A stretch of 57,014 nt of DNA, taken from the NCBI GenBank assembly GCA_017437285.1, contig JAFSBM010000063.1, positions 1-57,014 on the forward strand, read 5' to 3'. This document shows, one piece after another, positions 1 to 57,014 of this stretch (positions are counted from its first letter, which is position 1; every line of letters starts with the position of its first letter). The position numbers were made by a program, and so were the translations under genes. The DNA comes from Ruminococcus sp. (GTDB taxonomy: Bacteria > Bacillota > Clostridia > Oscillospirales > Ruminococcaceae). The notes under the pieces are model-generated. The model searched no databases, was not told the DNA's origin, and worked only from the letters and a program-made list of their open reading frames with translations.

Positions 1-578
1 ATTGCTTCTTCTGCGTTTATCACTAATTTGCCATCCTGATTCTTATAACCATAGGGTGGGGTAGAAGCAATAAATGTACCATTTTGCATTCGTTTTTCTG
101 CACTCCATCGCATATTTTGCGAAATTGATACCGATTCTTCCTGTGCCAGACCACCAAGTATGGTGATCATGATCTCATCGGTCATGTTTGCAGTGTCAAT
201 ATTCTCTTTCTCAAAGAACACTGTAATCCCAAGAGATTTCAGCTCTCTGAGATTCTTAAGGCAGTCCTTTGTGTTTCGAGCGAATCGGCTGATAGACTTG
301 GTATAGATTCTGTCAATCTTACCACGTCTGCAGTCCTTCATTAGTCTTTGAAACTCGTCACGCTTATCCTCACGGGTGCCGGTGATGCCTTCATCGGCAT
401 ACAAGTCCACAAGTTCTTCTGTGTATGATTCTTCGAACTTGTGGCTGTAATAGGTCAGCTGCACCTGATAGGAATTCAGTTGATCTTCACTGCTTGAGCT
501 GACTCGGCAGTAAGCGGCAACTCGCCGTTTTACTGTTTCGGTCATAATGCTCGGTTGTATCACGGTTATCGTTGCCAT
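1..578 (-). CDS. Large serine recombinase, N-terminal part (cut by window edge)
   Basis: The reverse strand reads an open frame from ATG at 578 to the window edge (192 codons seen, no stop). The start of the resolvase fold is clear: RRVAAYCRVSSSSEDQLNSY contains the catalytic-serine strand (AAYCRVSS), followed by YADEGITGTR, a helix with SRFARNTKD, and GGLAQEESVSISQNMRWS, which begins the linker helix to the recombinase domain. Proteins of this kind usually run to 450-550 aa, so most of the DNA-binding half lies outside the window. It would catalyse serine-linked site-specific excision and integration of a mobile element. It is the last gene of a minus-strand run starting near 3,885. Fold and family are near certain; the element it mobilises is not visible. 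Confidence 0.95.
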   Translation of the reverse strand, partial: MATITVIQPSIMTETVKRRVAAYCRVSSSSEDQLNSYQVQLTYYSHKFEESYTEELVDLYADEGITGTREDKRDEFQRLMKDCRRGKIDRIYTKSISRFARNTKDCLKNLRELKSLGITVFFEKENIDTANMTDEIMITILGGLAQEESVSISQNMRWSAEKRMQNGTFIASTPPYGYKNQDGKLVINAEEA

Positions 579-658
579 GCTTACACCTGCCTTTCGCTTT
601 TTTTACTTACAACAATACCACATTTCTCTGTGAATTTGAATCACCAAACCAGACAAAT

Positions 659-781
659 TTACTCGTCCGAATCTGTGTAATCTATATGCTTGTCCGCTTC
701 TTTGCCTGCGATGCAGCAGCACATGACGAATACTCCAACTGTGCCGCCAACCACGCACCCGATAATAAACCCAATCATCAT
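659..781 (-). CDS. Small one-pass membrane peptide, DUF3789-like
   Basis: A 40-aa product beginning MMIGFIIGCVVGGTVGVFVM and ending in an acidic tail (DYTDSDE). It has one glycine-rich hydrophobic segment (about residues 3-25), then CCC and a polar tail. This is the pattern of the DUF3789 peptides common in Firmicutes mobile elements; no function is known. GGAGG lies 5-6 bases before the ATG, so the start at 781 (or the adjacent ATG at 778) is well supported. The start overlaps the stop of the upstream 54-aa gene (ATGATGA), which suggests translational coupling. Confidence 0.8.
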   Translation of the reverse strand: MMIGFIIGCVVGGTVGVFVMCCCIAGKEADKHIDYTDSDE

Positions 782-942
782 GCCACCTCCAAATCTTTAG
801 CGGACGGATACTCTCCGATGACTGCATTTCTGCATCGGCTGATCAGCTTTTCCTTTTCTTCTTCTGTCAATGCTTCTGCTCTTGTATCTACATACTGCTG
901 AATCAGCGTAAGGATGTATTCTGCTGTTCCGTACTTCTTCAT
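778..942 (-). CDS. Hypothetical 54-aa protein coupled to MazF-like gene
   Basis: The product begins MKKYGTAEYILTLIQQYVDT and ends SAKDLEVA. It is soluble and predicted mostly helical, with a charged middle (TEEEKEK). The ATG overlaps the MazF stop codon (TAATG), and its own stop overlaps the next start, so it is embedded in a coupled gene run. I do not recognise a family. Its place next to a MazF-like toxin with no ordinary antitoxin makes it one candidate neutraliser, but that rests on position only. Confidence 0.75.
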   Translation of the reverse strand: MKKYGTAEYILTLIQQYVDTRAEALTEEEKEKLISRCRNAVIGEYPSAKDLEVA

Positions 943-1280
943 TACGATACCTCCAAGCTGATTTTGATAATCTCATCTACTCGCTTCATTGCGTCAGAAT
1001 CCAGTGAGCCAATGTAACTTCTGAGCCTGCGTTTGTCGATGGTGCGGATCTGCTCTGCTAATGCAATCGAGCCATCTGTCAGCAGATCGTTATCGTCCAC
1101 CTTTGCGTGAACCGGAAGCGATGGCTTATTGGAACTGGTGATCGGCAGAACAACAATCGTCGGGCTGTGCATGTTCCCGACGTTATTCTGCACCACAAGC
1201 ACAGGTCTGATACCGCCTTGCTCACTGCCGATGACAGGATTCAGGTCTGCATAGAAAAGGTCACCTCGTTTAATCAGCAT
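942..1280 (-). CDS. mazF: MazF/PemK-like endoribonuclease toxin
   Basis: A 112-aa product starting MLIKRGDLFYADLNPVIGSE. The pattern is that of MazF/PemK: RGDLFYADLNPVIGSEQGG (first strand and the G-rich loop that holds the active site), RPVLVVQNN, then PTIVVLPITSS, and a C-terminal helix. In this family the protein cuts single-stranded mRNA at short motifs. GGAGA just upstream supports the ATG at 1280; a longer in-frame start at 1352 would lie inside the upstream gene and lacks a good ribosome site. Length matches the family (about 110-120 aa). No MazE-like AbrB-fold antitoxin is adjacent; both overlapping neighbours are unlike MazE. It may be a lone MazF acting in element regulation. Confidence 0.92.
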   Translation of the reverse strand: MLIKRGDLFYADLNPVIGSEQGGIRPVLVVQNNVGNMHSPTIVVLPITSSNKPSLPVHAKVDDNDLLTDGSIALAEQIRTIDKRRLRSYIGSLDSDAMKRVDEIIKISLEVS

Positions 1281-1515
1281 TCTCGTTCTCCTTTGCGTTG
1301 CCGATTCCCTTCTTCTTTCGTACACAGCTTGGGAACGGACAGAACAGGACATTTGTGTTTCTGGAATACCAGATACAGCCCTTGCAAGGATGGTCGTCCG
1401 AGAGTCTCACAACGGGTTCGGGAATGCTGACTCCGTAGCCCTGTGCAAGGGGTTCTCTGTGACCGGACGTTGTTACTCTGAATCTATCATGTGCAATGCA
1501 TTTGTTTTCTTCCAT
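1270..1515 (-). CDS. Small cysteine-containing hypothetical protein
   Basis: An 81-aa product from ATG at 1515 (GAGAGG about ten bases upstream). The C-terminal half carries CKGCIWYSRNTNVLFCPFPS followed by C, that is CxxC...CxxxxC, which suggests a bound metal. The end is very basic (RKKKG). It overlaps the MazF-like start by 11 bases. An upstream in-frame ATG at 1578 lies in the hairpin-rich stretch and has no ribosome site. I do not recognise the family. Confidence 0.6.
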   Translation of the reverse strand: MEENKCIAHDRFRVTTSGHREPLAQGYGVSIPEPVVRLSDDHPCKGCIWYSRNTNVLFCPFPSCVRKKKGIGNAKENENAD

Positions 1516-1552
1516 GGTTATATACCTCTCATTCTTGATTTTGTTTGTATGT

Positions 1553-1828
1553 AACGGCGGTCTTTGAGAATCTCGCAAACCGCCGTTTATCGTTTTGCCT
1601 TCGTCTGATTCCTTTCGGTTTCAGACTTTCCGTGATATTTATCCACGATATCCGTCACGGCGGAGCATTCGGAACGATCAGCAGCTTACTGGTCTCATGG
1701 AACTCTCATCCCTCCGAGGTTCTCCCGGAGCCGCCCTCATTGCCTGATTCCCCGACCAAGGGGTGCTGTGACTGGACGGAAGTATCATTATCCTCCTGCG
1801 TTTCATTGCCTCACGGGAAGCTGTCCCG
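1553..1828 (-). ncRNA. Candidate structured non-coding RNA or long leader
   Basis: The 470 bases between 1,516 and 1,985 hold no convincing gene but are GC-rich and dense in hairpins: a 9-bp stem at 1553-1561/1579-1587; GTCTGA/TCAGAC at 1603-1608/1621-1626, whose minus-strand reading is capped CC-GAAA-GG, a GNRA tetraloop; CCGTGA/TCACGG at 1630-1635/1655-1660; CCCC/GGGG at 1750-1753/1760-1763; CGGGA/TCCCG at 1814-1818/1824-1828. The GNRA cap favours the minus strand, on which all neighbours are transcribed. One stem near 1718-1732 pairs slightly better on the plus strand. I cannot match it to a known RNA family. Confidence 0.4.
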
Positions 1829-1985
1829 ATTTCCAAGTCCATATTTCCCGCTCGCTCTTTCGAGGTCCTGGCGTATGGCTTGCGTGGCTGCCGAGATTTT
1901 ATACCGGCCGCAGGATTAACGTATTCCGAATGCTGTATATTCAATTTTCAAGCTGCTCTGAAGGGCTTTTTATTTGCCCTTCTAC

Positions 1986-2591
1986 TTATAGGGAACTGGG
2001 AGAAGCATTTTGAGGGGGGTATTTCTCAAAAAATTTTTTCATTTTTTTCAGAGCACCATCAATCGACTCACGAATTGTTTTATCATCAAGACCTTCCATT
2101 GCTGCAATTTGCCTGTATGTCATACCCTTGAAATAGTAACAGTAAACTCTCTGATACTGTTTCTCATTGAGGATTTGCATAGAAGCTGCGATCATTTCCT
2201 TAGTTTCCCTTTTCTCAACTTCGTCCTGCACAGGATTAAGCGGCAGATCCTTGATTTTCAGATTCGGACAGTTGCCGTTTTCATCTTCTTCGCAGTCCTC
2301 GTAGTAGCCCTCATCAATGTGATATCTGCTCTGTCTGCGCTTTTCACGCACTTCATTGGCAAAATAGCGGTTGTACTCCTTTGCCATCTCTGCAAACATA
2401 GCAACAGACACAATAACCATACCTGCAAGCTCCGGATGCTTCTGCTTGAATTGAGGATCGTCTGTAGCCACGATGTACTTCGGGCCTACAAAGTCAGTGT
2501 AGAGCACCTCTGTCGGCATGTAATAAAACCCATTTTTCTTGATGATATCGTTGACATCTTCCATCTTGATTTTCTTAAAGTAATTTTTCAT
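1986..2591 (-). CDS. Sigma-70 region 4-like regulator of a mobile element
   Basis: A 201-aa protein. The last 70 residues form a sigma-70 region 4-type helix-turn-helix: MQILNEKQYQRVYCYYFKGM then TYRQIAAMEGLDDKTIRESI. The N-terminal 130 residues are charged (YYEDCEEDENGN) and of no known fold. Such truncated sigma-like proteins are common in Tn916-type elements and phages, where they switch on recombinase or transfer genes. GGAGG lies 7-8 bases before the ATG. The gene follows a 300-base leader with an attenuator-like hairpin, so expression is probably controlled at read-through. Confidence 0.8.
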   Translation of the reverse strand: MKNYFKKIKMEDVNDIIKKNGFYYMPTEVLYTDFVGPKYIVATDDPQFKQKHPELAGMVIVSVAMFAEMAKEYNRYFANEVREKRRQSRYHIDEGYYEDCEEDENGNCPNLKIKDLPLNPVQDEVEKRETKEMIAASMQILNEKQYQRVYCYYFKGMTYRQIAAMEGLDDKTIRESIDGALKKMKKFFEKYPPQNASPSSL

Positions 2592-2691
2592 TCGTAATAC
2601 CTCCGTTTTGATTTCTTGTTTTCGATTGAATCAAAACGAAGGCTTACGGATATTTCGCTGTCATGCACAGCCAAGGGTAGGTGAGTAACAT

Positions 2692-2728
2692 AAAAAGCCC
2701 CTTTCCCGTGCAATCGGAAAAGGGGCTT
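2692..2728 (-). terminator. Intrinsic terminator or attenuator in leader of sigma-like gene
   Basis: Stem AGCCCCTTT (2696-2704) pairs with AAAGGGGCT (2719-2727), extended by CC/GG inside. On the minus strand it is followed by TTTTT (2692-2696). It lies about 100 bases upstream of the sigma-like gene and downstream of its probable promoter region, so it would stop transcription before the gene unless relieved. Confidence 0.75.
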
Positions 2729-2736
2729 CAAACACT

Positions 2737-2828
2737 GTACGAAACAAACGAGCAACAAAAAAGCACCGTAGAAACGAATAGGCATAGTGATAGCGTAAGC
2801 TATACTAATAACCTATCCTGTTTCGTAC
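2737..2828 (-). promoter_or_regulatory. Leader with 10-bp long-range inverted repeat
   Basis: GTACGAAACA at 2737-2746 and its exact reverse complement at 2819-2828 could close a long stem just upstream of the terminator hairpin. In between lie a small palindrome (ATAGC/GCTAT near 2791-2803) and the start of a possible leader reading frame (ATG at 2785, without a visible ribosome site). The layout resembles tet(M)-type attenuation leaders. Pairing and function are inferred. Confidence 0.45.
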
Positions 2829-2893
2829 GGCGCTTGGTAGCTTAGTCACATGGGACTATCTCCGCTTGCTCGGTTAGAAATCGTAATAAGCAG

Positions 2894-3151
2894 TTATTCA
2901 ATTTTGGTAAGATATACTTTGAATGAGCGTTCTCCGTTTTTCTTTGTACGGAAGTACGCCACATTCATGATATATGCATTCTTGCATTTCGGACACTTTA
3001 CCTGCATATGTCCTCTAATATCCGAATAGATTTTGTCGATCAGGAATCGGCAGTTCGGACAGCGCAGGTCACGCAGTGTAAGTTCTGTCACTTCCGTCTT
3101 GGACATCTCCAATTTTTCGAAGATATCCTCGTTCATATATGTCTGTATCAT
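2894..3151 (-). CDS. Zinc-ribbon protein (two CxxC pairs)
   Basis: An 85-aa protein with RCPNCRFLIDKIY and KCPKCKNAYIM, two CPxC knuckles separated by about 20 residues, as in small zinc ribbons such as the phage Mu Com type. The end is basic (RTKKNGERSF). The start overlaps the stop of the ImmA/IrrE gene (ATGA), so the two are co-translated. A nucleic-acid-binding adaptor is likely from the fold, but the target cannot be told. Confidence 0.7.
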   Translation of the reverse strand: MIQTYMNEDIFEKLEMSKTEVTELTLRDLRCPNCRFLIDKIYSDIRGHMQVKCPKCKNAYIMNVAYFRTKKNGERSFKVYLTKIE

Positions 3152-3885
3152 CCATACGCCTCCGGATTTCCAAGATGTAATTCAGAGGAGACATATTCGC
3201 TGAAATCGTGTTTTTCGAACAGTTTCAGATGTTCCATACGGATGACAAGTGCGGTAAAGGACACACGAAGATACTCCGCAATCTCAAACAACACAGCTCT
3301 GTCAGCGGCGGTAAAGACGCTGTTTCCGTAAACAGCAATCGGTTTGCCGTCATTGAACTGCATACAGGTCTGCAAGAGGAGAGATTTGGGCATCAGCAAT
3401 GCCGCTGCACCTCGGTCTGCCTGACATTCCTGCACACTCATCATTCTGGCAAAGTCCTCTCTGGTGTAGTGGCAGTCCAGGTCAAACTCATTATGAAAGG
3501 CTGCCTGCTGCGGCACATTGTTCACCAGCGAGTTCAGATAGTGGAAGGCTTCGTGAGCAATGGTGAAGAATCGGCGGTTTCTTTCCTTTTCAGCCTTGAG
3601 GAACCTGTCCAGCACAATAGTTTTCTCAGGGAACACATGACTGACAGTCTGTCCCTTGCAGCTAACCAACAGCGGTGTTCTGCCGTCTGCAAGGAATCCC
3701 AGCTTACTCATATCTTCCTCGGCAATATTTGCATAGAGGATTGTCAGCTTCAGAAATCCCGTCGTAAAGCCGATAATGTCCACTGGCTTTCCTGCGCCGT
3801 CATTACCCATGTACTCGTAGATCAACCTCTCACACAACTCGTCAATCTCGGAATTGCGGAGAAATGGTTTTGGCTTTCCTTTCAT
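3148..3885 (-). CDS. ImmA/IrrE-type metallopeptidase
   Basis: A 245-aa protein with the zinc motif HEAFH in RFFTIAHEAFHYLNS and the downstream acidic stretch QECQADRGAAALLMP, the ImmA/IrrE pattern (HExxH plus a later metal-binding glutamate). These enzymes cleave or inactivate XRE-type repressors to induce a mobile element. No XRE repressor gene is adjacent here, which is unusual. The remaining C-terminal 70 residues are family-typical helices. CAGGAG precedes the ATG, and a strong promoter with a palindrome lies 86 bases upstream. Confidence 0.88.
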   Translation of the reverse strand: MKGKPKPFLRNSEIDELCERLIYEYMGNDGAGKPVDIIGFTTGFLKLTILYANIAEEDMSKLGFLADGRTPLLVSCKGQTVSHVFPEKTIVLDRFLKAEKERNRRFFTIAHEAFHYLNSLVNNVPQQAAFHNEFDLDCHYTREDFARMMSVQECQADRGAAALLMPKSLLLQTCMQFNDGKPIAVYGNSVFTAADRAVLFEIAEYLRVSFTALVIRMEHLKLFEKHDFSEYVSSELHLGNPEAYG

Positions 3886-3970
3886 AATACCACTCCTGTT
3901 CTTAGATGTGTTGGTGTCATCTCCTGTCTGTTTTCTTTCAAAAGAGAATGTATGTTCTGTTTCTGCTTAT

Positions 3971-3999
3971 ATTATAACCCCTATTAACTTGGAAGTCAA
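3971..3999 (-). promoter_or_regulatory. Sigma-A promoter for the ImmA/IrrE operon
   Basis: On the minus strand, TTGACT (plus 3994-3999) and TATAAT (plus 3971-3976) are separated by exactly 17 bases. It faces the ImmA/IrrE gene and probably the zinc-ribbon, sigma-like and recombinase genes beyond. Confidence 0.8.
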
Positions 4000-4007
4000 T
4001 AGGGGTT
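3976..4007. promoter_or_regulatory. Palindromic operator overlapping the promoter
   Basis: AACCCCTATT (3976-3985) and AATAGGGGTT (3998-4007) are exact reverse complements with a 12-base centre that covers the -35 element. A second inverted repeat, GTCGT/ACGAC (4017-4021/4028-4032), lies just upstream. A repressor dimer bound here would block the promoter. The protein is not identified. Confidence 0.6.
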
Positions 4008-4119
4008 TTTGCTGTTGTCGTGAAACTACGACAGCAAATGTGGTTTTTTTGAAATTTTGTATGGTTGCACAAAAATCATTCTAAATTTTGTTCGATTTGT
4101 ATGAAGTGATAATCTCCGA

Positions 4120-5103
4120 TTACGATGCTGTTTCACCACTTAAGGGATGTCGTATTTTCTTTATTATTTTTATGACTGTAGCAATCAAAAGAACTATTCC
4201 AGCCAAAATCAAAACTTTGGTCAACAGACTGAAATCTTCAAGAAAAAACCTTTCCATTCCTGAGTCGGCAAGAACAAGATTTTTATTATGATTATCGATT
4301 GAACAGTTGTACAGATAGCAGCCCAAAATTATGAAGTGATCAAGTAACCATAGCAGCACTCCCCATATTGAAGCGATAACCAGCCACACAAGTACGTTTA
4401 CTATAGAAGAAACAGTTATCCCTACAATAATGCCGATAAATGGATTTTCAATATCAAATGTAAAATAGAACACTTCAGCAATCATAAGAAAAAGAACAAT
4501 AAGAGATACAAAGAAACCTATCGTTGAAGGTATGGCTTCAATCCATCCAATCGGATCAAATGTCCCCATATTTTCTACAATATATCTTGGATGATGAAAC
4601 TTCGGAAATCCTGCATAATCCTCAAGGAGTATACATATTTCGCCAATTGCTGAACAGTATTTTGAATCTGATGTGTATTGGTCATTAGGAAGAAGCTCTA
4701 GCAACTCAGAACAGAACATTTCAAATTGTCCGTTGTAATAGGTTTCTGCTCTGCCATAAAAAACCATACTGTCTCCCATTTGCCGATTCTCTGAAACATC
4801 CATGAGATAAATGAGACCTTCTGTAGCTCCAACCGTTTCATAATAGATAGAACCTGCCTCTCTGCCTGTTAAATCCTTGTCAGTCAGATAAAACACAATA
4901 TTCAGATTTATTTCCTTTGAAGAACGTAAGATTACTGCGTTCATTTCTTGGATTTGTTCTTTTGTGAACATATCTGCTTGTCCATAGATGCCACAGTTTT
5001 GTGATACCCCACTTTCATTTGCGGCATATATCGTGAATCCTTCAAATGTATTAAGGATAGCAAAGAAAAAGATGGATAAAATAACAGCCAATGCTTTTTT
5101 CAT
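4120..5103 (-). CDS. TPM-domain-like membrane protein
   Basis: A 327-aa protein. Residues 1-28 are a signal peptide (MKKALAVILSIFFFAILNTF). The following external domain has the alternating pattern of TPM domains (MFTKEQIQEMN, then LNIVFYLTDKDLTG, later SVNRQ-like turns and a short Tyr/Asp-rich end). From about residue 190 there are three or four membrane segments (FFVSLIVLFLMIAEVF, IIVGITVSSIVNVLVWLVI, VLILAGIVLLIATVIKII), then a basic tail. TPM-type domains occur in membrane proteins of varied and mostly unknown role. It is the last gene of the secretion locus and is separated from the Ig-like gene by a hairpin. The domain assignment is from pattern only. Confidence 0.6.
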   Translation of the reverse strand: MKKALAVILSIFFFAILNTFEGFTIYAANESGVSQNCGIYGQADMFTKEQIQEMNAVILRSSKEINLNIVFYLTDKDLTGREAGSIYYETVGATEGLIYLMDVSENRQMGDSMVFYGRAETYYNGQFEMFCSELLELLPNDQYTSDSKYCSAIGEICILLEDYAGFPKFHHPRYIVENMGTFDPIGWIEAIPSTIGFFVSLIVLFLMIAEVFYFTFDIENPFIGIIVGITVSSIVNVLVWLVIASIWGVLLWLLDHFIILGCYLYNCSIDNHNKNLVLADSGMERFFLEDFSLLTKVLILAGIVLLIATVIKIIKKIRHPLSGETAS

Positions 5104-5124
5104 TAAAAATCCTCCCTATAAAAT

Positions 5125-5153
5125 GCACACCATGCTATATCAGCATGGTGTGC
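5125..5153 (-). terminator. Perfect 11-bp hairpin between surface protein and TPM-like gene
   Basis: GCACACCATGC (5125-5135) and GCATGGTGTGC (5143-5153), loop 7, followed on the minus strand by ATTTTA. It is likely an inefficient terminator or RNA-stabilising stem that separates expression of the two genes. Confidence 0.65.
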
Positions 5154-5185
5154 AAGTCCTCACTCTCCATAGGAGGCGTTTGATT

Positions 5186-8100
5186 TTATCTTTTCTTTTT
5201 CCTCCATACAAAGAATCCAATACCAGCTGCAATTACTACTAAAACAGCTCCTCCGATATACAACCAGAAATTTCCCACATGGAGATAGCGTACTCTATCA
5301 ATATTCCACTCATTGCCTGCTTCGTCGACAAGTGTAATATCGATGTGATGCTGTCCCTTTGTTAAAGTAAATGAAAGCGTATCCGTTTCCGGATCATATG
5401 TAGATGGGATTTCAGTTCTTTCTCCATCTCTAGGACACTCGTAAACCTTTGTTGCATGCTTATCAAGTGTTTCACTAATGTCTGTCAATGAAATAGTAAC
5501 CTCATCCTTAAAGAAATAATTATGCCAATCCTTGAAGTCTTCGGGAAGTGTTGCTGTTGGAGCCTCGTTATCGATATGGATGGCCGCAAGATCCAAATAA
5601 ACATCATCACGAATGCTTACTGACAAATACATTCTTGTATCAAGGCTGTCATCGCGGAATGTTTCTGAGAAATAGTTGCCAGGAAGCTGAATGTAGCTCA
5701 AAGTTGCAGTCTCTGATAGCTCTTCATTTTCAATAGTCAAATATTCCTGCGGAGAGTACTGATTTTCATCTTCTCTCAAAACAAGAGCACCTGCTGCATT
5801 ATCCGTTGTAGGCTTAATTACAAGAATATCAAGATTCTGGAAATCTGCAGCTTTTTTACTAATTGCTCTGCCATCGTCATTAACCAGCGAATAGTAGCCT
5901 GTTCCATTCTGTGTTCCTGAATCAGTAGGCTTTTTACTATTGTAAATATATGCAAGCACATCAGTTTCTACCATTCGGAAATATGTATCGCTGATTACTT
6001 CACTACGATTACCAGCCTTATCTACAGCAACAAATGTTACCGCATAAACGCCATCCTTATCAAATCCACTCAATGTAAATTTTGACTGATTAATAGACTT
6101 TGAAAGATCAGCAGCAAGAGGACTCATTTCAATTGTGCCAAGTTCCATACCATTTTCATAGGTTGGAGTGTAAACCTGTGCTTCAATCTCAATTCTATCA
6201 AAGTTCAAATCGGTAAACTCCACTGTTGGTGCAGGTTTATCTTTCAATTTTTCATCATAAACTACAAAGTACGGAGTAGCTACAAATCCTTCTTCTGTGG
6301 ACTGAATATCATTACGTGCATGAAGTATAGGTGCAATTGTGTCAATTTCAATAACAGGAGTATGATCAACAGAACCATCCTTCATTTTACACGTGTTACC
6401 TGCCCTGTCTCTAGGAGGGTATTTTTTGCCATCGTCTATTACAAACATCCGAATTCTGTATACGCCATCTGTTGCAAAAGTGATTTCCAGAGTATGCGTA
6501 TCACCATCATGCTTCCAGTCGGTAGAATACCCGATATCGCTCCAATCCTCATCATCAGAATGCCCTGATCCAGATGCCTTAGCCTCCACACGAATTCCCA
6601 TATCAGATGGATCAAAATTATGCTCATCTACTTCAATTTTTGCAATCTGTTTAGTGTTAAAATAGATTCCTTCATCCGCATCATCACCAAAACTATTGAA
6701 GTTTGTCTTAATAATCGGTGCTGTTGCATCTACATTAAACTTTTCATAGAAATAGTTGCTAACTTCTCCGTCATTATAAGAAATATTTGCGGAGTGCCCT
6801 GCACGGTCAGTTCCTGAAAATGAAAATTCAAAGTCGCCCTCGGAGAACGATACTGTTGCTGTATGAGTTGAACCATTTGATTGGAAGTTCACTGAAGGTA
6901 TTGTTCCAGTAAATCCATTTGTGATTGTTGCAACCATCAATCCCGGATCAAAATTTCTTTCTGTTACTGTAATCGTAAACGCAGTACTTCCAGGATAATA
7001 CATGCCATTAATCAGTTCAGCATTATTAGAAATAGCAATAACAGGTGCGATCGTATCAATTGAAAACGCTTCACTGCTTATCGGATCACATGCATTAGCT
7101 GCACGGTCCGTGGCATTGAATGTCATAACAATATTGTTATCATCGCTATTAAATGTAAATACCTGTGAAACTTCTGTAATCAGATTTACATCCGTTTTAG
7201 TAATTTCCCATCCATTTGCAAGAAGCATATTTTCAGAATAACCATCTGTATTACTGATTGTATTCACAACAGCATCATAGCTATCCTGTTCAGAAGATTT
7301 GGAATAAGAAATTTCCTTCAGACCGGATTTAGGATCAGAAACGGTAACTCTGAATTGTACTGTTCCCGTATAGAGTTTATTATTATTTTCGTCTGTTCTG
7401 GTACTATCTGGTAATGGTTCGATCGTGATAACAGGAGCAACATCATCAATTACAAAACCCTGAGGTGTTTTTTCATCGGAGATATTGCCAACCTTGTCAT
7501 ATGCCTGAGCATAGATTTGTCCCTTGAAACCAGCAGGAATCGTATAGCTTGCCTTGCCATCAGTAATTACTACTTCATGCAATTCAGCCTCCTGCTCCTC
7601 ACCATCTACATAGGGTACAAGACGAAAGACAACTCTGTCAAGATCTGATGAAGGCACTTCATCAGTTACACTTACAACTGCATCAAAACCTTTTTTGAAA
7701 TAAAAACCATACTCAAGCTCTTCAATAAACTCTGTGACTTCAGAAATATCATCAGAAGTTGCAGGAGCAAAAGTAAACTGAACTACAGAAGGATTTACAA
7801 TATCTCTGTAATATATCGGCTTTGCATCAGGATATGTATTTCCATCACTGTCAACAGGATTTGAATTTACATTACCTGCATTGTCCACGACTTCTACTTC
7901 AATGATATAGCTGCCATTTTCATTCGCTGGAATCATTTCAGCAATTTTCTCAAGTGAGTAAGAGTACAAATATCCCTCTTGGCTATTCATTGCTGTATTT
8001 GCATTTGACGTTGCTTCTACTGTAGGCAATGCAGCCTGATTAATTTCCATTTCAGAGCTAACGATTTCGCCATTGATTTTCATTTCAACTGAACGAATAC

Positions 8101-11100
8101 CAGAATTCACATCCTTGACTTGTAATACAATCAGTTTTTCTGTATCAGTCTCACTATTTTCATGCTGTCTATACCATACCTCCCCATCAGTACGAGTAAC
8201 GCTGTCCGTTTCTGGAAGAATTACTGTCACCTCTGGAGGTACTGTTTCAAGCATCACAAAGTTTCCCTGTACTTCAACTGTTCCTTCTGTATTTTTGATA
8301 TTTGGGCATTTCAGATTAGTTTTCCCCATTTTATCATAAACAGTAACTTCGATTTCACTTTGGAAAACTTGTGTATCAATGTCAAGATAAGCGTAGTATT
8401 TGCCTTCGCTCTCCTTGGTCATTTTTTGAGGTTCTTCAAGTCCGTCATGTTTAATGGTAACATAATCTACACCACTGTCATTCTCAACATCAGAAACATC
8501 TACAGAAAAGACTAATGAATCACTTGCAAAAACACCAAACGTAAGGACATTCAAGAGATTATCCACCGCATTATTTTTAGTATCTACAGTAAAACGATTG
8601 ATATCTGGATTGCTTGTATCTACATGAAGTGCATATGAAGCTGAACCCTTGTTATTTGATTCAGTCCAGAATTCCGCATCCACCATGTAAGTGTGCGCAT
8701 CGTTGCATTTTACCGTTTCGGTATTAATGAATATATCCACATAATACTTTCCATAGTGAGCATCCGCAGTATCTTCTATCAATTTAAATTTATCTGCCGT
8801 GATCTGTTGATAATCCTGGTTATTGATAGATACTTTTCCTCCATATAGAGGTGCACCATTTGAATCAGCATACAGGCGGAAAATAACGTCTTGATAGTTT
8901 CCAGAAGCATCCTTTTCTGTGATCCAATCATTCTCATCAATCTGTTTAACTGATGGCGACGCTACTGTAATGCTTCCTTCAGGTTGCTCATGGTCAACAT
9001 AGAATTGATAACTACCCGACGCTGGTGCATTACCAGCATAATCTTGTGCAGATACTGAGAAGGTATAAAATCCTGTATCAAGTTTACTTGTATCGACAAC
9101 ATACTCATATCCATTTTCAATTTGCTTACAAGCTGTAATCTCAATAACAGAATTTTCACCAGTTTCACCAGCTGTTAGTCTATAGTTTTGGGTAATTACT
9201 GTCTCATCGACATCCAGACCACCTTCATCTGTAATTGTAAGAGTAAAGTTGCCGCCATCGTCACCATAATAATACACGCTGTTTACAGGCTTTTTATCTG
9301 CATAATTTGCCATGATACTTGGTGAATGATTGTCAAATACCCACTTATTCGAAACTACATCATCCCAATTGATAGTAGGAACTGTTGTCGTTTCAGTCGT
9401 TTCCGTTGTCTCATCTGTACTTGAAGTTGTATCATTTGATTCTGTTTCTTCGGGTGCGTAATCTTTCAATGCTTTTTGAAGAGAGAGCCTTAAAGGATTT
9501 TGTCCATCTGAAATTTCAATGTAAAAATCCTCAATAACAGGTTCAGAAAACTTTTCAGGATCCAATGAAAAACAATATTCACCTTCATCACCATTGATAC
9601 GAGATATTTCTTTCGCATTATCAGCACCATCCATAATTGCTACATATTCAATCCCAAGTTTGTGGTCGCTATATGATGTGTCTAACGCTTTTATAACCAA
9701 TTGGAGCTTTTGATTAGTATAATTTCCGAAAGTAAGAATCTTTAATACAGTAGCTAGCGGAGTTTCATCTGTAGTTTCAAGCTTAGCATAAGTAATTATA
9801 GGAGCCTTAGTGTCCGGTCCGTTTTGAGAAGAACAATATAAATCACTTTCTGTATGCACATTATTTGCATTATCAGTAATTCTAAAATATAGTGTATGTA
9901 AACCATTGTTGTAACTTACATCCTGCGATTCTCGGTAAAGTACAATATCGTTAAAGTTAACCGGTACGTTAGGCTGATTGGTAATATTCTTATATTCTTC
10001 CCAATTTTGATCATCCCATTTAAATTCAATCTTTTTGATGCCTGATTCCGTGTCTACAATCTGGCCCTTCGCTTCAAATTGCTGTTTAACGTCATCATAT
10101 GTAATCAACATATTGTTAACAGCCGACTCTTTTTTATCAAGAATCAACTTATGGGAGAACCTGTCGTCATCTGGTGAAAGTTTAATTTCAAGTCCCACTT
10201 CGCTTTCTACACCATTTGACGCTAAACACTTAAGGGATGAAAGCGTGGTGCTCATTTGATTTTCTGGAATATCGAGTATAAATTCAGCAGTATACAACTG
10301 CATATCCCTTTCACCATCAATCTTTTCTCCTGTTGTCACTTCGATGCTTTCCAACTCATTTTGTTCATTGTAAAGTGTAAGTGTAACTGGCACACTTGAC
10401 TTGGCTGAAACAGAAAGCTTTACACTTCCGTTCGCAACAATACCAAAATCGCAATACTCCAAAACACTTGCTGTATCCATACTAACAATTGCTTTTTTTT
10501 CTATTTCAGGAGCTTCGGGTGATGAAACGGGTACAGTAACTCCCTCTTCAATTGCCAAAGTATAATTTGAGTTAGTAACAGCATTCTCATCACTCAAAGT
10601 ATAAGTATATGCACCTGTCGCATCTTTGTCAATATAAAGTTTAGCATTTACATCGACACTATCTCCTTCAAGCACTTTATCTTCTGTCCATGTATAAGAG
10701 ATTTCTTTTGGAACAGTTTCCCCTTCAATAATTCCTTCTGTTGGTTTAACATAAAGAACAATAGGAGTAATATCTGCAGTAAGTATTATTTCATCCTGCT
10801 CGTCAGTGAGATTTAAGATGTATAGTTCTGCATCATCACCCTGCAGAGCCAAATCGGATACTACAACTTCCTTTTGCTGTCCAGCGTTGACATCACTGAA
10901 TTCAGCTGCACCTGTCAGTTCTACATCATGTTCATCTGCTACACCATCTAAATGTACATTTGAAAAATCAACATTAACAAGTGGTGTACCATCATAGATC
11001 TTAGATTCAGCAACAAGACTCTCTGCAAAATCTTCGTCCAATGTTATTGATGTTTTTTCGCTTTCCTCCTCAACAGCATTAACCGAAAAGACGGAGAACG

Positions 11101-11170
11101 GAATCTGGTTGCCTGCAAGCATCAAGCTACAAACAAATGCTAATATTTTCTGTCCTTTCACTTTAAGCAC
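5186..11170 (-). CDS. Giant Ig-like surface protein with YDG domain, membrane-anchored
   Basis: A 1,994-aa protein. Residues 1-33 are a signal peptide ending near SVFSVNA. At about 53-130 there is a YDG domain (SKIYDGTPLVNVDF...ELTGAAEF). Then come many bacterial Ig-like repeats with the recurring tags 'DNAGN', 'DTIAPVI' and 'DRAGN' (at least ten, spread over residues 340-1900), broken by a Thr/Glu/Ser linker near residue 610 (ETTETTETTTVPT). The end is one membrane helix (WLYIGGAVLVVIAAGIGFFV) and WRKKKR, with no LPxTG before it, so it is probably membrane-anchored rather than sortase-linked. It lies downstream of the secretion genes, on the same strand, and overlaps the upstream gene by 13 bases. 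A likely role is a cell-surface stalk or adhesin. Binding partner unknown. Confidence 0.85.
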   Translation of the reverse strand: MLKVKGQKILAFVCSLMLAGNQIPFSVFSVNAVEEESEKTSITLDEDFAESLVAESKIYDGTPLVNVDFSNVHLDGVADEHDVELTGAAEFSDVNAGQQKEVVVSDLALQGDDAELYILNLTDEQDEIILTADITPIVLYVKPTEGIIEGETVPKEISYTWTEDKVLEGDSVDVNAKLYIDKDATGAYTYTLSDENAVTNSNYTLAIEEGVTVPVSSPEAPEIEKKAIVSMDTASVLEYCDFGIVANGSVKLSVSAKSSVPVTLTLYNEQNELESIEVTTGEKIDGERDMQLYTAEFILDIPENQMSTTLSSLKCLASNGVESEVGLEIKLSPDDDRFSHKLILDKKESAVNNMLITYDDVKQQFEAKGQIVDTESGIKKIEFKWDDQNWEEYKNITNQPNVPVNFNDIVLYRESQDVSYNNGLHTLYFRITDNANNVHTESDLYCSSQNGPDTKAPIITYAKLETTDETPLATVLKILTFGNYTNQKLQLVIKALDTSYSDHKLGIEYVAIMDGADNAKEISRINGDEGEYCFSLDPEKFSEPVIEDFYIEISDGQNPLRLSLQKALKDYAPEETESNDTTSSTDETTETTETTTVPTINWDDVVSNKWVFDNHSPSIMANYADKKPVNSVYYYGDDGGNFTLTITDEGGLDVDETVITQNYRLTAGETGENSVIEITACKQIENGYEYVVDTSKLDTGFYTFSVSAQDYAGNAPASGSYQFYVDHEQPEGSITVASPSVKQIDENDWITEKDASGNYQDVIFRLYADSNGAPLYGGKVSINNQDYQQITADKFKLIEDTADAHYGKYYVDIFINTETVKCNDAHTYMVDAEFWTESNNKGSASYALHVDTSNPDINRFTVDTKNNAVDNLLNVLTFGVFASDSLVFSVDVSDVENDSGVDYVTIKHDGLEEPQKMTKESEGKYYAYLDIDTQVFQSEIEVTVYDKMGKTNLKCPNIKNTEGTVEVQGNFVMLETVPPEVTVILPETDSVTRTDGEVWYRQHENSETDTEKLIVLQVKDVNSGIRSVEMKINGEIVSSEMEINQAALPTVEATSNANTAMNSQEGYLYSYSLEKIAEMIPANENGSYIIEVEVVDNAGNVNSNPVDSDGNTYPDAKPIYYRDIVNPSVVQFTFAPATSDDISEVTEFIEELEYGFYFKKGFDAVVSVTDEVPSSDLDRVVFRLVPYVDGEEQEAELHEVVITDGKASYTIPAGFKGQIYAQAYDKVGNISDEKTPQGFVIDDVAPVITIEPLPDSTRTDENNNKLYTGTVQFRVTVSDPKSGLKEISYSKSSEQDSYDAVVNTISNTDGYSENMLLANGWEITKTDVNLITEVSQVFTFNSDDNNIVMTFNATDRAANACDPISSEAFSIDTIAPVIAISNNAELINGMYYPGSTAFTITVTERNFDPGLMVATITNGFTGTIPSVNFQSNGSTHTATVSFSEGDFEFSFSGTDRAGHSANISYNDGEVSNYFYEKFNVDATAPIIKTNFNSFGDDADEGIYFNTKQIAKIEVDEHNFDPSDMGIRVEAKASGSGHSDDEDWSDIGYSTDWKHDGDTHTLEITFATDGVYRIRMFVIDDGKKYPPRDRAGNTCKMKDGSVDHTPVIEIDTIAPILHARNDIQSTEEGFVATPYFVVYDEKLKDKPAPTVEFTDLNFDRIEIEAQVYTPTYENGMELGTIEMSPLAADLSKSINQSKFTLSGFDKDGVYAVTFVAVDKAGNRSEVISDTYFRMVETDVLAYIYNSKKPTDSGTQNGTGYYSLVNDDGRAISKKAADFQNLDILVIKPTTDNAAGALVLREDENQYSPQEYLTIENEELSETATLSYIQLPGNYFSETFRDDSLDTRMYLSVSIRDDVYLDLAAIHIDNEAPTATLPEDFKDWHNYFFKDEVTISLTDISETLDKHATKVYECPRDGERTEIPSTYDPETDTLSFTLTKGQHHIDITLVDEAGNEWNIDRVRYLHVGNFWLYIGGAVLVVIAAGIGFFVWRKKKR

Positions 11171-11544
11171 TCCCTTCGTTTTAAAATTGCTGCACTCTGC
11201 AGCGAAACAATTGTGCAGAACAAGCTGCCAACTACTGCAATACTACTTCTGCTTTTCAATACAGCAAGTATTACGAAAATACTAAAAGCAAGCAGCGCAA
11301 CAGCATAACAGATTCTAAACCGTTTTTGGGTGTTTTTAACTTTCAACTTTTTGCACTTGCTCTTTAGGTATATCTGCAAGCTTACTCCAACAAGCAATCC
11401 AACCCAAAACACAGCTGCAATTACATACGCATACCCTGGCATTCCATCAGTAAGATTCACAAATGGAATAAAGAGCAGGCAAAAAGATGAAAGCAGAAAT
11501 GCTATTGCTGAAATAGCATTCATAATTTGCAATTTCCTAGTCAT
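11158..11544 (-). CDS. Small membrane protein with four predicted helices
   Basis: A 128-aa product starting MTRKLQIMNAISAIAFLLSS. Hydrophobic segments at about 10-32, 43-62, 85-102 and 106-122 are separated by a basic loop (KSKCKKLKVKN). The ATG at 11544 has GAGGTGG upstream; the alternative GTG four codons earlier lies within that ribosome site. It overlaps both neighbours, so it belongs to the operon. I do not recognise a family; it could be an accessory membrane subunit of the secretion system. Confidence 0.7.
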   Translation of the reverse strand: MTRKLQIMNAISAIAFLLSSFCLLFIPFVNLTDGMPGYAYVIAAVFWVGLLVGVSLQIYLKSKCKKLKVKNTQKRFRICYAVALLAFSIFVILAVLKSRSSIAVVGSLFCTIVSLQSAAILKRRECLK

Positions 11545-11899
11545 TTCGCTCACCACCTCTTCCTACATCCAACGCTTTATACTTTGTGTTTCTCCTGTGC
11601 TTGGTGTTATACAGGAAAAATGCCACGAGCCAGCAGGCTATTACAGAAAACACAAACATAAAGAAAGCAGCTAAAAAGATTGATGAAACCGGCAAATCTG
11701 TTTCATAGAGAATATCCCATCGAAAAATAAACTTAGATATCAAGTAAACTAAGACTGCCGCCAAAGCAACGATTCCACTGATTTTAATCCAAATAAGAAA
11801 GGATGTCTTGAAATCATAAGTGAATTTTATCAGTGTCTGCTTACGTTCTTCTTTCTGCTCTTGAAGTTTTCGCTCCTCAACACTCGTAAGTACCGGCAT
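11537..11899 (-). CDS. Small membrane protein with two predicted helices
   Basis: A 120-aa product with a charged cytosolic N-terminus (VEERKLQEQKEERKQ) and two long hydrophobic segments (about 34-60 and 72-96), then a basic tail (NTKHRRNTKYK). It lies one base after the kinase stop and overlaps the next gene. Membership of the membrane part of the type VII-like system is inferred from context only. Confidence 0.7.
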   Translation of the reverse strand: MPVLTSVEERKLQEQKEERKQTLIKFTYDFKTSFLIWIKISGIVALAAVLVYLISKFIFRWDILYETDLPVSSIFLAAFFMFVFSVIACWLVAFFLYNTKHRRNTKYKALDVGRGGERND

Positions 11900-11900
11900 C

Positions 11901-13829
11901 TTAATTCCCCCCTATCTTTGACAATGGTGCCAGAACATTCTGCACTGTTTCACGATCAGTCCCGATTTCGGATGCAATTGTGTCGGTCTTTCTTCCAGAC
12001 ATAAGTTTTATTGCAAGTTTGGATACCGCTACATTATATTCGGAACTATCAGCATAATTTAATAAAGTTTCATATGCAGCACACAATTTTTCAGCATCAC
12101 TGTCATCTGCATCATTAACCTGAGCAATTGCTTTTGCAAGTTCATAGCCATCGCTTTCGTAGTCCTCAGAAAGATTCAGTCTGTATACGCTTTTGGAAAT
12201 CGCATCCATGTTATCGCTCTTTGCATGCTGCATAATAACATCAAGATAGCCGCCCCATACAGAAGAATCGTTTACATAGTCTTTCAAAAGACTTGTAAGT
12301 ATTTCTGTTTCTTCGCTGTCAATCACTGAGTCATTCGGAGCACCACTATACATAAACTCAAGAATATCCTCATAATTCTTAAGTTTCGTTTTAGTTCCCC
12401 AGACCTCCATCATATCTTCAGCAACAGTTCTTAGCATTTCATTTTGATTGTCTGTGTAGTCCTCTTTCAGTGTGTTCCATCGACTTTGAGCCAACGGATC
12501 GGCAAATATGAACAATAGAAACCACAATACTAAAAAACAAGCAGAAAACGCAGCACAAAAACCAGAAATGCCAAGCATTTGTCTTACAAGCGGATCAGAT
12601 TTTCTGTCAAGTGATGGTATTGTATCACGAGCGCGCTCGATGTCACTCTGCAATTGGTAGAAATTGTGATAGTACTCTTCAGGTGTGATTTCACTTTGCT
12701 GAAATCCAGACCATCTTGTTCTTGTACATTTTCTAAGAATGTCCTCTAGTGCTTCATGATATGCCATGTCAATTTCTCTGAAATCTCTGTCACAATAACT
12801 TTCAGTAACACCACTACGAACGACGTCTTCATATCGTCGCATGATAACTTTGTTAAAAAAACGAGGATCACTGGAATTTGGTGCCATTTCAAATGCATCC
12901 CTGCATATCTCATAGATTGACAAGCATTCAGAAAAAGTAGCTCCAAACCCGAAGATGTCACTTTCAATAGAAACACATCCATGCTTTAGAACCGGACGTT
13001 GTGTGATAAAAGGGAATAATCCCTTTACAGGTGCGGCATAGCATTCAGGTGCAGCATATCCAACTGTACCATATGCATAAAAATTTTCTTTGCCCACATC
13101 CTGCCACTGACTATCACTATAATCAGCAGTGAATGTTTCCTCAACCGGATTGCTGTAATGTTGATATGTCCATCCGTTCAAAAATTCCTGTGAACGACCA
13201 AAGTCAATCAGTACAAGTTCTTTTCCATGTTTCGTAACCATGATATTCTCAGGCTTGATGTCACAATGCAGGATAATTGGCTTGTTTGACTTGCTTTTAC
13301 CGTTACTAGCATTAACATTGGAGACAAACTTCATGATTTCACAAAGGTTTATCATGAATTGTACAATCTGATTCTGAAATTTCACGATTTCTCGATATGA
13401 ATATTCGGTTGTATTTCTTTCCCATTTCTTTGTAGAGGTGTTGTAGTTAAACCACTGGTTGATGCAGTAATCCTGCAATGACTCACCATCGATATACTCC
13501 TCTACAACGCAAAAGAAACTGTTGGTATTTATTTCGCCGCTACCGTAAGGCAATGAGAAATCACCCAAATCCTCAATTACATCAAGAACACGAACTACCG
13601 ATCGGCAGGTCTGCATTGATTCAAGGATCTTGTATTCACGATTCATAAAATCATAAAGTCTGGTTTTCGGCTTAAACTTCAACGCACAGGAATATCTTAA
13701 GTCACCGCCATATTTTACGCCTTTAAAAACAATGCTCTCCGTACCTTCTGCAATGAATCCATCGTGATTTATGCCGTATTCGGTATCTATTCTGTAGTTA
13801 AACTCTGTGCCACGGATAATGCTGTTCAT
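11901..13829 (-). CDS. Transmembrane Ser/Thr protein kinase in secretion locus
   Basis: A 642-aa protein. Kinase elements run in order: a glycine-rich start (IAEGTESIVFKG), the ATP-site lysine (CALKFK, K51), helix-C glutamate (E65 region), HCDIKPEN (188-195) and DFG (209-211), with a YAAPE activation segment. All catalytic residues expected for a Hanks-type kinase appear present. One membrane helix follows (FCAAFSACFLVLWFLLFIF, about 420-440), then a 200-aa helical external part ending in a short helix-turn-helix-like tail. In type VIIb systems EssB/YukC has an inactive kinase-like domain plus one membrane helix and an external helical domain. This protein has the same plan but keeps an intact active site. 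The EssB-like role is an inference. Confidence 0.88.
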   Translation of the reverse strand: MNSIIRGTEFNYRIDTEYGINHDGFIAEGTESIVFKGVKYGGDLRYSCALKFKPKTRLYDFMNREYKILESMQTCRSVVRVLDVIEDLGDFSLPYGSGEINTNSFFCVVEEYIDGESLQDYCINQWFNYNTSTKKWERNTTEYSYREIVKFQNQIVQFMINLCEIMKFVSNVNASNGKSKSNKPIILHCDIKPENIMVTKHGKELVLIDFGRSQEFLNGWTYQHYSNPVEETFTADYSDSQWQDVGKENFYAYGTVGYAAPECYAAPVKGLFPFITQRPVLKHGCVSIESDIFGFGATFSECLSIYEICRDAFEMAPNSSDPRFFNKVIMRRYEDVVRSGVTESYCDRDFREIDMAYHEALEDILRKCTRTRWSGFQQSEITPEEYYHNFYQLQSDIERARDTIPSLDRKSDPLVRQMLGISGFCAAFSACFLVLWFLLFIFADPLAQSRWNTLKEDYTDNQNEMLRTVAEDMMEVWGTKTKLKNYEDILEFMYSGAPNDSVIDSEETEILTSLLKDYVNDSSVWGGYLDVIMQHAKSDNMDAISKSVYRLNLSEDYESDGYELAKAIAQVNDADDSDAEKLCAAYETLLNYADSSEYNVAVSKLAIKLMSGRKTDTIASEIGTDRETVQNVLAPLSKIGGN

Positions 13830-13990
13830 TCACTTTTCTCCTCGTCATATTCCTTAAAAATAAGGTTATAAATAGTTTCAGGAGATTCTACAGGAACCTT
13901 TTGGAGTTCAATAGGTTTTGATTCTCCATAGGCGCCTTGCATAGTATTGCCTACAGAACCGAAAACCCCAGTACTTCTTTCCTCGTTCAT
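13826..13990 (-). CDS. 54-aa protein locked between WXG100 and kinase genes
   Basis: A short frame (MNEERSTGVFGSVGNTMQGA...) whose ATG overlaps the WXG100 stop (ATGA) and whose stop overlaps the kinase ATG (ATGA). The product is hydrophilic, with an acidic end (KEYDEEKSE), and has no membrane segment. Coupling on both sides is strong evidence that it is translated. It fills the only gap in the operon between the WXG100 and kinase genes. No family is recognised. Confidence 0.7.
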   Translation of the reverse strand: MNEERSTGVFGSVGNTMQGAYGESKPIELQKVPVESPETIYNLIFKEYDEEKSE

Positions 13991-14313
13991 TGCGCTGCCC
14001 CCTCTTCAGCTTCACCAGCTGTTCGGTTATATTCACCGAGGTCCTTATCTATAGCTTTATACTGATCCACGAGGTCACGTACCACCGTATCATTAATAGT
14101 ATTCAAAATTTCTTCTATACCACCAATTTTCTCCAGAATGTGGTCTGCTACCTCTTTATAGGCACTCTTGCCACTGCCTTGCCAGTTACTCATAAGTGTG
14201 CTATTGATTCTTTCGAATTCAGTTCTGATAGCGGCAAATTCTTTAATTGCCTCCGCACTACCTGTAAGAAAACTCTCAAGCTTTCCTATATCAGCTTTGA
14301 TAAAATCAGCCAT
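13987..14313 (-). CDS. WXG100-family secreted protein
   Basis: A 108-aa, all-helical protein with the central motif NWQGSGKSAY (W-x-G in the turn between two helices), as in EsxA/YukE. Starting MADFIKADIGKLESF and ending EYNRTAGEAEEGA, it has no signal peptide and the usual length (about 100 aa). WXG100 proteins leave the cell as helical hairpins through EssC-type ATPases. It is translated from its own AGGAGG and ends on the start of the 54-aa gene. This is the clearest WXG100 of the four similar genes here. Confidence 0.93.
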   Translation of the reverse strand: MADFIKADIGKLESFLTGSAEAIKEFAAIRTEFERINSTLMSNWQGSGKSAYKEVADHILEKIGGIEEILNTINDTVVRDLVDQYKAIDKDLGEYNRTAGEAEEGAAQ

Positions 14314-14316
14314 ACT

Positions 14317-16011
14317 TTATTCCTCCTCGTATCTGATAAACTTTAGTTTCTTAAGTTCATCTCTTTCAATGGAATAGAAATACCCGTCGCCTTCCTCACA
14401 CGGTGCATATTCTTCCTTCAGAGATTTAACGTCCATACTACCAAAAAGCGATTTTTGACCTCTTTCACCAACAAATTCCGCAATGCTATCCAAAAGGTAA
14501 GCTGCACTGATTGATGAATGAAAGTTTTCTCTCGTTTCACTATCGCTGATCGCCTTAACATCAGTAAAAATGAAGATCCAATTCATCTCATCGGCACGTG
14601 CCACAAGGGATGGCAGAATAATTTCCATAAAAATCTTTGATGCGATTGAATTTACATATAAGAATTTGCTTTGTAAGACAAAAATCGTATACTTCGAATC
14701 AATAAGACCTGCTCTTGAAGGAATATTTACACCAGCTCCAAAAAGTTCACCCAAAACAAGATTACTCATTCGTCGAACCTGTGATAAATCCATATAGTTT
14801 TCATGGATTTCCTTAACAAGTAGTTGCATTGGTGACAACTTCATATTTTCTGTCCAGGATCCCTTTGAGTTTTTGAAATCAATAGTCATTTCCTCATTGA
14901 ACTGAATGTATCTCGACCTGCTTTGAACTTTTTGGTATATTTTTTTCAATTGCTCACGACCATCGTCCAGAAATACAAAGCGATACTGCGGCGAAGCAAT
15001 AAAATTCTCAAGCAGAAGATTGAGCGTGTTAGTTTTTCCAAAGCCCTTTTTTCCATAGATTGCAACAGCCTTCGACGAATTAAAATCAATTGTAACAGGC
15101 TTGCATTCAGTATAATCAAGACCAACGCTAACGCTATGCTCATCTGATCTTTCATTTAATTCTGCTACAAAAGAATCGTAGAGCAATTTCGTCAACACCT
15201 CAGGAAAGCGTTTGTATTTTTTTACTGTTCTGTTTTGGAAATAAACCTTCAGATTGTTATGAAATTCAGGTGCAGAAATATCATCAGCAATATTTAATTG
15301 AAGTTCATATGCAACTTGAAGAGGAAATGTTCCTGTAATACCTTCTGGGATAACTGTAACATTAGCAAAACCATGTCCTGGGTTGTTGCCAACAGGGATT
15401 ACCTTATGGTTGAAAATTTCCATATAACTATCGACCGGCATTTCTAATGCAATTTTCTGCTTAAAATTTCCCATTAACGAACCCAAACCTTTTGTCGAGC
15501 TTGCAGTCATCACTATTGTAATTCCCTTTGACAATCCATCACGACAAAGTTTTGCCAGCTTTTCCTGATAAGCACTATATCTTGGTTCATCCAGAAATGC
15601 ATTCACATTATCAATAAATAATGTCGTATGTACAGGTTGATTATCTGTAGCTGCACGATAGTTCTTGCCCTTCAGTTGTTTGATATTGTCTTTGAGCTGA
15701 TCCTCCATCAACTTAAAGACGCGCTTTACATACTCCTCATTTGCATTATCAAAATATGCTGCAACGAGAGGAAGGCTTTCAAAATTTGCTAATGCTCCGC
15801 CAAAATCAAGAATAAAGATCTGTTCTTCGTTCTCACGGTACTGCTTATGCAGTATAGTTATCAATAGCCTGATAAGATTGGTTTTGCCACTCATCGGGGA
15901 GCCAAACAACAAAACATTTGAATCCAACAGATCCACAGTAAATTCAGGCTGTTCCTGAATAACAGGTATATCCTGCTGACCCAAAACACAAAGAATTTTA
16001 TCTACTGCCAT
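14317..16011 (-). CDS. FtsK/EssC-type ATPase, C-terminal (D2-D3-like) half
   Basis: A 564-aa protein with two P-loops: GSPMSGKT (37-44) and GKKGFGKT (320-327), each followed by strands and acidic Walker-B positions (IFILDFGG near 66-72; TLFIDNVNAF near 130-140). This matches the two distal ATPase domains of EssC. It lacks N-terminal FHA and membrane segments, which sit in the preceding gene. ATG at 16011 has GGAGGTG eight bases upstream; the GTG start at 16026 would overlap that site. It lies five bases after the stop of the N-terminal half, so the two are co-translated. EssC is normally one chain of about 1,450-1,500 aa; here it is split. It would use ATP to move WXG100 proteins and toxins. 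Confidence 0.88.
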   Translation of the reverse strand: MAVDKILCVLGQQDIPVIQEQPEFTVDLLDSNVLLFGSPMSGKTNLIRLLITILHKQYRENEEQIFILDFGGALANFESLPLVAAYFDNANEEYVKRVFKLMEDQLKDNIKQLKGKNYRAATDNQPVHTTLFIDNVNAFLDEPRYSAYQEKLAKLCRDGLSKGITIVMTASSTKGLGSLMGNFKQKIALEMPVDSYMEIFNHKVIPVGNNPGHGFANVTVIPEGITGTFPLQVAYELQLNIADDISAPEFHNNLKVYFQNRTVKKYKRFPEVLTKLLYDSFVAELNERSDEHSVSVGLDYTECKPVTIDFNSSKAVAIYGKKGFGKTNTLNLLLENFIASPQYRFVFLDDGREQLKKIYQKVQSRSRYIQFNEEMTIDFKNSKGSWTENMKLSPMQLLVKEIHENYMDLSQVRRMSNLVLGELFGAGVNIPSRAGLIDSKYTIFVLQSKFLYVNSIASKIFMEIILPSLVARADEMNWIFIFTDVKAISDSETRENFHSSISAAYLLDSIAEFVGERGQKSLFGSMDVKSLKEEYAPCEEGDGYFYSIERDELKKLKFIRYEEE

Positions 16012-16016
16012 TCTTA

Positions 16017-19000
16017 TCACCTCCACTGTGTCTTATCGTGCATTTTACTCTTAAGCGGTCTCTTGAAAATCATACGAGGTTCACGGTAGTAGCATGAATC
16101 CTTATTCTGATTTTTAAATCGTTCGATCAGCTTAACAATGTAAAAAAGCTGTGTATCGTGCGATTTAACGCTTTTTGATGACTTTCTAATTCTGTCATTG
16201 TGCTTAGAAGAAACATAGTATCCTTGATTATGGCTACCGCAGGGGAGGACTTGAGTTGCTCTTACGACCGGTTCAATATTTTCATCTTTATTTGCCCCTG
16301 TGTAAGCAGACTGAAAATACATGAACTTACTTCCGGTACCAACAAGCAAATACGCACGCCCATTTCCAGGCATTGTAGGGGAAGCAGCATCTGTTCTACC
16401 ATCAAGCATTTCCTTTGAAGCTGATCTTGTAGCGACCTTAAGACAAATTCTTGATTTGGAGTTGATACGAATGTCCTCTGTAATTGCTCCCTCGATATTT
16501 TGAGAAACTAGAATAATATGGAAGCCGAGCGTTCTTCCGACTCTGGCAATTGTTGTGATTTCAGCAATAAAGTCAACATCGTCACTTTCACTGCTAAATC
16601 GCTTTAATTCAGTAAACTCGTCTACTACAAGAACAAGGTGAGATAAAGTTTGAGGCAACTTGTTTTCTGCCTTTAGCTTTCGCAATTGTTCCAATTGTGC
16701 AGGATTCAATGATTGTTCAAGATCCGGGTTATTATCACCCTTTAAAATTTTAGTGATGGTTCGCTCAGCACGAATGTACGCATCAACATTATCCACGCCA
16801 AACTCCTTAAGGAGAATTTTTCTTCGCTTAATTTCAGCGTTAAGAACTTCAAGAAAGCGCTTCAGCATGTAAATTGCAGAAATTCCTTCGCTCTCACCGG
16901 CTGTATCGTCAACAACGCCTACACAATGCGGTAATGACTGAAGTCTATCTGAAAACCCGCCGCCCTTCATATCAACTAGCATAAGATTCAAGTAGGTTGG
17001 AGAATACTTCATGCAAAGACCAATTAAATAGGTTATGATAGTTTCAGATTTACCTGAACCAGTTGTACCAGCAACAAGCATATGCGGACCATCTGCTTTT
17101 TCATAAAGGTCAAGCGTTACAACACCATGTTCGTTTTCGCCCATAGGAACACAAAGATCTTTGGTTACATCACTTTCATTCCACATCTCCCAAATCTTGC
17201 TAATGATTTCGTCTCTTTCCACCATTTCTGATGTGTATCCATACAATTTAAAGAGAGTAACCATAGAAGGAACATTTCCGTTTTCTGCAATTCTTCGATA
17301 ATAAATTGCACTTAACTGACGGAAGGCTGTTTCATAGGCTGATGCTATTCTTTGACCGCCTTGTTGTGCAGCATCATAGAAAATAAAGCTGTTTTTGAAC
17401 ATTTTATAATCAATAAGGTCTTCAATATCATCTGTAGTTTCAGAGCCACTGCTTCCACCTCTGCTGAGATTATTAAGTGTTTCTCTTGAAAGCACATTAT
17501 ATCTGCTGCTGACCTTTGCATGTTCACCCGTCGAACCGGTAACCTCAATAATATTACCGCAATAACGAGGTAATTGAGCAAGATGACGACAAGCAAAAAT
17601 GAATGTTAACCCATTTGTGTTTACATAATCTTCACCCTCTACTGGTGGTTTGGGAAGATACTTTGAAAAGCCTGTTTCCTTTATATCATAATCATCGAAT
17701 ATGATACAAACAATTTGAGTATGCTGCTCTTCCACATTCTTCTCTTCCTCTTCATCTTCCTTTTCTACAGTACGTTCACCCATGATAGCCTGAAGCTTAC
17801 CAAATACAATTCCTGCACTGTCCTTATCAAAAACAAATTGAGACGCATCTTCAAAAAGTTCGTTTGTATGCGGCAGGTTTTTATAGTTTCGGATAATTTC
17901 CATCTGTTTACGTTTGTCACTTTCCTTATTGAAGAAAAATACAAACTGCAGATCTTCTGGCGTATGATAATATGCCAACTCAAAGACAATATGTTCAATA
18001 AAATTCCTTGAGTAGTTCGTAACGGGTTCAATAATACCAAGTGCACCACAATTCTTCAAATCAATCGTAAGAGGAGGAAGCTGTCCATTATTATCAGCCT
18101 GTAGATAACGGAAACTCTTATTTGCAAGATGATCAGGCAACTCAGAAAGCAAGCCATCTGGTTTTACAGGTAAAACCCCTTTAGGCTTTTTTCCAAGCTT
18201 TTCAGGTGGAATAATTATCTCGATGCGACGTTCACTGTTATCCTTATGAATTTTGAATCCAATTTCAGATACTATCTCATCTTTTTTCTCGTTTTTGATT
18301 TCAAACATCGGAACTACTTGTTCGGATGTACCCAGGGAAATTTTAAAAAAGTCAAGATCGTTCTGTGAGCGAGCGAAAATAGCTCTGTCAAGCAATGCAG
18401 CTCTTGCAAACAACTCGCCAATAGCCGGATAAGTAGTACAAAGGTAATTTATATCACTCTTCTGCCATTCAAGAATACGATTATATATTCTTGTGAGATA
18501 ATTTTCGTAGTTTATTTTCCATTCTTCTACTGACTTATCGTTATCTTTTCCTTGTTTCACATAGTTATAGCTTTGTGTAACCATAGTCGATATAGATGTG
18601 GTCATCACCATCGCAATCATCGAAAAGCCAGCCGCATTATCATTAAACAAAGCCATTAGCGCACGGCTTCCGCATAACGCCGCCATTGATATAACCGTTG
18701 GAATTAGGACATCAAGATAGCTTCGCTTCTGTCCTACTGGTAATTCACCCGCCGGAAGAATATCAATTACCGATGGCTCAGCAACAGCAATTCTGCGTGT
18801 ACTGATATTATATTCCATCTTATCCTTGTCGCAGATTGCTGGCATGTCGTAACGTGGAAAAAGTGCCGTTAGCACTATCTTATCTGATTTTGGAATCACA
18901 ACACAACTTGTAGTTACAATTCCTAGCTTATATAGTTCCGTTTTAAGGGTTTCACCGTTTACTTTAATAACATTGAGTTCCTTTTTAGCACGGAAATGTA

Positions 19001-19187
19001 CAAGAATTTCAGAATGCTCTTTTATATATTTCTTGAAAATTACAAAATGTGCTTTATCGTTCTGTTTTAAGCCGTAGTATATAACTTCAAGCAGTGCTTT
19101 CAATGTAATGTCTTTATTCAATAAAAGTGAAAGTTCTTCACCATCATTTTCGAATTTAATTGTAAGGAGAAGTTCATTATTCTTCAT
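16017..19187 (-). CDS. EssC-like ATPase, N-terminal half with ubiquitin-like domain
   Basis: A 1,056-aa protein. Residues 1-100 have the strand-rich pattern of a YukD/EsaB ubiquitin-like fold (LLLTIKFENDGEELSLLL, helix ALLEVIYYG, then VVIPKSDK). Two membrane helices follow at about 158-178 and 188-208. A linker leads to the FtsK-type ATPase with P-loop AGTTGSGKSE (706-715), LMLVDMKGGGF and Walker B LVLVVDEFTEL (856-857 acidic). In the best-known EssC the N-terminus carries two FHA domains; here a ubiquitin-like part appears to take their place. A good AGGAGG precedes the ATG. Together with the next gene it forms the motor of the system. Confidence 0.9.
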   Translation of the reverse strand: MKNNELLLTIKFENDGEELSLLLNKDITLKALLEVIYYGLKQNDKAHFVIFKKYIKEHSEILVHFRAKKELNVIKVNGETLKTELYKLGIVTTSCVVIPKSDKIVLTALFPRYDMPAICDKDKMEYNISTRRIAVAEPSVIDILPAGELPVGQKRSYLDVLIPTVISMAALCGSRALMALFNDNAAGFSMIAMVMTTSISTMVTQSYNYVKQGKDNDKSVEEWKINYENYLTRIYNRILEWQKSDINYLCTTYPAIGELFARAALLDRAIFARSQNDLDFFKISLGTSEQVVPMFEIKNEKKDEIVSEIGFKIHKDNSERRIEIIIPPEKLGKKPKGVLPVKPDGLLSELPDHLANKSFRYLQADNNGQLPPLTIDLKNCGALGIIEPVTNYSRNFIEHIVFELAYYHTPEDLQFVFFFNKESDKRKQMEIIRNYKNLPHTNELFEDASQFVFDKDSAGIVFGKLQAIMGERTVEKEDEEEEKNVEEQHTQIVCIIFDDYDIKETGFSKYLPKPPVEGEDYVNTNGLTFIFACRHLAQLPRYCGNIIEVTGSTGEHAKVSSRYNVLSRETLNNLSRGGSSGSETTDDIEDLIDYKMFKNSFIFYDAAQQGGQRIASAYETAFRQLSAIYYRRIAENGNVPSMVTLFKLYGYTSEMVERDEIISKIWEMWNESDVTKDLCVPMGENEHGVVTLDLYEKADGPHMLVAGTTGSGKSETIITYLIGLCMKYSPTYLNLMLVDMKGGGFSDRLQSLPHCVGVVDDTAGESEGISAIYMLKRFLEVLNAEIKRRKILLKEFGVDNVDAYIRAERTITKILKGDNNPDLEQSLNPAQLEQLRKLKAENKLPQTLSHLVLVVDEFTELKRFSSESDDVDFIAEITTIARVGRTLGFHIILVSQNIEGAITEDIRINSKSRICLKVATRSASKEMLDGRTDAASPTMPGNGRAYLLVGTGSKFMYFQSAYTGANKDENIEPVVRATQVLPCGSHNQGYYVSSKHNDRIRKSSKSVKSHDTQLFYIVKLIERFKNQNKDSCYYREPRMIFKRPLKSKMHDKTQWR

Positions 19188-19191
19188 TGAG

Positions 19192-20382
19192 TTACGCCCT
19201 CCTAATGGATAATCCTTCGCTTTCAGCAGTTGTAAGTATATCTGTCATGTCTATTTTAGAAATTTGAGGTAGATCTACGTCTAAATGCTCTACTTCAAAC
19301 TGCTTGTCATCTATCTTAACTGTATCCGGAAGCTTAATAGCGACCGCAGTTCCTGCAAATCGTCTTTGAAGTGCTGCTTTATAAATCTTTTCATCAACGG
19401 CTACAGCATCCGGTACATCAATTCCAACTGTAATACCTTCAAACTTTTTCTTAAGAGCTTCTTTATCGTCTGCTGTCTGCTCAGCAATAACAACAGCATC
19501 TGGAATATCGATCCCTACTGCAATACCTTCAAACTTTTTCTTGATATCTAACTCATCATTCGCTATTTGTTCAGTAATAGCAACAGCATCCGGTACATCA
19601 ATTCCAACTGTAATACCTTCAAACTTTTTCTTAAGAGCTTCTTTATCATCTGCTGTCTGCTCAGCAATAACAACAGCATCAGGAATATCAATCTTTACTG
19701 CAACAGCTTCATGTTTTCTCTTGATATCTGACTTATCTACTGCGGTCTGCTCAATAATAACAACTGCATCCGGCACACCAATTCCAACTGTAATACCTTC
19801 AAACCTTTTCTTGACAGTTCCTCTGTCATCTGCTGTATTTTCAGGAATAAAAACAGCATCAGGAATATCAATCTTTACTGCAGCATTTCCGAGTTTTCTC
19901 TTGATATCCGACTTATCTACTGCGGTCTGCTCAGTAATAACGACTGCATCCGGCACATCAAGTCCAACTGTAATACCTACAAATCGTTTATGTATAGCAA
20001 TTCGCTCTTCAGATGTCTGCTCCGGTACAGTTACTGCTTTCGGCACATCTACACCAACAGCAATGCCAGCGAATTTCTTTTCTTTGTCAATCTTCATCTT
20101 ATAAGATCCATGTGATGCTACAATTGAATCTGGAAGTGGGATAGATGTTGTAATATTTGAAAATCTGTTATTGAACTTTGCTTTCTCCTCATCAGATTGT
20201 TCGTACACAACAGGAGAATCAATAATAACATTGGGTGATAAATATTTCTTCGTCGGAATTACAACCTGTTCTCGGACAGCCTTTATTTTTTCTGCTTTTG
20301 CTGACTCTAACCAAGAAATAAGCATATGCCGCTGGTGAGTTAATACGTGTGCATCATATTTAATCTCATAAAATTCTTCCAT
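19192..20382 (-). CDS. 30-residue-repeat protein of the secretion locus
   Basis: A 396-aa product from ATG at 20382 (AAGGAGG eight bases before; a start 14 codons earlier lacks one). Residues 1-85 form a charged cap (MEEFYEIKYDAHVLTHQRHM). Then come about eight to nine tandem repeats of 30 residues on the theme KKFEGITVGIDVPDAVVIAE, each with a 'PDAV' turn, followed by a C-terminal strand-rich end. It has no signal peptide or membrane segment. Repeats this regular suggest a stacked solenoid of strands. I know of no family of this shape in a type VII locus. It lies between the WXG100 group and the EssC-like gene, four bases from the latter. Confidence 0.82.
   Translation of the reverse strand: MEEFYEIKYDAHVLTHQRHMLISWLESAKAEKIKAVREQVVIPTKKYLSPNVIIDSPVVYEQSDEEKAKFNNRFSNITTSIPLPDSIVASHGSYKMKIDKEKKFAGIAVGVDVPKAVTVPEQTSEERIAIHKRFVGITVGLDVPDAVVITEQTAVDKSDIKRKLGNAAVKIDIPDAVFIPENTADDRGTVKKRFEGITVGIGVPDAVVIIEQTAVDKSDIKRKHEAVAVKIDIPDAVVIAEQTADDKEALKKKFEGITVGIDVPDAVAITEQIANDELDIKKKFEGIAVGIDIPDAVVIAEQTADDKEALKKKFEGITVGIDVPDAVAVDEKIYKAALQRRFAGTAVAIKLPDTVKIDDKQFEVEHLDVDLPQISKIDMTDILTTAESEGLSIRRA
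19360..20079 (-). repeat. Tandem 90-bp coding repeats
   Basis: About eight copies of a 90-bp unit encode the 30-residue repeats above. Neighbouring copies differ by a few bases. Alternating units are closer to every second copy (the 'KDKSDIK' and 'DDKEALK' ends), which suggests the array grew in pairs by duplication. Such arrays can gain or lose units by slippage. Confidence 0.85.
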
Positions 20383-20395
20383 TTGTAATTCCTCC

Positions 20396-20453
20396 TTAAA
20401 AAGAAACGGCACAGCAATTTGCACAGAGGAAAGTTCCTACGGCAAGCTGTGCC
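20396..20453 (-). terminator. Hairpin with T-run between WXG100 group and repeat gene
   Basis: GGCACAGC (20408-20415) pairs with GCTGTGCC (20446-20453) over a 30-base loop, followed on the minus strand by TTTCTTTTT. It lies right before the ribosome site of the repeat gene and would lower transcription into the motor genes, leaving the WXG100 proteins in excess. Loop length makes it a moderate terminator. Confidence 0.6.
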
Positions 20454-20485
20454 ATTTCGTATATTTGCATAAGATAGTCAGTTGT

Positions 20486-20815
20486 TTATCCCTGTCCGCC
20501 TCCGGAAATCGCCTCAGCAAGCTTTTTATCGCTGTCATCGATGGTTGTTCTATTCCCCTCAAGAAGCTGCTTCAAACCATCCAAAAGACTGGGAATCTGC
20601 TTTTCCACAAAATAGGCAAGGGTACCTTCTGTTTCCGAACCGGAAGAACCAATCTTTTTCTCCATAAGTACATCCTTGGTTTCTCCCTCAAATGTACTAA
20701 GTGCAGATGTAAGATCTGCAATAAATGCAGAAGCCTTTGTCTCAAAATCAGTCTTAGCATCCCCAATAGCATCTCTTGCTGCTTCCATTTTCTGATTATC
20801 AATCAACATTGCCAT
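20486..20815 (-). CDS. WXG100-like small helical protein
   Basis: A 109-aa all-helical protein (MAMLIDNQKMEAARDAIGDA) with no signal peptide. It lacks a clear W-x-G turn; the middle has EKKIGSSGSETEG instead. The C-terminus is Gly-rich (SGGGQG). Size, helical pattern and neighbours fit the wider WXG100 superfamily. AAAGGAG lies ten bases before the first ATG. Confidence 0.7.
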   Translation of the reverse strand: MAMLIDNQKMEAARDAIGDAKTDFETKASAFIADLTSALSTFEGETKDVLMEKKIGSSGSETEGTLAYFVEKQIPSLLDGLKQLLEGNRTTIDDSDKKLAEAISGGGQG

Positions 20816-20836
20816 TATAACTTACTCCTTTCTATG

Positions 20837-21199
20837 TTACTGTCCTTCAGTCGACTGACCTACTGTACGATTGTTTTCACCGAGAGAAGGATCAAGGCCT
20901 TCGCCACCAATCAATGTCTTTTCAATACTGTCGAAAAGTCCTTCGCCTTCCTTATCAAACATACCAAGATACTGATCGAATGTTCCACCATTGGCGAAGA
21001 ATGTCTTGATGTTATCATCAAAGAATGTCTTAAAACCATCCGCAGCTTCTCCCTGGAAACCAGAACTTAAAAGGTCAGTTACAGTACCCTCCAAATCCTC
21101 ATAGAATGTCTGAACCTGTGTGCGGAAATCCTGACACACTGTTTTTGCTTTCTGCATTTCATCGCTGATGATTACTTTGCTTGTTGAACCCATTGCCAT
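20837..21199 (-). CDS. WXG100-like protein (FxG variant)
   Basis: A 120-aa protein (MAMGSTSKVIISDEMQKAKT) with two helices around GFQGEAADGFKTF, a FxG turn replacing WxG, which is common among WXG100 relatives. The C-terminal tail LGENNRTVGQS resembles the tail of the WXG100 protein at 14 kb (EYNRTAGEA). This may be a shared secretion tag, although the usual YxxxD/E signal is not obvious. GGAGG precedes the ATG. Confidence 0.8.
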   Translation of the reverse strand: MAMGSTSKVIISDEMQKAKTVCQDFRTQVQTFYEDLEGTVTDLLSSGFQGEAADGFKTFFDDNIKTFFANGGTFDQYLGMFDKEGEGLFDSIEKTLIGGEGLDPSLGENNRTVGQSTEGQ

Positions 21200-21212
21200 T
21201 GTGTTTTCCTCC

Positions 21213-21560
21213 TTAATTTATAGACTTAGTTCTTAAAATACGATCAAGCTCTTCATACTCATCAAACAGCTTGTCATAATATGTACCTCTCGGCTCGCCA
21301 CCCTGTCTTGTATCCTGACCAATGATGACATTTAAGGTGTCCGATACATGTTCTAACACCTTCTCCATGTCCTCAAGTGGTTTTAGGAGTACATCTTTTC
21401 CAGTCCATTCGACTGCATGTCCGGCAGGTGTGTCTAAAGCTGAGGTAAGATCCTTGTACATCTGTGCAAGCTTATCTTTGAGATTTTTGTTGCGAGTTCT
21501 TAATGCAAGCATATCACTCGCCGCAGTCTTCAAAGCCTGATCATCAATGTGAATCGACAT
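21213..21560 (-). CDS. WXG100-like protein (WTG turn)
   Basis: A 115-aa product starting MSIHIDDQALKTAASDMLAL with EWTGKDVLLK as the turn between two long helices. The start at 21560 (GGGGAGG upstream) is preferred over the GTG three codons earlier. It overlaps the end of the TPR gene by 17 bases. The C-terminus FDEYEELDRILRT may carry a Y-rich secretion tag. It forms a small cluster with the two genes downstream. Confidence 0.78.
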   Translation of the reverse strand: MSIHIDDQALKTAASDMLALRTRNKNLKDKLAQMYKDLTSALDTPAGHAVEWTGKDVLLKPLEDMEKVLEHVSDTLNVIIGQDTRQGGEPRGTYYDKLFDEYEELDRILRTKSIN

Positions 21561-23115
21561 TTTCACCACCTCCCCGTGCTTTCGCCTTACGAATTTCCTC
21601 CATCAGTGGTGCTTTAGCATCTGTTGGCAAGCATGCACACAACTGCTCTGCATTATCAAAATCACCGATGTCAATATAAGAGCGAATACGGTAACTTGCA
21701 GAAATAAAGTCCGTAGGATCTTCCAGCATACGTTTTGTCCAGAAGTTAATGCGCTCACGGTATTTTTTCTGCCAGTTTTCCTTATTAGTGTATTTACCAA
21801 CCTTCAGTTCGTAGTAAATACCACTATACTGATTTTCAACAATAGAAGAAGCCTGCATCTCTCTTGCCTTTTGAAGCATAGAATCATAATCTTCAAGCAG
21901 TTCATAAGCTGCAATGTACAAGGCATTGCGCATATCATACTGCAAAGGCTCCATCTTAAATTCACCAGTAAGAATATGTTTTTCTTCTTCATTCTTCTTT
22001 TTCGGAATGATATCAACAGGTGAGAGGTATTTATGAATTTCTTCTGAGATTTCTTCAGGATCATCACTGGAACTTTCCATTAAAGCTTCGTTTATTTCCT
22101 CTCTGATGTCGTCGAACTCACCATTATCCCATTTCTCCTGCATAATTGCTTCTTCCTCTTCGGGTGTAAGTTCTGTAACTTTTCCTGAAAGGAGAGAATT
22201 TGAGGATTCACTATCGTCAAGAATGGAAAAGCTGTTATTGTAAGATAAAATAGAATTAGCTGCAGCATCAAGAATATCAACAGCCATCTGTGGATTTTCT
22301 AATGAAAGATACAACTGTGCTGCTCGGAGATACAAATCAAAGACTTGATCAGCATCTGGCTTTCCTTTAGTTAAACCGGTATCAATTGCAACCAAGGTTT
22401 GCTGCCATTTCGTCTTAATGTTTTCTTCAGTGTCATCAGCAGGATCATGGAGAAGGGTGTAGGCTACTCTATCATTATAGTACGCCATCGTTAGTTCAGC
22501 ATATTCTTCTGCACGTTCCAATTCTGATAATGCCTCATCATAAATCTCAAGTTCCATGAAAATGTTAAATGCCAAGCTATATGGTTCATATCTGTTTGGC
22601 TGAAGAAGCTTCATCTGATTTAAAGTGAAAATTGTCTCATGGAAATCTCTGAGACTTGCATGGCAGGCGGCTTTCTGCTGAAGGATCTCGTAATCAAGAC
22701 CTACAAAACCTTCTGCCTGTTCAAGATTAACAAGAGCATTTTTGAAATCGCCCTGGTCTGTGTTGATCATAGACATCATTTTGTAAATTTGACCTTTAAG
22801 TGCATCATCACAGTTGGATTCCACTGCTTTTGTCAGACTTTTTAAAGCATCTGCTGTGTTTCCTGACAAGATTTGAGCGTAGCCAAGAAGGAAATATATA
22901 TTTCCGTTGTTAGGTTCAAGCTTAACTGCGCTCTTGAAATACTTTATAGCATCCTCTGTTTGATCAAGTGACATGCTTGCTTTACCTGCACATATGTAAC
23001 CATCAATACGATTGGGTGCAGTCGCAATTGCGTCTTGTGAAAATCTTAAAGATTCATAAAACACATTACTTGCAAAAGAAAGATTTGCATTTGAGATTAA
23101 TTCTTCATATTTCAT
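21544..23115 (-). CDS. TPR-repeat protein of the secretion locus
   Basis: A 523-aa cytosolic protein from ATG at 23115 (GGCGGTGAAG ten bases upstream). The N-terminal 300 residues are classical tetratricopeptide repeats (AIKYFKSAVKLEPNNGNIYF, YFLLGYAQILSGNTADALKS, and others). A low-complexity acidic linker (ELTPEEEEAIMQEKWDNGEF) leads to a second helical block. TPR proteins are usually scaffolds or chaperones. The place next to the WXG100 genes suggests it handles substrates before export. No catalytic motif is seen. Confidence 0.85.
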   Translation of the reverse strand: MKYEELISNANLSFASNVFYESLRFSQDAIATAPNRIDGYICAGKASMSLDQTEDAIKYFKSAVKLEPNNGNIYFLLGYAQILSGNTADALKSLTKAVESNCDDALKGQIYKMMSMINTDQGDFKNALVNLEQAEGFVGLDYEILQQKAACHASLRDFHETIFTLNQMKLLQPNRYEPYSLAFNIFMELEIYDEALSELERAEEYAELTMAYYNDRVAYTLLHDPADDTEENIKTKWQQTLVAIDTGLTKGKPDADQVFDLYLRAAQLYLSLENPQMAVDILDAAANSILSYNNSFSILDDSESSNSLLSGKVTELTPEEEEAIMQEKWDNGEFDDIREEINEALMESSSDDPEEISEEIHKYLSPVDIIPKKKNEEEKHILTGEFKMEPLQYDMRNALYIAAYELLEDYDSMLQKAREMQASSIVENQYSGIYYELKVGKYTNKENWQKKYRERINFWTKRMLEDPTDFISASYRIRSYIDIGDFDNAEQLCACLPTDAKAPLMEEIRKAKARGGGENVDSH

Positions 23116-23166
23116 TATCTTCACCGCCATGTGTAAATTAGTTTTGATTATAGATCTTAAATAAAT

Positions 23167-23622
23167 TCAAACTTCGTACCCATCGATTTTGAGTATTTTT
23201 CCATTCAATATGTATACTTGCATTGCTACGGATTCCATCATATCAGATGTATATTCATTTCCGCTTCTAAAGAAGAAATCAAATTGACCAACCATTTCTT
23301 CTTTATCAGTATGAGAATAACGTGCACCAAGCAGTCCATATCGATAGGTGATGGCATATATCTCCAATCCCTCAAAAATCAAATTATCATCTCTATCAGT
23401 ATATGCGTCTGCTTTAAGCCAAGGAATGAATATCTCTTTAATGATCGTTTCTATTCCTTCATTTTGAAGAAGAGAATAATCTTCAGAAAGCTGTTTCTTA
23501 CTTTCCTCTATATCATATTCGATTTCGATTGCTACATTCTTGTACTTGATTTGTGATGAAAAAACGTCTGGAATTGACGGTTTAATCGGTTTACTCTTTT
23601 TTAATTTGCCAAAAAGACTCAT
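23167..23622 (-). CDS. Unknown protein, possible immunity protein
   Basis: A 151-aa protein (MSLFGKLKKSKPIKPSIPDV) with predicted mixed alpha-beta structure and a final strand-turn-strand VYILNGKILKIDGYEV. It has no signal or membrane segment. It lies after the YezG-like immunity gene, where extra immunity genes or orphan modules often accumulate. I do not recognise the family. Confidence 0.55.
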   Translation of the reverse strand: MSLFGKLKKSKPIKPSIPDVFSSQIKYKNVAIEIEYDIEESKKQLSEDYSLLQNEGIETIIKEIFIPWLKADAYTDRDDNLIFEGLEIYAITYRYGLLGARYSHTDKEEMVGQFDFFFRSGNEYTSDMMESVAMQVYILNGKILKIDGYEV

Positions 23623-23657
23623 AAAACACCTCCTTAGGTAATTACTGTATATTTGGA

Positions 23658-24074
23658 TTATAACGATGGTCCGTTATCCTTTACGCTTTCTATCCAATTA
23701 TCGAAATCTTGTTCTGGGAAGAATTTACTTGCGATATCCCCATCATATTTTAATGAAAAATTGAATTTTTGAGTGTTGCATTGATACATCATCTTATATA
23801 GTATTGGCTTTTCACGTTTAAATCCCTCAAAAAGCAACGGAAACTTGGCAGTTTCTTCATTTATCAATTGCATAAAACGCTTTACACAATCTCTAGGGTA
23901 CTCCAAATCATCGATATCCCAAATTTCTTTTCCAAATCTGAAAAAAGAATTGAAAAAATATTGTTCTTTCTTCATGTACAAATACACGAAAATATAATCT
24001 GCCTTATTTTGAGAAAACTCCAAACAAAGCGAAAGAAGTGTTTTGTTGATTTTCATGAATTCTTGTTCAAACAT
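23658..24074 (-). CDS. YezG/DUF600-like immunity protein
   Basis: A 138-aa protein with the layout of the YezG (DUF600) immunity family: an N-terminal helix pair, a strand hairpin with aromatic residues (DYIFVYLYMKKEQYFFNSFF), then F-rich middle, and the end FNFSLKYDGDIASKFFPEQD with a tryptophan near the C-terminus (FDNWIESV). YezG proteins neutralise nuclease toxins such as YeeF and sit just downstream of them. It follows a toxin with a DNA/RNA non-specific endonuclease-like domain after nine bases, which agrees well. Confidence 0.75.
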   Translation of the reverse strand: MFEQEFMKINKTLLSLCLEFSQNKADYIFVYLYMKKEQYFFNSFFRFGKEIWDIDDLEYPRDCVKRFMQLINEETAKFPLLFEGFKREKPILYKMMYQCNTQKFNFSLKYDGDIASKFFPEQDFDNWIESVKDNGPSL

Positions 24075-24083
24075 ATTATCACC

Positions 24084-25631
24084 TTACTTTGTTAATCCAA
24101 TATTTTGAAATATTGTTTTAAACGCATCTCCGTTCATATTGTATGTAACCTTATAAGAAGATGGTCTGCTCGAACCCCAACTATAATTTATCTTCACTTT
24201 GACATCGGTAACACTACCATTATTTTTCAATGTATTTGCCCATTGATCCTCCATTGAACGGTATGTAAATTGGCCTCTTCGCAATTGATTAACGTCACTT
24301 GATTGAGAGGTTAGGTTGTCGAGTTTGCGTGAACCATTAAACCTATCGCCAAATATATGACCTGCGTCATCACCAGGTAGTTTTCCAGGGGTGTTTCTAT
24401 CATTAACATATCTTCCACGACCGTCTGTTTTTAAATATAATTTATCAGCATATCCTTCTTTGATTAAACCAGCACCATTTTCACCTTTACGTCCTGTTAC
24501 ATAATGATATGTCGTGCCATCTTCACCACTAGAATATTTTACATGTCCTCTAGGAACCATGTCTCCATTTTCATTCATGTACATATGACTACCATCAGTA
24601 ATTTCTGCTTTACTATAAGCAGCACCACTAAATACGGCTAAGCCCGTAATACCTTTTTGAAATCCATTATAAAAATTGTTATTATGTAGCGATTTATTAA
24701 AAGCTAGAAGTTTGCTATCAGGATTGATAAGTCCAGCGATTTGTGAAACTAAATCAAATCCCGCCATTCCAAGTGAAATTGTACCAGAAATTTTAGCTGT
24801 ATACTGAATAGCACGAAATGCTTTGTAGGAAGTTCCAAATGCCGAGCCGAAAGCGCCACCCGCAAAGCCAATTCCACCCATCATAAAGCCAGCTGCAAAT
24901 CCATCACCAAAAGCTTTTTTTGCAAGCAATCTCGCTTCCTGAGGTGATGCACCCGATAATCTTGCTATACCGTAGGTTATACCTGCATTGACACTTCCGC
25001 CAATAGCTCCGGCAATCAATGCAGTGGCTATACCCTTAGCTAATGCTGCGCCAAATGCTGCCCAAAATGCAGTTCCAGTTCCAGCTGTAAATACGGTAAT
25101 CAAAGCTCCAACTACAATAAAAGCTATTCCAACAAGAATTTCTTTCCAATGCTCCTTAACCCATTCAACAACATCTAACGCAAAATTTTTGATTGCGTTG
25201 CCGATACTGCAAAGACCATCCCAACCTTTTTTTATTGCATCCTTTACTTTTTCGCGCCTATTCTTCTCACATTCCGGCTTCAAATAGTAATATCGATCAT
25301 AGAAAGCATCCTTACGCTCTCTAATCTTACTGGAGGCTTTCATATCAACCGAACCAGTATCAGCAATAAGTGTGTTCAGCTTTTCATAAGCTAAAGAAAG
25401 GGAACTTTTCTTAGCGAACTCTCGCTCTTCAGCTTTTTGTGTCTGTTCCTGAGAGGTTTCAACCTTGGCAGCAACCGAAGCAAGATCAATTTTTGATTTT
25501 AATGTTCCGAGTGCTTTACTAAGACCGCTAGAAGAACTTCTTGCACTGGTGAATGCTACTCCAATTCCTTCAAAAGCACCCATTCCCATGGTACACCCGA
25601 ATGTACCACCTGTCAATGTGATTGTTGCCAT
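24084..25631 (-). CDS. Polymorphic toxin with non-specific nuclease C-terminus
   Basis: A 515-aa protein. Residues 1-145 are a conserved domain shared with the next toxin (MATITLTGG, then GMGAFEGIGVAF, AYEKLNTLIADTGSVD, DRYYYLKPECEK). The middle (about 150-330) has several Gly/Ala-rich hydrophobic helices (EILVGIAFIVVGALITVF) that could insert into membranes. The C-terminus (about 400-515) has GDDAGHIFGDRFNG (His425), later NL and QLRRG, and YRSMEDQWANTL, the pattern of DNA/RNA non-specific endonuclease toxins of YeeF type. A YezG-like immunity gene follows. It would be exported to attack rival cells. Confidence 0.82.
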   Translation of the reverse strand: MATITLTGGTFGCTMGMGAFEGIGVAFTSARSSSSGLSKALGTLKSKIDLASVAAKVETSQEQTQKAEEREFAKKSSLSLAYEKLNTLIADTGSVDMKASSKIRERKDAFYDRYYYLKPECEKNRREKVKDAIKKGWDGLCSIGNAIKNFALDVVEWVKEHWKEILVGIAFIVVGALITVFTAGTGTAFWAAFGAALAKGIATALIAGAIGGSVNAGITYGIARLSGASPQEARLLAKKAFGDGFAAGFMMGGIGFAGGAFGSAFGTSYKAFRAIQYTAKISGTISLGMAGFDLVSQIAGLINPDSKLLAFNKSLHNNNFYNGFQKGITGLAVFSGAAYSKAEITDGSHMYMNENGDMVPRGHVKYSSGEDGTTYHYVTGRKGENGAGLIKEGYADKLYLKTDGRGRYVNDRNTPGKLPGDDAGHIFGDRFNGSRKLDNLTSQSSDVNQLRRGQFTYRSMEDQWANTLKNNGSVTDVKVKINYSWGSSRPSSYKVTYNMNGDAFKTIFQNIGLTK

Positions 25632-25652
25632 TCTCGCTCACCTCGCTAATGT

Positions 25653-26114
25653 TCAAGTTCGATTATCAATATTTTTCACTTCAATTATTTCAGAAGGTAA
25701 ATTAACTTTAATAAAATCTAAAAAAACAGGAAAGTTTTTCATGTTGCTATCAACAGAAAATTTGCATTTTTTTGTCTTGATAGAAACTTTTTCACTATGC
25801 ATAAAATTTGTATCAACAATTTTATATTTGATCTTTATATAGTCATCTATTGAGATCTCTTTTTTGAACCAATACTTCTTTACAATGATTGTGCGTTCAT
25901 TCATTACCACTTTGAACGTCCTCAACCAAACAGCTCCCCATGTGAATGGAAAAACTAACGTGAGAAGTACCGTTACAATTAAAATAACATTAATTTCTTG
26001 ATTTATTATCATCCATGCAGCTACAACGCAAAACACTGCAACAATAAACTTAATCAAAAGGCGAACAAGAAACAAATCATGCATAACAATTGTTTCTTTT
26101 GATTTACTTGACAT
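25653..26114 (-). CDS. Two-helix membrane protein, candidate immunity
   Basis: A 153-aa protein with two hydrophobic helices (about 16-38 and 43-66), then a strand-rich domain of about 85 residues (TFKVVMNERTIIVKKYWFKK) that looks PH-like. It lies between the two toxin genes, directly downstream of the second toxin, where its immunity partner is expected. The toxin's own target might be a membrane, in keeping with a membrane-bound partner. No family is recognised. Confidence 0.55.
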   Translation of the reverse strand: MSSKSKETIVMHDLFLVRLLIKFIVAVFCVVAAWMIINQEINVILIVTVLLTLVFPFTWGAVWLRTFKVVMNERTIIVKKYWFKKEISIDDYIKIKYKIVDTNFMHSEKVSIKTKKCKFSVDSNMKNFPVFLDFIKVNLPSEIIEVKNIDNRT

Positions 26115-26148
26115 ATCAACTCACTACTTTCACCATATATATCCGATT

Positions 26149-27342
26149 TCAATAAGAAACTTGAAGTTTAGGCATTGTAAAGACGTTCTTCACGAAATTA
26201 GAAAAATCAAAGTCTATCGCACTGTTAAACACAGTTTCAAACGAATTACCAAACATACCAGAAACAATGCCGTTACGGAATGTTTTGTATGTAAGTCCGC
26301 TAATCGCTTGATTTCCATTAGAAATTCTAGTCAGCATACCTTTGAAAGACGCTTCATAACTTCCTCGTCCTGCTAAACGTCTAAAGAATGTAATTTGCGG
26401 GAAACTACGTGATAAGCTCTTACCAACCTTATCCCCGACCTTTGTAAACAAAGCAGACATTCCAACGCTAAAAGCTGTATTCCCTAAAATCTCCAATGAC
26501 GAACGTTTTTCACCGCCAGTTGCATTGCTTAAATGTCCACTAAAGAATGTTGAGAATCCAGAAGCGAACATATTAGCAGCCATCGGGTGGCCAGTTAACA
26601 TTAGAATACCTCCAAGTGCTCCACCAAGCGTGGATCCTAAGTATTCCTGCCAGCTACTACCTTGCCATTCCAACTTACCAGTTTTAAAGAAATGCATTCC
26701 CGTCGCTATTACATCTCCTAGTGCCTGACTTAAAAAACCAACAGCGGCACCTACCATCGCTGCAATTAGTACTGCACCAGCACCAAAAGTACATACAGCA
26801 AAAACTACAACAGCTATCGCAACAAGTGCAGCTGCTAAAAGCTCCCAATTTTCTTTACACCACTCGCCAACACTCACTACAAAATTTTTTATAGCCTCGC
26901 CGACACCGCCCCAAAAATCCTTGACATTTTGCCATCGTTCCGCACGTTTATCTTTTCTTTTTTCTTTTTTTGTTTTCTCACACTCTGGCTTTAAATAATA
27001 ATACCTATCATAAAAGGTTTCTTTGCGTTCTCTGATTTTGCTTGAAGCCTTTATATCAACAGAACCGACATCAGTAATCAATGCACTAAGTTTATCATAA
27101 GCCAATGATAACGAACTTTTCTTATTTTTTTCACGTTCATGTGCAGCTTTAGTCTGCTCTTGGGATTCAGAAACATTAACACCAATCGACGCTAAACCAA
27201 TTTTAGCTTTCAAACTTCCAAGTGCCTCTGTGAGATTATTTGCAGATTGTTTCAAGCTAGAAAAGGCTACTCCAATTCCTTCAAAAGCTCCCATGCCTAT
27301 TGTACAACCAAATGTTGTTTGTTTCAGTGTAATCGTAGCCAT
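26149..27342 (-). CDS. Polymorphic toxin-like protein with unknown C-terminus
   Basis: A 397-aa protein sharing residues 1-135 with the toxin above (TFGCTIGMGAFEGIGVAF, SVDIKASSKIRERKETFYDR, YYLKPECEK), followed by hydrophobic Gly/Ala helices (LAAALVAIAVVVFAVCTFGA) and a different C-terminus (RLAGRGSYEASFKGMLTR...FSNFVKNVFTMPKLQVSY). No nuclease motif is visible. It may be a pore-forming toxin, a truncated module, or carry a new effector domain. It follows the coiled-coil partner gene. Confidence 0.65.
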   Translation of the reverse strand: MATITLKQTTFGCTIGMGAFEGIGVAFSSLKQSANNLTEALGSLKAKIGLASIGVNVSESQEQTKAAHEREKNKKSSLSLAYDKLSALITDVGSVDIKASSKIRERKETFYDRYYYLKPECEKTKKEKRKDKRAERWQNVKDFWGGVGEAIKNFVVSVGEWCKENWELLAAALVAIAVVVFAVCTFGAGAVLIAAMVGAAVGFLSQALGDVIATGMHFFKTGKLEWQGSSWQEYLGSTLGGALGGILMLTGHPMAANMFASGFSTFFSGHLSNATGGEKRSSLEILGNTAFSVGMSALFTKVGDKVGKSLSRSFPQITFFRRLAGRGSYEASFKGMLTRISNGNQAISGLTYKTFRNGIVSGMFGNSFETVFNSAIDFDFSNFVKNVFTMPKLQVSY

Positions 27343-27368
27343 TTTAACGCCTCCTAGCGTTTTTCAAA

Positions 27369-27932
27369 TCATTCACCATTCTGCCATTTTAACTCATATT
27401 CTTTCATTTCTGTGTAATATGCATTTACCTGTCGTTGAGCCGAAGACTCACTGCCAACGTTATTAAGTTGTGTTGTTACGCTTGTCAATTCATTACTACA
27501 ATTCGTTACAGCTGTTTGAGCAGTAGCTTCCTGCCCTTCAAGTTCTTTTATTCTAGCTTGAAGCTCTGTGATAACCGCATCCAGATTTGAATTAGTACTT
27601 GAAATATCTGTTGAATATATTGAAGATAAATCAGCCACACCTGTGTCCGATGAAATGATTTTTTTATACTCATCACTTGTGGTTTGAAGATCTTTCTTCA
27701 TAGTTGGAAACTCATTTTCAAGAATATGCTTGCATTTATCAAATGCTTCTTGCACCAACAACTTTTTCTGCTGAATTGCGACTAATGCAGACTGTTTTTC
27801 GCCAAGCTCACGAGTAAGCGTTGTTTTCTTTCCTTGTAATTCACTTGCATTTCTTCGAATTGCATCCCTGTTCTCAATTGCACGATTATAATTATTTCTC
27901 GCAATGTAGTACAATTCTTCATAGTTCGGCAT
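27369..27932 (-). CDS. Coiled-coil partner protein at the head of the secretion operon
   Basis: A 187-aa product from ATG at 27932 (AAAGGAG eight bases upstream; a start 13 codons earlier lacks one). It is almost wholly helical (MPNYEELYYIARNNYNRAIE, later QARIKELEGQEATAQTAVTN), without signal or membrane segment. Small helical partners that pair with toxin N-terminal domains are typical of LXG-type operons (YwqH/DUF5082-like). It is the first gene after the invertible segment, and so the gene whose transcription that segment would control. Confidence 0.72.
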   Translation of the reverse strand: MPNYEELYYIARNNYNRAIENRDAIRRNASELQGKKTTLTRELGEKQSALVAIQQKKLLVQEAFDKCKHILENEFPTMKKDLQTTSDEYKKIISSDTGVADLSSIYSTDISSTNSNLDAVITELQARIKELEGQEATAQTAVTNCSNELTSVTTQLNNVGSESSAQRQVNAYYTEMKEYELKWQNGE

Positions 27933-28067
27933 AAGCTCAACTCCTTTACTATTCTCTATTAATTTGCACATACTACTATGTAGTCATTGCATTGGATAAC
28001 GTTCAATTTAAGGTTTGACAATCATGAGATGCACAACCTAAAATATAATTAGAGTATCATAATGATA

Positions 28068-28086
28068 TTTCGCAAAAGGATGAATT
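28068..28086 (+). repeat. Left 19-bp inverted repeat of recombinase segment
   Basis: TTTCGCAAAAGGATGAATT. Its exact reverse complement lies at 29357-29375; the match ends at both flanks. The site sits 48 bases past the recombinase stop and 135 bases before the secretion operon's first start. A 13-bp palindrome (TATCAT-A-ATGATA, 28055-28067) abuts it on the outside. Confidence 0.95.
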
Positions 28087-28134
28087 GTGCGACGCCCCAC
28101 ACCAATCTATTCAGTTTTCAAGTTACCATCCCCC

Positions 28135-29217
28135 TTAAAACGCTAGGTTCAACCGCTTCATATACTCCCTCTTCTGCTCGAAAGAGGAGTGAACATACCG
28201 ATTCAGCGTGATTTCTACGCTGCTATGCCCAAGAAGCTCGCTTAACGTCTTTACATCAAAACCCAGTTTTACGCAGTTTGATGCAAACATATGACGCAGG
28301 GCATGAAAGTGAACTGACGGCAATTTTGCGTTTTTCAGAATCGTGCGGAAACGATACTGCATCGCTCTGGGTTCGATCGGCTTTTCCGTTCCTGTCAGCA
28401 GAAATTCCTCATCCTTACCCCTGAATTTAAGCAAAAAGCTCATCATACAATCCGGAATCGGTATTTTTCTTTGCGACGATTCACTCTTAGGATTTGTGAT
28501 GATGAGCTTTGTTCTTGAAAATTCTGTCGGACACTGGATACGCTGCATCGTTTTCCTGACGGTCAAAATGCGTTTTTCGAGGTCGATATCCTTCCACTGC
28601 AGGGCACACAGCTCCCCGATGCGGATTCCTGTGGACATGGACAGTGCTGTACCCAGCGTGCTGCGATTCTGATGACTGGCAACGTAATTTTGCAATTTCA
28701 CCTGTTCTGACTCGTCAAGAAGCTGAATTTCGGGCGATTTCTTCTTCGGCAACGACACACCGTCCAGTGGATTGAAAATGTGATAGGTTCTCACAGCGTA
28801 TTTGAAGATCGTTTTCATCAGTATCACAATATCTGCAACATACCGCACAGATAATCCTGCTTTCTGCTTCTGCGAAATGAACGCATAGATGTCATCTGGT
28901 GCGATGGAACTAATCAGTTTATTACCGAATATAGGCAGAATATGCTTTTCAGCCTTCATAGCATAGTTGGCAGAAGTGGATTCCTTGACAAGATGCTGCA
29001 CACTGCGGAACCATTCATTGAAAAGTGCATCCACAGTCTTATGACATTTTCCAGTCGGCTGCTCATTACGGCGAATTTCAGCCATTTTCTCAACAACATC
29101 CTCTCTTGTTCTGGCGAGAATGTATTGATACTTCCGCTTCCCATCCTTGCGTTTACCCCTTGAAATACGACCTTCCCAGCGACCGTCCTTGCGGTGATAG
29201 ACATTGACTCTTTCCAT
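28135..29217 (-). CDS. Tyrosine site-specific recombinase
   Basis: A 360-aa protein. An N-terminal AP2-like arm-binding start (MERVNVYHRKDGRWEGRISR) and core-binding helices lead to the catalytic domain with the expected residues: Arg in TGIRIGELCALQW, HALRH (second His/Arg pair), LLGHSS and RYVHSS (active Tyr). Length and order match phage-type integrases. GGAGG precedes the ATG. The gene is enclosed by a perfect 19-bp inverted repeat, as in invertible elements, and lies at the junction of the secretion locus and the prophage region. It may invert the segment, integrate the prophage, or both. Confidence 0.95.
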   Translation of the reverse strand: MERVNVYHRKDGRWEGRISRGKRKDGKRKYQYILARTREDVVEKMAEIRRNEQPTGKCHKTVDALFNEWFRSVQHLVKESTSANYAMKAEKHILPIFGNKLISSIAPDDIYAFISQKQKAGLSVRYVADIVILMKTIFKYAVRTYHIFNPLDGVSLPKKKSPEIQLLDESEQVKLQNYVASHQNRSTLGTALSMSTGIRIGELCALQWKDIDLEKRILTVRKTMQRIQCPTEFSRTKLIITNPKSESSQRKIPIPDCMMSFLLKFRGKDEEFLLTGTEKPIEPRAMQYRFRTILKNAKLPSVHFHALRHMFASNCVKLGFDVKTLSELLGHSSVEITLNRYVHSSFEQKREYMKRLNLAF

Positions 29218-29283
29218 AGTTTCCTCCTTGTATAATTTCTTTTGAATTCAACCCAAAATTTACAAAAAACGCTACTCCAAGTA

Positions 29284-29312
29284 TTGACATTTTCGACAGA
29301 ATGTGATATAAT
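29284..29312 (+). promoter_or_regulatory. Consensus promoter inside the invertible segment
   Basis: TTGACA (29284-29289) and TATAAT (29307-29312), spacer exactly 17. It reads rightward, away from the secretion genes, and would start near 29319, 38 bases before the right repeat. A terminator follows beyond the repeat, so in this orientation only a transcript of about 90 bases would form. After inversion it would read into the secretion operon through the left repeat. Confidence 0.9.
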
Positions 29313-29356
29313 TGTTAATATAGAATTTGTGTGTTTGATAATGTGACCCTTCTCAG

Positions 29357-29375
29357 AATTCATCCTTTTGCGAAA
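29357..29375 (-). repeat. Right 19-bp inverted repeat of recombinase segment
   Basis: AATTCATCCTTTTGCGAAA, the perfect reverse complement of 28068-28086. The promoter is 45 bases inside this end, and the terminator stem starts seven bases outside it. Confidence 0.95.
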
Positions 29376-29381
29376 CTTTCA

Positions 29382-29409
29382 CGCCACCAACTTGAATTGG
29401 TGGCGTTTT
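29382..29409 (+). terminator. Intrinsic terminator just outside the right repeat
   Basis: CGCCACCAA (29382-29390) and TTGGTGGCG (29397-29405), loop CTTGAA, then TTTT. It catches transcription from the inward-lying promoter in the present orientation and protects the XRE gene from read-through. Confidence 0.85.
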
Positions 29410-29499
29410 CATTTGCAAATTCAATAAAATTGCCACTAATTAGCTATTCATAAGTTGTGAAAAAACTTCAAAAGTAGTATTGTAAATCCTTACACCTAT

Positions 29500-29528
29500 A
29501 TTATACACCTAAAAGTCTATAATTTCAA
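29500..29528 (-). promoter_or_regulatory. Minus-strand promoter facing the recombinase, divergent from XRE gene
   Basis: On the minus strand TTGAAA (plus 29523-29528) and TATAAT (plus 29500-29505), spacer 17. GGTG directly precedes this -10, and the same GGTGTATAAT occurs inverted at 29561-29570, upstream of the XRE gene, so the two could share an operator. It is the best candidate promoter for the recombinase, 280 bases away, but a transcript would have to pass the right repeat and the hairpin. Confidence 0.6.
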
Positions 29529-29596
29529 GCCCAAGCGGATATTATTTTATTCACCGCAATGGTGTATAATAATTACAGGTGGAAAGGAGCGTTGCT

Positions 29597-29905
29597 ATGG
29601 ACATCGGTAAAAAAATCAAGGATATTCGAACTTCAAAAGGGCTTTCAATGTACCGCATCACCCAGATTACCGGCATTTCCGGGCATCATATAAAGGGAAT
29701 TGAAGATGGCACCAGACAGCCTACAATCGAAACGCTTCAAAAGCTATTGATTCCTCTTGGAATTACTCTTGCAGAACTGTTTAGCACTGATTCTTCCTCA
29801 ACATATTTGAGTGACAAGGAACGCACCTTAATAGAGAATTTTCGTTCCCTTAACATGGAAAAAGCAGATGCTTTACTATATTTCAGCGAAGTACTGAAAA
29901 AATAA
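29597..29905 (+). CDS. XRE-family transcriptional regulator
   Basis: A 102-aa protein (MDIGKKIKDIRTSKGLSMYR) with an N-terminal XRE helix-turn-helix: ITQITGISGHHIKGIEDGTR is the recognition region. A short C-terminal helical part (SDKERTLIENFRSLNMEKAD) may dimerise. ATG at 29597 follows AAAGGAG at eight bases; a GTG six codons earlier is less likely. It probably binds the repeated GGTGTATAAT boxes in front of it, and so would control itself and the divergent promoter toward the recombinase. Confidence 0.88.
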   Translation: MDIGKKIKDIRTSKGLSMYRITQITGISGHHIKGIEDGTRQPTIETLQKLLIPLGITLAELFSTDSSSTYLSDKERTLIENFRSLNMEKADALLYFSEVLKK

Positions 29906-29945
29906 CAACCTGATCGTTGTACATTAACGTAAAATGACCGTCAAA

Positions 29946-29987
29946 AATCCCACCAAGAAGAATGCTGCAATTCTCCTCGGTGGGATT
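29946..29987. terminator. Bidirectional terminator between convergent genes
   Basis: AATCCCACC (29946-29954) and GGTGGGATT (29979-29987) with further pairing inside. T-rich on the plus side (ATTTTATT) and TTTTT on the minus side, between the XRE stop and the last gene of the defence operon. Confidence 0.75.
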
Positions 29988-29997
29988 CCTCATTTTA

Positions 29998-30924
29998 TTA
30001 TATTTCTTCAGTATTTCTCTTCGACAACAAAACAGATTTCTTCGAATTGAGATCTACAACGCATTGACCGATCCTTTCGAGCCAATCTTCATCAATAATC
30101 CAAAAATCTTCTTTTTTCATCTGCGCCATAAGAATCTCATGCATTTTCCAAAGTGTATCCTGAAAAATCTCAACTGCATCTGAAATACAGGTTGGTTCAA
30201 CCTCTCCTGGTTCTGTTTTTCTAAGGCCATTATCATATATCAGAAGATCACCTTTTTCAGCGGCTACAATATATCTTTTGGTCAGATCATCCATCAGTAT
30301 CGTTGAGAAAAACATTGCAAGCGAGGCCTCATCAACTGTATAACCATAATAAAAGAAAGCCATTTCCAGATAATTCAGCAGACGTTCGGTAATTGGTCCC
30401 CACACGTCAGGATCCCATACGATCTGCTCTGGATGATAACATGCTGCATTGTTTATACTGCAATTCAGCTCATCAACTCGATAAGCTATGGATTGTGCAA
30501 TAAACTCAGCCCAAAACCAGTACCCTTCCTGCTTAACGCTCTCCGGTTTCAATTCCTGATCAAAGAAACGATGCATATTTGTCTTTTCATTTTTGATTGC
30601 ATAGTAATGTCCCATTTCATGCCAATAAAACAAGCAAAAATAATGAAATGCTAGATTATTCGTCTCCAATTCCTGCAGCCTTGTCTGTGATATTAAAATA
30701 GCATCACCAAGTTCACCATGAATCATCTCCATAATAGAGCTGTATTCTTCCGATGTGTTTTCCTGATGAGATTTCAGACGTTTTACTAATTCTGCACGAG
30801 CTTTCAGGATAATTCGGTCTGTTGCAATATGTGTTTCTGGAACTTTCCCGACATCCGGCATAAACTGCTTAAATATTTCAGCAGCTGAGTCAACCCATTC
30901 CAATATTTGTTTCTGTGTGATCAT
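29998..30924 (-). CDS. HExxH metallopeptidase-like protein of defence operon
   Basis: A 308-aa protein with HEMGH (102-106) in FYWHEMGHYYAIKN and acidic residues after it (AEFIAQSIAYRVDEL), as expected for a zinc peptidase of the gluzincin type. No signal peptide, so it is cytosolic. Sequence outside the motif is not known to me. It ends the seven-gene operon; its start overlaps the stop of the helix-hairpin-helix gene (ATGA). A zinc peptidase in such an operon may act as an activator or effector, but nothing shows which. Confidence 0.7.
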   Translation of the reverse strand: MITQKQILEWVDSAAEIFKQFMPDVGKVPETHIATDRIILKARAELVKRLKSHQENTSEEYSSIMEMIHGELGDAILISQTRLQELETNNLAFHYFCLFYWHEMGHYYAIKNEKTNMHRFFDQELKPESVKQEGYWFWAEFIAQSIAYRVDELNCSINNAACYHPEQIVWDPDVWGPITERLLNYLEMAFFYYGYTVDEASLAMFFSTILMDDLTKRYIVAAEKGDLLIYDNGLRKTEPGEVEPTCISDAVEIFQDTLWKMHEILMAQMKKEDFWIIDEDWLERIGQCVVDLNSKKSVLLSKRNTEEI

Positions 30925-31145
30925 GATAAATGCCTCTCAATCACCGCCATAATCTCATCCAGCCGTTTTTCGCCCACACCCTTGATACTGCCGATTTCCT
31001 TTCTCAGCTCACTAAGATCAAGTGTCGGAGCCTCTGCATCTTCCATGACGTTGTTGTAATAATTCGTGAGAAAGTTCTGCATCTCCTCACGAGTCATGCC
31101 TTTGATTTTCTTGTATGTAGCCCTGTCGAGCGTTTTCTGTTCCAT
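30921..31145 (-). CDS. Small helix-hairpin-helix protein
   Basis: A 74-aa protein. The end LRKEIGSIKGVGEKRLDEIM is a helix-hairpin-helix (G-x-G in the hairpin), which binds DNA backbone non-specifically. The N-terminal part is a charged helix (MEQKTLDRATYKKIKGMTRE). AGGTG lies before the ATG, which is ten bases after the NYN gene stop, and its own stop overlaps the next start. It may load the operon's other proteins on DNA. Confidence 0.75.
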   Translation of the reverse strand: MEQKTLDRATYKKIKGMTREEMQNFLTNYYNNVMEDAEAPTLDLSELRKEIGSIKGVGEKRLDEIMAVIERHLS

Positions 31146-31155
31146 ATTGCACCTC

Positions 31156-32484
31156 TCATCTTTTTAATGCGACTTCGAATGATCCGTCCGCATTGCACTT
31201 CAGACTCAACGTCCGGATATACCTCTGGAAGAAAGCCTCTTTCTCCTTATCCGACGCAGTAATCCGAGCTTCATCATAGATCTGCTGCACCAGGTCCTTG
31301 CCATTGAGATAGACGATGTCAGGCAGATACTTCTCCAGAATATCAAATAGCACAACCCGCTTGAATTCCTCCACGTTACCCGAACAGAAATCATCAATGG
31401 AGCAGTAATAGATACCATGCTCGGAGAGAGCGTTCTTGATGGCATAGCCACACTTGGCATACTCATACATAACGAGGAATTTTGCCTTCGGCAGTGAGCA
31501 GATCAATCCCCAATAATCGGAGTCACTCGACACCAGAATGAACGAGTCAATTCCGTCCTCATAGTAGCTCTTGCAAACGCCGGCGGTCATCATGATATCA
31601 ACAAGGGACTTTCTGTCGGTCACTCGCTGTACCTCTACATGCTCTACGGGAATACTCGTGAACTGATACAGCCAATCCCAGCCGATGGACGTGTGGTAAT
31701 CATCATACAGATAGATCTTCTCGATCTTGCTCAGCTCATCGGCATCCAGATTCCGCAGGACACTGTACAGCTTGTACACATCGGAATTCTCGCAGTCCAC
31801 GACAATCGCTGTGCGGTTGCTCTGCTTCACAAAATCATAAATGTTGTTCTTCGTTTCGCTGTGAGCGTCACGGTATTTCGTGTAATCGTCAAAATGGTCA
31901 TCGTGCTGCTTGTAGATCACACTGAGAAATTTGCCGTCGCTGTAAAGGATGCTGCCTGCATCAACGGGAATCCAATGGACGTACATCTGGAAGGGATACT
32001 TATCGATATTCGCCATGTACTTCTCAAATTCTTTCTTCAGCACGTCCTTTTTCGTGTACTTCGGAATGCAAAACAGCTCCCGTATGTACGCCCAGTTCAC
32101 CCAGTCATAGAACAGCTCTGAACAAGCGTCGATGTTCTTGCTGATGAGCTTGGTGAGGTCGTGCATATACTGCTCGGCACGGTAATTCGGCTTGATGACG
32201 TTGATGCCCCATTTTGCAAGCTGCTTAATGTTGTCGTGGTCGTACCATTCCAGCCTGTCCAGATTCATGAGATTATACCGCATTTCCGTGTCGGTTTTCT
32301 TGAACTTCTGAAGCAGCGTGGTGCGGAGTTTGCAGAGATAACGGATGATAGTCGCACCCTTGTGGGCATACAGCTTTTGCAGCGTGTCGTGGCATTCAGC
32401 GTCAAAGCACTGCTCGACGATGTGCTTCTTTACACCGATGAGATAGGCTATGGTTGTGACGAGTTCTTTGGTATCGACGGTCAT
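31156..32484 (-). CDS. NYN-domain (PIN-like) nuclease, LabA-type
   Basis: A 442-aa protein. The middle and C-terminus hold a NYN domain: TAIVVDCENSDVYKLYSVL (first acidic residue), KIYLYDDYHT, DRKSLVDIMM and DSFILVSSDSDYWGLICSLP (metal-binding DSD). The N-terminal 200 residues are helical and unlike known domains. NYN proteins are metal-dependent RNases of the PIN fold. It sits ten bases before the helix-hairpin-helix gene and 45 bases after the HEPN-like gene. A good AGGAGG precedes the ATG. Confidence 0.85.
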   Translation of the reverse strand: MTVDTKELVTTIAYLIGVKKHIVEQCFDAECHDTLQKLYAHKGATIIRYLCKLRTTLLQKFKKTDTEMRYNLMNLDRLEWYDHDNIKQLAKWGINVIKPNYRAEQYMHDLTKLISKNIDACSELFYDWVNWAYIRELFCIPKYTKKDVLKKEFEKYMANIDKYPFQMYVHWIPVDAGSILYSDGKFLSVIYKQHDDHFDDYTKYRDAHSETKNNIYDFVKQSNRTAIVVDCENSDVYKLYSVLRNLDADELSKIEKIYLYDDYHTSIGWDWLYQFTSIPVEHVEVQRVTDRKSLVDIMMTAGVCKSYYEDGIDSFILVSSDSDYWGLICSLPKAKFLVMYEYAKCGYAIKNALSEHGIYYCSIDDFCSGNVEEFKRVVLFDILEKYLPDIVYLNGKDLVQQIYDEARITASDKEKEAFFQRYIRTLSLKCNADGSFEVALKR

Positions 32485-32529
32485 GGTAGTGCCTCCTTGC
32501 GGTAAAACTGCTCATATTACATTGATATG

Positions 32530-33660
32530 TTATTCATCGTAGTGCTTTTCTGTGTATTTATCAGATTTAAAGGACCATCCATTTTCTTTAAGGAAATAGA
32601 ATAAATCGTCGATTATCAAAAACAACTTAATGCAGTCAATTTGAGTTACTCTTCGTGTATTCATCCCATGGTCTACAAAGTTTCTGTTTATCATATCCTG
32701 TGACTCATTTGTGAAATCATTTCCACCTTTATACATACTTGCTATCGCATTAAGCATGGCAATGTATGACGCTTCCCGAAGAAACGATTTTTCATCAGTT
32801 GTTCTTTTTAATTCTTCTACGTATTTACCTGGTAGCATACGCCATTCTTTTCTATTGGGCGTATCCTTGTAATCTTGAAGTCGTAGTATAAAAGAATCGA
32901 CTATTGAAAATAAAATCATAGAACAAGCGGTGTAGCATTGATTATTGTAGGAAACAATAGCTTCTTCAAATTCGTGCCTGTTGTCTATTTTTCCTGTAAG
33001 CCCCTCTATCAAATTGGAGATTTCTTCTTCTGTGCAATATTCCATCGCCAATCTGTCAGCATCTTCAACTGAATTAGGGGAATTGTGATAAAGGTCAATT
33101 GAAGCCCAATCAATAAGGCACCATCCATAATTTCCCCATTGTTGTAGTGCAGCTACTATTCTTTCTCGCTCTTCCTTACTCGGAAGAGCTGATGCTATGG
33201 TTTTTGATATATTTACAGCGATTTGGTTAAAATCAAAACTTTGTCGAATGTAGTCGGCAAATCCTGACAGAATTTGAGCAAGCCCTTCCCGACACGGTTG
33301 TACTATTGATTCCACAAGGTCTTGGAAAGAACTGTCAAGTTGTTCCGCTCCCTGGGTTACTGCTTTGAAGAAACGTTCATTTTTGGGAGAATTTGAATCA
33401 AGCTCATCCCATTTTTCACTAACTGAAGGATGGGTGCTGATATAATCATCAATAAATTTATCAATGGTTTCGGAAGAAACCGAAATCTCATCTGTAGAAT
33501 CATACTCACCATCAATAATCCTCATCATAAAGAAAGCAATAGCCTGATCGTAGTTACTGGTACGCTTATAATGTGAATAACAGGCAAGAACTGCGGACAA
33601 TTTTACTTTCCCATTTTCAATGTCCACATTGTATTGTTCTCCATTCATGAAGTATTGCAT
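32530..33660 (-). CDS. HEPN-like protein, possible RNase effector
   Basis: A 376-aa, mostly helical protein. Near the C-terminus INRNFVDHGMN holds R-x4-H (Arg326, His331), the core motif of HEPN ribonucleases, within helices (REASYIAMLNAIASMY before and LFLIIDDLFYFLKENGW after). The N-terminal 200 residues are charged and unknown. HEPN proteins often act as RNA-cutting effectors in defence and toxin systems. It follows Res by 12 bases. The motif is short, so the assignment is tentative. Confidence 0.65.
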   Translation of the reverse strand: MQYFMNGEQYNVDIENGKVKLSAVLACYSHYKRTSNYDQAIAFFMMRIIDGEYDSTDEISVSSETIDKFIDDYISTHPSVSEKWDELDSNSPKNERFFKAVTQGAEQLDSSFQDLVESIVQPCREGLAQILSGFADYIRQSFDFNQIAVNISKTIASALPSKEERERIVAALQQWGNYGWCLIDWASIDLYHNSPNSVEDADRLAMEYCTEEEISNLIEGLTGKIDNRHEFEEAIVSYNNQCYTACSMILFSIVDSFILRLQDYKDTPNRKEWRMLPGKYVEELKRTTDEKSFLREASYIAMLNAIASMYKGGNDFTNESQDMINRNFVDHGMNTRRVTQIDCIKLFLIIDDLFYFLKENGWSFKSDKYTEKHYDE

Positions 33661-33672
33661 TTACATCCCCCT

Positions 33673-35892
33673 TTATTTCAATACATCCTCCAATGCCACC
33701 CAGTTTTCACCAGACATGTCATCGGTGTAAACAGTGTTGTTAATGTAGAGTTCATCATCAATGTCACGAACAAACCCCCACTGCACGCCATAACGTTCAG
33801 CGTAGTCCTTAAATGCAGTGAATTTGTTCTGTACTTGGATATCGATATTTTTGGTGTGACCTGCCTGCATACCACCTTTGGTTTCAATAATCCATACGGT
33901 ACCGTCCTTCATCTTTACAATGTAGTCGGGATAGAAAAGCCACTGTTTCAGAGAGAAACCGTCCTGATACACAATCGAGAAATACTGCTGACCGGCATCT
34001 CCGTTCTTATAAACCCAATCAATAGCATCAACACCCTCACAGTACTGTTCGAAAAGTCGTTCAGGGGTGCTTTTTCTGGTATCGGATGTTATGAACTCAT
34101 TAGTGTAGCCCTGATACGCATTCTTTGACATCGGCTTTATCTTCTTTACAACACCGAATTTGTACAATTCCGATTCTGGGATAGTAAATGTTGCCGTTTT
34201 TGCAAAATCAAGGAAGGTGATCTGTTTGGATTCCGTTGCCATGATTTCACGGAATTCCTGTTTCAGGAGTCTTGCGTTATTGATGATAAAAGCGTAGAAA
34301 TCAGTCGTATTCAGACTTACCAGCTTAAACTTGTTTTTCTTGCCCTTACGGAAAAGACGCTGCAGAATATTGCGTACTCGCTGTGCAGGAATTGAGGTTA
34401 TGGTCTTGATTTCATCAACAGCGTGCATCAGATAAATACCATGCGAGTGTGTGTTAATCTTGGTTTTAATGTCAATCTTCTTGGAAGAAGAGGCATTCGC
34501 CAAATCGGTGGTAGTTTTGAAAGCACCTTGGAGAATTTTGCTGTCAATTTCGTGTGAAAAGCTGTAGCCGGCAGATTCAAGGGCAAGTTGGTTCTCTGTT
34601 GTTCTTGAAGTGAGATGGTACTTTGTCTTGAAATGTTCGTACACCTTCTGAAGCATCTCACGTTCACCTACGCCACTATCAATGTCAAGGTTACGCATTT
34701 CTTTGGTAAGTGAAAAGTCACGAACTTTCGGCTTTGCGAAAAGTTTTCTTACTTGATACGCCTTATCAAGCGATGTCAACAGGTCGTTCTTATATTCAGA
34801 GTCGAGCGTGTAGATGTAGCAGAAATCCAGAATTCCCGGAAAACCATAATGTTTTCTTTCGGGCATACGACGAATTCTGCCGATGGTCTGAATCTGGAAG
34901 TCCGGCTTACCGCCTTCACGGAGCTTTACGAGAATTTTGGCACGAGGACAGTCCCAGCCTGTGGCAACCGCCTGCTTCATGAGGAGAAAGGCTGGTGTTC
35001 CGTTTTTGGCAGTCAGGTCGTCACTGATAATCTTAGAGTCGCTCATCCAGATGTTGACGAATCCATTATCATATGTATAGCCCATGGAAGCCAGCTTTTC
35101 TTCAACGGCAGCAATCGTTTCGGGCTGTCCAACAGGAAACTGGATGAGTACCAGAGGACGAATATCGGAATTGATTGACTCATACGCTCCAAGAATTTCC
35201 TTACGCTTGAGGTCGGCAAGATCCAACAGGTAGTCGTAGTCGCTTTCCACTTTCTGTGCCTCGTCAACGCCCTCGTTTACATAGATTGCCTGCGTAATGA
35301 GCCCTGCATCGATAACCTCATCTTCCGGGATCTCATAGAACTCCTGATGCGGTACCTTTACCGGTGTTGCAGATACACGAATAATATGCTCTGGCTTGAA
35401 TGCCTCGATAATGTCATTCGCCTTGGATGTGTTGTTTTCATGTTCCTCGTCAATGATGACAATGAAACGGATACCGTCCTGATGTGCTTCTTCAATCTTA
35501 TCAAAGAGGTTTTTGCGTTCGCCTTCCTTGAGGGCATTGTTCTTCTTGCGTGTTACCAGTTCCCAGTTGATGAATGTCACGCTTCTTCCTTCAAAGCCAG
35601 TTAGCATGGAGTACATGAGGGCACGTGTATCGATGTGCGGTGCAAGTTCGTCCATACGTTCCTTGCTCTGTTCTTCGAGTCCGCCCTTGCCGGGACAGAG
35701 CCAGATGAAGGCAGTCTTGCCATCGGTATTCTTCAGGTAGGTATCCACATATTTCACAAGGATGACTGTTTTACCTGCACCGGTCGGTGCCTTGACCGTT
35801 ACGATTTGCTTGGTGCCGGTGGCAGTTGTTTTATCGAACAGAAAATCAACGCAGTTTTCCTGAAATTCATACCTTTCAAGTCCGTTTACCAT
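33673..35892 (-). CDS. res: Type III restriction endonuclease, Res subunit
   Basis: A 739-aa protein. Helicase motifs appear in order: APTGAGKT (35-42), IVIIDEEHEN (DEEH box), SATPVK, QAVATGWDCPRA and TIGRIRR. The C-terminus has YPDYIVKMKDGT followed by WIIETKGG, a PD-(D/E)xK nuclease pattern. Res subunits usually have 900-1,000 aa, so it is short but has all parts. It overlaps Mod by seven bases (ATG inside the Mod end). With Mod it would cut DNA lacking the modification. Confidence 0.92.
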   Translation of the reverse strand: MVNGLERYEFQENCVDFLFDKTTATGTKQIVTVKAPTGAGKTVILVKYVDTYLKNTDGKTAFIWLCPGKGGLEEQSKERMDELAPHIDTRALMYSMLTGFEGRSVTFINWELVTRKKNNALKEGERKNLFDKIEEAHQDGIRFIVIIDEEHENNTSKANDIIEAFKPEHIIRVSATPVKVPHQEFYEIPEDEVIDAGLITQAIYVNEGVDEAQKVESDYDYLLDLADLKRKEILGAYESINSDIRPLVLIQFPVGQPETIAAVEEKLASMGYTYDNGFVNIWMSDSKIISDDLTAKNGTPAFLLMKQAVATGWDCPRAKILVKLREGGKPDFQIQTIGRIRRMPERKHYGFPGILDFCYIYTLDSEYKNDLLTSLDKAYQVRKLFAKPKVRDFSLTKEMRNLDIDSGVGEREMLQKVYEHFKTKYHLTSRTTENQLALESAGYSFSHEIDSKILQGAFKTTTDLANASSSKKIDIKTKINTHSHGIYLMHAVDEIKTITSIPAQRVRNILQRLFRKGKKNKFKLVSLNTTDFYAFIINNARLLKQEFREIMATESKQITFLDFAKTATFTIPESELYKFGVVKKIKPMSKNAYQGYTNEFITSDTRKSTPERLFEQYCEGVDAIDWVYKNGDAGQQYFSIVYQDGFSLKQWLFYPDYIVKMKDGTVWIIETKGGMQAGHTKNIDIQVQNKFTAFKDYAERYGVQWGFVRDIDDELYINNTVYTDDMSGENWVALEDVLK

Positions 35893-37520
35893 ATCTCGCC
35901 AGCCTCCCTCAGTTCAAAGTCAAAGTAGTAGTCCGGAATAATGTAAGAGTCAATTTCTTCAAGGAGTTTCGTCTGGGACGCAGAGAGCAGCACGTCCTGA
36001 TTGATGAATACTGCCTTGAGTTGGGTGTAGCTGCTGAAATTTTCCTCGAAAGCGTCCATTTCTTCATCGTTCATGATAATGACATACTGCTGATCATCAA
36101 TCTTGATACCGTATTCCAGCTGAATCATTTCACGGATGTGTTTCAACAATTCCTCAGACAGTTCCTCAGATTCCTTGTCCACAAAGTCGGTACGGAAGTA
36201 CATGAGGTTTGCAGGAATACCTTCAGAGTATTCGCTGCCGTCTTGACGCTTTCCGGTGATGACTGTTTTCAAGCGTTGATAGGTAACGTTTTCACAGATG
36301 CCGTTTTCGTTATTTGTGCAGAGGATGAAACTACGCTGTCCACCATCTTGCTGATTAAGTTCCATTACTGCATGACCTGTAGTACCAGAGCCGGCAAAAA
36401 AGTCTAATACAATTGCTTGTTTATTGGGCGAAAATTTAAGCAAGAACTGTATAAGGGTAGATGGCTTTGGATTATTAAACTTATTTGTTATGTTGAAGAT
36501 TGTCTTAAGCTGGTCTGCACCACTTGAAGTCGTTCCATGTTCTGTCACTAATGAGCGAGGTTTATATCCCTTGGGTTGACGTTGCTTAAAGTGTACAGTC
36601 CATTTTCCGTTTACTTTTATAATTCTTGTCTCGCCTTCCTTCAAGTCAGAAAGGAATCGAGCTTCTGAACGCAGCCAGCTAATTGGTTCTCCGTTATCTT
36701 CATACTGAAGGACTGTCCCATCAGGACAAGTGATAGGATAATATTGTTTTCCGGATTTCCTTTTAAAGGTGTCCCAGAAGTATCTTCCGATCTCATCTTC
36801 TTCTTTGTAGCGAGATATGTATTCGTCTGCGTACTCAATGAAAATGCTTGCAAGCGTAGTTGCATCATTAGCATACATAAGAATATATTCATGTTCAGTT
36901 GCAACATGGCGTGAGTCGTTACTTCCGCCTTTTTTCTTTTGCCAAATTAAAGAGGTTATGTAATTAGGCTCACCCAAAATTGCATCACACAACAGCTTCA
37001 AAGCAGAATGCTCATTATCATCAATGCTAATGAAAATAACTCCCTGCTCTGATAATAGCTTCTTTGCAATCTTCAGTCTTTCTGCCATAAATGAAAGCCA
37101 TTTGCTATGCCGGAAAGTGTCATTAAGATCGACCATTTTGTCATCATAAACAAAATCATCCTTTTTGCCCGTATTGTACGGTGGATCAATATAAATTAAA
37201 TCAATCATGCCGCCGTGTGTTTTTTCGAGCAAACGCAGTGAGTGCAGATTATCGCCCTCCAGCAAGAAATTGTATCTTTCTGTACTGGGATCACCCTGAA
37301 TCTCTCTGCTTGCATCCTCGGTAAACACCGGAATGTGTGTACGCATCTGCACGTCCACTTCTTCCTCATGTTCCTCCCACACAAGTCCATACTTCTTGGA
37401 CTTCAGTTCCTTTTCTATCTGTCCGAGTGCCATCAGCGACTCATCATCGCTGTGCTGCTCTTTCAGTGTCTCCAGAAACGCAAGCATCTGCTCGCGTCGC
37501 TGCTGTGATAAATTAGCCAT
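35886..37520 (-). CDS. mod: Type III DNA-methyltransferase, Mod subunit
   Basis: A 544-aa protein starting MANLSQQRREQMLAFLETLK at 37520 (AGGAGG five bases upstream). Motif IV DPPYNTG (112-118) precedes motif I region LDFFAGSGTTGHAV, the order of beta-class adenine methyltransferases. The end ELREAGEIW overlaps the next start. It recognises and modifies the target site for itself and Res. The specificity cannot be read. It lies eight bases after the helicase-nuclease gene. Confidence 0.95.
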   Translation of the reverse strand: MANLSQQRREQMLAFLETLKEQHSDDESLMALGQIEKELKSKKYGLVWEEHEEEVDVQMRTHIPVFTEDASREIQGDPSTERYNFLLEGDNLHSLRLLEKTHGGMIDLIYIDPPYNTGKKDDFVYDDKMVDLNDTFRHSKWLSFMAERLKIAKKLLSEQGVIFISIDDNEHSALKLLCDAILGEPNYITSLIWQKKKGGSNDSRHVATEHEYILMYANDATTLASIFIEYADEYISRYKEEDEIGRYFWDTFKRKSGKQYYPITCPDGTVLQYEDNGEPISWLRSEARFLSDLKEGETRIIKVNGKWTVHFKQRQPKGYKPRSLVTEHGTTSSGADQLKTIFNITNKFNNPKPSTLIQFLLKFSPNKQAIVLDFFAGSGTTGHAVMELNQQDGGQRSFILCTNNENGICENVTYQRLKTVITGKRQDGSEYSEGIPANLMYFRTDFVDKESEELSEELLKHIREMIQLEYGIKIDDQQYVIIMNDEEMDAFEENFSSYTQLKAVFINQDVLLSASQTKLLEEIDSYIIPDYYFDFELREAGEIW

Positions 37521-37528
37521 ATTTCCTC

Positions 37529-40216
37529 CTATTTCAGCTTTCGCTGTTCTGCACGACTCAGGCAAAGATGATTCAGATGACACTTCGCACACTTTGCCGG
37601 ATCGCACTGTCTCGGCAAATCATTCTTGCGTATCCGGTCAGCCGCCTGCCGTATTTCGCTTTCCACGCCCTCAATCAGACCATCGGTCACAGTTTCACGT
37701 GCCGTATGTTCCGAATCCAGATGATAGATTTCCATGCAGTCCGCCATTTCACCGGTCAGACGCTGATACCCGAGTGTATATATCTTCAGCTGTTCCGTAT
37801 TGATTGCTTCCGCTACACGCTTATTCGCAGTCTTAAAATCGACAATAACGGTTGTTTTCTTCCCATCAATCGTCTCTTCCTTCACCATGTCAATACGTCC
37901 ATTTACCGTGATTCCGTCACCGAGATCGATTTCTATCGGCGTTTCTGCAAAACGAATATCCGCAAAGTGGTCACGATTGTGTTCCACATACTTCATGATA
38001 CCACGTCTTGCACTGGCCTCCATATTTTCACGCAGTTTCGGTGAAGCATACGGAAGGTAGAAAACCTCATCAAATGTTTTCTTGATGAACGCTTCGTCAA
38101 TCGTCACGCCGTTTATCGCTGCAATGTTTATATTTCGCACAACCTCATGCATGGCATTACCGTAACCGAGCGCCTCCGGCATCGGTTCAACAAAACCATA
38201 GAACATCGACAGCTTGAACCGGTATGGACACTCAAAATAGTCCTCCAGCAGCGAAAAATTCAAAGTCAGTGGCATGCTGCTCTTTCGCAAATCAGGAAGG
38301 TGTGTTGAATCGTATGCCGTTGCAGGATTATATGGTAGCATACATGGAGACCCCTTTGCCTCCTCAAAGAAGGTAGAGACCGCCTTGTCACGTGTTTCCG
38401 TAGCACGGCTGATAAAGAGATACTTCTTTGCACGTGTAACCGCCACATAGAACAGCTTTCGTTCATCTTCCAGGTCACCATCAAAACGGCTCGAGCCGGT
38501 GATCCAAGTTCGGTTGATGACGTGCCAAATGCTCTTTCCGCCTACCTTCTGTGCAGGGAAGAAATTCTTATTAAGTCCGGGAATGAAAACTGCTGCGTAT
38601 TCAAGTCCCTTCGATTGGTGAACGGTCATTATCGATACCGCATCTGGTTTCGTGTATGCATTTGCAAGATGGCCTTCCGGATAATAGTTTCCTGCCGAGT
38701 ATTTCAGGAAGGAACAGAATCCGGACAGCTTACTTCTAGGGCTAAGCGTGTAGTTGATCGTTTCGTAATCATTGATTACCTGGCTGAATTTGCCGAGATT
38801 ATACAGAATAATTTCGGTTTCTCTTCTGCCATCCTCAACAAGCGAGACACCCTTCAGAAAATCGTGGTAGATTCTCTGTAAATTCAGTTCTGTGTAGTAT
38901 TTCATCTTGGATGTATCAAGTGTCATGAGGATTTGAAGACTGTCCGCCAGTTCCTTCTTGTCAAAAGGATAATTCACATCAAGCCAACGCTGATACAATT
39001 CGCTTGCCTCGATATCACCATTTAAATATTCGTATACACCTTTTGCGGCACGGCACTCCGCCGTCTGCATCAGCTCGTTCATCCCTTCGATAATAAAGGG
39101 AATACCACACTCTTCAAGTACTTCTGCAATACAAGGTCCTGGCTTTCTTTTACGCAGAAGAATCGCCATTTCGGAATAGGGAATTCCAAGATTATGCAGT
39201 TTTTCGATATTCTCGGCAATAAACTCGTACTCATCTTCGGGTTGGCGAAGTTCCTTGAAACAAACATCGCCTTCATCGTACGGTGTGTGGCAGCCCGATT
39301 TCATTACTTTCGGAAGTCGACGTGAATTGTGTACGATAACATTGCGTGCAACATTTACGATACCTTCAGTACTGCGATAGTCGGTATCGAGGACGATGTA
39401 TTTCTTGATGTTGTAACGCTGCATAAAAGTCAGAATGTTATTTGAGTCGCTGCCTCTAAACTGGTAAATGGTCTGGTCGTCATCGCCGACAACGCAGATA
39501 TTTGCACCGAGTTCCTTGAGGAGTGATACCAGACGTTCCTGTACTGGGTTAGTATCCTGGTATTCATCTACCGTCAAGTATTTGACACGTTCGGCAACGA
39601 TGCCGCGAAATAGCAGGTTGCTTTCAAGTTGATGTACCATTTCACGAAGGATGAGTGAATAATCGAAGTACTTTTCAGCGTAGAGCTTTTCTTGATATTT
39701 TCTGAAAGCCTCCTGAACATCGGCACTCCATTTCGCAGAATCATACCAATTCTCATTCAAAAGACTCATAACGCTTATGAACAGATTGGTTTCAACGTAT
39801 TTCTGAAGTCCGAGGTCGTCCATTCCGACTTCCTCGTAGTAGCGTTCCACAAAAAGTTTTGTATGTATTTCATCCAGAACAGAAAACGACTGAAATTCTG
39901 GCAGAAACTCCTTAAGCATATTAAGACAGAAACCATGAATAGTTCCTATATACATCTCAGCAAATCCCTGTGTATTACCGAGTACAGCAGTTCCCATCGA
40001 GTAGATTCTGCTTTTTAGTTCTTCTGCAGCCTTTTTAGTAAAAGTGAAAGCAACTATATTTGCAGGAGAAATGTCAGGTTTGCATTTTAGAATATTTATA
40101 ATACGGCGTGTGACAACGCCTGTTTTTCCAGCACCCGCACAGGCGATTATTTCGACATCATCGTCGATGGCGTTAATAGCCTCAACCTGCATTGGAGACA
40201 TATTTTTAGTAAGCAT
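37529..40216 (-). CDS. UvrD-like helicase fused to RecB-type nuclease with Fe-S cysteines
   Basis: An 895-aa protein. Superfamily 1 helicase motifs: ACAGAGKT (25-32), VDEYQDTNPVQ, GDDDQTIYQFRGSD, VMTVHQSKGLEYAA and KLFYVAVTRAKKYL. The C-terminus has a RecB-like nuclease (GRIDMV, VIVDFKT). Cysteines in DYFECPYRF together with the end CAKCHLNHLC fit the iron-sulfur staple seen in AddB-type nucleases. It begins the operon, which starts at a promoter 36 bases upstream. It likely unwinds and degrades DNA ends; here it may act on invading DNA together with the type III enzymes. Confidence 0.92.
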   Translation of the reverse strand: MLTKNMSPMQVEAINAIDDDVEIIACAGAGKTGVVTRRIINILKCKPDISPANIVAFTFTKKAAEELKSRIYSMGTAVLGNTQGFAEMYIGTIHGFCLNMLKEFLPEFQSFSVLDEIHTKLFVERYYEEVGMDDLGLQKYVETNLFISVMSLLNENWYDSAKWSADVQEAFRKYQEKLYAEKYFDYSLILREMVHQLESNLLFRGIVAERVKYLTVDEYQDTNPVQERLVSLLKELGANICVVGDDDQTIYQFRGSDSNNILTFMQRYNIKKYIVLDTDYRSTEGIVNVARNVIVHNSRRLPKVMKSGCHTPYDEGDVCFKELRQPEDEYEFIAENIEKLHNLGIPYSEMAILLRKRKPGPCIAEVLEECGIPFIIEGMNELMQTAECRAAKGVYEYLNGDIEASELYQRWLDVNYPFDKKELADSLQILMTLDTSKMKYYTELNLQRIYHDFLKGVSLVEDGRRETEIILYNLGKFSQVINDYETINYTLSPRSKLSGFCSFLKYSAGNYYPEGHLANAYTKPDAVSIMTVHQSKGLEYAAVFIPGLNKNFFPAQKVGGKSIWHVINRTWITGSSRFDGDLEDERKLFYVAVTRAKKYLFISRATETRDKAVSTFFEEAKGSPCMLPYNPATAYDSTHLPDLRKSSMPLTLNFSLLEDYFECPYRFKLSMFYGFVEPMPEALGYGNAMHEVVRNINIAAINGVTIDEAFIKKTFDEVFYLPYASPKLRENMEASARRGIMKYVEHNRDHFADIRFAETPIEIDLGDGITVNGRIDMVKEETIDGKKTTVIVDFKTANKRVAEAINTEQLKIYTLGYQRLTGEMADCMEIYHLDSEHTARETVTDGLIEGVESEIRQAADRIRKNDLPRQCDPAKCAKCHLNHLCLSRAEQRKLK

Positions 40217-40251
40217 GAAGACCTCCTCTCAAAAAATGTTATACATGATTA

Positions 40252-40280
40252 ATTATACCACTTTTCTACAAAAAAAGCAA
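40252..40280 (-). promoter_or_regulatory. Promoter of the seven-gene defence operon
   Basis: Minus-strand TTGCTT (plus 40275-40280) and TATAAT (plus 40252-40257), spacer 17, directly before the helicase gene. No other strong promoter is evident between the seven genes, whose gaps are 45 bases or less. Confidence 0.8.
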
Positions 40281-40355
40281 TTGTTTCCGACGATTTTTTC
40301 TACTCCCGATACAATTATATCGTGCCAGCTGTTCAGAATTTATATAGCTACAGAA

Positions 40356-40380
40356 AAATCCCCGGAAAACTCCGAGGATT
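40356..40380 (-). terminator. Terminator of the ImmA/XRE pair
   Basis: AATCC(C)CGGA / TCCG(A)GGATT, loop AAAC, followed on the minus strand by TTTTTC. It ends the repressor transcript ten bases after the ImmA stop and insulates it from the next promoter. Confidence 0.75.
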
Positions 40381-40390
40381 TACACGTATA

Positions 40391-40912
40391 TCAGTACTTC
40401 GTCCCTCTAAAGAACTGTGCATCGGGTGTATACGGCAGCTTGAAATCCATACCGAGCCGGTTCATCTCCTGCACCTTTATCAGCAACAGGTTTATATTCA
40501 CACGGAGAACACTTGCAGCCTGTGCAATGTCATACCCCTGCTTGAACAACTCCACCATCTCATCTTCGTCAATCAGAATGTGGGCGTTGACAGCGTTTGC
40601 CTCATATTCTGTGATGTCGGTCATGTCGAATAGCTGGAACTCCTGTAAGCCATTCTCACCTGCAAGATGACGATGGAGCAGATCATGGCCTAATTCATGC
40701 CCACAGACCATGTTATAAAGAATACCATTGACATTCGGATTGAGAAATATCATACGATGCTTCCAACGATAGGTATACATTCCAAGAAGGTCGGTAAATT
40801 CAGGAACATCATAAATCTGGATACTCATGCTCTGTGCAAGCTTTATTGGATTGCGAGTGCCGTGCTTCTGTATCAGATTGTTCGTTTGTCGATAAATCCC
40901 GTATGAGTCCAT
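40391..40912 (-). CDS. ImmA/IrrE metallopeptidase of prophage switch
   Basis: A 173-aa protein with HELGH in VCGHELGHDLLHRHLAG and AYEA-like downstream acids (ITEYEANAVNAHILI), the ImmA pattern. It follows the XRE repressor gene by nine bases. In this pairing the peptidase cleaves or disables the repressor to induce the phage. Confidence 0.92.
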   Translation of the reverse strand: MDSYGIYRQTNNLIQKHGTRNPIKLAQSMSIQIYDVPEFTDLLGMYTYRWKHRMIFLNPNVNGILYNMVCGHELGHDLLHRHLAGENGLQEFQLFDMTDITEYEANAVNAHILIDEDEMVELFKQGYDIAQAASVLRVNINLLLIKVQEMNRLGMDFKLPYTPDAQFFRGTKY

Positions 40913-40921
40913 TGCCGCCTC

Positions 40922-41326
40922 CTACTTCTTATATTTTTGGGGTGTGTACTTCTTGTTATCTTCCTTACAGTCAAAATAAGCCTTCTGCAGTGCAATCATA
41001 ACAGCGTCACGGTCTGAATCTGTCAGTTCGCCACCGGCAAATAATCCGGACAGCTCTGCCACCAACGCTTCTGCCTGTGCCCTTCCTCTGCTGCCATATT
41101 CTTCTGTAGCGGTCTGGATGAATTCCTCTTCATCGGCAAGCAGGTAGTTGACATCCACATCAAGGCATTCCGCAAGTTTACGATATACTTCACGTTTTCT
41201 GGGATAACGGCCATCACACTCATATGAAATATATGTACGTCTGGTAATCCCCACGAAATTTGCGACTGCCTCCTGAGACATATTCTTCTGTGTTCTTAAC
41301 TGCTTGAGCTTCTCTGCAAGTTTCAT
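40922..41326 (-). CDS. XRE-family prophage repressor (CI-like)
   Basis: A 134-aa protein. The N-terminal helix-turn-helix (LRTQKNMSQEAVANFVGITR) is of the XRE family. The C-terminal half (VDVNYLLADEEEFI, then AEALVAELSGLF) is helical. It is transcribed divergently from the early phage genes and has ATG with AGGAGG upstream. The operators between the two promoters carry TTTCAC half-sites. It is probably the maintenance repressor and the target of the ImmA next to it. Confidence 0.92.
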   Translation of the reverse strand: MKLAEKLKQLRTQKNMSQEAVANFVGITRRTYISYECDGRYPRKREVYRKLAECLDVDVNYLLADEEEFIQTATEEYGSRGRAQAEALVAELSGLFAGGELTDSDRDAVMIALQKAYFDCKEDNKKYTPQKYKK

Positions 41327-41363
41327 ATTGTTCCTCCTGTGAAACTAAATCTCTCAAAACCTA

Positions 41364-41392
41364 TTGACAAGTGTAACTCGATTGTGTATAAT
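41364..41392 (+). promoter_or_regulatory. Early lytic promoter
   Basis: TTGACA (41364-41369) and TATAAT (41387-41392), spacer 17. It reads into the 608-aa regulator and the early phage genes. Confidence 0.88.
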
Positions 41393-41420
41393 GGATATAG
41401 TGAAAGTTGATTACACTATC

Positions 41421-41449
41421 ATTGTACCATGTTTCACAGTGAAAGTCAA
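41421..41449 (-). promoter_or_regulatory. Repressor promoter, facing the XRE gene
   Basis: Minus-strand TTGACT (plus 41444-41449) and TACAAT (plus 41421-41426), spacer 17. Together with the opposite promoter it forms a divergent switch about 85 bases wide. Confidence 0.82.
41432..41444. promoter_or_regulatory. Operator palindrome TTTCAC-A-GTGAAA
   Basis: A perfect 13-bp palindrome in the spacer of the repressor promoter. Similar half-sites (GTGAAA) occur at about 41339, 41400 and 41459, so cooperative repressor binding across the switch is likely. Confidence 0.7.
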
Positions 41450-41488
41450 TAGGAAAATGTGAAATTTATAGATCGGAGGAGGATATTT

Positions 41489-43315
41489 ATGAACTGTTCA
41501 TTCATACAATTGCTTGAGGATCGATTCAAACAGCAGCTGTGGGATGCTGTTTCGATTGCAATCGATGAGGATAATACCAGATATCTGCCCGTAAGAATCA
41601 AGACGGTCAACATCAAATACATAAACACCTCCGTGCTTCTGCAGTGTGAGGATTATGCAGAGTTCCCAACGATTCTGAATGTAGAAACCAGCTGTACGGA
41701 GGATGGCTGTACCTATCGTCGTGCTATGGATATTTCCTGTACGATCTCCGGCACGTTCTCAAAGTATTTCGATGATTTCAGAATTTACGGTCTGAAAATC
41801 ATGAAAAGCATATCACGCCTGAAAAATGACATCTTTAGTGAAGCTCTTTTGCCACATCTGAACAAGGAACAGATGGAATTACAGGCAATGCGTCTCATCA
41901 AGAAAGGCTACGGCTATTCATATCATGTTTATGGAACACAGAGAATCAGCCCTGTTACAATCGCAAACGCACTCGGAATCAGAATCTTCTTTGTGAGATT
42001 GTCGGAGGATTCTTCTGTTCGTGGCGTGTATGTCATGGAGGACACGGAAGTCCTCATCTATGACGATAAGACAAAATCTTCAAAATACACCAAGGTAAAG
42101 GGAAAAACCATTCTGGTGGAGAAGAATCTCCGTGGTCAGGAGGAAGTGGTGCGTTTCACCATCATGCATGAGTTGGTTCACGCCTATGTACAGCGTTTTG
42201 CCTTCTATCTCATGGCAATGAGCCGCAGAGCGTTTTTTGAGATGCGTTGTCCTGTCCGTATCAACGATGACCAACAACTCCTGGACACATTTACGGAGAA
42301 ACTGGAACGTCAGGCAGATATGATAGCTGCATATACACTGATGCCACAGGAATCGTTTAAGAAAAAGGTGTCCGAAATTCAGGGCAGCTACGGTGCATTG
42401 CGTGATTCCGCCTGCATCAGAGAGATTGTTGATAAGACAGCGGCACATTTCGGTGTTTCCATTTCCGCTGCTCGCCGTCGTATGCTGGAACTTGGTTTCC
42501 ATGAAGTGCAGGGCGTATATCATTTTGTGGACGGAAAATATGTACCACCATTCAGCTTTAAAAATGGCAGTCTACAGCCGCACCAGACGTACTGTGTATC
42601 AGAAGAATGGGCTAAAAAACTGCTTGCATCCAATAAGAAACTTCTGAAAATGGCTGCAAAGGGCGTCATTTGTTTTGTAGAAAACCATTTTATTCTCAAT
42701 GATCCGAATTACCTTACAACAGACAAGCAGCTTACCCCTTATGGCAGAGAACATCTGCATGAGTGTGCCTTGAAATTCAATCTTTGTTATCAGGAAAAGA
42801 ATCATATCGCCCACAGATCTGACAGCAATATTGCCTTTCGTGCTGTTGATTCCGTTCTTCCGATGACCATGCTGTATGCGGATGATAACACAGATATAGA
42901 GGAAAAAGCACGAGATCTCTGCAAGCGTAATACTGCCGTGCTGGAACTTGTAAAGAGTATGCCAGAGGACTTTGGCGAATCGCTTACACAGGTGGTGAAA
43001 TGGACGCATAAGACCAGAGAACAGATTGCAAACGACTGCTGGATGAGCGAAAAAACGATTTACAGGTTGTGCAATAATGTAACAGAAAATCCAGGCATTG
43101 GTGTAATTGTACAGCTGTGTATCGGCATGAATCTGCCTTTTGAGGTTTCTATGAAGCTGATTGAACGTGCCGGATACAGACCTCGTAATACGCTGCGTGA
43201 TATGACGATTATGCAGATGCTGATACTCTCATATAAGTATAGTATCGAGGATTGCAATAAACTCCTCATAGCGCAGGGTCTTGAACCCCTTGTTACAAGA
43301 AATCCGGCTGCATGA
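41489..43315 (+). CDS. ImmA/IrrE-like peptidase domain with C-terminal HTH
   Basis: A 608-aa protein from ATG at 41489 (GGAGGAGG upstream). The middle has FTIMHELVHAYVQ and EKLERQADMIAAYTLMP, the ImmA/IrrE zinc site. Around residues 520-590 there is a helix-turn-helix-like region (REQIANDCWMSEKTIYRLCN) that could bind DNA. The N-terminal 130 residues form an unknown domain. It is the first gene from the early promoter. The mix of peptidase and DNA-binding parts suggests a lytic switch factor that removes the repressor and then regulates. Confidence 0.82.
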   Translation: MNCSFIQLLEDRFKQQLWDAVSIAIDEDNTRYLPVRIKTVNIKYINTSVLLQCEDYAEFPTILNVETSCTEDGCTYRRAMDISCTISGTFSKYFDDFRIYGLKIMKSISRLKNDIFSEALLPHLNKEQMELQAMRLIKKGYGYSYHVYGTQRISPVTIANALGIRIFFVRLSEDSSVRGVYVMEDTEVLIYDDKTKSSKYTKVKGKTILVEKNLRGQEEVVRFTIMHELVHAYVQRFAFYLMAMSRRAFFEMRCPVRINDDQQLLDTFTEKLERQADMIAAYTLMPQESFKKKVSEIQGSYGALRDSACIREIVDKTAAHFGVSISAARRRMLELGFHEVQGVYHFVDGKYVPPFSFKNGSLQPHQTYCVSEEWAKKLLASNKKLLKMAAKGVICFVENHFILNDPNYLTTDKQLTPYGREHLHECALKFNLCYQEKNHIAHRSDSNIAFRAVDSVLPMTMLYADDNTDIEEKARDLCKRNTAVLELVKSMPEDFGESLTQVVKWTHKTREQIANDCWMSEKTIYRLCNNVTENPGIGVIVQLCIGMNLPFEVSMKLIERAGYRPRNTLRDMTIMQMLILSYKYSIEDCNKLLIAQGLEPLVTRNPAA

Positions 43316-43320
43316 GCCTT

Positions 43321-43349
43321 CCCCGTACATTTTTGTACGGGGATTTTTT
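43321..43349 (+). terminator. Terminator after the 608-aa regulator
   Basis: CCCCGTACA (43321-43329) and TGTACGGGG (43334-43342), loop TTTT, then A and TTTTTT. Confidence 0.88.
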
Positions 43350-43383
43350 ATGCAATCCTACAAATCGAAAAAATCTTCTTCGA

Positions 43384-43533
43384 AATCGGACATCGGGTGT
43401 CCGATTTTCTGTCTTTTCTGATATATTTTTGTTGACCGTTCCTGTGCAAAAAATCTGTTTGTCATAGAAAATCACGCAAATACGCCATTTTAGCAATTTT
43501 GCCATACCCGTTTTAATCGGACATCCGATGTCC
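43384..43533. repeat. Two related palindromes (AATCGGACATC...)
   Basis: First: AATCGGACA / TGTCCGATT at 43384-43392 and 43398-43406. Second: GGACATC-C-GATGTCC at 43519-43533. Both begin AATCGGACATC. They lie in the 441-base gap that has no gene and could be operators. The first could also be a second terminator, as it is followed by a T-rich stretch. Confidence 0.55.
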
Positions 43534-43670
43534 TGTTGATGTGGAATGGAATCTGGTACAATACAATCACAGCAAGGCTGTATATCATCTTAACTGACAC
43601 CGGTTGCTCAACAGTTTCGATGATACAACAGAATAGAACGGCTGCCTTTTGAGCGGGTTAGCTGCATACC

Positions 43671-43757
43671 GGAATGGAGTTTCCATCTGGAATGTGGTTT
43701 GGTTTGTCATACCCGTTTGCAGTCATTTCCTCCATTCCTACGAATGGAGGATTTTTT
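43671..43757 (+). promoter_or_regulatory. Attenuator-like leader of the sigma-like gene
   Basis: TCCTCCATTC (43728-43737) and GAATGGAGGA (43742-43751) form a 10-bp terminator with six Ts (43752-43757) ending at the ATG. The GGAGG of the ribosome site lies inside the stem. GGAATGGAG at 43671-43679 can pair with CTCCATTCC (43730-43738) instead and break the terminator. ATGGA/TCCAT (43674-43678/43682-43686) can in turn occupy that strand. This is a classic three-way switch; what it senses is unknown. Confidence 0.7.
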
Positions 43758-44285
43758 ATGCAGCACCAAATTTATATCCGCTCTACCGGAGCAGTCATTC
43801 TATGCACAGAAGAACAGTTTCAGGATTATTACCGTGATATCAACGCATATCGACGCAAGGAACAGCGGCATGGACGATGTGTTTGCCCATCAAGCAAGCG
43901 ACTGAGCTGTGATATCGATTGTGGTCATTGCCCTTATGTAAGGGATGGCGATATGCTCTCTCTTGATGAGACTATGAAAATCACATCTGACGCAGAAGAC
44001 TGTGAATGCACACATCTTGAAAATGTACAGGACAGTCCCGTTCCTTTCGATGAACTGCTCCTTGAAGCCGAAGCATTGCAGACCGTTCTGAAACGCATCG
44101 AAGAACTTATGCCGCTTGCCATTTTGATAGGCAAACTGCGCATGGCAGGATTTACAGAAACCGAGATCGAGAAGATCGTTCATATCAATCGCAGGACGTA
44201 TGCTTATCGAATAAAAAAACTTCGCAGCGTCATTGAAAAAGAATTTTCAGAAGTTATGCAGGATTTTTTCCAAATTGACTGTTAA
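43758..44285 (+). CDS. Sigma-70 region 4-like phage regulator with Cys cluster
   Basis: A 175-aa protein from ATG at 43758. The N-terminal part has a cysteine set (CVCPSSKRLSCDIDCGHCPY) that could bind a metal. The C-terminus (MAGFTETEIEKIVHINRRTY, AYRIKKLRSVIEKE) is a sigma region 4-like helix-turn-helix. Such proteins are frequent in Clostridia prophages. It is preceded by the attenuator-like leader. Role in turning on the middle phage genes is inferred. Confidence 0.78.
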   Translation: MQHQIYIRSTGAVILCTEEQFQDYYRDINAYRRKEQRHGRCVCPSSKRLSCDIDCGHCPYVRDGDMLSLDETMKITSDAEDCECTHLENVQDSPVPFDELLLEAEALQTVLKRIEELMPLAILIGKLRMAGFTETEIEKIVHINRRTYAYRIKKLRSVIEKEFSEVMQDFFQIDC

Positions 44286-44398
44286 GTGACCATTAAGTAG
44301 TGAGGGCGTCTGTTCTCTCTTGATAAGGTTACTCTAAATGGAACGGAGGCGATGCCTATGATTGCATCATCCGCAACCAGAAACACAAGGAGGTACAC

Positions 44399-44863
44399 AT
44401 GGCTACACTATATGAAATCGACGCCGCCATCATGGACTGCGTTGATACGGAAACCGGCGAAATCATTGATGAAGAAAAGCTGAACAGCCTGCTGATGGAA
44501 CGCAGTGCAAAGCTTGAGGGCGTTGCTCTCTGGATCAAAAATCTTGATTCCGATGCAGCGGCAATTCGTACCGAGCGTGAAGCCTTGGAGAAACGTCAGA
44601 AAGTGGCAGAAAACAAGGCTGCATCTCTCCGTATATGGCTTGCCAATGCACTCAGCGGACAGAAGTTCAGTACGGCAAGAGTAGCTGTCAGCTACAGAAA
44701 ATCCGTCAGCACCGAGGTTGACAGTGAGTCCGTTGCAAAGAAATGGTGCAGAAAGAAAATTACTTACACACCCGACAAGACAGCTATTAAGGAGGCTCTG
44801 CTCTCTGGCTTGAAAATCAAGGGCTGTCGTCTGGTGGAGAAGCAGAACATTCAGATTAAGTAA
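44399..44863 (+). CDS. Siphovirus Gp157-family protein
   Basis: A 154-aa protein (MATLYEIDAAIMDCVDTETG) with long central helix (TEREALEKRQKVAENKAASL) and a basic end (KGCRLVEKQNIQIK), the pattern of siphovirus Gp157 proteins. In some phages they aid resistance to superinfection or replication; the exact function is not settled. AAGGAGG precedes the ATG. It begins the replication run. Confidence 0.88.
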   Translation: MATLYEIDAAIMDCVDTETGEIIDEEKLNSLLMERSAKLEGVALWIKNLDSDAAAIRTEREALEKRQKVAENKAASLRIWLANALSGQKFSTARVAVSYRKSVSTEVDSESVAKKWCRKKITYTPDKTAIKEALLSGLKIKGCRLVEKQNIQIK

Positions 44864-44875
44864 GGAGGCTATTGT

Positions 44876-45769
44876 ATGGCATTTCAGAAAGTGCAGCGTA
44901 AGGCTGCGAAAATGCGTGTTGCTGTGGCAGGTCCCAGCGGTGCAGGAAAAACACTCTCGGCATTGTATCTTGCCTACGGTGTGACCGGTGACTGGGGCAA
45001 AATCGCGCTCATTGACACGGAACACGGCAGAGGTCAGTTCTACGGCAACCGCAGTGACCTTGAGGTGGGCGAATATCTCTATCAGGAGCTTGTACCGCCC
45101 TTTACCGTAGAACGCTACATTGCCATTGCAAAAGAAGCTGAACAGGCTGTCGGTCCCGACGGTGTTGTCATCATCGACAGCCTCTCTCATGCCTGGGAGG
45201 GCGAAGGCGGTGTACTGGACTTCAAGGAACTGACAGAACAGCAGCAGGGCAAGAATTCCTTTACGGCATGGAGTGATGCAGGCAAAAAGCAGAATACCCT
45301 CATCAATACGCTGCTTTCCCTCAACGCTCATGTCATCGTTACCATGCGTACCAAAATGGCGTATGCAATGGAGCAAAATGACCGTGGCAAGACCGTGCCT
45401 GTAAAAATCGGACTTGCTCCCGTACAGCGTGAAAACACGGAATACGAATTCGACCTTGTATTCAATATCGCCAGAAATCATATCGCCTGTGTTTCAAAGG
45501 ATACTACCTTCCTTGATAACTGGAACGGTGTGATTACTCCTGAACTGGGTACATCTCTGAAAAACTGGCTTGCAGGCGGTGCTGAACCTCACCGCTGTAC
45601 GGATTGTAATACCGTCATTATGGCGGCACAGGGACGTTCTGCCGATCAGATTGCAGAGGGTACAGTGAAAAACTACGGCAGAAAATTGTGCTGGAAGTGT
45701 ATGAAGGCAGAAATCAAGAAACAGAAGGAGCAAAGTGGTGATGAAAACCCTCAGACCGTATCAGAGTGA
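44876..45769 (+). CDS. Phage RecA/AAA-like ATPase with zinc finger end
   Basis: A 297-aa protein with P-loop GPSGAGKT (19-26), Walker B VVIIDSLSHAW and further RecA-like pattern, as in phage nucleotide-binding proteins (AAA_24-like). The C-terminus (CTDCNTVIM...LCWKCMKAE) has four cysteines, two CxxC pairs, probably zinc-binding. It likely loads recombination or replication proteins. It overlaps the helicase gene by 29 bases. Confidence 0.88.
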   Translation: MAFQKVQRKAAKMRVAVAGPSGAGKTLSALYLAYGVTGDWGKIALIDTEHGRGQFYGNRSDLEVGEYLYQELVPPFTVERYIAIAKEAEQAVGPDGVVIIDSLSHAWEGEGGVLDFKELTEQQQGKNSFTAWSDAGKKQNTLINTLLSLNAHVIVTMRTKMAYAMEQNDRGKTVPVKIGLAPVQRENTEYEFDLVFNIARNHIACVSKDTTFLDNWNGVITPELGTSLKNWLAGGAEPHRCTDCNTVIMAAQGRSADQIAEGTVKNYGRKLCWKCMKAEIKKQKEQSGDENPQTVSE

Positions 45770-47075
45770 TATTGTAGACAGGGTAAGAAACGCTTATCTG
45801 CACGGCTATAAAGCACCCTGCGTGGTGCTGCCGTGCGGTGGCGGTAAATCTGTCATTGTTGCAGAAATCGCAAAACGAACTACGGCAAAGCAGAATCATG
45901 TGCTGTTTCTTGTGCATCGAAAAGAACTGATAGACCAGATACAGAACACTTTTGATTTTTGGGGTGTGGATATGGAGAACACCGATATTATGATGGTGCA
46001 GACGGCAAGTCGAAGAATCGAAAGACTGCAAAAACCTGCCCTGATTATCACAGATGAAAATCATCATTCCAAAGCGTCAACATACCGCAAAATTTATGAT
46101 GCATTCCCGAACGCACACAGATTGGGTGTAACCGCAACTCCGGTCAGACTGGATGGCTCCGGCTTGGGGGATGTAAATGATATTCTGGTTGAGGGTGTAT
46201 CAGCTAAATGGCTCATCGAGCATCATTATCTCGCCCCCTACGATTACTATGCTCCCTCTATTGCAGATCTCACGGGCATCAAAATACAGCATGGAGAGTA
46301 TGAAACAAAATCCGTAGAAAAGGCTCTCCTTCGCACCGCTGTATTCGGTGACGCAATCAAGCATTATCGTCAGCTTGCAAACGGAAAACAGGCAATCTGC
46401 TATTGTGTTTCTGTGAATCATTCCTATGCTATGGCGGAGGAATTTAAGGCGAATGGCATATCTGCCGAGCATATTGACGGTACAACTCCCAAGGAACAGC
46501 GTGACCGTATCATTGAACGCTATCGCAGGGGTGAGATTACAATCCTCTGCAATGTAGATTTAATATCAGAGGGATTTGATGTTCCCGATTGTGAGTGTGC
46601 CATTCTGCTCCGTCCCACAAAAAGTCTTACTCTGTACATTCAGCAGTCCATGCGTTGTATGCGATATAAAAAGGGGAAACGTGCGATTATCATCGACCAT
46701 GTGGGCAATTATGCCCGTCACGGTATGCCCGATGCAGACAGGAAGTGGGATCTTCATGCGAAGAAAGCAACGAAGAAGCAGGAAAAACAAACGGAAGAAC
46801 TAAAAATCAAGCAATGCCCCGAATGCTATTACACCTTTGAGCCTCCCTCATTCGGCAGAGTCGTTTGTCCTGCCTGCGGATATATGTTTCCCAAGCAGGA
46901 ACGCTCTGTGGAACATGAGGAAGATACACAGCTGAAGCAGATTACAGGCTTTGTGCTGGATTACGATTCTCCCGACCAGTGCAGAAATATGCACGAATTA
47001 CAGCAGTATGCAAAGAAGATGGGGTATAAGCCGGGATGGGCTTATTTTCAAGGCAAGAATCGAGGGTTCATATGA
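45741..47075 (+). CDS. Phage DEAD/DEAH-box helicase
   Basis: A 444-aa protein (MKTLRPYQSDIVDRVRNAYL). Motifs: PCGGGKS (P-loop), IITDENHH (DExH-like), GVTATPVRL and the end part with QQSMRCMRYKKGKR. Two CxxC pairs (CPECYYTFEPPSFGRVVC, then PACG) form a zinc ribbon. It belongs to the SNF2/superfamily 2 helicases used by siphophages for replication. ATG at 45741 has AAGGAG ten bases upstream; GTG starts two codons earlier are less likely. Confidence 0.9.
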   Translation: MKTLRPYQSDIVDRVRNAYLHGYKAPCVVLPCGGGKSVIVAEIAKRTTAKQNHVLFLVHRKELIDQIQNTFDFWGVDMENTDIMMVQTASRRIERLQKPALIITDENHHSKASTYRKIYDAFPNAHRLGVTATPVRLDGSGLGDVNDILVEGVSAKWLIEHHYLAPYDYYAPSIADLTGIKIQHGEYETKSVEKALLRTAVFGDAIKHYRQLANGKQAICYCVSVNHSYAMAEEFKANGISAEHIDGTTPKEQRDRIIERYRRGEITILCNVDLISEGFDVPDCECAILLRPTKSLTLYIQQSMRCMRYKKGKRAIIIDHVGNYARHGMPDADRKWDLHAKKATKKQEKQTEELKIKQCPECYYTFEPPSFGRVVCPACGYMFPKQERSVEHEEDTQLKQITGFVLDYDSPDQCRNMHELQQYAKKMGYKPGWAYFQGKNRGFI

Positions 47076-47437
47076 CAGAGGAACACAGAATTCAGAACCA
47101 AATACGGCTTGCCCTTGCTGATTCCTGCATTATGTTCCGCATGAATGTGGGAACGGGATATACACAGGACGGCAGGTATTTCTCTACAGGAGTTCCAAAA
47201 GGTTTCTCCGACTTATTCGGTTTCCGAAAGTCGGACGGACGAGCCGTATTCATTGAAGTGAAAACGCCGAAAGGCAGACCAACGGACCAACAGAAAGCAT
47301 TTCTTTCCGCTATGCAGAAAGCTGGTGCGATTGCCGGTATTTGCAGAAGCACGGAGGATGCAAGAAAACTCATTGAAGGACACCAGAGTGTGAGACTGGA
47401 TGCTGAAGAACACGATGGCGTACCTTTATCGGATTAA
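47072..47437 (+). CDS. VRR-NUC-domain nuclease
   Basis: A 121-aa protein starting MTEEHRIQNQIRLALADSCI. It has GFSDLFGFRK and VFIEVKTPKGRPTDQQKAF: the catalytic D...E-x-K with the trailing Q of VRR-NUC nucleases. It would cut branched or flapped DNA. The start overlaps the helicase stop (ATGA), so they are coupled. Length fits the family. Confidence 0.9.
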   Translation: MTEEHRIQNQIRLALADSCIMFRMNVGTGYTQDGRYFSTGVPKGFSDLFGFRKSDGRAVFIEVKTPKGRPTDQQKAFLSAMQKAGAIAGICRSTEDARKLIEGHQSVRLDAEEHDGVPLSD

Positions 47438-47456
47438 AGAAAGGTAGGACGATAAT

Positions 47457-48026
47457 ATGGGATTCTCAACAGATTACACAGAAGTCAGCAGCTTTGATCT
47501 GATCCCCAAGGGAGAATATGAGGTCATTATCAAGAGCATTGAAGAACGCACTACCCAGAATGGTGCAACAGGACTGAATCTCACTCTCGTCATCCGTAAC
47601 GATGTGGAGCAGAAATTTCAGAACCGATTCATTTTCCATACACTCTGGAAACGCAAGGAGCCGACGCAGGCAGATATGCAGGTGCAGGGATACAGCTTCA
47701 AACAGATCATGTCCCTTGCAAAAGCGGCAAATCTCCCCAGCGGCAACTCCTATGAAACGGTAAATGACCTTTGTGCCGACCTTATCAACCATGTCATGAG
47801 GGTAACGCTCGACCACGATACCTACAATGGCAACACCCGTGAAAACGTGAAATTCATGAACAGCTCAAGATTTCCCGAATGCAAGCACGTCTACAAGGAA
47901 AGATCTGCTGTGTCGGGTGATACTGTAGCACAGCGTTCGCAGGAGCAGTTTGCTTCGCAGTCGGCTGGTCTTGGTGACCTTGGCGACTTCGAGGAGATCC
48001 TCGGTGATGGCGATGTGCCGTTCTAA
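47457..48026 (+). CDS. DUF669-family phage protein
   Basis: A 189-aa protein (MGFSTDYTEVSSFDLIPKGE) with the strand pattern of DUF669 (GEYEVIIKSIEERTTQNGAT, then LNLTLVIRNDVEQKFQNRFI). The end is disordered and acidic (GLGDLGDFEEILGDGDVPF), as in single-strand binding proteins. DUF669 proteins are thought to bind single-stranded DNA in phage recombination. It follows the VRR-NUC gene. Confidence 0.85.
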   Translation: MGFSTDYTEVSSFDLIPKGEYEVIIKSIEERTTQNGATGLNLTLVIRNDVEQKFQNRFIFHTLWKRKEPTQADMQVQGYSFKQIMSLAKAANLPSGNSYETVNDLCADLINHVMRVTLDHDTYNGNTRENVKFMNSSRFPECKHVYKERSAVSGDTVAQRSQEQFASQSAGLGDLGDFEEILGDGDVPF

Positions 48027-48045
48027 AAGCATTACACACAGTATA

Positions 48046-48087
48046 GCCCAGTGGGGACAGTGTAAAAACTGTCCTCCACCCGTGGGC
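48046..48087 (+). promoter_or_regulatory. Long structured leader hairpin
   Basis: Three stacked stems: GCCCA/TGGGC (48046-48050/48083-48087), GTGG/CCAC (48051-48054/48076-48079) and GGACAGT/ACTGTCC (48055-48061/48068-48074), loop GTAAAA. It lies in the 84 bases between DUF669 and the next ORF. It could stabilise the mRNA or control translation; no T-run follows, so it is not a plain terminator. Confidence 0.6.
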
Positions 48088-48110
48088 ACCACGATGAAAG
48101 GAGCATTTAT

Positions 48111-48341
48111 ATGACTTTGATGGAATTACAGGAAATTCTCGGTGAGAGAATCAGAATTGCAAGCGACAGTACACTCAGCGTAGATGAACGCAGAAAAGAA
48201 ACGGAGCTTTCCCAGACCATTTCCTCTCTGGCAAAGCAGATGATCAATAACGCCGATGTGGTTCTCCGTACCGATAAGCTGGTAGCCGAGGGCAAGCTGA
48301 AGGAGTCCCACATCGAAAGATTGGTACACGGTAATGTATAA
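48111..48341 (+). CDS. Small phage hypothetical protein
   Basis: A 76-aa soluble protein (MTLMELQEILGERIRIASDS) of mainly helical pattern. AAAGGAG precedes the ATG and its end overlaps the HNH gene by eight bases. It lies in the replication run and I do not know its family. Confidence 0.75.
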   Translation: MTLMELQEILGERIRIASDSTLSVDERRKETELSQTISSLAKQMINNADVVLRTDKLVAEGKLKESHIERLVHGNV

Positions 48342-48891
48342 GCATCGTTATACACCCCAACAGGATGAATGGCTGCGTCAACACATTGAACTTTGTGATT
48401 CTTACAGACAGCTTACTGAAATGTTCAATGAGCATTTCGGTGCAAGCGTCGGGAAGTACAGCATATCTGATAGGTGCATCAAACAGCTGCATATCCACAG
48501 GAATGCCAATACCGGCATATTTCAAAAGGGCGAGCAGCGTGCCAAGACATACAAAATTGGAGATGAGAGAGTTTATAACGGATATGTATGGGTAAAAGTC
48601 AACGACATACAGCATTCCGGCAAAATCACTATGCAGAAGTTTAAGGAAAACTGGATGCCGAAGCAGCGATATGTTTATGAACAGCATCATGGCAAGATTC
48701 CGGACGGACACATTGTTGTGTTCCTTGACAGTAATATCATGAATTTCTCGCCCGATAATCTCTACTGCATTCCGAGAAGAATCAATGCAATTATGAATCA
48801 AAATCACTGGTTTACGACAGAACGTGAAAATACATTGACAGCAATAAAATGGTGCGAATTATACTACGCACTGAAAGGAGCTACCACATGA
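48334..48891 (+). CDS. HNH homing-type endonuclease
   Basis: A 185-aa protein: N-terminal helix-turn-helix-like DNA-binding part (QQDEWLRQHIELCDSYRQLT), then KTYKIGDERVYNGY, YVYEQHHGKIPDGHIVVFLD and NFSPDNLYCI: the H-H and N/D residues of an HNH fold of the phage type. It stands alone between small genes and may be a free-standing homing endonuclease. Confidence 0.85.
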   Translation: MYKHRYTPQQDEWLRQHIELCDSYRQLTEMFNEHFGASVGKYSISDRCIKQLHIHRNANTGIFQKGEQRAKTYKIGDERVYNGYVWVKVNDIQHSGKITMQKFKENWMPKQRYVYEQHHGKIPDGHIVVFLDSNIMNFSPDNLYCIPRRINAIMNQNHWFTTERENTLTAIKWCELYYALKGATT

Positions 48892-49301
48892 ATTACCGCA
48901 ACAGCGAGGGCTACGCAAGCCCTACTGAACATGAAGCACTCACTCGTATCAGACGTGAGGAAGTAAGAGAAGAACGTCAGAAAAAATACCGTCCACTTGT
49001 ATATATCTGCTCTCCGTTTTCACAGGGAGACAAGAAACAAAACATCATCAATGCCCGCCGTTACTGCAAATATGCAACAACCGAAAACTGCATTCCTTTT
49101 GCACCACATCTGCTCTTTCCGCAGTTTCTGAATGACAGCAATCCCGATGAGCGTGACCTTGCATTTCAGATGAACAAGATCCTCATGGGAAAATGCGATG
49201 AACTGTGGGTGTTCGGCACTACTTATACACTCGGTATGCAGAAAGAAATGAAATGGGCAAAGAAAAAGAAACTGCATATCCGCTTTATTGACAACGTATG
49301 A
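48888..49301 (+). CDS. DUF4406-like nucleoside-processing protein
   Basis: A 137-aa protein from ATG at 48888 (GAAAGGAG upstream), overlapping the HNH stop. YICSPFSQGDKKQNIINARR and IPFAPHLLFPQ, with DELWVFGTTYT, match DUF4406, related to nucleoside 2-deoxyribosyltransferases. In phages it may alter nucleotides or DNA bases. The start gives a charged N-terminus before the fold. Confidence 0.8.
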   Translation: MNYRNSEGYASPTEHEALTRIRREEVREERQKKYRPLVYICSPFSQGDKKQNIINARRYCKYATTENCIPFAPHLLFPQFLNDSNPDERDLAFQMNKILMGKCDELWVFGTTYTLGMQKEMKWAKKKKLHIRFIDNV

Positions 49302-49314
49302 GAGGAGAAAAATC

Positions 49315-51609
49315 ATGTATAACAACATCCCAAACGAACTGAAACATATATCCAACTGGGTCTGCTGGAAAGCATATCCCGATGCAAATTCCCATTCCGG
49401 CATCAAGAAAGTGCCCATCAATCCGCTCACCGGCGGACAGGCTATGTCCAACAATCCGCAGACATGGAGCAACTATGAAACGGCTGTCCGTGCTGCTGAA
49501 AAGTATGATGGCATCGGTTTTATGTTTTCGAATTCCGGATTTTTCGGCATTGACTTGGATGACTGTCGTGACGACATCAATGCCTATCTGAAGGGCGATA
49601 CCTCCAATATTGTGGCAGAATTTATGGATCAGCTGCAGACGTATGCGGAGACATCGCAGTCGGGCAATGGTATCCACCTCATCTGCAGCGGCAGCCTCCC
49701 TGCCGGTGGTCGCCGCAAGGGAAAGGTGGAGATGTATGACCACGGTCGCTTCTTTATCATGACAGGAAATGCAATCGGCAGCTACAGAGCCATTTCGAAT
49801 GGAACGGAAAGCATTAAGCCTCTGCATCAGAAATACCTAAATGTGGCGCATAACAATCCGAATCCGCAGCCTGTCCCTGTGAGAGTAACGCCGACGCTGT
49901 CCGACCATGAACTCATTGAGAAAATTCTCCATTCCGCAAACGGAGATAAGTTTGCAGCACTGTATGGCGGTGATTTCTCCGATTATCCCTCACAGTCCGA
50001 AGCGGATATGGCGTTCTGTTCCATCCTCGCTTTCTGGTGCGGCGGTGACATGGAAATGATGGACAGGATCTATCGAAGCAGTAATCTGATGCGTAAGAAA
50101 TGGGACAGAAAACAGTGTGGCTCTACTTACGGTGCGATTACACTGCGTCATGCGGTAGAAAACTGCCAGAGCTTCTATCAGGAGCCTGTGCAGGATGATT
50201 ATCAGATCACAATCAAGAATCCCTCTCCGATCGTGACACCTACACTAGCACCAGCTTCGAAACTCCCGATGCACACCTTGGATGATACGGGTAATGCAGA
50301 GCGTATGAACGACTACTGCGGCAGAGTATTCCGTTACAATTACACCGACAAGCGTTGGATGTACTACAAGGACGGTGTATGGGTTTATGACGACCGTGGT
50401 GCAATTTTCACGGCAGCGGACAAGATTCTGGAACGCATGAAGATAGAACAAAAATCCTGGGCAGAGCATGAAAGCGGTGCATACTTGCAGGATTATCAGA
50501 AGCACATGAAGAAAACACGTTCCAATGCGTCAAAAACGGCTATGGTCAAGGAGTTTCAGCATCTCGTGCCGATCTCTCCGGCAGAGCTTGATACCCATAA
50601 AACGCTTGTCAATACACAGAACGGTGTTGTGAACCTCGATACCTGCACCACCGTGCCGCATTCTCCCGAAATGCTGATGACGAGAATGCTGGGAACGTCC
50701 ATGCCTGCCACACCGAAAAAGCCTGTTCTGTGGCTGCGTTTCCTTGATGATATTTTCGGTGATGACAAGGAACTGATCCGCTACATCCAGAAATCCCTCG
50801 GTTATTGCCTGAGTGGTCAGACAACGGAGCAATGCGTATTTTTCCTGTATGGCAACGGCAGAAACGGCAAATCTACGTTCCTTGAAATTGTCCGTGCCAT
50901 TCTCGGCGAATATGCGACCAATATCCAGCCGGAATCCATCATGGTCAAGAACAACAATTCCTCTGCCAACACCGATATTGCCCGTCTGAAAGGTGCAAGA
51001 CTGGTAACCAGCGTAGAGCCGAATGAGGGTATGCGACTGAACGAAGGACTTATCAAGCAGCTGACCGGCGATGACATGGTAACGGCAAGAAAGCTGTACG
51101 GCGATGAATTTGAATACCGTCCTGAATTCAAACTGTGGCTTGCGACCAATCATAAGCCGACCATCCGTGGCACTGACCTTGGTATCTGGCGTAGAATTCA
51201 TATTATCCCGTTTGTGAAGAGCATTCCCGAAGATAAGGTGGACAAGAATCTCGGCGAGAAGCTCCGTGAAGAAATGCCCGACATCCTCGCCTGGATGATG
51301 GACGGCTACCGTCTGTGGAAATACGAAGGACTGCATAAGCCGAAAGCCGTCGAGGATTCGGTTAAGGAGTACCGCAACGAGATGGATGTGATCGCTGCAT
51401 TCCTCGCCTCCGACTATATCGCTGAAGGCGGCGAAATCAAGGCATCCGTGCTGTATGCGATCTACTGCAAGTGGGCGGCTGAGAGCAACGAATATAAGAT
51501 GCCCTCCCGTAAATTCGGCATTGAACTCAGCAAGCGACTTATCAAAAAAATGAAAAATGGCTGCGTTCACTATCAGGGCATTTCCTCACCAGTTTCTATC
51601 AACCAGTAA
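49315..51609 (+). CDS. Phage replication primase-helicase (D5/P4-type)
   Basis: A 764-aa protein from ATG at 49315 (GAGAGGAG upstream). The N-terminal part (ISNWVCWKAYPDANSHSGIK; GFFGIDLDDCRDD) is the primase-polymerase-like region with DxD. The C-terminal SF3 helicase domain has LYGNGRNGKSTFLEIVRAIL (P-loop). It would prime and unwind phage DNA. It is followed by an AT-rich stretch that could be the origin. Confidence 0.9.
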   Translation: MYNNIPNELKHISNWVCWKAYPDANSHSGIKKVPINPLTGGQAMSNNPQTWSNYETAVRAAEKYDGIGFMFSNSGFFGIDLDDCRDDINAYLKGDTSNIVAEFMDQLQTYAETSQSGNGIHLICSGSLPAGGRRKGKVEMYDHGRFFIMTGNAIGSYRAISNGTESIKPLHQKYLNVAHNNPNPQPVPVRVTPTLSDHELIEKILHSANGDKFAALYGGDFSDYPSQSEADMAFCSILAFWCGGDMEMMDRIYRSSNLMRKKWDRKQCGSTYGAITLRHAVENCQSFYQEPVQDDYQITIKNPSPIVTPTLAPASKLPMHTLDDTGNAERMNDYCGRVFRYNYTDKRWMYYKDGVWVYDDRGAIFTAADKILERMKIEQKSWAEHESGAYLQDYQKHMKKTRSNASKTAMVKEFQHLVPISPAELDTHKTLVNTQNGVVNLDTCTTVPHSPEMLMTRMLGTSMPATPKKPVLWLRFLDDIFGDDKELIRYIQKSLGYCLSGQTTEQCVFFLYGNGRNGKSTFLEIVRAILGEYATNIQPESIMVKNNNSSANTDIARLKGARLVTSVEPNEGMRLNEGLIKQLTGDDMVTARKLYGDEFEYRPEFKLWLATNHKPTIRGTDLGIWRRIHIIPFVKSIPEDKVDKNLGEKLREEMPDILAWMMDGYRLWKYEGLHKPKAVEDSVKEYRNEMDVIAAFLASDYIAEGGEIKASVLYAIYCKWAAESNEYKMPSRKFGIELSKRLIKKMKNGCVHYQGISSPVSINQ

Positions 51610-51722
51610 TTTCAGATAGAGTAAATAGAGTATATTCTTCTTTTTTCTTACTTCCTCTTAAAGAAGAAAAAATAAAATAAAGATTATATTTTATATATTA
51701 TATTCTATATTACTCTACTTAG
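51610..51722. other. AT-rich gap, candidate replication origin
   Basis: Some 113 bases between the primase and the next gene are almost purely AT (such as ATTATATTTTATATATTATA) with repeated AGAGTA near 51619 and 51628 and the inverted TACTCT near 51711. DNA of this kind melts easily. No proven origin motif is seen. Confidence 0.35.
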
Positions 51723-51730
51723 GAGGCAAA

Positions 51731-52144
51731 ATGAGAACCGTTCTCAATTTTAAGGATAAGGACACATTCAGTAAGCTGGAACGTCAGGCTTATGACGGTA
51801 CGATTGATGTTACGAAGTTTCCTCCTGCGGAATACAAGTACTTTTCTGAGTTGCGGAAAATTTACTATGCTTTCAAGTTTGAAGGACTTTCCAAGGAGGA
51901 GGCTTCTCACCGGAAGCAGATTCTTTTCCGAAAATACAGCGAGGATGTTTCCGAGCATGAACACTGTATTGCTGTATACGCTCAGTTTCAGGAAAGTATC
52001 CGTAAGGCGGGAGAAAATATTTCCCGAATCGAAAAATCCCATGATGTTACCGAGGTTGCTCTGCTTGCCTGCGAGACGCTTGGGATTATGATGGGTGAAG
52101 GTACATTTTACGGCAGGCAGAAAAGGAAGATTCAGCATGATTAA
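51731..52144 (+). CDS. Phage hypothetical protein
   Basis: A 137-aa helical protein (MRTVLNFKDKDTFSKLERQA) with charged ends. AGGAGG precedes the ATG. It lies in the run toward the late regulator. I do not recognise the family. Confidence 0.8.
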   Translation: MRTVLNFKDKDTFSKLERQAYDGTIDVTKFPPAEYKYFSELRKIYYAFKFEGLSKEEASHRKQILFRKYSEDVSEHEHCIAVYAQFQESIRKAGENISRIEKSHDVTEVALLACETLGIMMGEGTFYGRQKRKIQHD

Positions 52145-52367
52145 GACAGCGAAAAATAATATCCCTCCCGAAGAACCATATAAGAAACTTGCAATGGCGA
52201 TTGTAGAACGAGCTGTTTTTGATTATCGCATTGCGGTCAGGAGCAAGGATTATACAGGCAAAAGAGAGTTACGCAGGTTCTTTACTTCCGATTGGTTTGC
52301 ATTTCTCTGCGACCTTGATGGTGAAGTACTTATGAAAAATCTTGAAGATATGGAGGATGTTGCATGA
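52137..52367 (+). CDS. Small phage hypothetical protein
   Basis: A 76-aa helical protein (MIKTAKNNIPPEEPYKKLAM), with ATG at 52137 after AAAAGGAAG. It overlaps the previous gene by eight bases and the next by four (ATGA). An aromatic-rich middle (RRFFTSDWFAFLCDL) suggests a small fold. The family is not known. Confidence 0.75.
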   Translation: MIKTAKNNIPPEEPYKKLAMAIVERAVFDYRIAVRSKDYTGKRELRRFFTSDWFAFLCDLDGEVLMKNLEDMEDVA

Positions 52368-52780
52368 ATACGAAAGAATACATGAAAATGGCGAAAACAT
52401 TGCTTAGGCGGATAAATCGCAAGTACCGTGAGGCTGATAGCATCAGAGAACAGCTTTCCGCCCCGAAGTCACCTTCATTTTCTGATATGCCCAAAACGGC
52501 ATCTCCCCAGCACAACAGTATGGAGATTGGCATTGCAAAAATTATGGAGCTTGAAAATGAAGCGGCAGTTGCTGAAAAGGAACTTGAAACCCTCAAGAGT
52601 GTATTCCGTACTGAGATTGCCAAAATGGATAATCCCGAATATCGTGATATTCTTACCAAGCGTTATCTTGAATTCAAGTACTGGAATATTATCGCTGCGG
52701 AAATGGGATACAGTACTCAGCACATTTACAGACTTCATACCAAGGCGATTGAAAAGTTGAGAGTTGATGAGAGTTCATGA
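52364..52780 (+). CDS. ArpU/DUF1492-like late transcription regulator
   Basis: A 138-aa protein with a coiled helix (EAAVAEKELETLKSVF) and a C-terminal sigma region 4-like part (YRDILTKRYLEFKYWNIIAA, STQHIYRLHTKAIEKLR). ArpU-type regulators turn on late genes of Firmicutes phages. A promoter with a hairpin lies just downstream, before the packaging genes, which fits such a role. Confidence 0.8.
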   Translation: MNTKEYMKMAKTLLRRINRKYREADSIREQLSAPKSPSFSDMPKTASPQHNSMEIGIAKIMELENEAAVAEKELETLKSVFRTEIAKMDNPEYRDILTKRYLEFKYWNIIAAEMGYSTQHIYRLHTKAIEKLRVDESS

Positions 52781-52783
52781 GAC

Positions 52784-52812
52784 TTGATAAGAGTTTCAAT
52801 GTGTGCTATACT
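52784..52812 (+). promoter_or_regulatory. Candidate late promoter
   Basis: TTGATA (52784-52789) and TATACT (52807-52812), spacer 17. It lies right after the late regulator and before the HNH, terminase and later genes. Confidence 0.65.
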
Positions 52813-52833
52813 GTATAATAGCGAAATAGAACG

Positions 52834-52864
52834 AAAGCCATGCAGAGAAATCTGTGTGGCTTTT
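52834..52864 (+). terminator. Hairpin directly after the late promoter
   Basis: AAGCCA...TGGCTT with inner CAGA-GAAA-TCTG, followed by TTTT at 52861-52864. Only 45 bases lie between likely start and end, so it would stop most transcripts unless antiterminated, much like the lambda late leader. Confidence 0.6.
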
Positions 52865-52889
52865 CCTGTATCCGAAGGAGGTGTCGGCA

Positions 52890-53240
52890 ATGCCGAGAAA
52901 AGCAAAGAAACCGTGTAAGCATCCCGGCTGTCCGAGCCTTACGGAGGAACAATACTGTGCAGAGCATAAGCCCTTGCACCCCGACAGACCCTCCGCCGCC
53001 AAGCGTGGCTATGGCAGTAAGTGGCAGAGAGTAAGCAAGGCATATCTCCGTAAGAATCCGCTGTGCGTGAAGTGCAAAGCGAACGGACGGTTTATAACAG
53101 CAACAGTTGTCGATCACATCGTTCCCCATCGAGGTGATAGTGTCTTGATGTGGAGTGAATCCAACTGGCAGGCATTATGTAAGCACTGCCATGACCGCAA
53201 GACCGGTAATGAGGACAGCAGACCAGAATATCACTATTGA
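52890..53240 (+). CDS. HNH endonuclease of the packaging module
   Basis: A 116-aa protein from ATG at 52890 (AAGGAGGTG upstream). It has zinc-binding cysteine pairs (CKHPGC, CVKCKANGR, CKHCH) and VVDHIVPHRGD followed by NWQALCKHCHDRKT: the HNH pattern. Genes of this type sit next to the terminase in HK97-like phages and assist DNA cleavage at cos. Length fits. Confidence 0.92.
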   Translation: MPRKAKKPCKHPGCPSLTEEQYCAEHKPLHPDRPSAAKRGYGSKWQRVSKAYLRKNPLCVKCKANGRFITATVVDHIVPHRGDSVLMWSESNWQALCKHCHDRKTGNEDSRPEYHY

Positions 53241-53261
53241 CTTTCATGGAGTGAAGTGCTG

Positions 53262-53356
53262 CCCCCGGGGGTATCGGAATCTCTACAATCAAATCACGAA
53301 AAGACCGGCGCCCCCTCTCACGCACAAAATTCGGATTTCAAACGGGGTATTGCCCC
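53262..53356. other. Candidate cos region
   Basis: The 309 bases between HNH and terminase start with a perfect CCCCCGGGGG palindrome (53262-53271), followed by GACCGGCGCCCCC and a GGGG-TATTG-CCCC stem (53344-53356). GC-rich palindromes between the HNH and small terminase genes are the place where cos sites of this phage type lie. The cut site itself cannot be read. Confidence 0.4.
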
Positions 53357-53400
53357 ATGAGGATATAAAATAGCGAAACATACCGAAAATATGAAACTTT

Positions 53401-53426
53401 CCCGACTTCACAGTCGGGATTTTTTA
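53401..53426 (+). terminator. Terminator before the packaging genes
   Basis: CCCGAC (53401-53406) and GTCGGG (53413-53418), loop TTCACA, then A and TTTTTT. Confidence 0.75.
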
Positions 53427-53472
53427 TGCTCATTTATAGCCAAAATGTTTGAATTTGTTTGAATTACTGGAG

Positions 53473-53522
53473 GTCGGCTGAGCCTGAGGCAGGATACTGT
53501 CTGAAGGCAAAGTTGTGCCGAC
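53473..53522 (+). promoter_or_regulatory. Leader hairpin of the terminase gene; similar motif at 54089-54110
   Basis: GTCGGC (53473-53478) / GCCGAC (53517-53522), with GCCT/AGGC and CAG/CTG inside. The core GAGGCAGGAT-A-CTG (53486-53499) recurs as GAGGCAGGAT-T-CTG at 54089-54102, before the 54,149 gene; both lie 20-40 bases before an AGGAGG. They could be a shared binding site in the RNA or DNA. Confidence 0.5.
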
Positions 53523-53549
53523 ATTGGATGAAAGGAGGCTGATGACGTT

Positions 53550-54074
53550 GTGGCGAAGGACGGCACAAACAGAGGCGGTGCAAGACCGGGTGCAGGACGA
53601 CCACGAAAGGCTCTTGCATCGAAACTTGCCGAAGGAAAAACGGCTGAAGTAATGATGCAGCCTGCGGATATTGAATCGGTGGACACTCCGCCTGTGAGAG
53701 AATTTATGCAGGAACTTCAGCGTGACGGCACAAAGCTGCTCGCCGATGAGGTGTACACTGAAACCTACCAATGGCTCAAAGAACGCTCCTGCGAAAAGAT
53801 TGTCAGCCGACAGCTTGTAGAGCAGTATGCCATGAGCATTTCCCGTTGGATACACTGCGAGCAGATTGTCACCAAGTACGGCTATATCTCAAAGCACCCC
53901 ACGACCAATGCGGCGATTGCGTCACCATACGTTGCAATGTCGCAGAACTACATGAAACAGGCAAACCAAATCTGGAATCAGATTTTTCAGATTGTAAGGG
54001 AGAATTGCAGTGTGGAGTTTCAAGGAAATCCACAGGATGACATGATGGAGAAATTGCTCCGCAGTAAGCGATAA
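53550..54074 (+). CDS. Phage terminase small subunit
   Basis: A 174-aa protein starting at GTG 53550: AKDGTNRGGARPGAGRPRKA is the basic, Gly/Arg/Pro start typical of P27-like terminase small subunits. The C-terminal half is helical (RQLVEQYAMSISRWIHCEQI). GGAGG lies about 12 bases upstream; no ATG is available in frame nearby. It recognises the packaging site and presents DNA to the large subunit, which must lie beyond the right edge. Confidence 0.85.
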   Translation: MAKDGTNRGGARPGAGRPRKALASKLAEGKTAEVMMQPADIESVDTPPVREFMQELQRDGTKLLADEVYTETYQWLKERSCEKIVSRQLVEQYAMSISRWIHCEQIVTKYGYISKHPTTNAAIASPYVAMSQNYMKQANQIWNQIFQIVRENCSVEFQGNPQDDMMEKLLRSKR

Positions 54075-54148
54075 GGATGCCCCGAACCGAGGCAGGATTC
54101 TGCTTGAGGCGAGTGGGTATTTCCGACACAGGATTTAAGGAGGACCCA

Positions 54149-54310
54149 ATGAAATCAACCACAGATGTAACTTTCTGGCGTGAACTGAAAGCCAGCAGAC
54201 CGATGCTCACAAAACAGCAGTACCGCACTATCAAGGGACAGGCGGTAAAGGGAAATGTACACGAAGCCCGTCGTGGTCTGCAGCGTATCCAAAGGAGGCA
54301 GCACCGATGA
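54149..54310 (+). CDS. Small basic phage protein
   Basis: A 53-aa protein from ATG at 54149 (TTAAGGAGG upstream): MKSTTDVTFWRELKASRPML, then a very basic end (RRGLQRIQRRQHR). It overlaps the methylase start (ATGA). A longer frame begins at 54077 but without a ribosome site. It may bind DNA; the family is unknown. Confidence 0.7.
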   Translation: MKSTTDVTFWRELKASRPMLTKQQYRTIKGQAVKGNVHEARRGLQRIQRRQHR

Positions 54311-55572
54311 AAACAACCACAGACTTTCAGCTTGTAGATATTACAAAGCTTATTCCATATGTAAATAACGCCCGAACCCACAGTAAGGAGCAGATTACAA
54401 AGCTGCGTTCCTCGCTCCGTGAGTTCGGGTTTATCAATCCTGTCATCATTGACAAGGAGTTTAACATCATTGCAGGTCACGGCCGTGTGATGGCTGCAAA
54501 AGAAGAAGGCTACTCCGAAGTGCCGTGTGTATTTGTGGAGCATCTGACGGAAACGCAGAAGAAAGCCTACATCCTTGCCGACAACCGTATGGCTTTGGAC
54601 GCAGGATGGGACGAGGAAATGCTCGCCGTTGAAATGGAAGAACTCCAGAACCTCGGATTCGACCTCGGGCTTACAGGCTTTGATGAAAAGGAGCTTGCAG
54701 ACCTTTTTGATACAAACGGCAGTGATGATGTCAAGGATGACGACTTTGACCTGACTGCTGCACTGGAAAAGGCGGCATTTGTACAGCGTGGCGATATCTG
54801 GACGGTCGGCAGGCACAGGCTCATGTGCGGCGATGCGACTTCTCCCGAAGATGTATCTGTTCTCATGGGCGATACAAAGGCAAATCTCATTCTGACCGAC
54901 CCGCCGTACAATGTCGCATTCAAATCCGGCAGCGGACTTACCATTCAGAACGACAGTATGAAGAATGATGATTTCTACAACTTCCTGTTGTCCGCATTTC
55001 AGTGCATGGCGGCACATCTTGAAAAAGGAGGTTCTGTTTATGTGTTCCATGCAGATACAGAGGGACTAAACTTCCGCCGTGCTTTCGTGGATGCTGGATT
55101 TCATCTTGCAGGCTGCTGTATCTGGGTGAAAGACAGTCTTGTCCTTGGACGCTCCGACTACCAGTGGCAGCATGAACCTGTTCTTTATGGCTTTATGCAG
55201 AACGGCAAGCACAAGTGGTATTCCGACCGCAAGCAGACGACCATCTGGAATTTCGACAAGCCGAAGCGCAATGCGAACCACCCGACCAGTAAGCCTCTCG
55301 ACCTGCTCGGTTATCCCATCGGCAACTCCACGCAGGAGAACGCTGTGGTAATCGACACCTTCGGCGGAAGTGGTTCTACGCTTATGGCTTGTGAGCAGAT
55401 GAACCGAATCTGTTACATGATGGAACTTGATGAAAAGTATGCGTCTGTCATTCTCCGTCGTTATGTGGAGGATACAGGCAATGCGGAGGGTGTATTTGTG
55501 ATTCGTAATGGTCAGAGAATTCCGTACTCCGAACTTGTAAAGGAAGTGGAAATGCCAAATGAAGAAGCCTGA
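54307..55572 (+). CDS. ParB-domain DNA methyltransferase
   Basis: A 421-aa protein. The first 110 residues are a ParB/Srx-like nuclease or binding fold (YVNNARTHSKEQITKLRSSL, AGHGRVMAAKE). Then comes a beta-class methyltransferase: ILTDPPYNVAFKSGSG (DPPY 198-201) and later DTFGGSGSTLMACEQM, with the SAM-binding FGGSG. It probably methylates N4-cytosine or N6-adenine. Such fusions are typical of Clostridia and Lactobacillales phages, to protect phage DNA from host cutting. Confidence 0.92.
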   Translation: MKTTTDFQLVDITKLIPYVNNARTHSKEQITKLRSSLREFGFINPVIIDKEFNIIAGHGRVMAAKEEGYSEVPCVFVEHLTETQKKAYILADNRMALDAGWDEEMLAVEMEELQNLGFDLGLTGFDEKELADLFDTNGSDDVKDDDFDLTAALEKAAFVQRGDIWTVGRHRLMCGDATSPEDVSVLMGDTKANLILTDPPYNVAFKSGSGLTIQNDSMKNDDFYNFLLSAFQCMAAHLEKGGSVYVFHADTEGLNFRRAFVDAGFHLAGCCIWVKDSLVLGRSDYQWQHEPVLYGFMQNGKHKWYSDRKQTTIWNFDKPKRNANHPTSKPLDLLGYPIGNSTQENAVVIDTFGGSGSTLMACEQMNRICYMMELDEKYASVILRRYVEDTGNAEGVFVIRNGQRIPYSELVKEVEMPNEEA

Positions 55573-56374
55573 CTTCTGGATAGTTAGTTTCTCCGGCGGC
55601 AAGGACTCCACAGCCATGCTGCTACGGCTACTTGAGGAAAAGCGTCCTGTAGATATGATTCTTTTTGTAGACACAGGACTGGAATTTCCTGCAATGTACG
55701 ACCACATCGACAAGGTGGAGCAGTACATCGGCAGACCGATTACCCGAATCAAGGCGGAACATGACTTTGAGTATTACTTCTGTCACGCACCAATCAAGCG
55801 TGGTGATCCTGAAAAATTCCGACAGCAATTCGGCAGTGATTATAACGGCTTCGGTTGGATGGGCCCGAAAATGCGGTGGTGTACCAATCGCCTGAAAGAT
55901 GCTCCCAGAGAGAGGTATCTTAGAGAATTGCGGAAGAAATACACGCTGCACCAGTATGTCGGACTTGCTGCCGATGAGGAATACCGACTAGAACGAAAAA
56001 ACAATCAACGCACTGAATGTGTACATCCGCTGGTAGAATGGAGCATGACCGAAGCCGATTGCCTGCGTTATTGCTCTGAGCGTGGCTTCGATTGGAATGG
56101 TCTGTATCAGTATTTCAGGCGTGTATCCTGTTGGCTGTGTCCTCTGCAGCCGTTGGATGAGCTTCGTGCCTTGTGGGAGCATTTCCCGGAATTGTGGGAA
56201 ATGCTAAAAAAATATGAGTCGATGACTTGGAGAAAATACCGTTCCGACTATTCTGTAGATGAACTTGAAATACGCTTTGCTTTTGAGAAGGAGCGTCTTG
56301 CCAAAGGGCTCACCATCAGAAACAAGGCGTTTTTTACTGCCCTGAAAGAAAGGCTGGTGAACGCAAATGAATAG
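55559..56374 (+). CDS. PAPS-reductase-like protein, DNA-modification context
   Basis: A 271-aa protein with SGGKDS (12-17) in WIVSFSGGKDSTAMLL, the nucleotide-binding loop of the PP-loop (adenylyl/phosphosulfate) superfamily, then DTGLEFPAMYDH and WCTNRLKDAP; near the C-terminus CWLCPLQP may bind a metal. This resembles DndC-like enzymes, which activate a substrate for DNA sulphur modification, but the other Dnd genes are missing. It overlaps the methylase by 14 bases. What it modifies is unknown. Confidence 0.85.
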   Translation: MKKPDFWIVSFSGGKDSTAMLLRLLEEKRPVDMILFVDTGLEFPAMYDHIDKVEQYIGRPITRIKAEHDFEYYFCHAPIKRGDPEKFRQQFGSDYNGFGWMGPKMRWCTNRLKDAPRERYLRELRKKYTLHQYVGLAADEEYRLERKNNQRTECVHPLVEWSMTEADCLRYCSERGFDWNGLYQYFRRVSCWLCPLQPLDELRALWEHFPELWEMLKKYESMTWRKYRSDYSVDELEIRFAFEKERLAKGLTIRNKAFFTALKERLVNANE

Positions 56375-57014
56375 AATCCTTACCCTCGGCAGCCTTTTCG
56401 ATGGCAGCGGAACATTCCCGATGGCGGGAATTCTGTCCGGCATCACACCTGTATGGGCATCAGAAATTGAGCCGTTCCCGATAGCTGTCACCCAAAAACG
56501 ACTGCCGTTTATGAAGCACTACGGCAATATTTCCAAGCTAAATGGTACAGAACTGCCACCTGTGGATATTATCACCTTTGGCAGTCCTTGTCAGGACATG
56601 AGCGTTGCAGGCAAAAGAGTCGGTCTTGAGGGTTCACGGTCAAGTCTCTTTCATGAGGCAATCAGAATCATCAAAGAAATGAGGTGTGCAACCAATGGCA
56701 AATATCCGAGATTCGCTGTGTGGGAAAATGTCGCAGGGGCATTCTCCTCCAACAACGGTGAAGACTTCCAATGTGTCCTTGAAGAATTCTGCAAGGTCAA
56801 AGACGCAGGTATATCTGTTCCTAAACCTAAAAAGTGGGAGAAATCAGGAGAGATTGTGGGTGATGATTACTCCATCGCATACAGAACCTTCGATTCGCAG
56901 TACTGGGGTGTACCCCAAAGAAGAGTGCGTATCTACCTTGTCGCAGATTTTGCAGGTCAATGTGCCGGAAAAATACTTTTTGAGTCCGAGGGCGTGTCAG
57001 GGTATTCTGCGGAG
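56367..57014 (+). CDS. C5-cytosine DNA methyltransferase, N-terminal part (cut by window edge)
   Basis: 216 codons are seen from ATG at 56367 to the right edge. Motif I LFDGSGTFPMAG, motif IV FGSPCQDMS (catalytic Cys75), motif VI WENV and motif VIII QRRVRIYLV are in the order of Dcm-like enzymes. It transfers a methyl group to C5 of cytosine. It overlaps the PAPS-reductase-like gene by eight bases. The target-recognition half is not in the window. Confidence 0.95.
   Translation, partial: MNRILTLGSLFDGSGTFPMAGILSGITPVWASEIEPFPIAVTQKRLPFMKHYGNISKLNGTELPPVDIITFGSPCQDMSVAGKRVGLEGSRSSLFHEAIRIIKEMRCATNGKYPRFAVWENVAGAFSSNNGEDFQCVLEEFCKVKDAGISVPKPKKWEKSGEIVGDDYSIAYRTFDSQYWGVPQRRVRIYLVADFAGQCAGKILFESEGVSGYSAE

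Follow-up and report, generated by a model that had tools for sequence, protein, structure and literature searches.

A candidate autonomous invertible promoter cassette facing a type VII-like secretion operon in Ruminococcus

Does the DNA segment which precedes a type VII-like secretion operon in Ruminococcus sp. act as an ON/OFF switch that turns by inversion? The question is raised by a stretch of 57,014 nucleotides (assembly GCA_017437285.1, contig JAFSBM010000063.1), referred to here as the window, from what is probably a rumen or gut bacterium; it makes up an entire contig of a genome that totals 4.13 Mb over 235 contigs. An earlier note, drawn from the letters alone, had proposed a recombinase-bearing invertible promoter at this place. 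In our analysis, positions 28068-29375 very probably form an autonomous invertible promoter cassette which serves as ON/OFF switch of the type VII-like operon and which lies in the OFF orientation in the window. We describe the anatomy of the cassette, its conservation across a family, and orthologous loci that occur in both orientations, including those at a homologous type VII-like operon. From these sequences we infer activity of the recombinase on the two sites, an active promoter and, for this strain, phase-variable secretion. The features are collected in Table 1.

Table 1. Features of the cassette, its flanks and the type VII-like operon (positions in the window)
Feature	Coordinates	Strand	Remarks
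1994-aa protein, bacterial Ig-like domains	5186..11170	-	late in same-strand run; homologue in the G002 operon
WXG100-like protein	13987..14313	-	E 4.4e-4, below curated cut-off
EssC-like ATPase, C-terminal part	14317..16026	-	E 6.7e-42, below cut-off
EssC-like ATPase, N-terminal part	16017..19187	-	T7_EssCb_Firm E 3e-109; 366 bits, cut-off 778
WXG100-like protein	20837..21199	-	E 8.5e-5, below curated cut-off
Putative secreted toxin	24084..25631	-	DNA/RNA non-specific endonuclease C-terminus
Putative secreted protein	26149..27342	-	N-terminal region like that of 24084-25631 (by inspection)
First operon gene, 187 aa, coiled-coil-like	27369..27932	-	AAAGGAG just upstream
Promoter-like site TTGACA-18-TAAAAT	28015..28044	+	11/12; left (operon-side) flank, reading into the segment
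Left crossover site	28068..28094	+	outer arm TTTCGCAAA, spacer AGGATGAAT, degenerate inner arm
Tyrosine recombinase, 360 aa	28135..29217	-	inside the invertible segment
Outward promoter TTGACA-17-TATAAT	29284..29312	+	inside the segment; same position in relatives
Right crossover site	29349..29375	-	inverted copy, spacer identical to left
Terminator-like hairpin	29381..29406	+	immediately past the right repeat; in the present (OFF) orientation the promoter reads into it
HTH (Xre-type) regulator	29579..29905	+	promoter-facing side; relatives beside two other cassettes (74%, 46% identical)

The perfect 19-bp inverted repeat which the earlier note placed around a tyrosine recombinase (28068-28086 / 29357-29375) is exact, and it grows to 34 nt at 82% when mismatches are allowed. 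With up to three mismatches, the window holds no further copy beyond the two, and the whole genome adds just two other matches, with 2 and 3 mismatches. None of 100 shuffled sequences contained two matches under the same tolerance, which upholds the view that a chance match of this length is very unlikely; the layout is furthermore conserved across the family described below. The 19 bases are the first part of the left crossover site. The window site is probably about 27 bp long with a degenerate inner arm: at both ends the inner arms are degenerate, while the outer arms and spacers are identical.

The enclosed gene matches the Pfam Phage_integrase family with an E-value of 2.6e-27. Residues R199, K244, H305, R308, H331 and Y341, which we take to be the catalytic residues of a tyrosine recombinase (R-K-H-R-H-Y), are invariant in an alignment with 21 relatives. 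The window enzyme is thus a phage-integrase-type tyrosine recombinase and not a serine recombinase of the Hin type. Between the recombinase start and the right repeat lies the rightward-reading promoter, whose reported consensus character is borne out by a full sigma-70-like score of 12/12 and a TG ahead of the -10 element. A terminator had been claimed at 29382-29409; the hairpin found there begins six bases past the right repeat and has a folding energy of -16.7 kcal/mol (z = -4.4) and a short T run (GTTTTCATTT). The assignment of the window to the OFF state fits this terminator beyond the promoter-facing repeat, an arrangement that recurs in some relatives.

On the operon side, the note had found no good promoter. 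A motif scan of 27933-28067 agrees for the strand of the operon, as it gives no minus-strand sigma-70-like site of at least 9/12; the description needs one addition, namely the plus-strand site at 28015-28044. After inversion, this site would read in the sense direction toward the recombinase. Across the family, inward-reading flank sites of at least 10/12 are in weak excess (19/95 and 16/95 flanks, against 5% in shuffles), and the recombinase might be driven from such sites.

In the proposed mechanism, strand exchange by the encoded recombinase would take place in the spacers, which are identical at the two inverted sites, and the segment would flip. In the ON orientation, the internal promoter would read across the left site into the 23-kb operon, with 198 bases separating the -10 element from the ATG at 27932. 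The OFF orientation is the one found here; in it, the promoter would run into the terminator just past the right site. The OFF state may leak, because the recombinase gene reads toward the operon and no terminator is listed between them.

Comparison with relatives shows whether this layout is peculiar to one locus. Relatives of the recombinase, many of them distant, occur in 97 of the 99 genomes. We took 56 regions, nearly all around the closer relatives, together with the best 80 loci from the genome collection and the best 80 from the viral collection. Among 218 recombinase loci, 11 duplicates were dropped; 34 of the remaining 207 are truncated. Loci with at least 36% identity, both flanks readable and non-redundant were defined as family members, which gave 118 among the loci sampled. 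In these sequences the family occurs in Ruminococcus and other Clostridia; named isolates that carry it include R. flavefaciens FD-1 and Ruminococcus sp. YE71.

A flanking inverted repeat scoring at least 13 is present in 103 of the 118 members, and one scoring at least 16 in 94. Integrases below 36% identity reach 13 in only 4 of 55 cases, and two of these four (L115 and L196) are relatives at 35.6-35.8%, L115 having the geometry of the family. When the flanks of different loci were paired as a control, 18 of 400 pairs reached the same score. A chance origin of the repeat is ruled out by the shuffles, by this mismatched pairing and by the more distant integrases. The 15 members without a repeat of score 13 count against the switch reading; five of them are partial matches to the gene, and another five have repeats that are imperfect, at the distances typical of the family.

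A geometry filter removed L137, L174 and L198 from the 103, and the remaining 100 loci were used for the comparison of sites. In 94 of them, the best fit consists of arms TTTCGCAAA and TTTGCGAAA around a locus-specific spacer of 9 bp. In 73 of the 100 loci, the window included, both ends carry the same spacer. In the other 27 the two spacers differ by one base (22 loci), two bases (3) or five bases (2), the last being L082 and L166, where a longer repeat shifted the fit; when the first and the last base are ignored, the spacers agree in 95 loci. Such agreement within a locus is what strand exchange by a tyrosine recombinase demands. Between loci the spacers vary widely, with 86 different ones among the 94 loci. 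In seven hand-picked genomes the cassettes listed within each had different spacers, eight of them in genome G002; L166 was left out of the set with L162, L163 and L172, which come from the same metagenome-assembled genome (MAG). L162 has the spacer of L166 at one of its ends, such as recombination between two cassettes would leave. Private spacers would keep the cassettes of one genome apart.

The promoter is conserved as well. An outward promoter inside the segment scores at least 10/12 in 92 of the 100 loci and at least 11/12 in 60, against 22 and 3 for inward sites and a shuffle background of 7% and 0.8%. In the sequence immediately beyond the repeats, outward sites reaching at least 10/12 are scarce (7/95 and 8/95). 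Terminator-like hairpins are also placed unevenly: they lie outside the promoter-facing repeat in 36 loci and outside the other repeat in 11, with 6% in shuffles.

Inversion can be traced at orthologous loci. In three locus sets, the cassette is flipped between matching flanks. In the first, L121 and L122 stand against L123; their recombinases are 70-72% identical to that of the window, and a neighbouring gene encodes a large surface protein in which a von Willebrand-like motif can be seen by eye. In the second, L100 and L116 stand against L167 of Ruminococcus sp. YE71. The third set concerns a diverged homologue of the type VII-like operon and comprises L066 in the Ruminococcus genome G002 and L126 in G099 (R. 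flavefaciens UBA2946, a MAG). When their cassettes are aligned in one direction (78% over 1292), both the operon side (81% over 205) and the terminator side (72% over 221) are reversed. L066 is in the OFF orientation with its promoter meeting the terminator, and L126 is ON; in both, EssC follows downstream and shares contig and strand with the first gene. The orthologues belong to different species or MAGs, so that the comparison speaks of inversion over evolutionary time and not of its rate.

Together with the conservation of the family, these sets support the proposal that the layout is that of phase-variable switches. The note advised a search for inverted junctions in related genomes; there inversion appears in these flipped orthologues, and no inverted junction was found for the exact window locus: its own assembly contains a single orientation and no inverted copy. 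The pattern of the window's left flank plus repeat gave 0 matches in the viral contigs. Other comparisons with both flanks matching show one orientation only (L078/L084, L134/L185 and L100/L116), as do further partly matching pairs, many around LytTR targets. Three apparently swapped pairs were set aside, L073 with itself since it represents two overlapping readings of one contig, and L114/L127 and L070/L114, whose matches span 52-85 residues. Some contig ends repeat the other flank (55 nt in L166, 136 nt in L082/L144); as assembly-graph traces of both orientations these duplications are only suggestive. They are not counted as proof because the genome of L166 has similar cassettes and L162 carries its spacer.

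Two other readings of the cassette can be weighed at this point. The window locus could be a switch that has become fixed in the OFF state in this strain, with inversion blocked by the degenerate inner arms or another defect and the operon silent or weakly read from the recombinase transcript. The degeneration of both inner arms and the single orientation in the assembly would fit, but L100, L116 and L167, in each of which one of the two inner arms is degenerate, occur in both orientations, and in the window the two sites agree in outer arm and spacer, the intact recombinase keeps the invariant catalytic positions and the promoter is a full 12/12. We consider a locked switch unlikely. Still less credible, and indeed scarcely probable, is that the recombinase is the integrase of a mobile element, with the repeat as the ends of a small transposable unit and the promoter as an incidental feature. 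Its N-terminal region presumably resembles those of Tn916-type integrases, and the family is spread over many loci in several families of Clostridia. In records of three genera, Butyricicoccus, Blautia and Agathobaculum (L177, L179 and L180), a cassette and its surroundings of 8.8 to 13 kb are moreover 99.99-100% identical, which suggests recent movement. A transposable unit, however, does not account for orthologous loci that differ by inversion at the repeats, for spacers that match within a locus and differ between loci, or for the conserved promoter.

An origin of the window recombinase from a phage or plasmid was rejected, as its best matches there are distant among those listed: 51.7% on the R. 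albus 7 plasmid and 42.5% in a faecal phage record. The relative at 52% on this plasmid (L292, NC_014825, 133-146 kb) is flanked by a weaker repeat, of score 15 and with the usual spacing, and its neighbours include two more tyrosine-type and three other recombinase genes.

The same-strand operon of about 23 kb starts at 27932, left of the left repeat. Its EssC-like FtsK/SpoIIIE ATPase is split over two genes, both parts of which fall under the TIGR03928 cut-off of 778 bits. Two further proteins of WXG100-like size give no WXG100 match. The operon also holds a TPR protein, a kinase-like protein and small proteins with weak matches to membrane families. The earlier note's term type VII-like fits the ATPase and two WXG100-like proteins, but each of their matches lies under its curated cut-off.

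Related operons support the association with the cassette. On the G002 contig, 11 of the 22 minus-strand window proteins are matched in the same order, with EssC at 37% over 1102 residues; the first 20 kb of the G099 contig match 6 of the 22, with EssC at 38% over 1092. In both genomes the cassette lies directly upstream of the operon run. A region in a third genome, G031, matches 8 of the 22 and has a closer EssC (49%), with no family recombinase nearby among those listed. This cassette-free relative of the operon adjoins, by eye, an AgrB-like membrane protein and a divergent gene (L290, 14251-16700). The product of the first operon gene finds no counterpart by tblastn in the operons of G002, G099 and G031, which counts against the switch reading. 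A tree of 47 recombinases places the three linked to secretion operons together with L065 in a set of four with support of 99/95; the target of L065 consists of other genes.

The genes beside the cassettes are diverse. Judged by ORF position only, 45 of the 100 loci have an outward-reading first gene on the far side alone, 21 on the promoter-facing side alone, 25 on both sides and 9 on neither, so that these assemblies contain roughly two OFF-like layouts for every ON-like one. Among the 70 far-side first genes, LytTR (10), Wzz (4) and BspA-type LRR (4) appear in the 25 commonest of 102 families, and among the 46 promoter-facing first genes, HTH_3 (7) and VWA (2) appear in the 25 commonest of 54, which do not include LytTR. 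The LytTR branch may be biased to one orientation or may work differently. Loci guessed to belong to it from a far-side gene of about 240 aa are L102, L103, L107, L158, L160, L163 and others. At L124, a 181-base inverted repeat (5685-5865 / 7097-7277, score 172) overlaps the 5′ ends of two large surface-protein genes; inversion there may choose between genes with a common signal region.

The HTH regulators on the promoter-facing side of some cassettes raise a further alternative, in which inversion mainly controls the rightward HTH regulator of the window and the secretion operon is regulated elsewhere. The cassettes with outward genes on both sides also fit it. Against it, a terminator-like hairpin stands between promoter and regulator, and homologous secretion operons lie directly downstream of the cassette in two other genomes; we regard it as very unlikely. 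Upstream of the HTH gene (29499-29571), the inverted pair TATTATACACC / GGTGTATAATA overlaps a minus-strand promoter-like site of 11/12 and is a possible operator.

Several known systems share parts of the design of the invertible promoter cassette. The Salmonella flagellar phase switch relies on Hin, a serine recombinase; like the window, it carries recombinase and promoter inside the segment and exerts ON/OFF control of an adjacent operon, whereas here the recombinase is of the tyrosine type, the promoter in OFF faces a terminator, and one genome holds several cassettes that differ in their spacers. In Clostridioides difficile, the cwpV, flagellar and cmrRST switches are likewise recombinase-driven inversions of a clostridium beside surface or virulence operons; RecV works on switches located elsewhere in the genome, while each cassette here brings its own recombinase. 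At the pneumococcal spnIII/hsdS locus, a tyrosine recombinase gene lies near or among inverted repeats, as here, but the inversions shuffle coding sequence and not a promoter.

The earlier note did not know a switch with an internal recombinase and a secretion system as target. The first element is not new: a passage of PMC5903667 states that recombinases occasionally lie within the invertible segment, with Hin as the example, and promoter inversion with such an arrangement is already known. An inverton group of Clostridia (139) has been linked to a nearby tyrosine recombinase group (35) in PMC11892184, and these groups may include members of the window family; section 8 and passages of that paper give no such cassette layout, spacer design or secretion operon. 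Type VII secretion is itself already known to undergo phase variation, since passages of PMC11898584 describe ESX-1-associated phase variants of Mycobacterium tuberculosis; there, reversible clonal variation likewise affects type VII secretion, but it arises by indels in homopolymer tracts and not by inversion. The second element fares better. Titles and abstract openings from the literature searched contain no inversion control of type VII secretion, no invertible promoters of Ruminococcus and no description of the window cassette family.

Beyond the window, we incline, with a good deal of reserve, to a broader picture. Ruminococcus and other Clostridia would carry a many-member family of autonomous inversion cassettes that each combine a recombinase and promoter of their own with a private spacer address, so that several in one genome (eight cassettes with eight spacers in one case) flip independently. 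One branch, placed before type VII-like operons, would make toxin secretion a bet-hedging trait, and the cassette-free relative of the operon adjoins instead a locus which looks like agr-type signalling. If this is true, rumen and gut bacteria would vary clonally in type VII-like toxin secretion through programmed DNA inversion, and such variability would bear on the competition between strains. The family would also be a source of many natural pairs of recombinase and site with different spacers.
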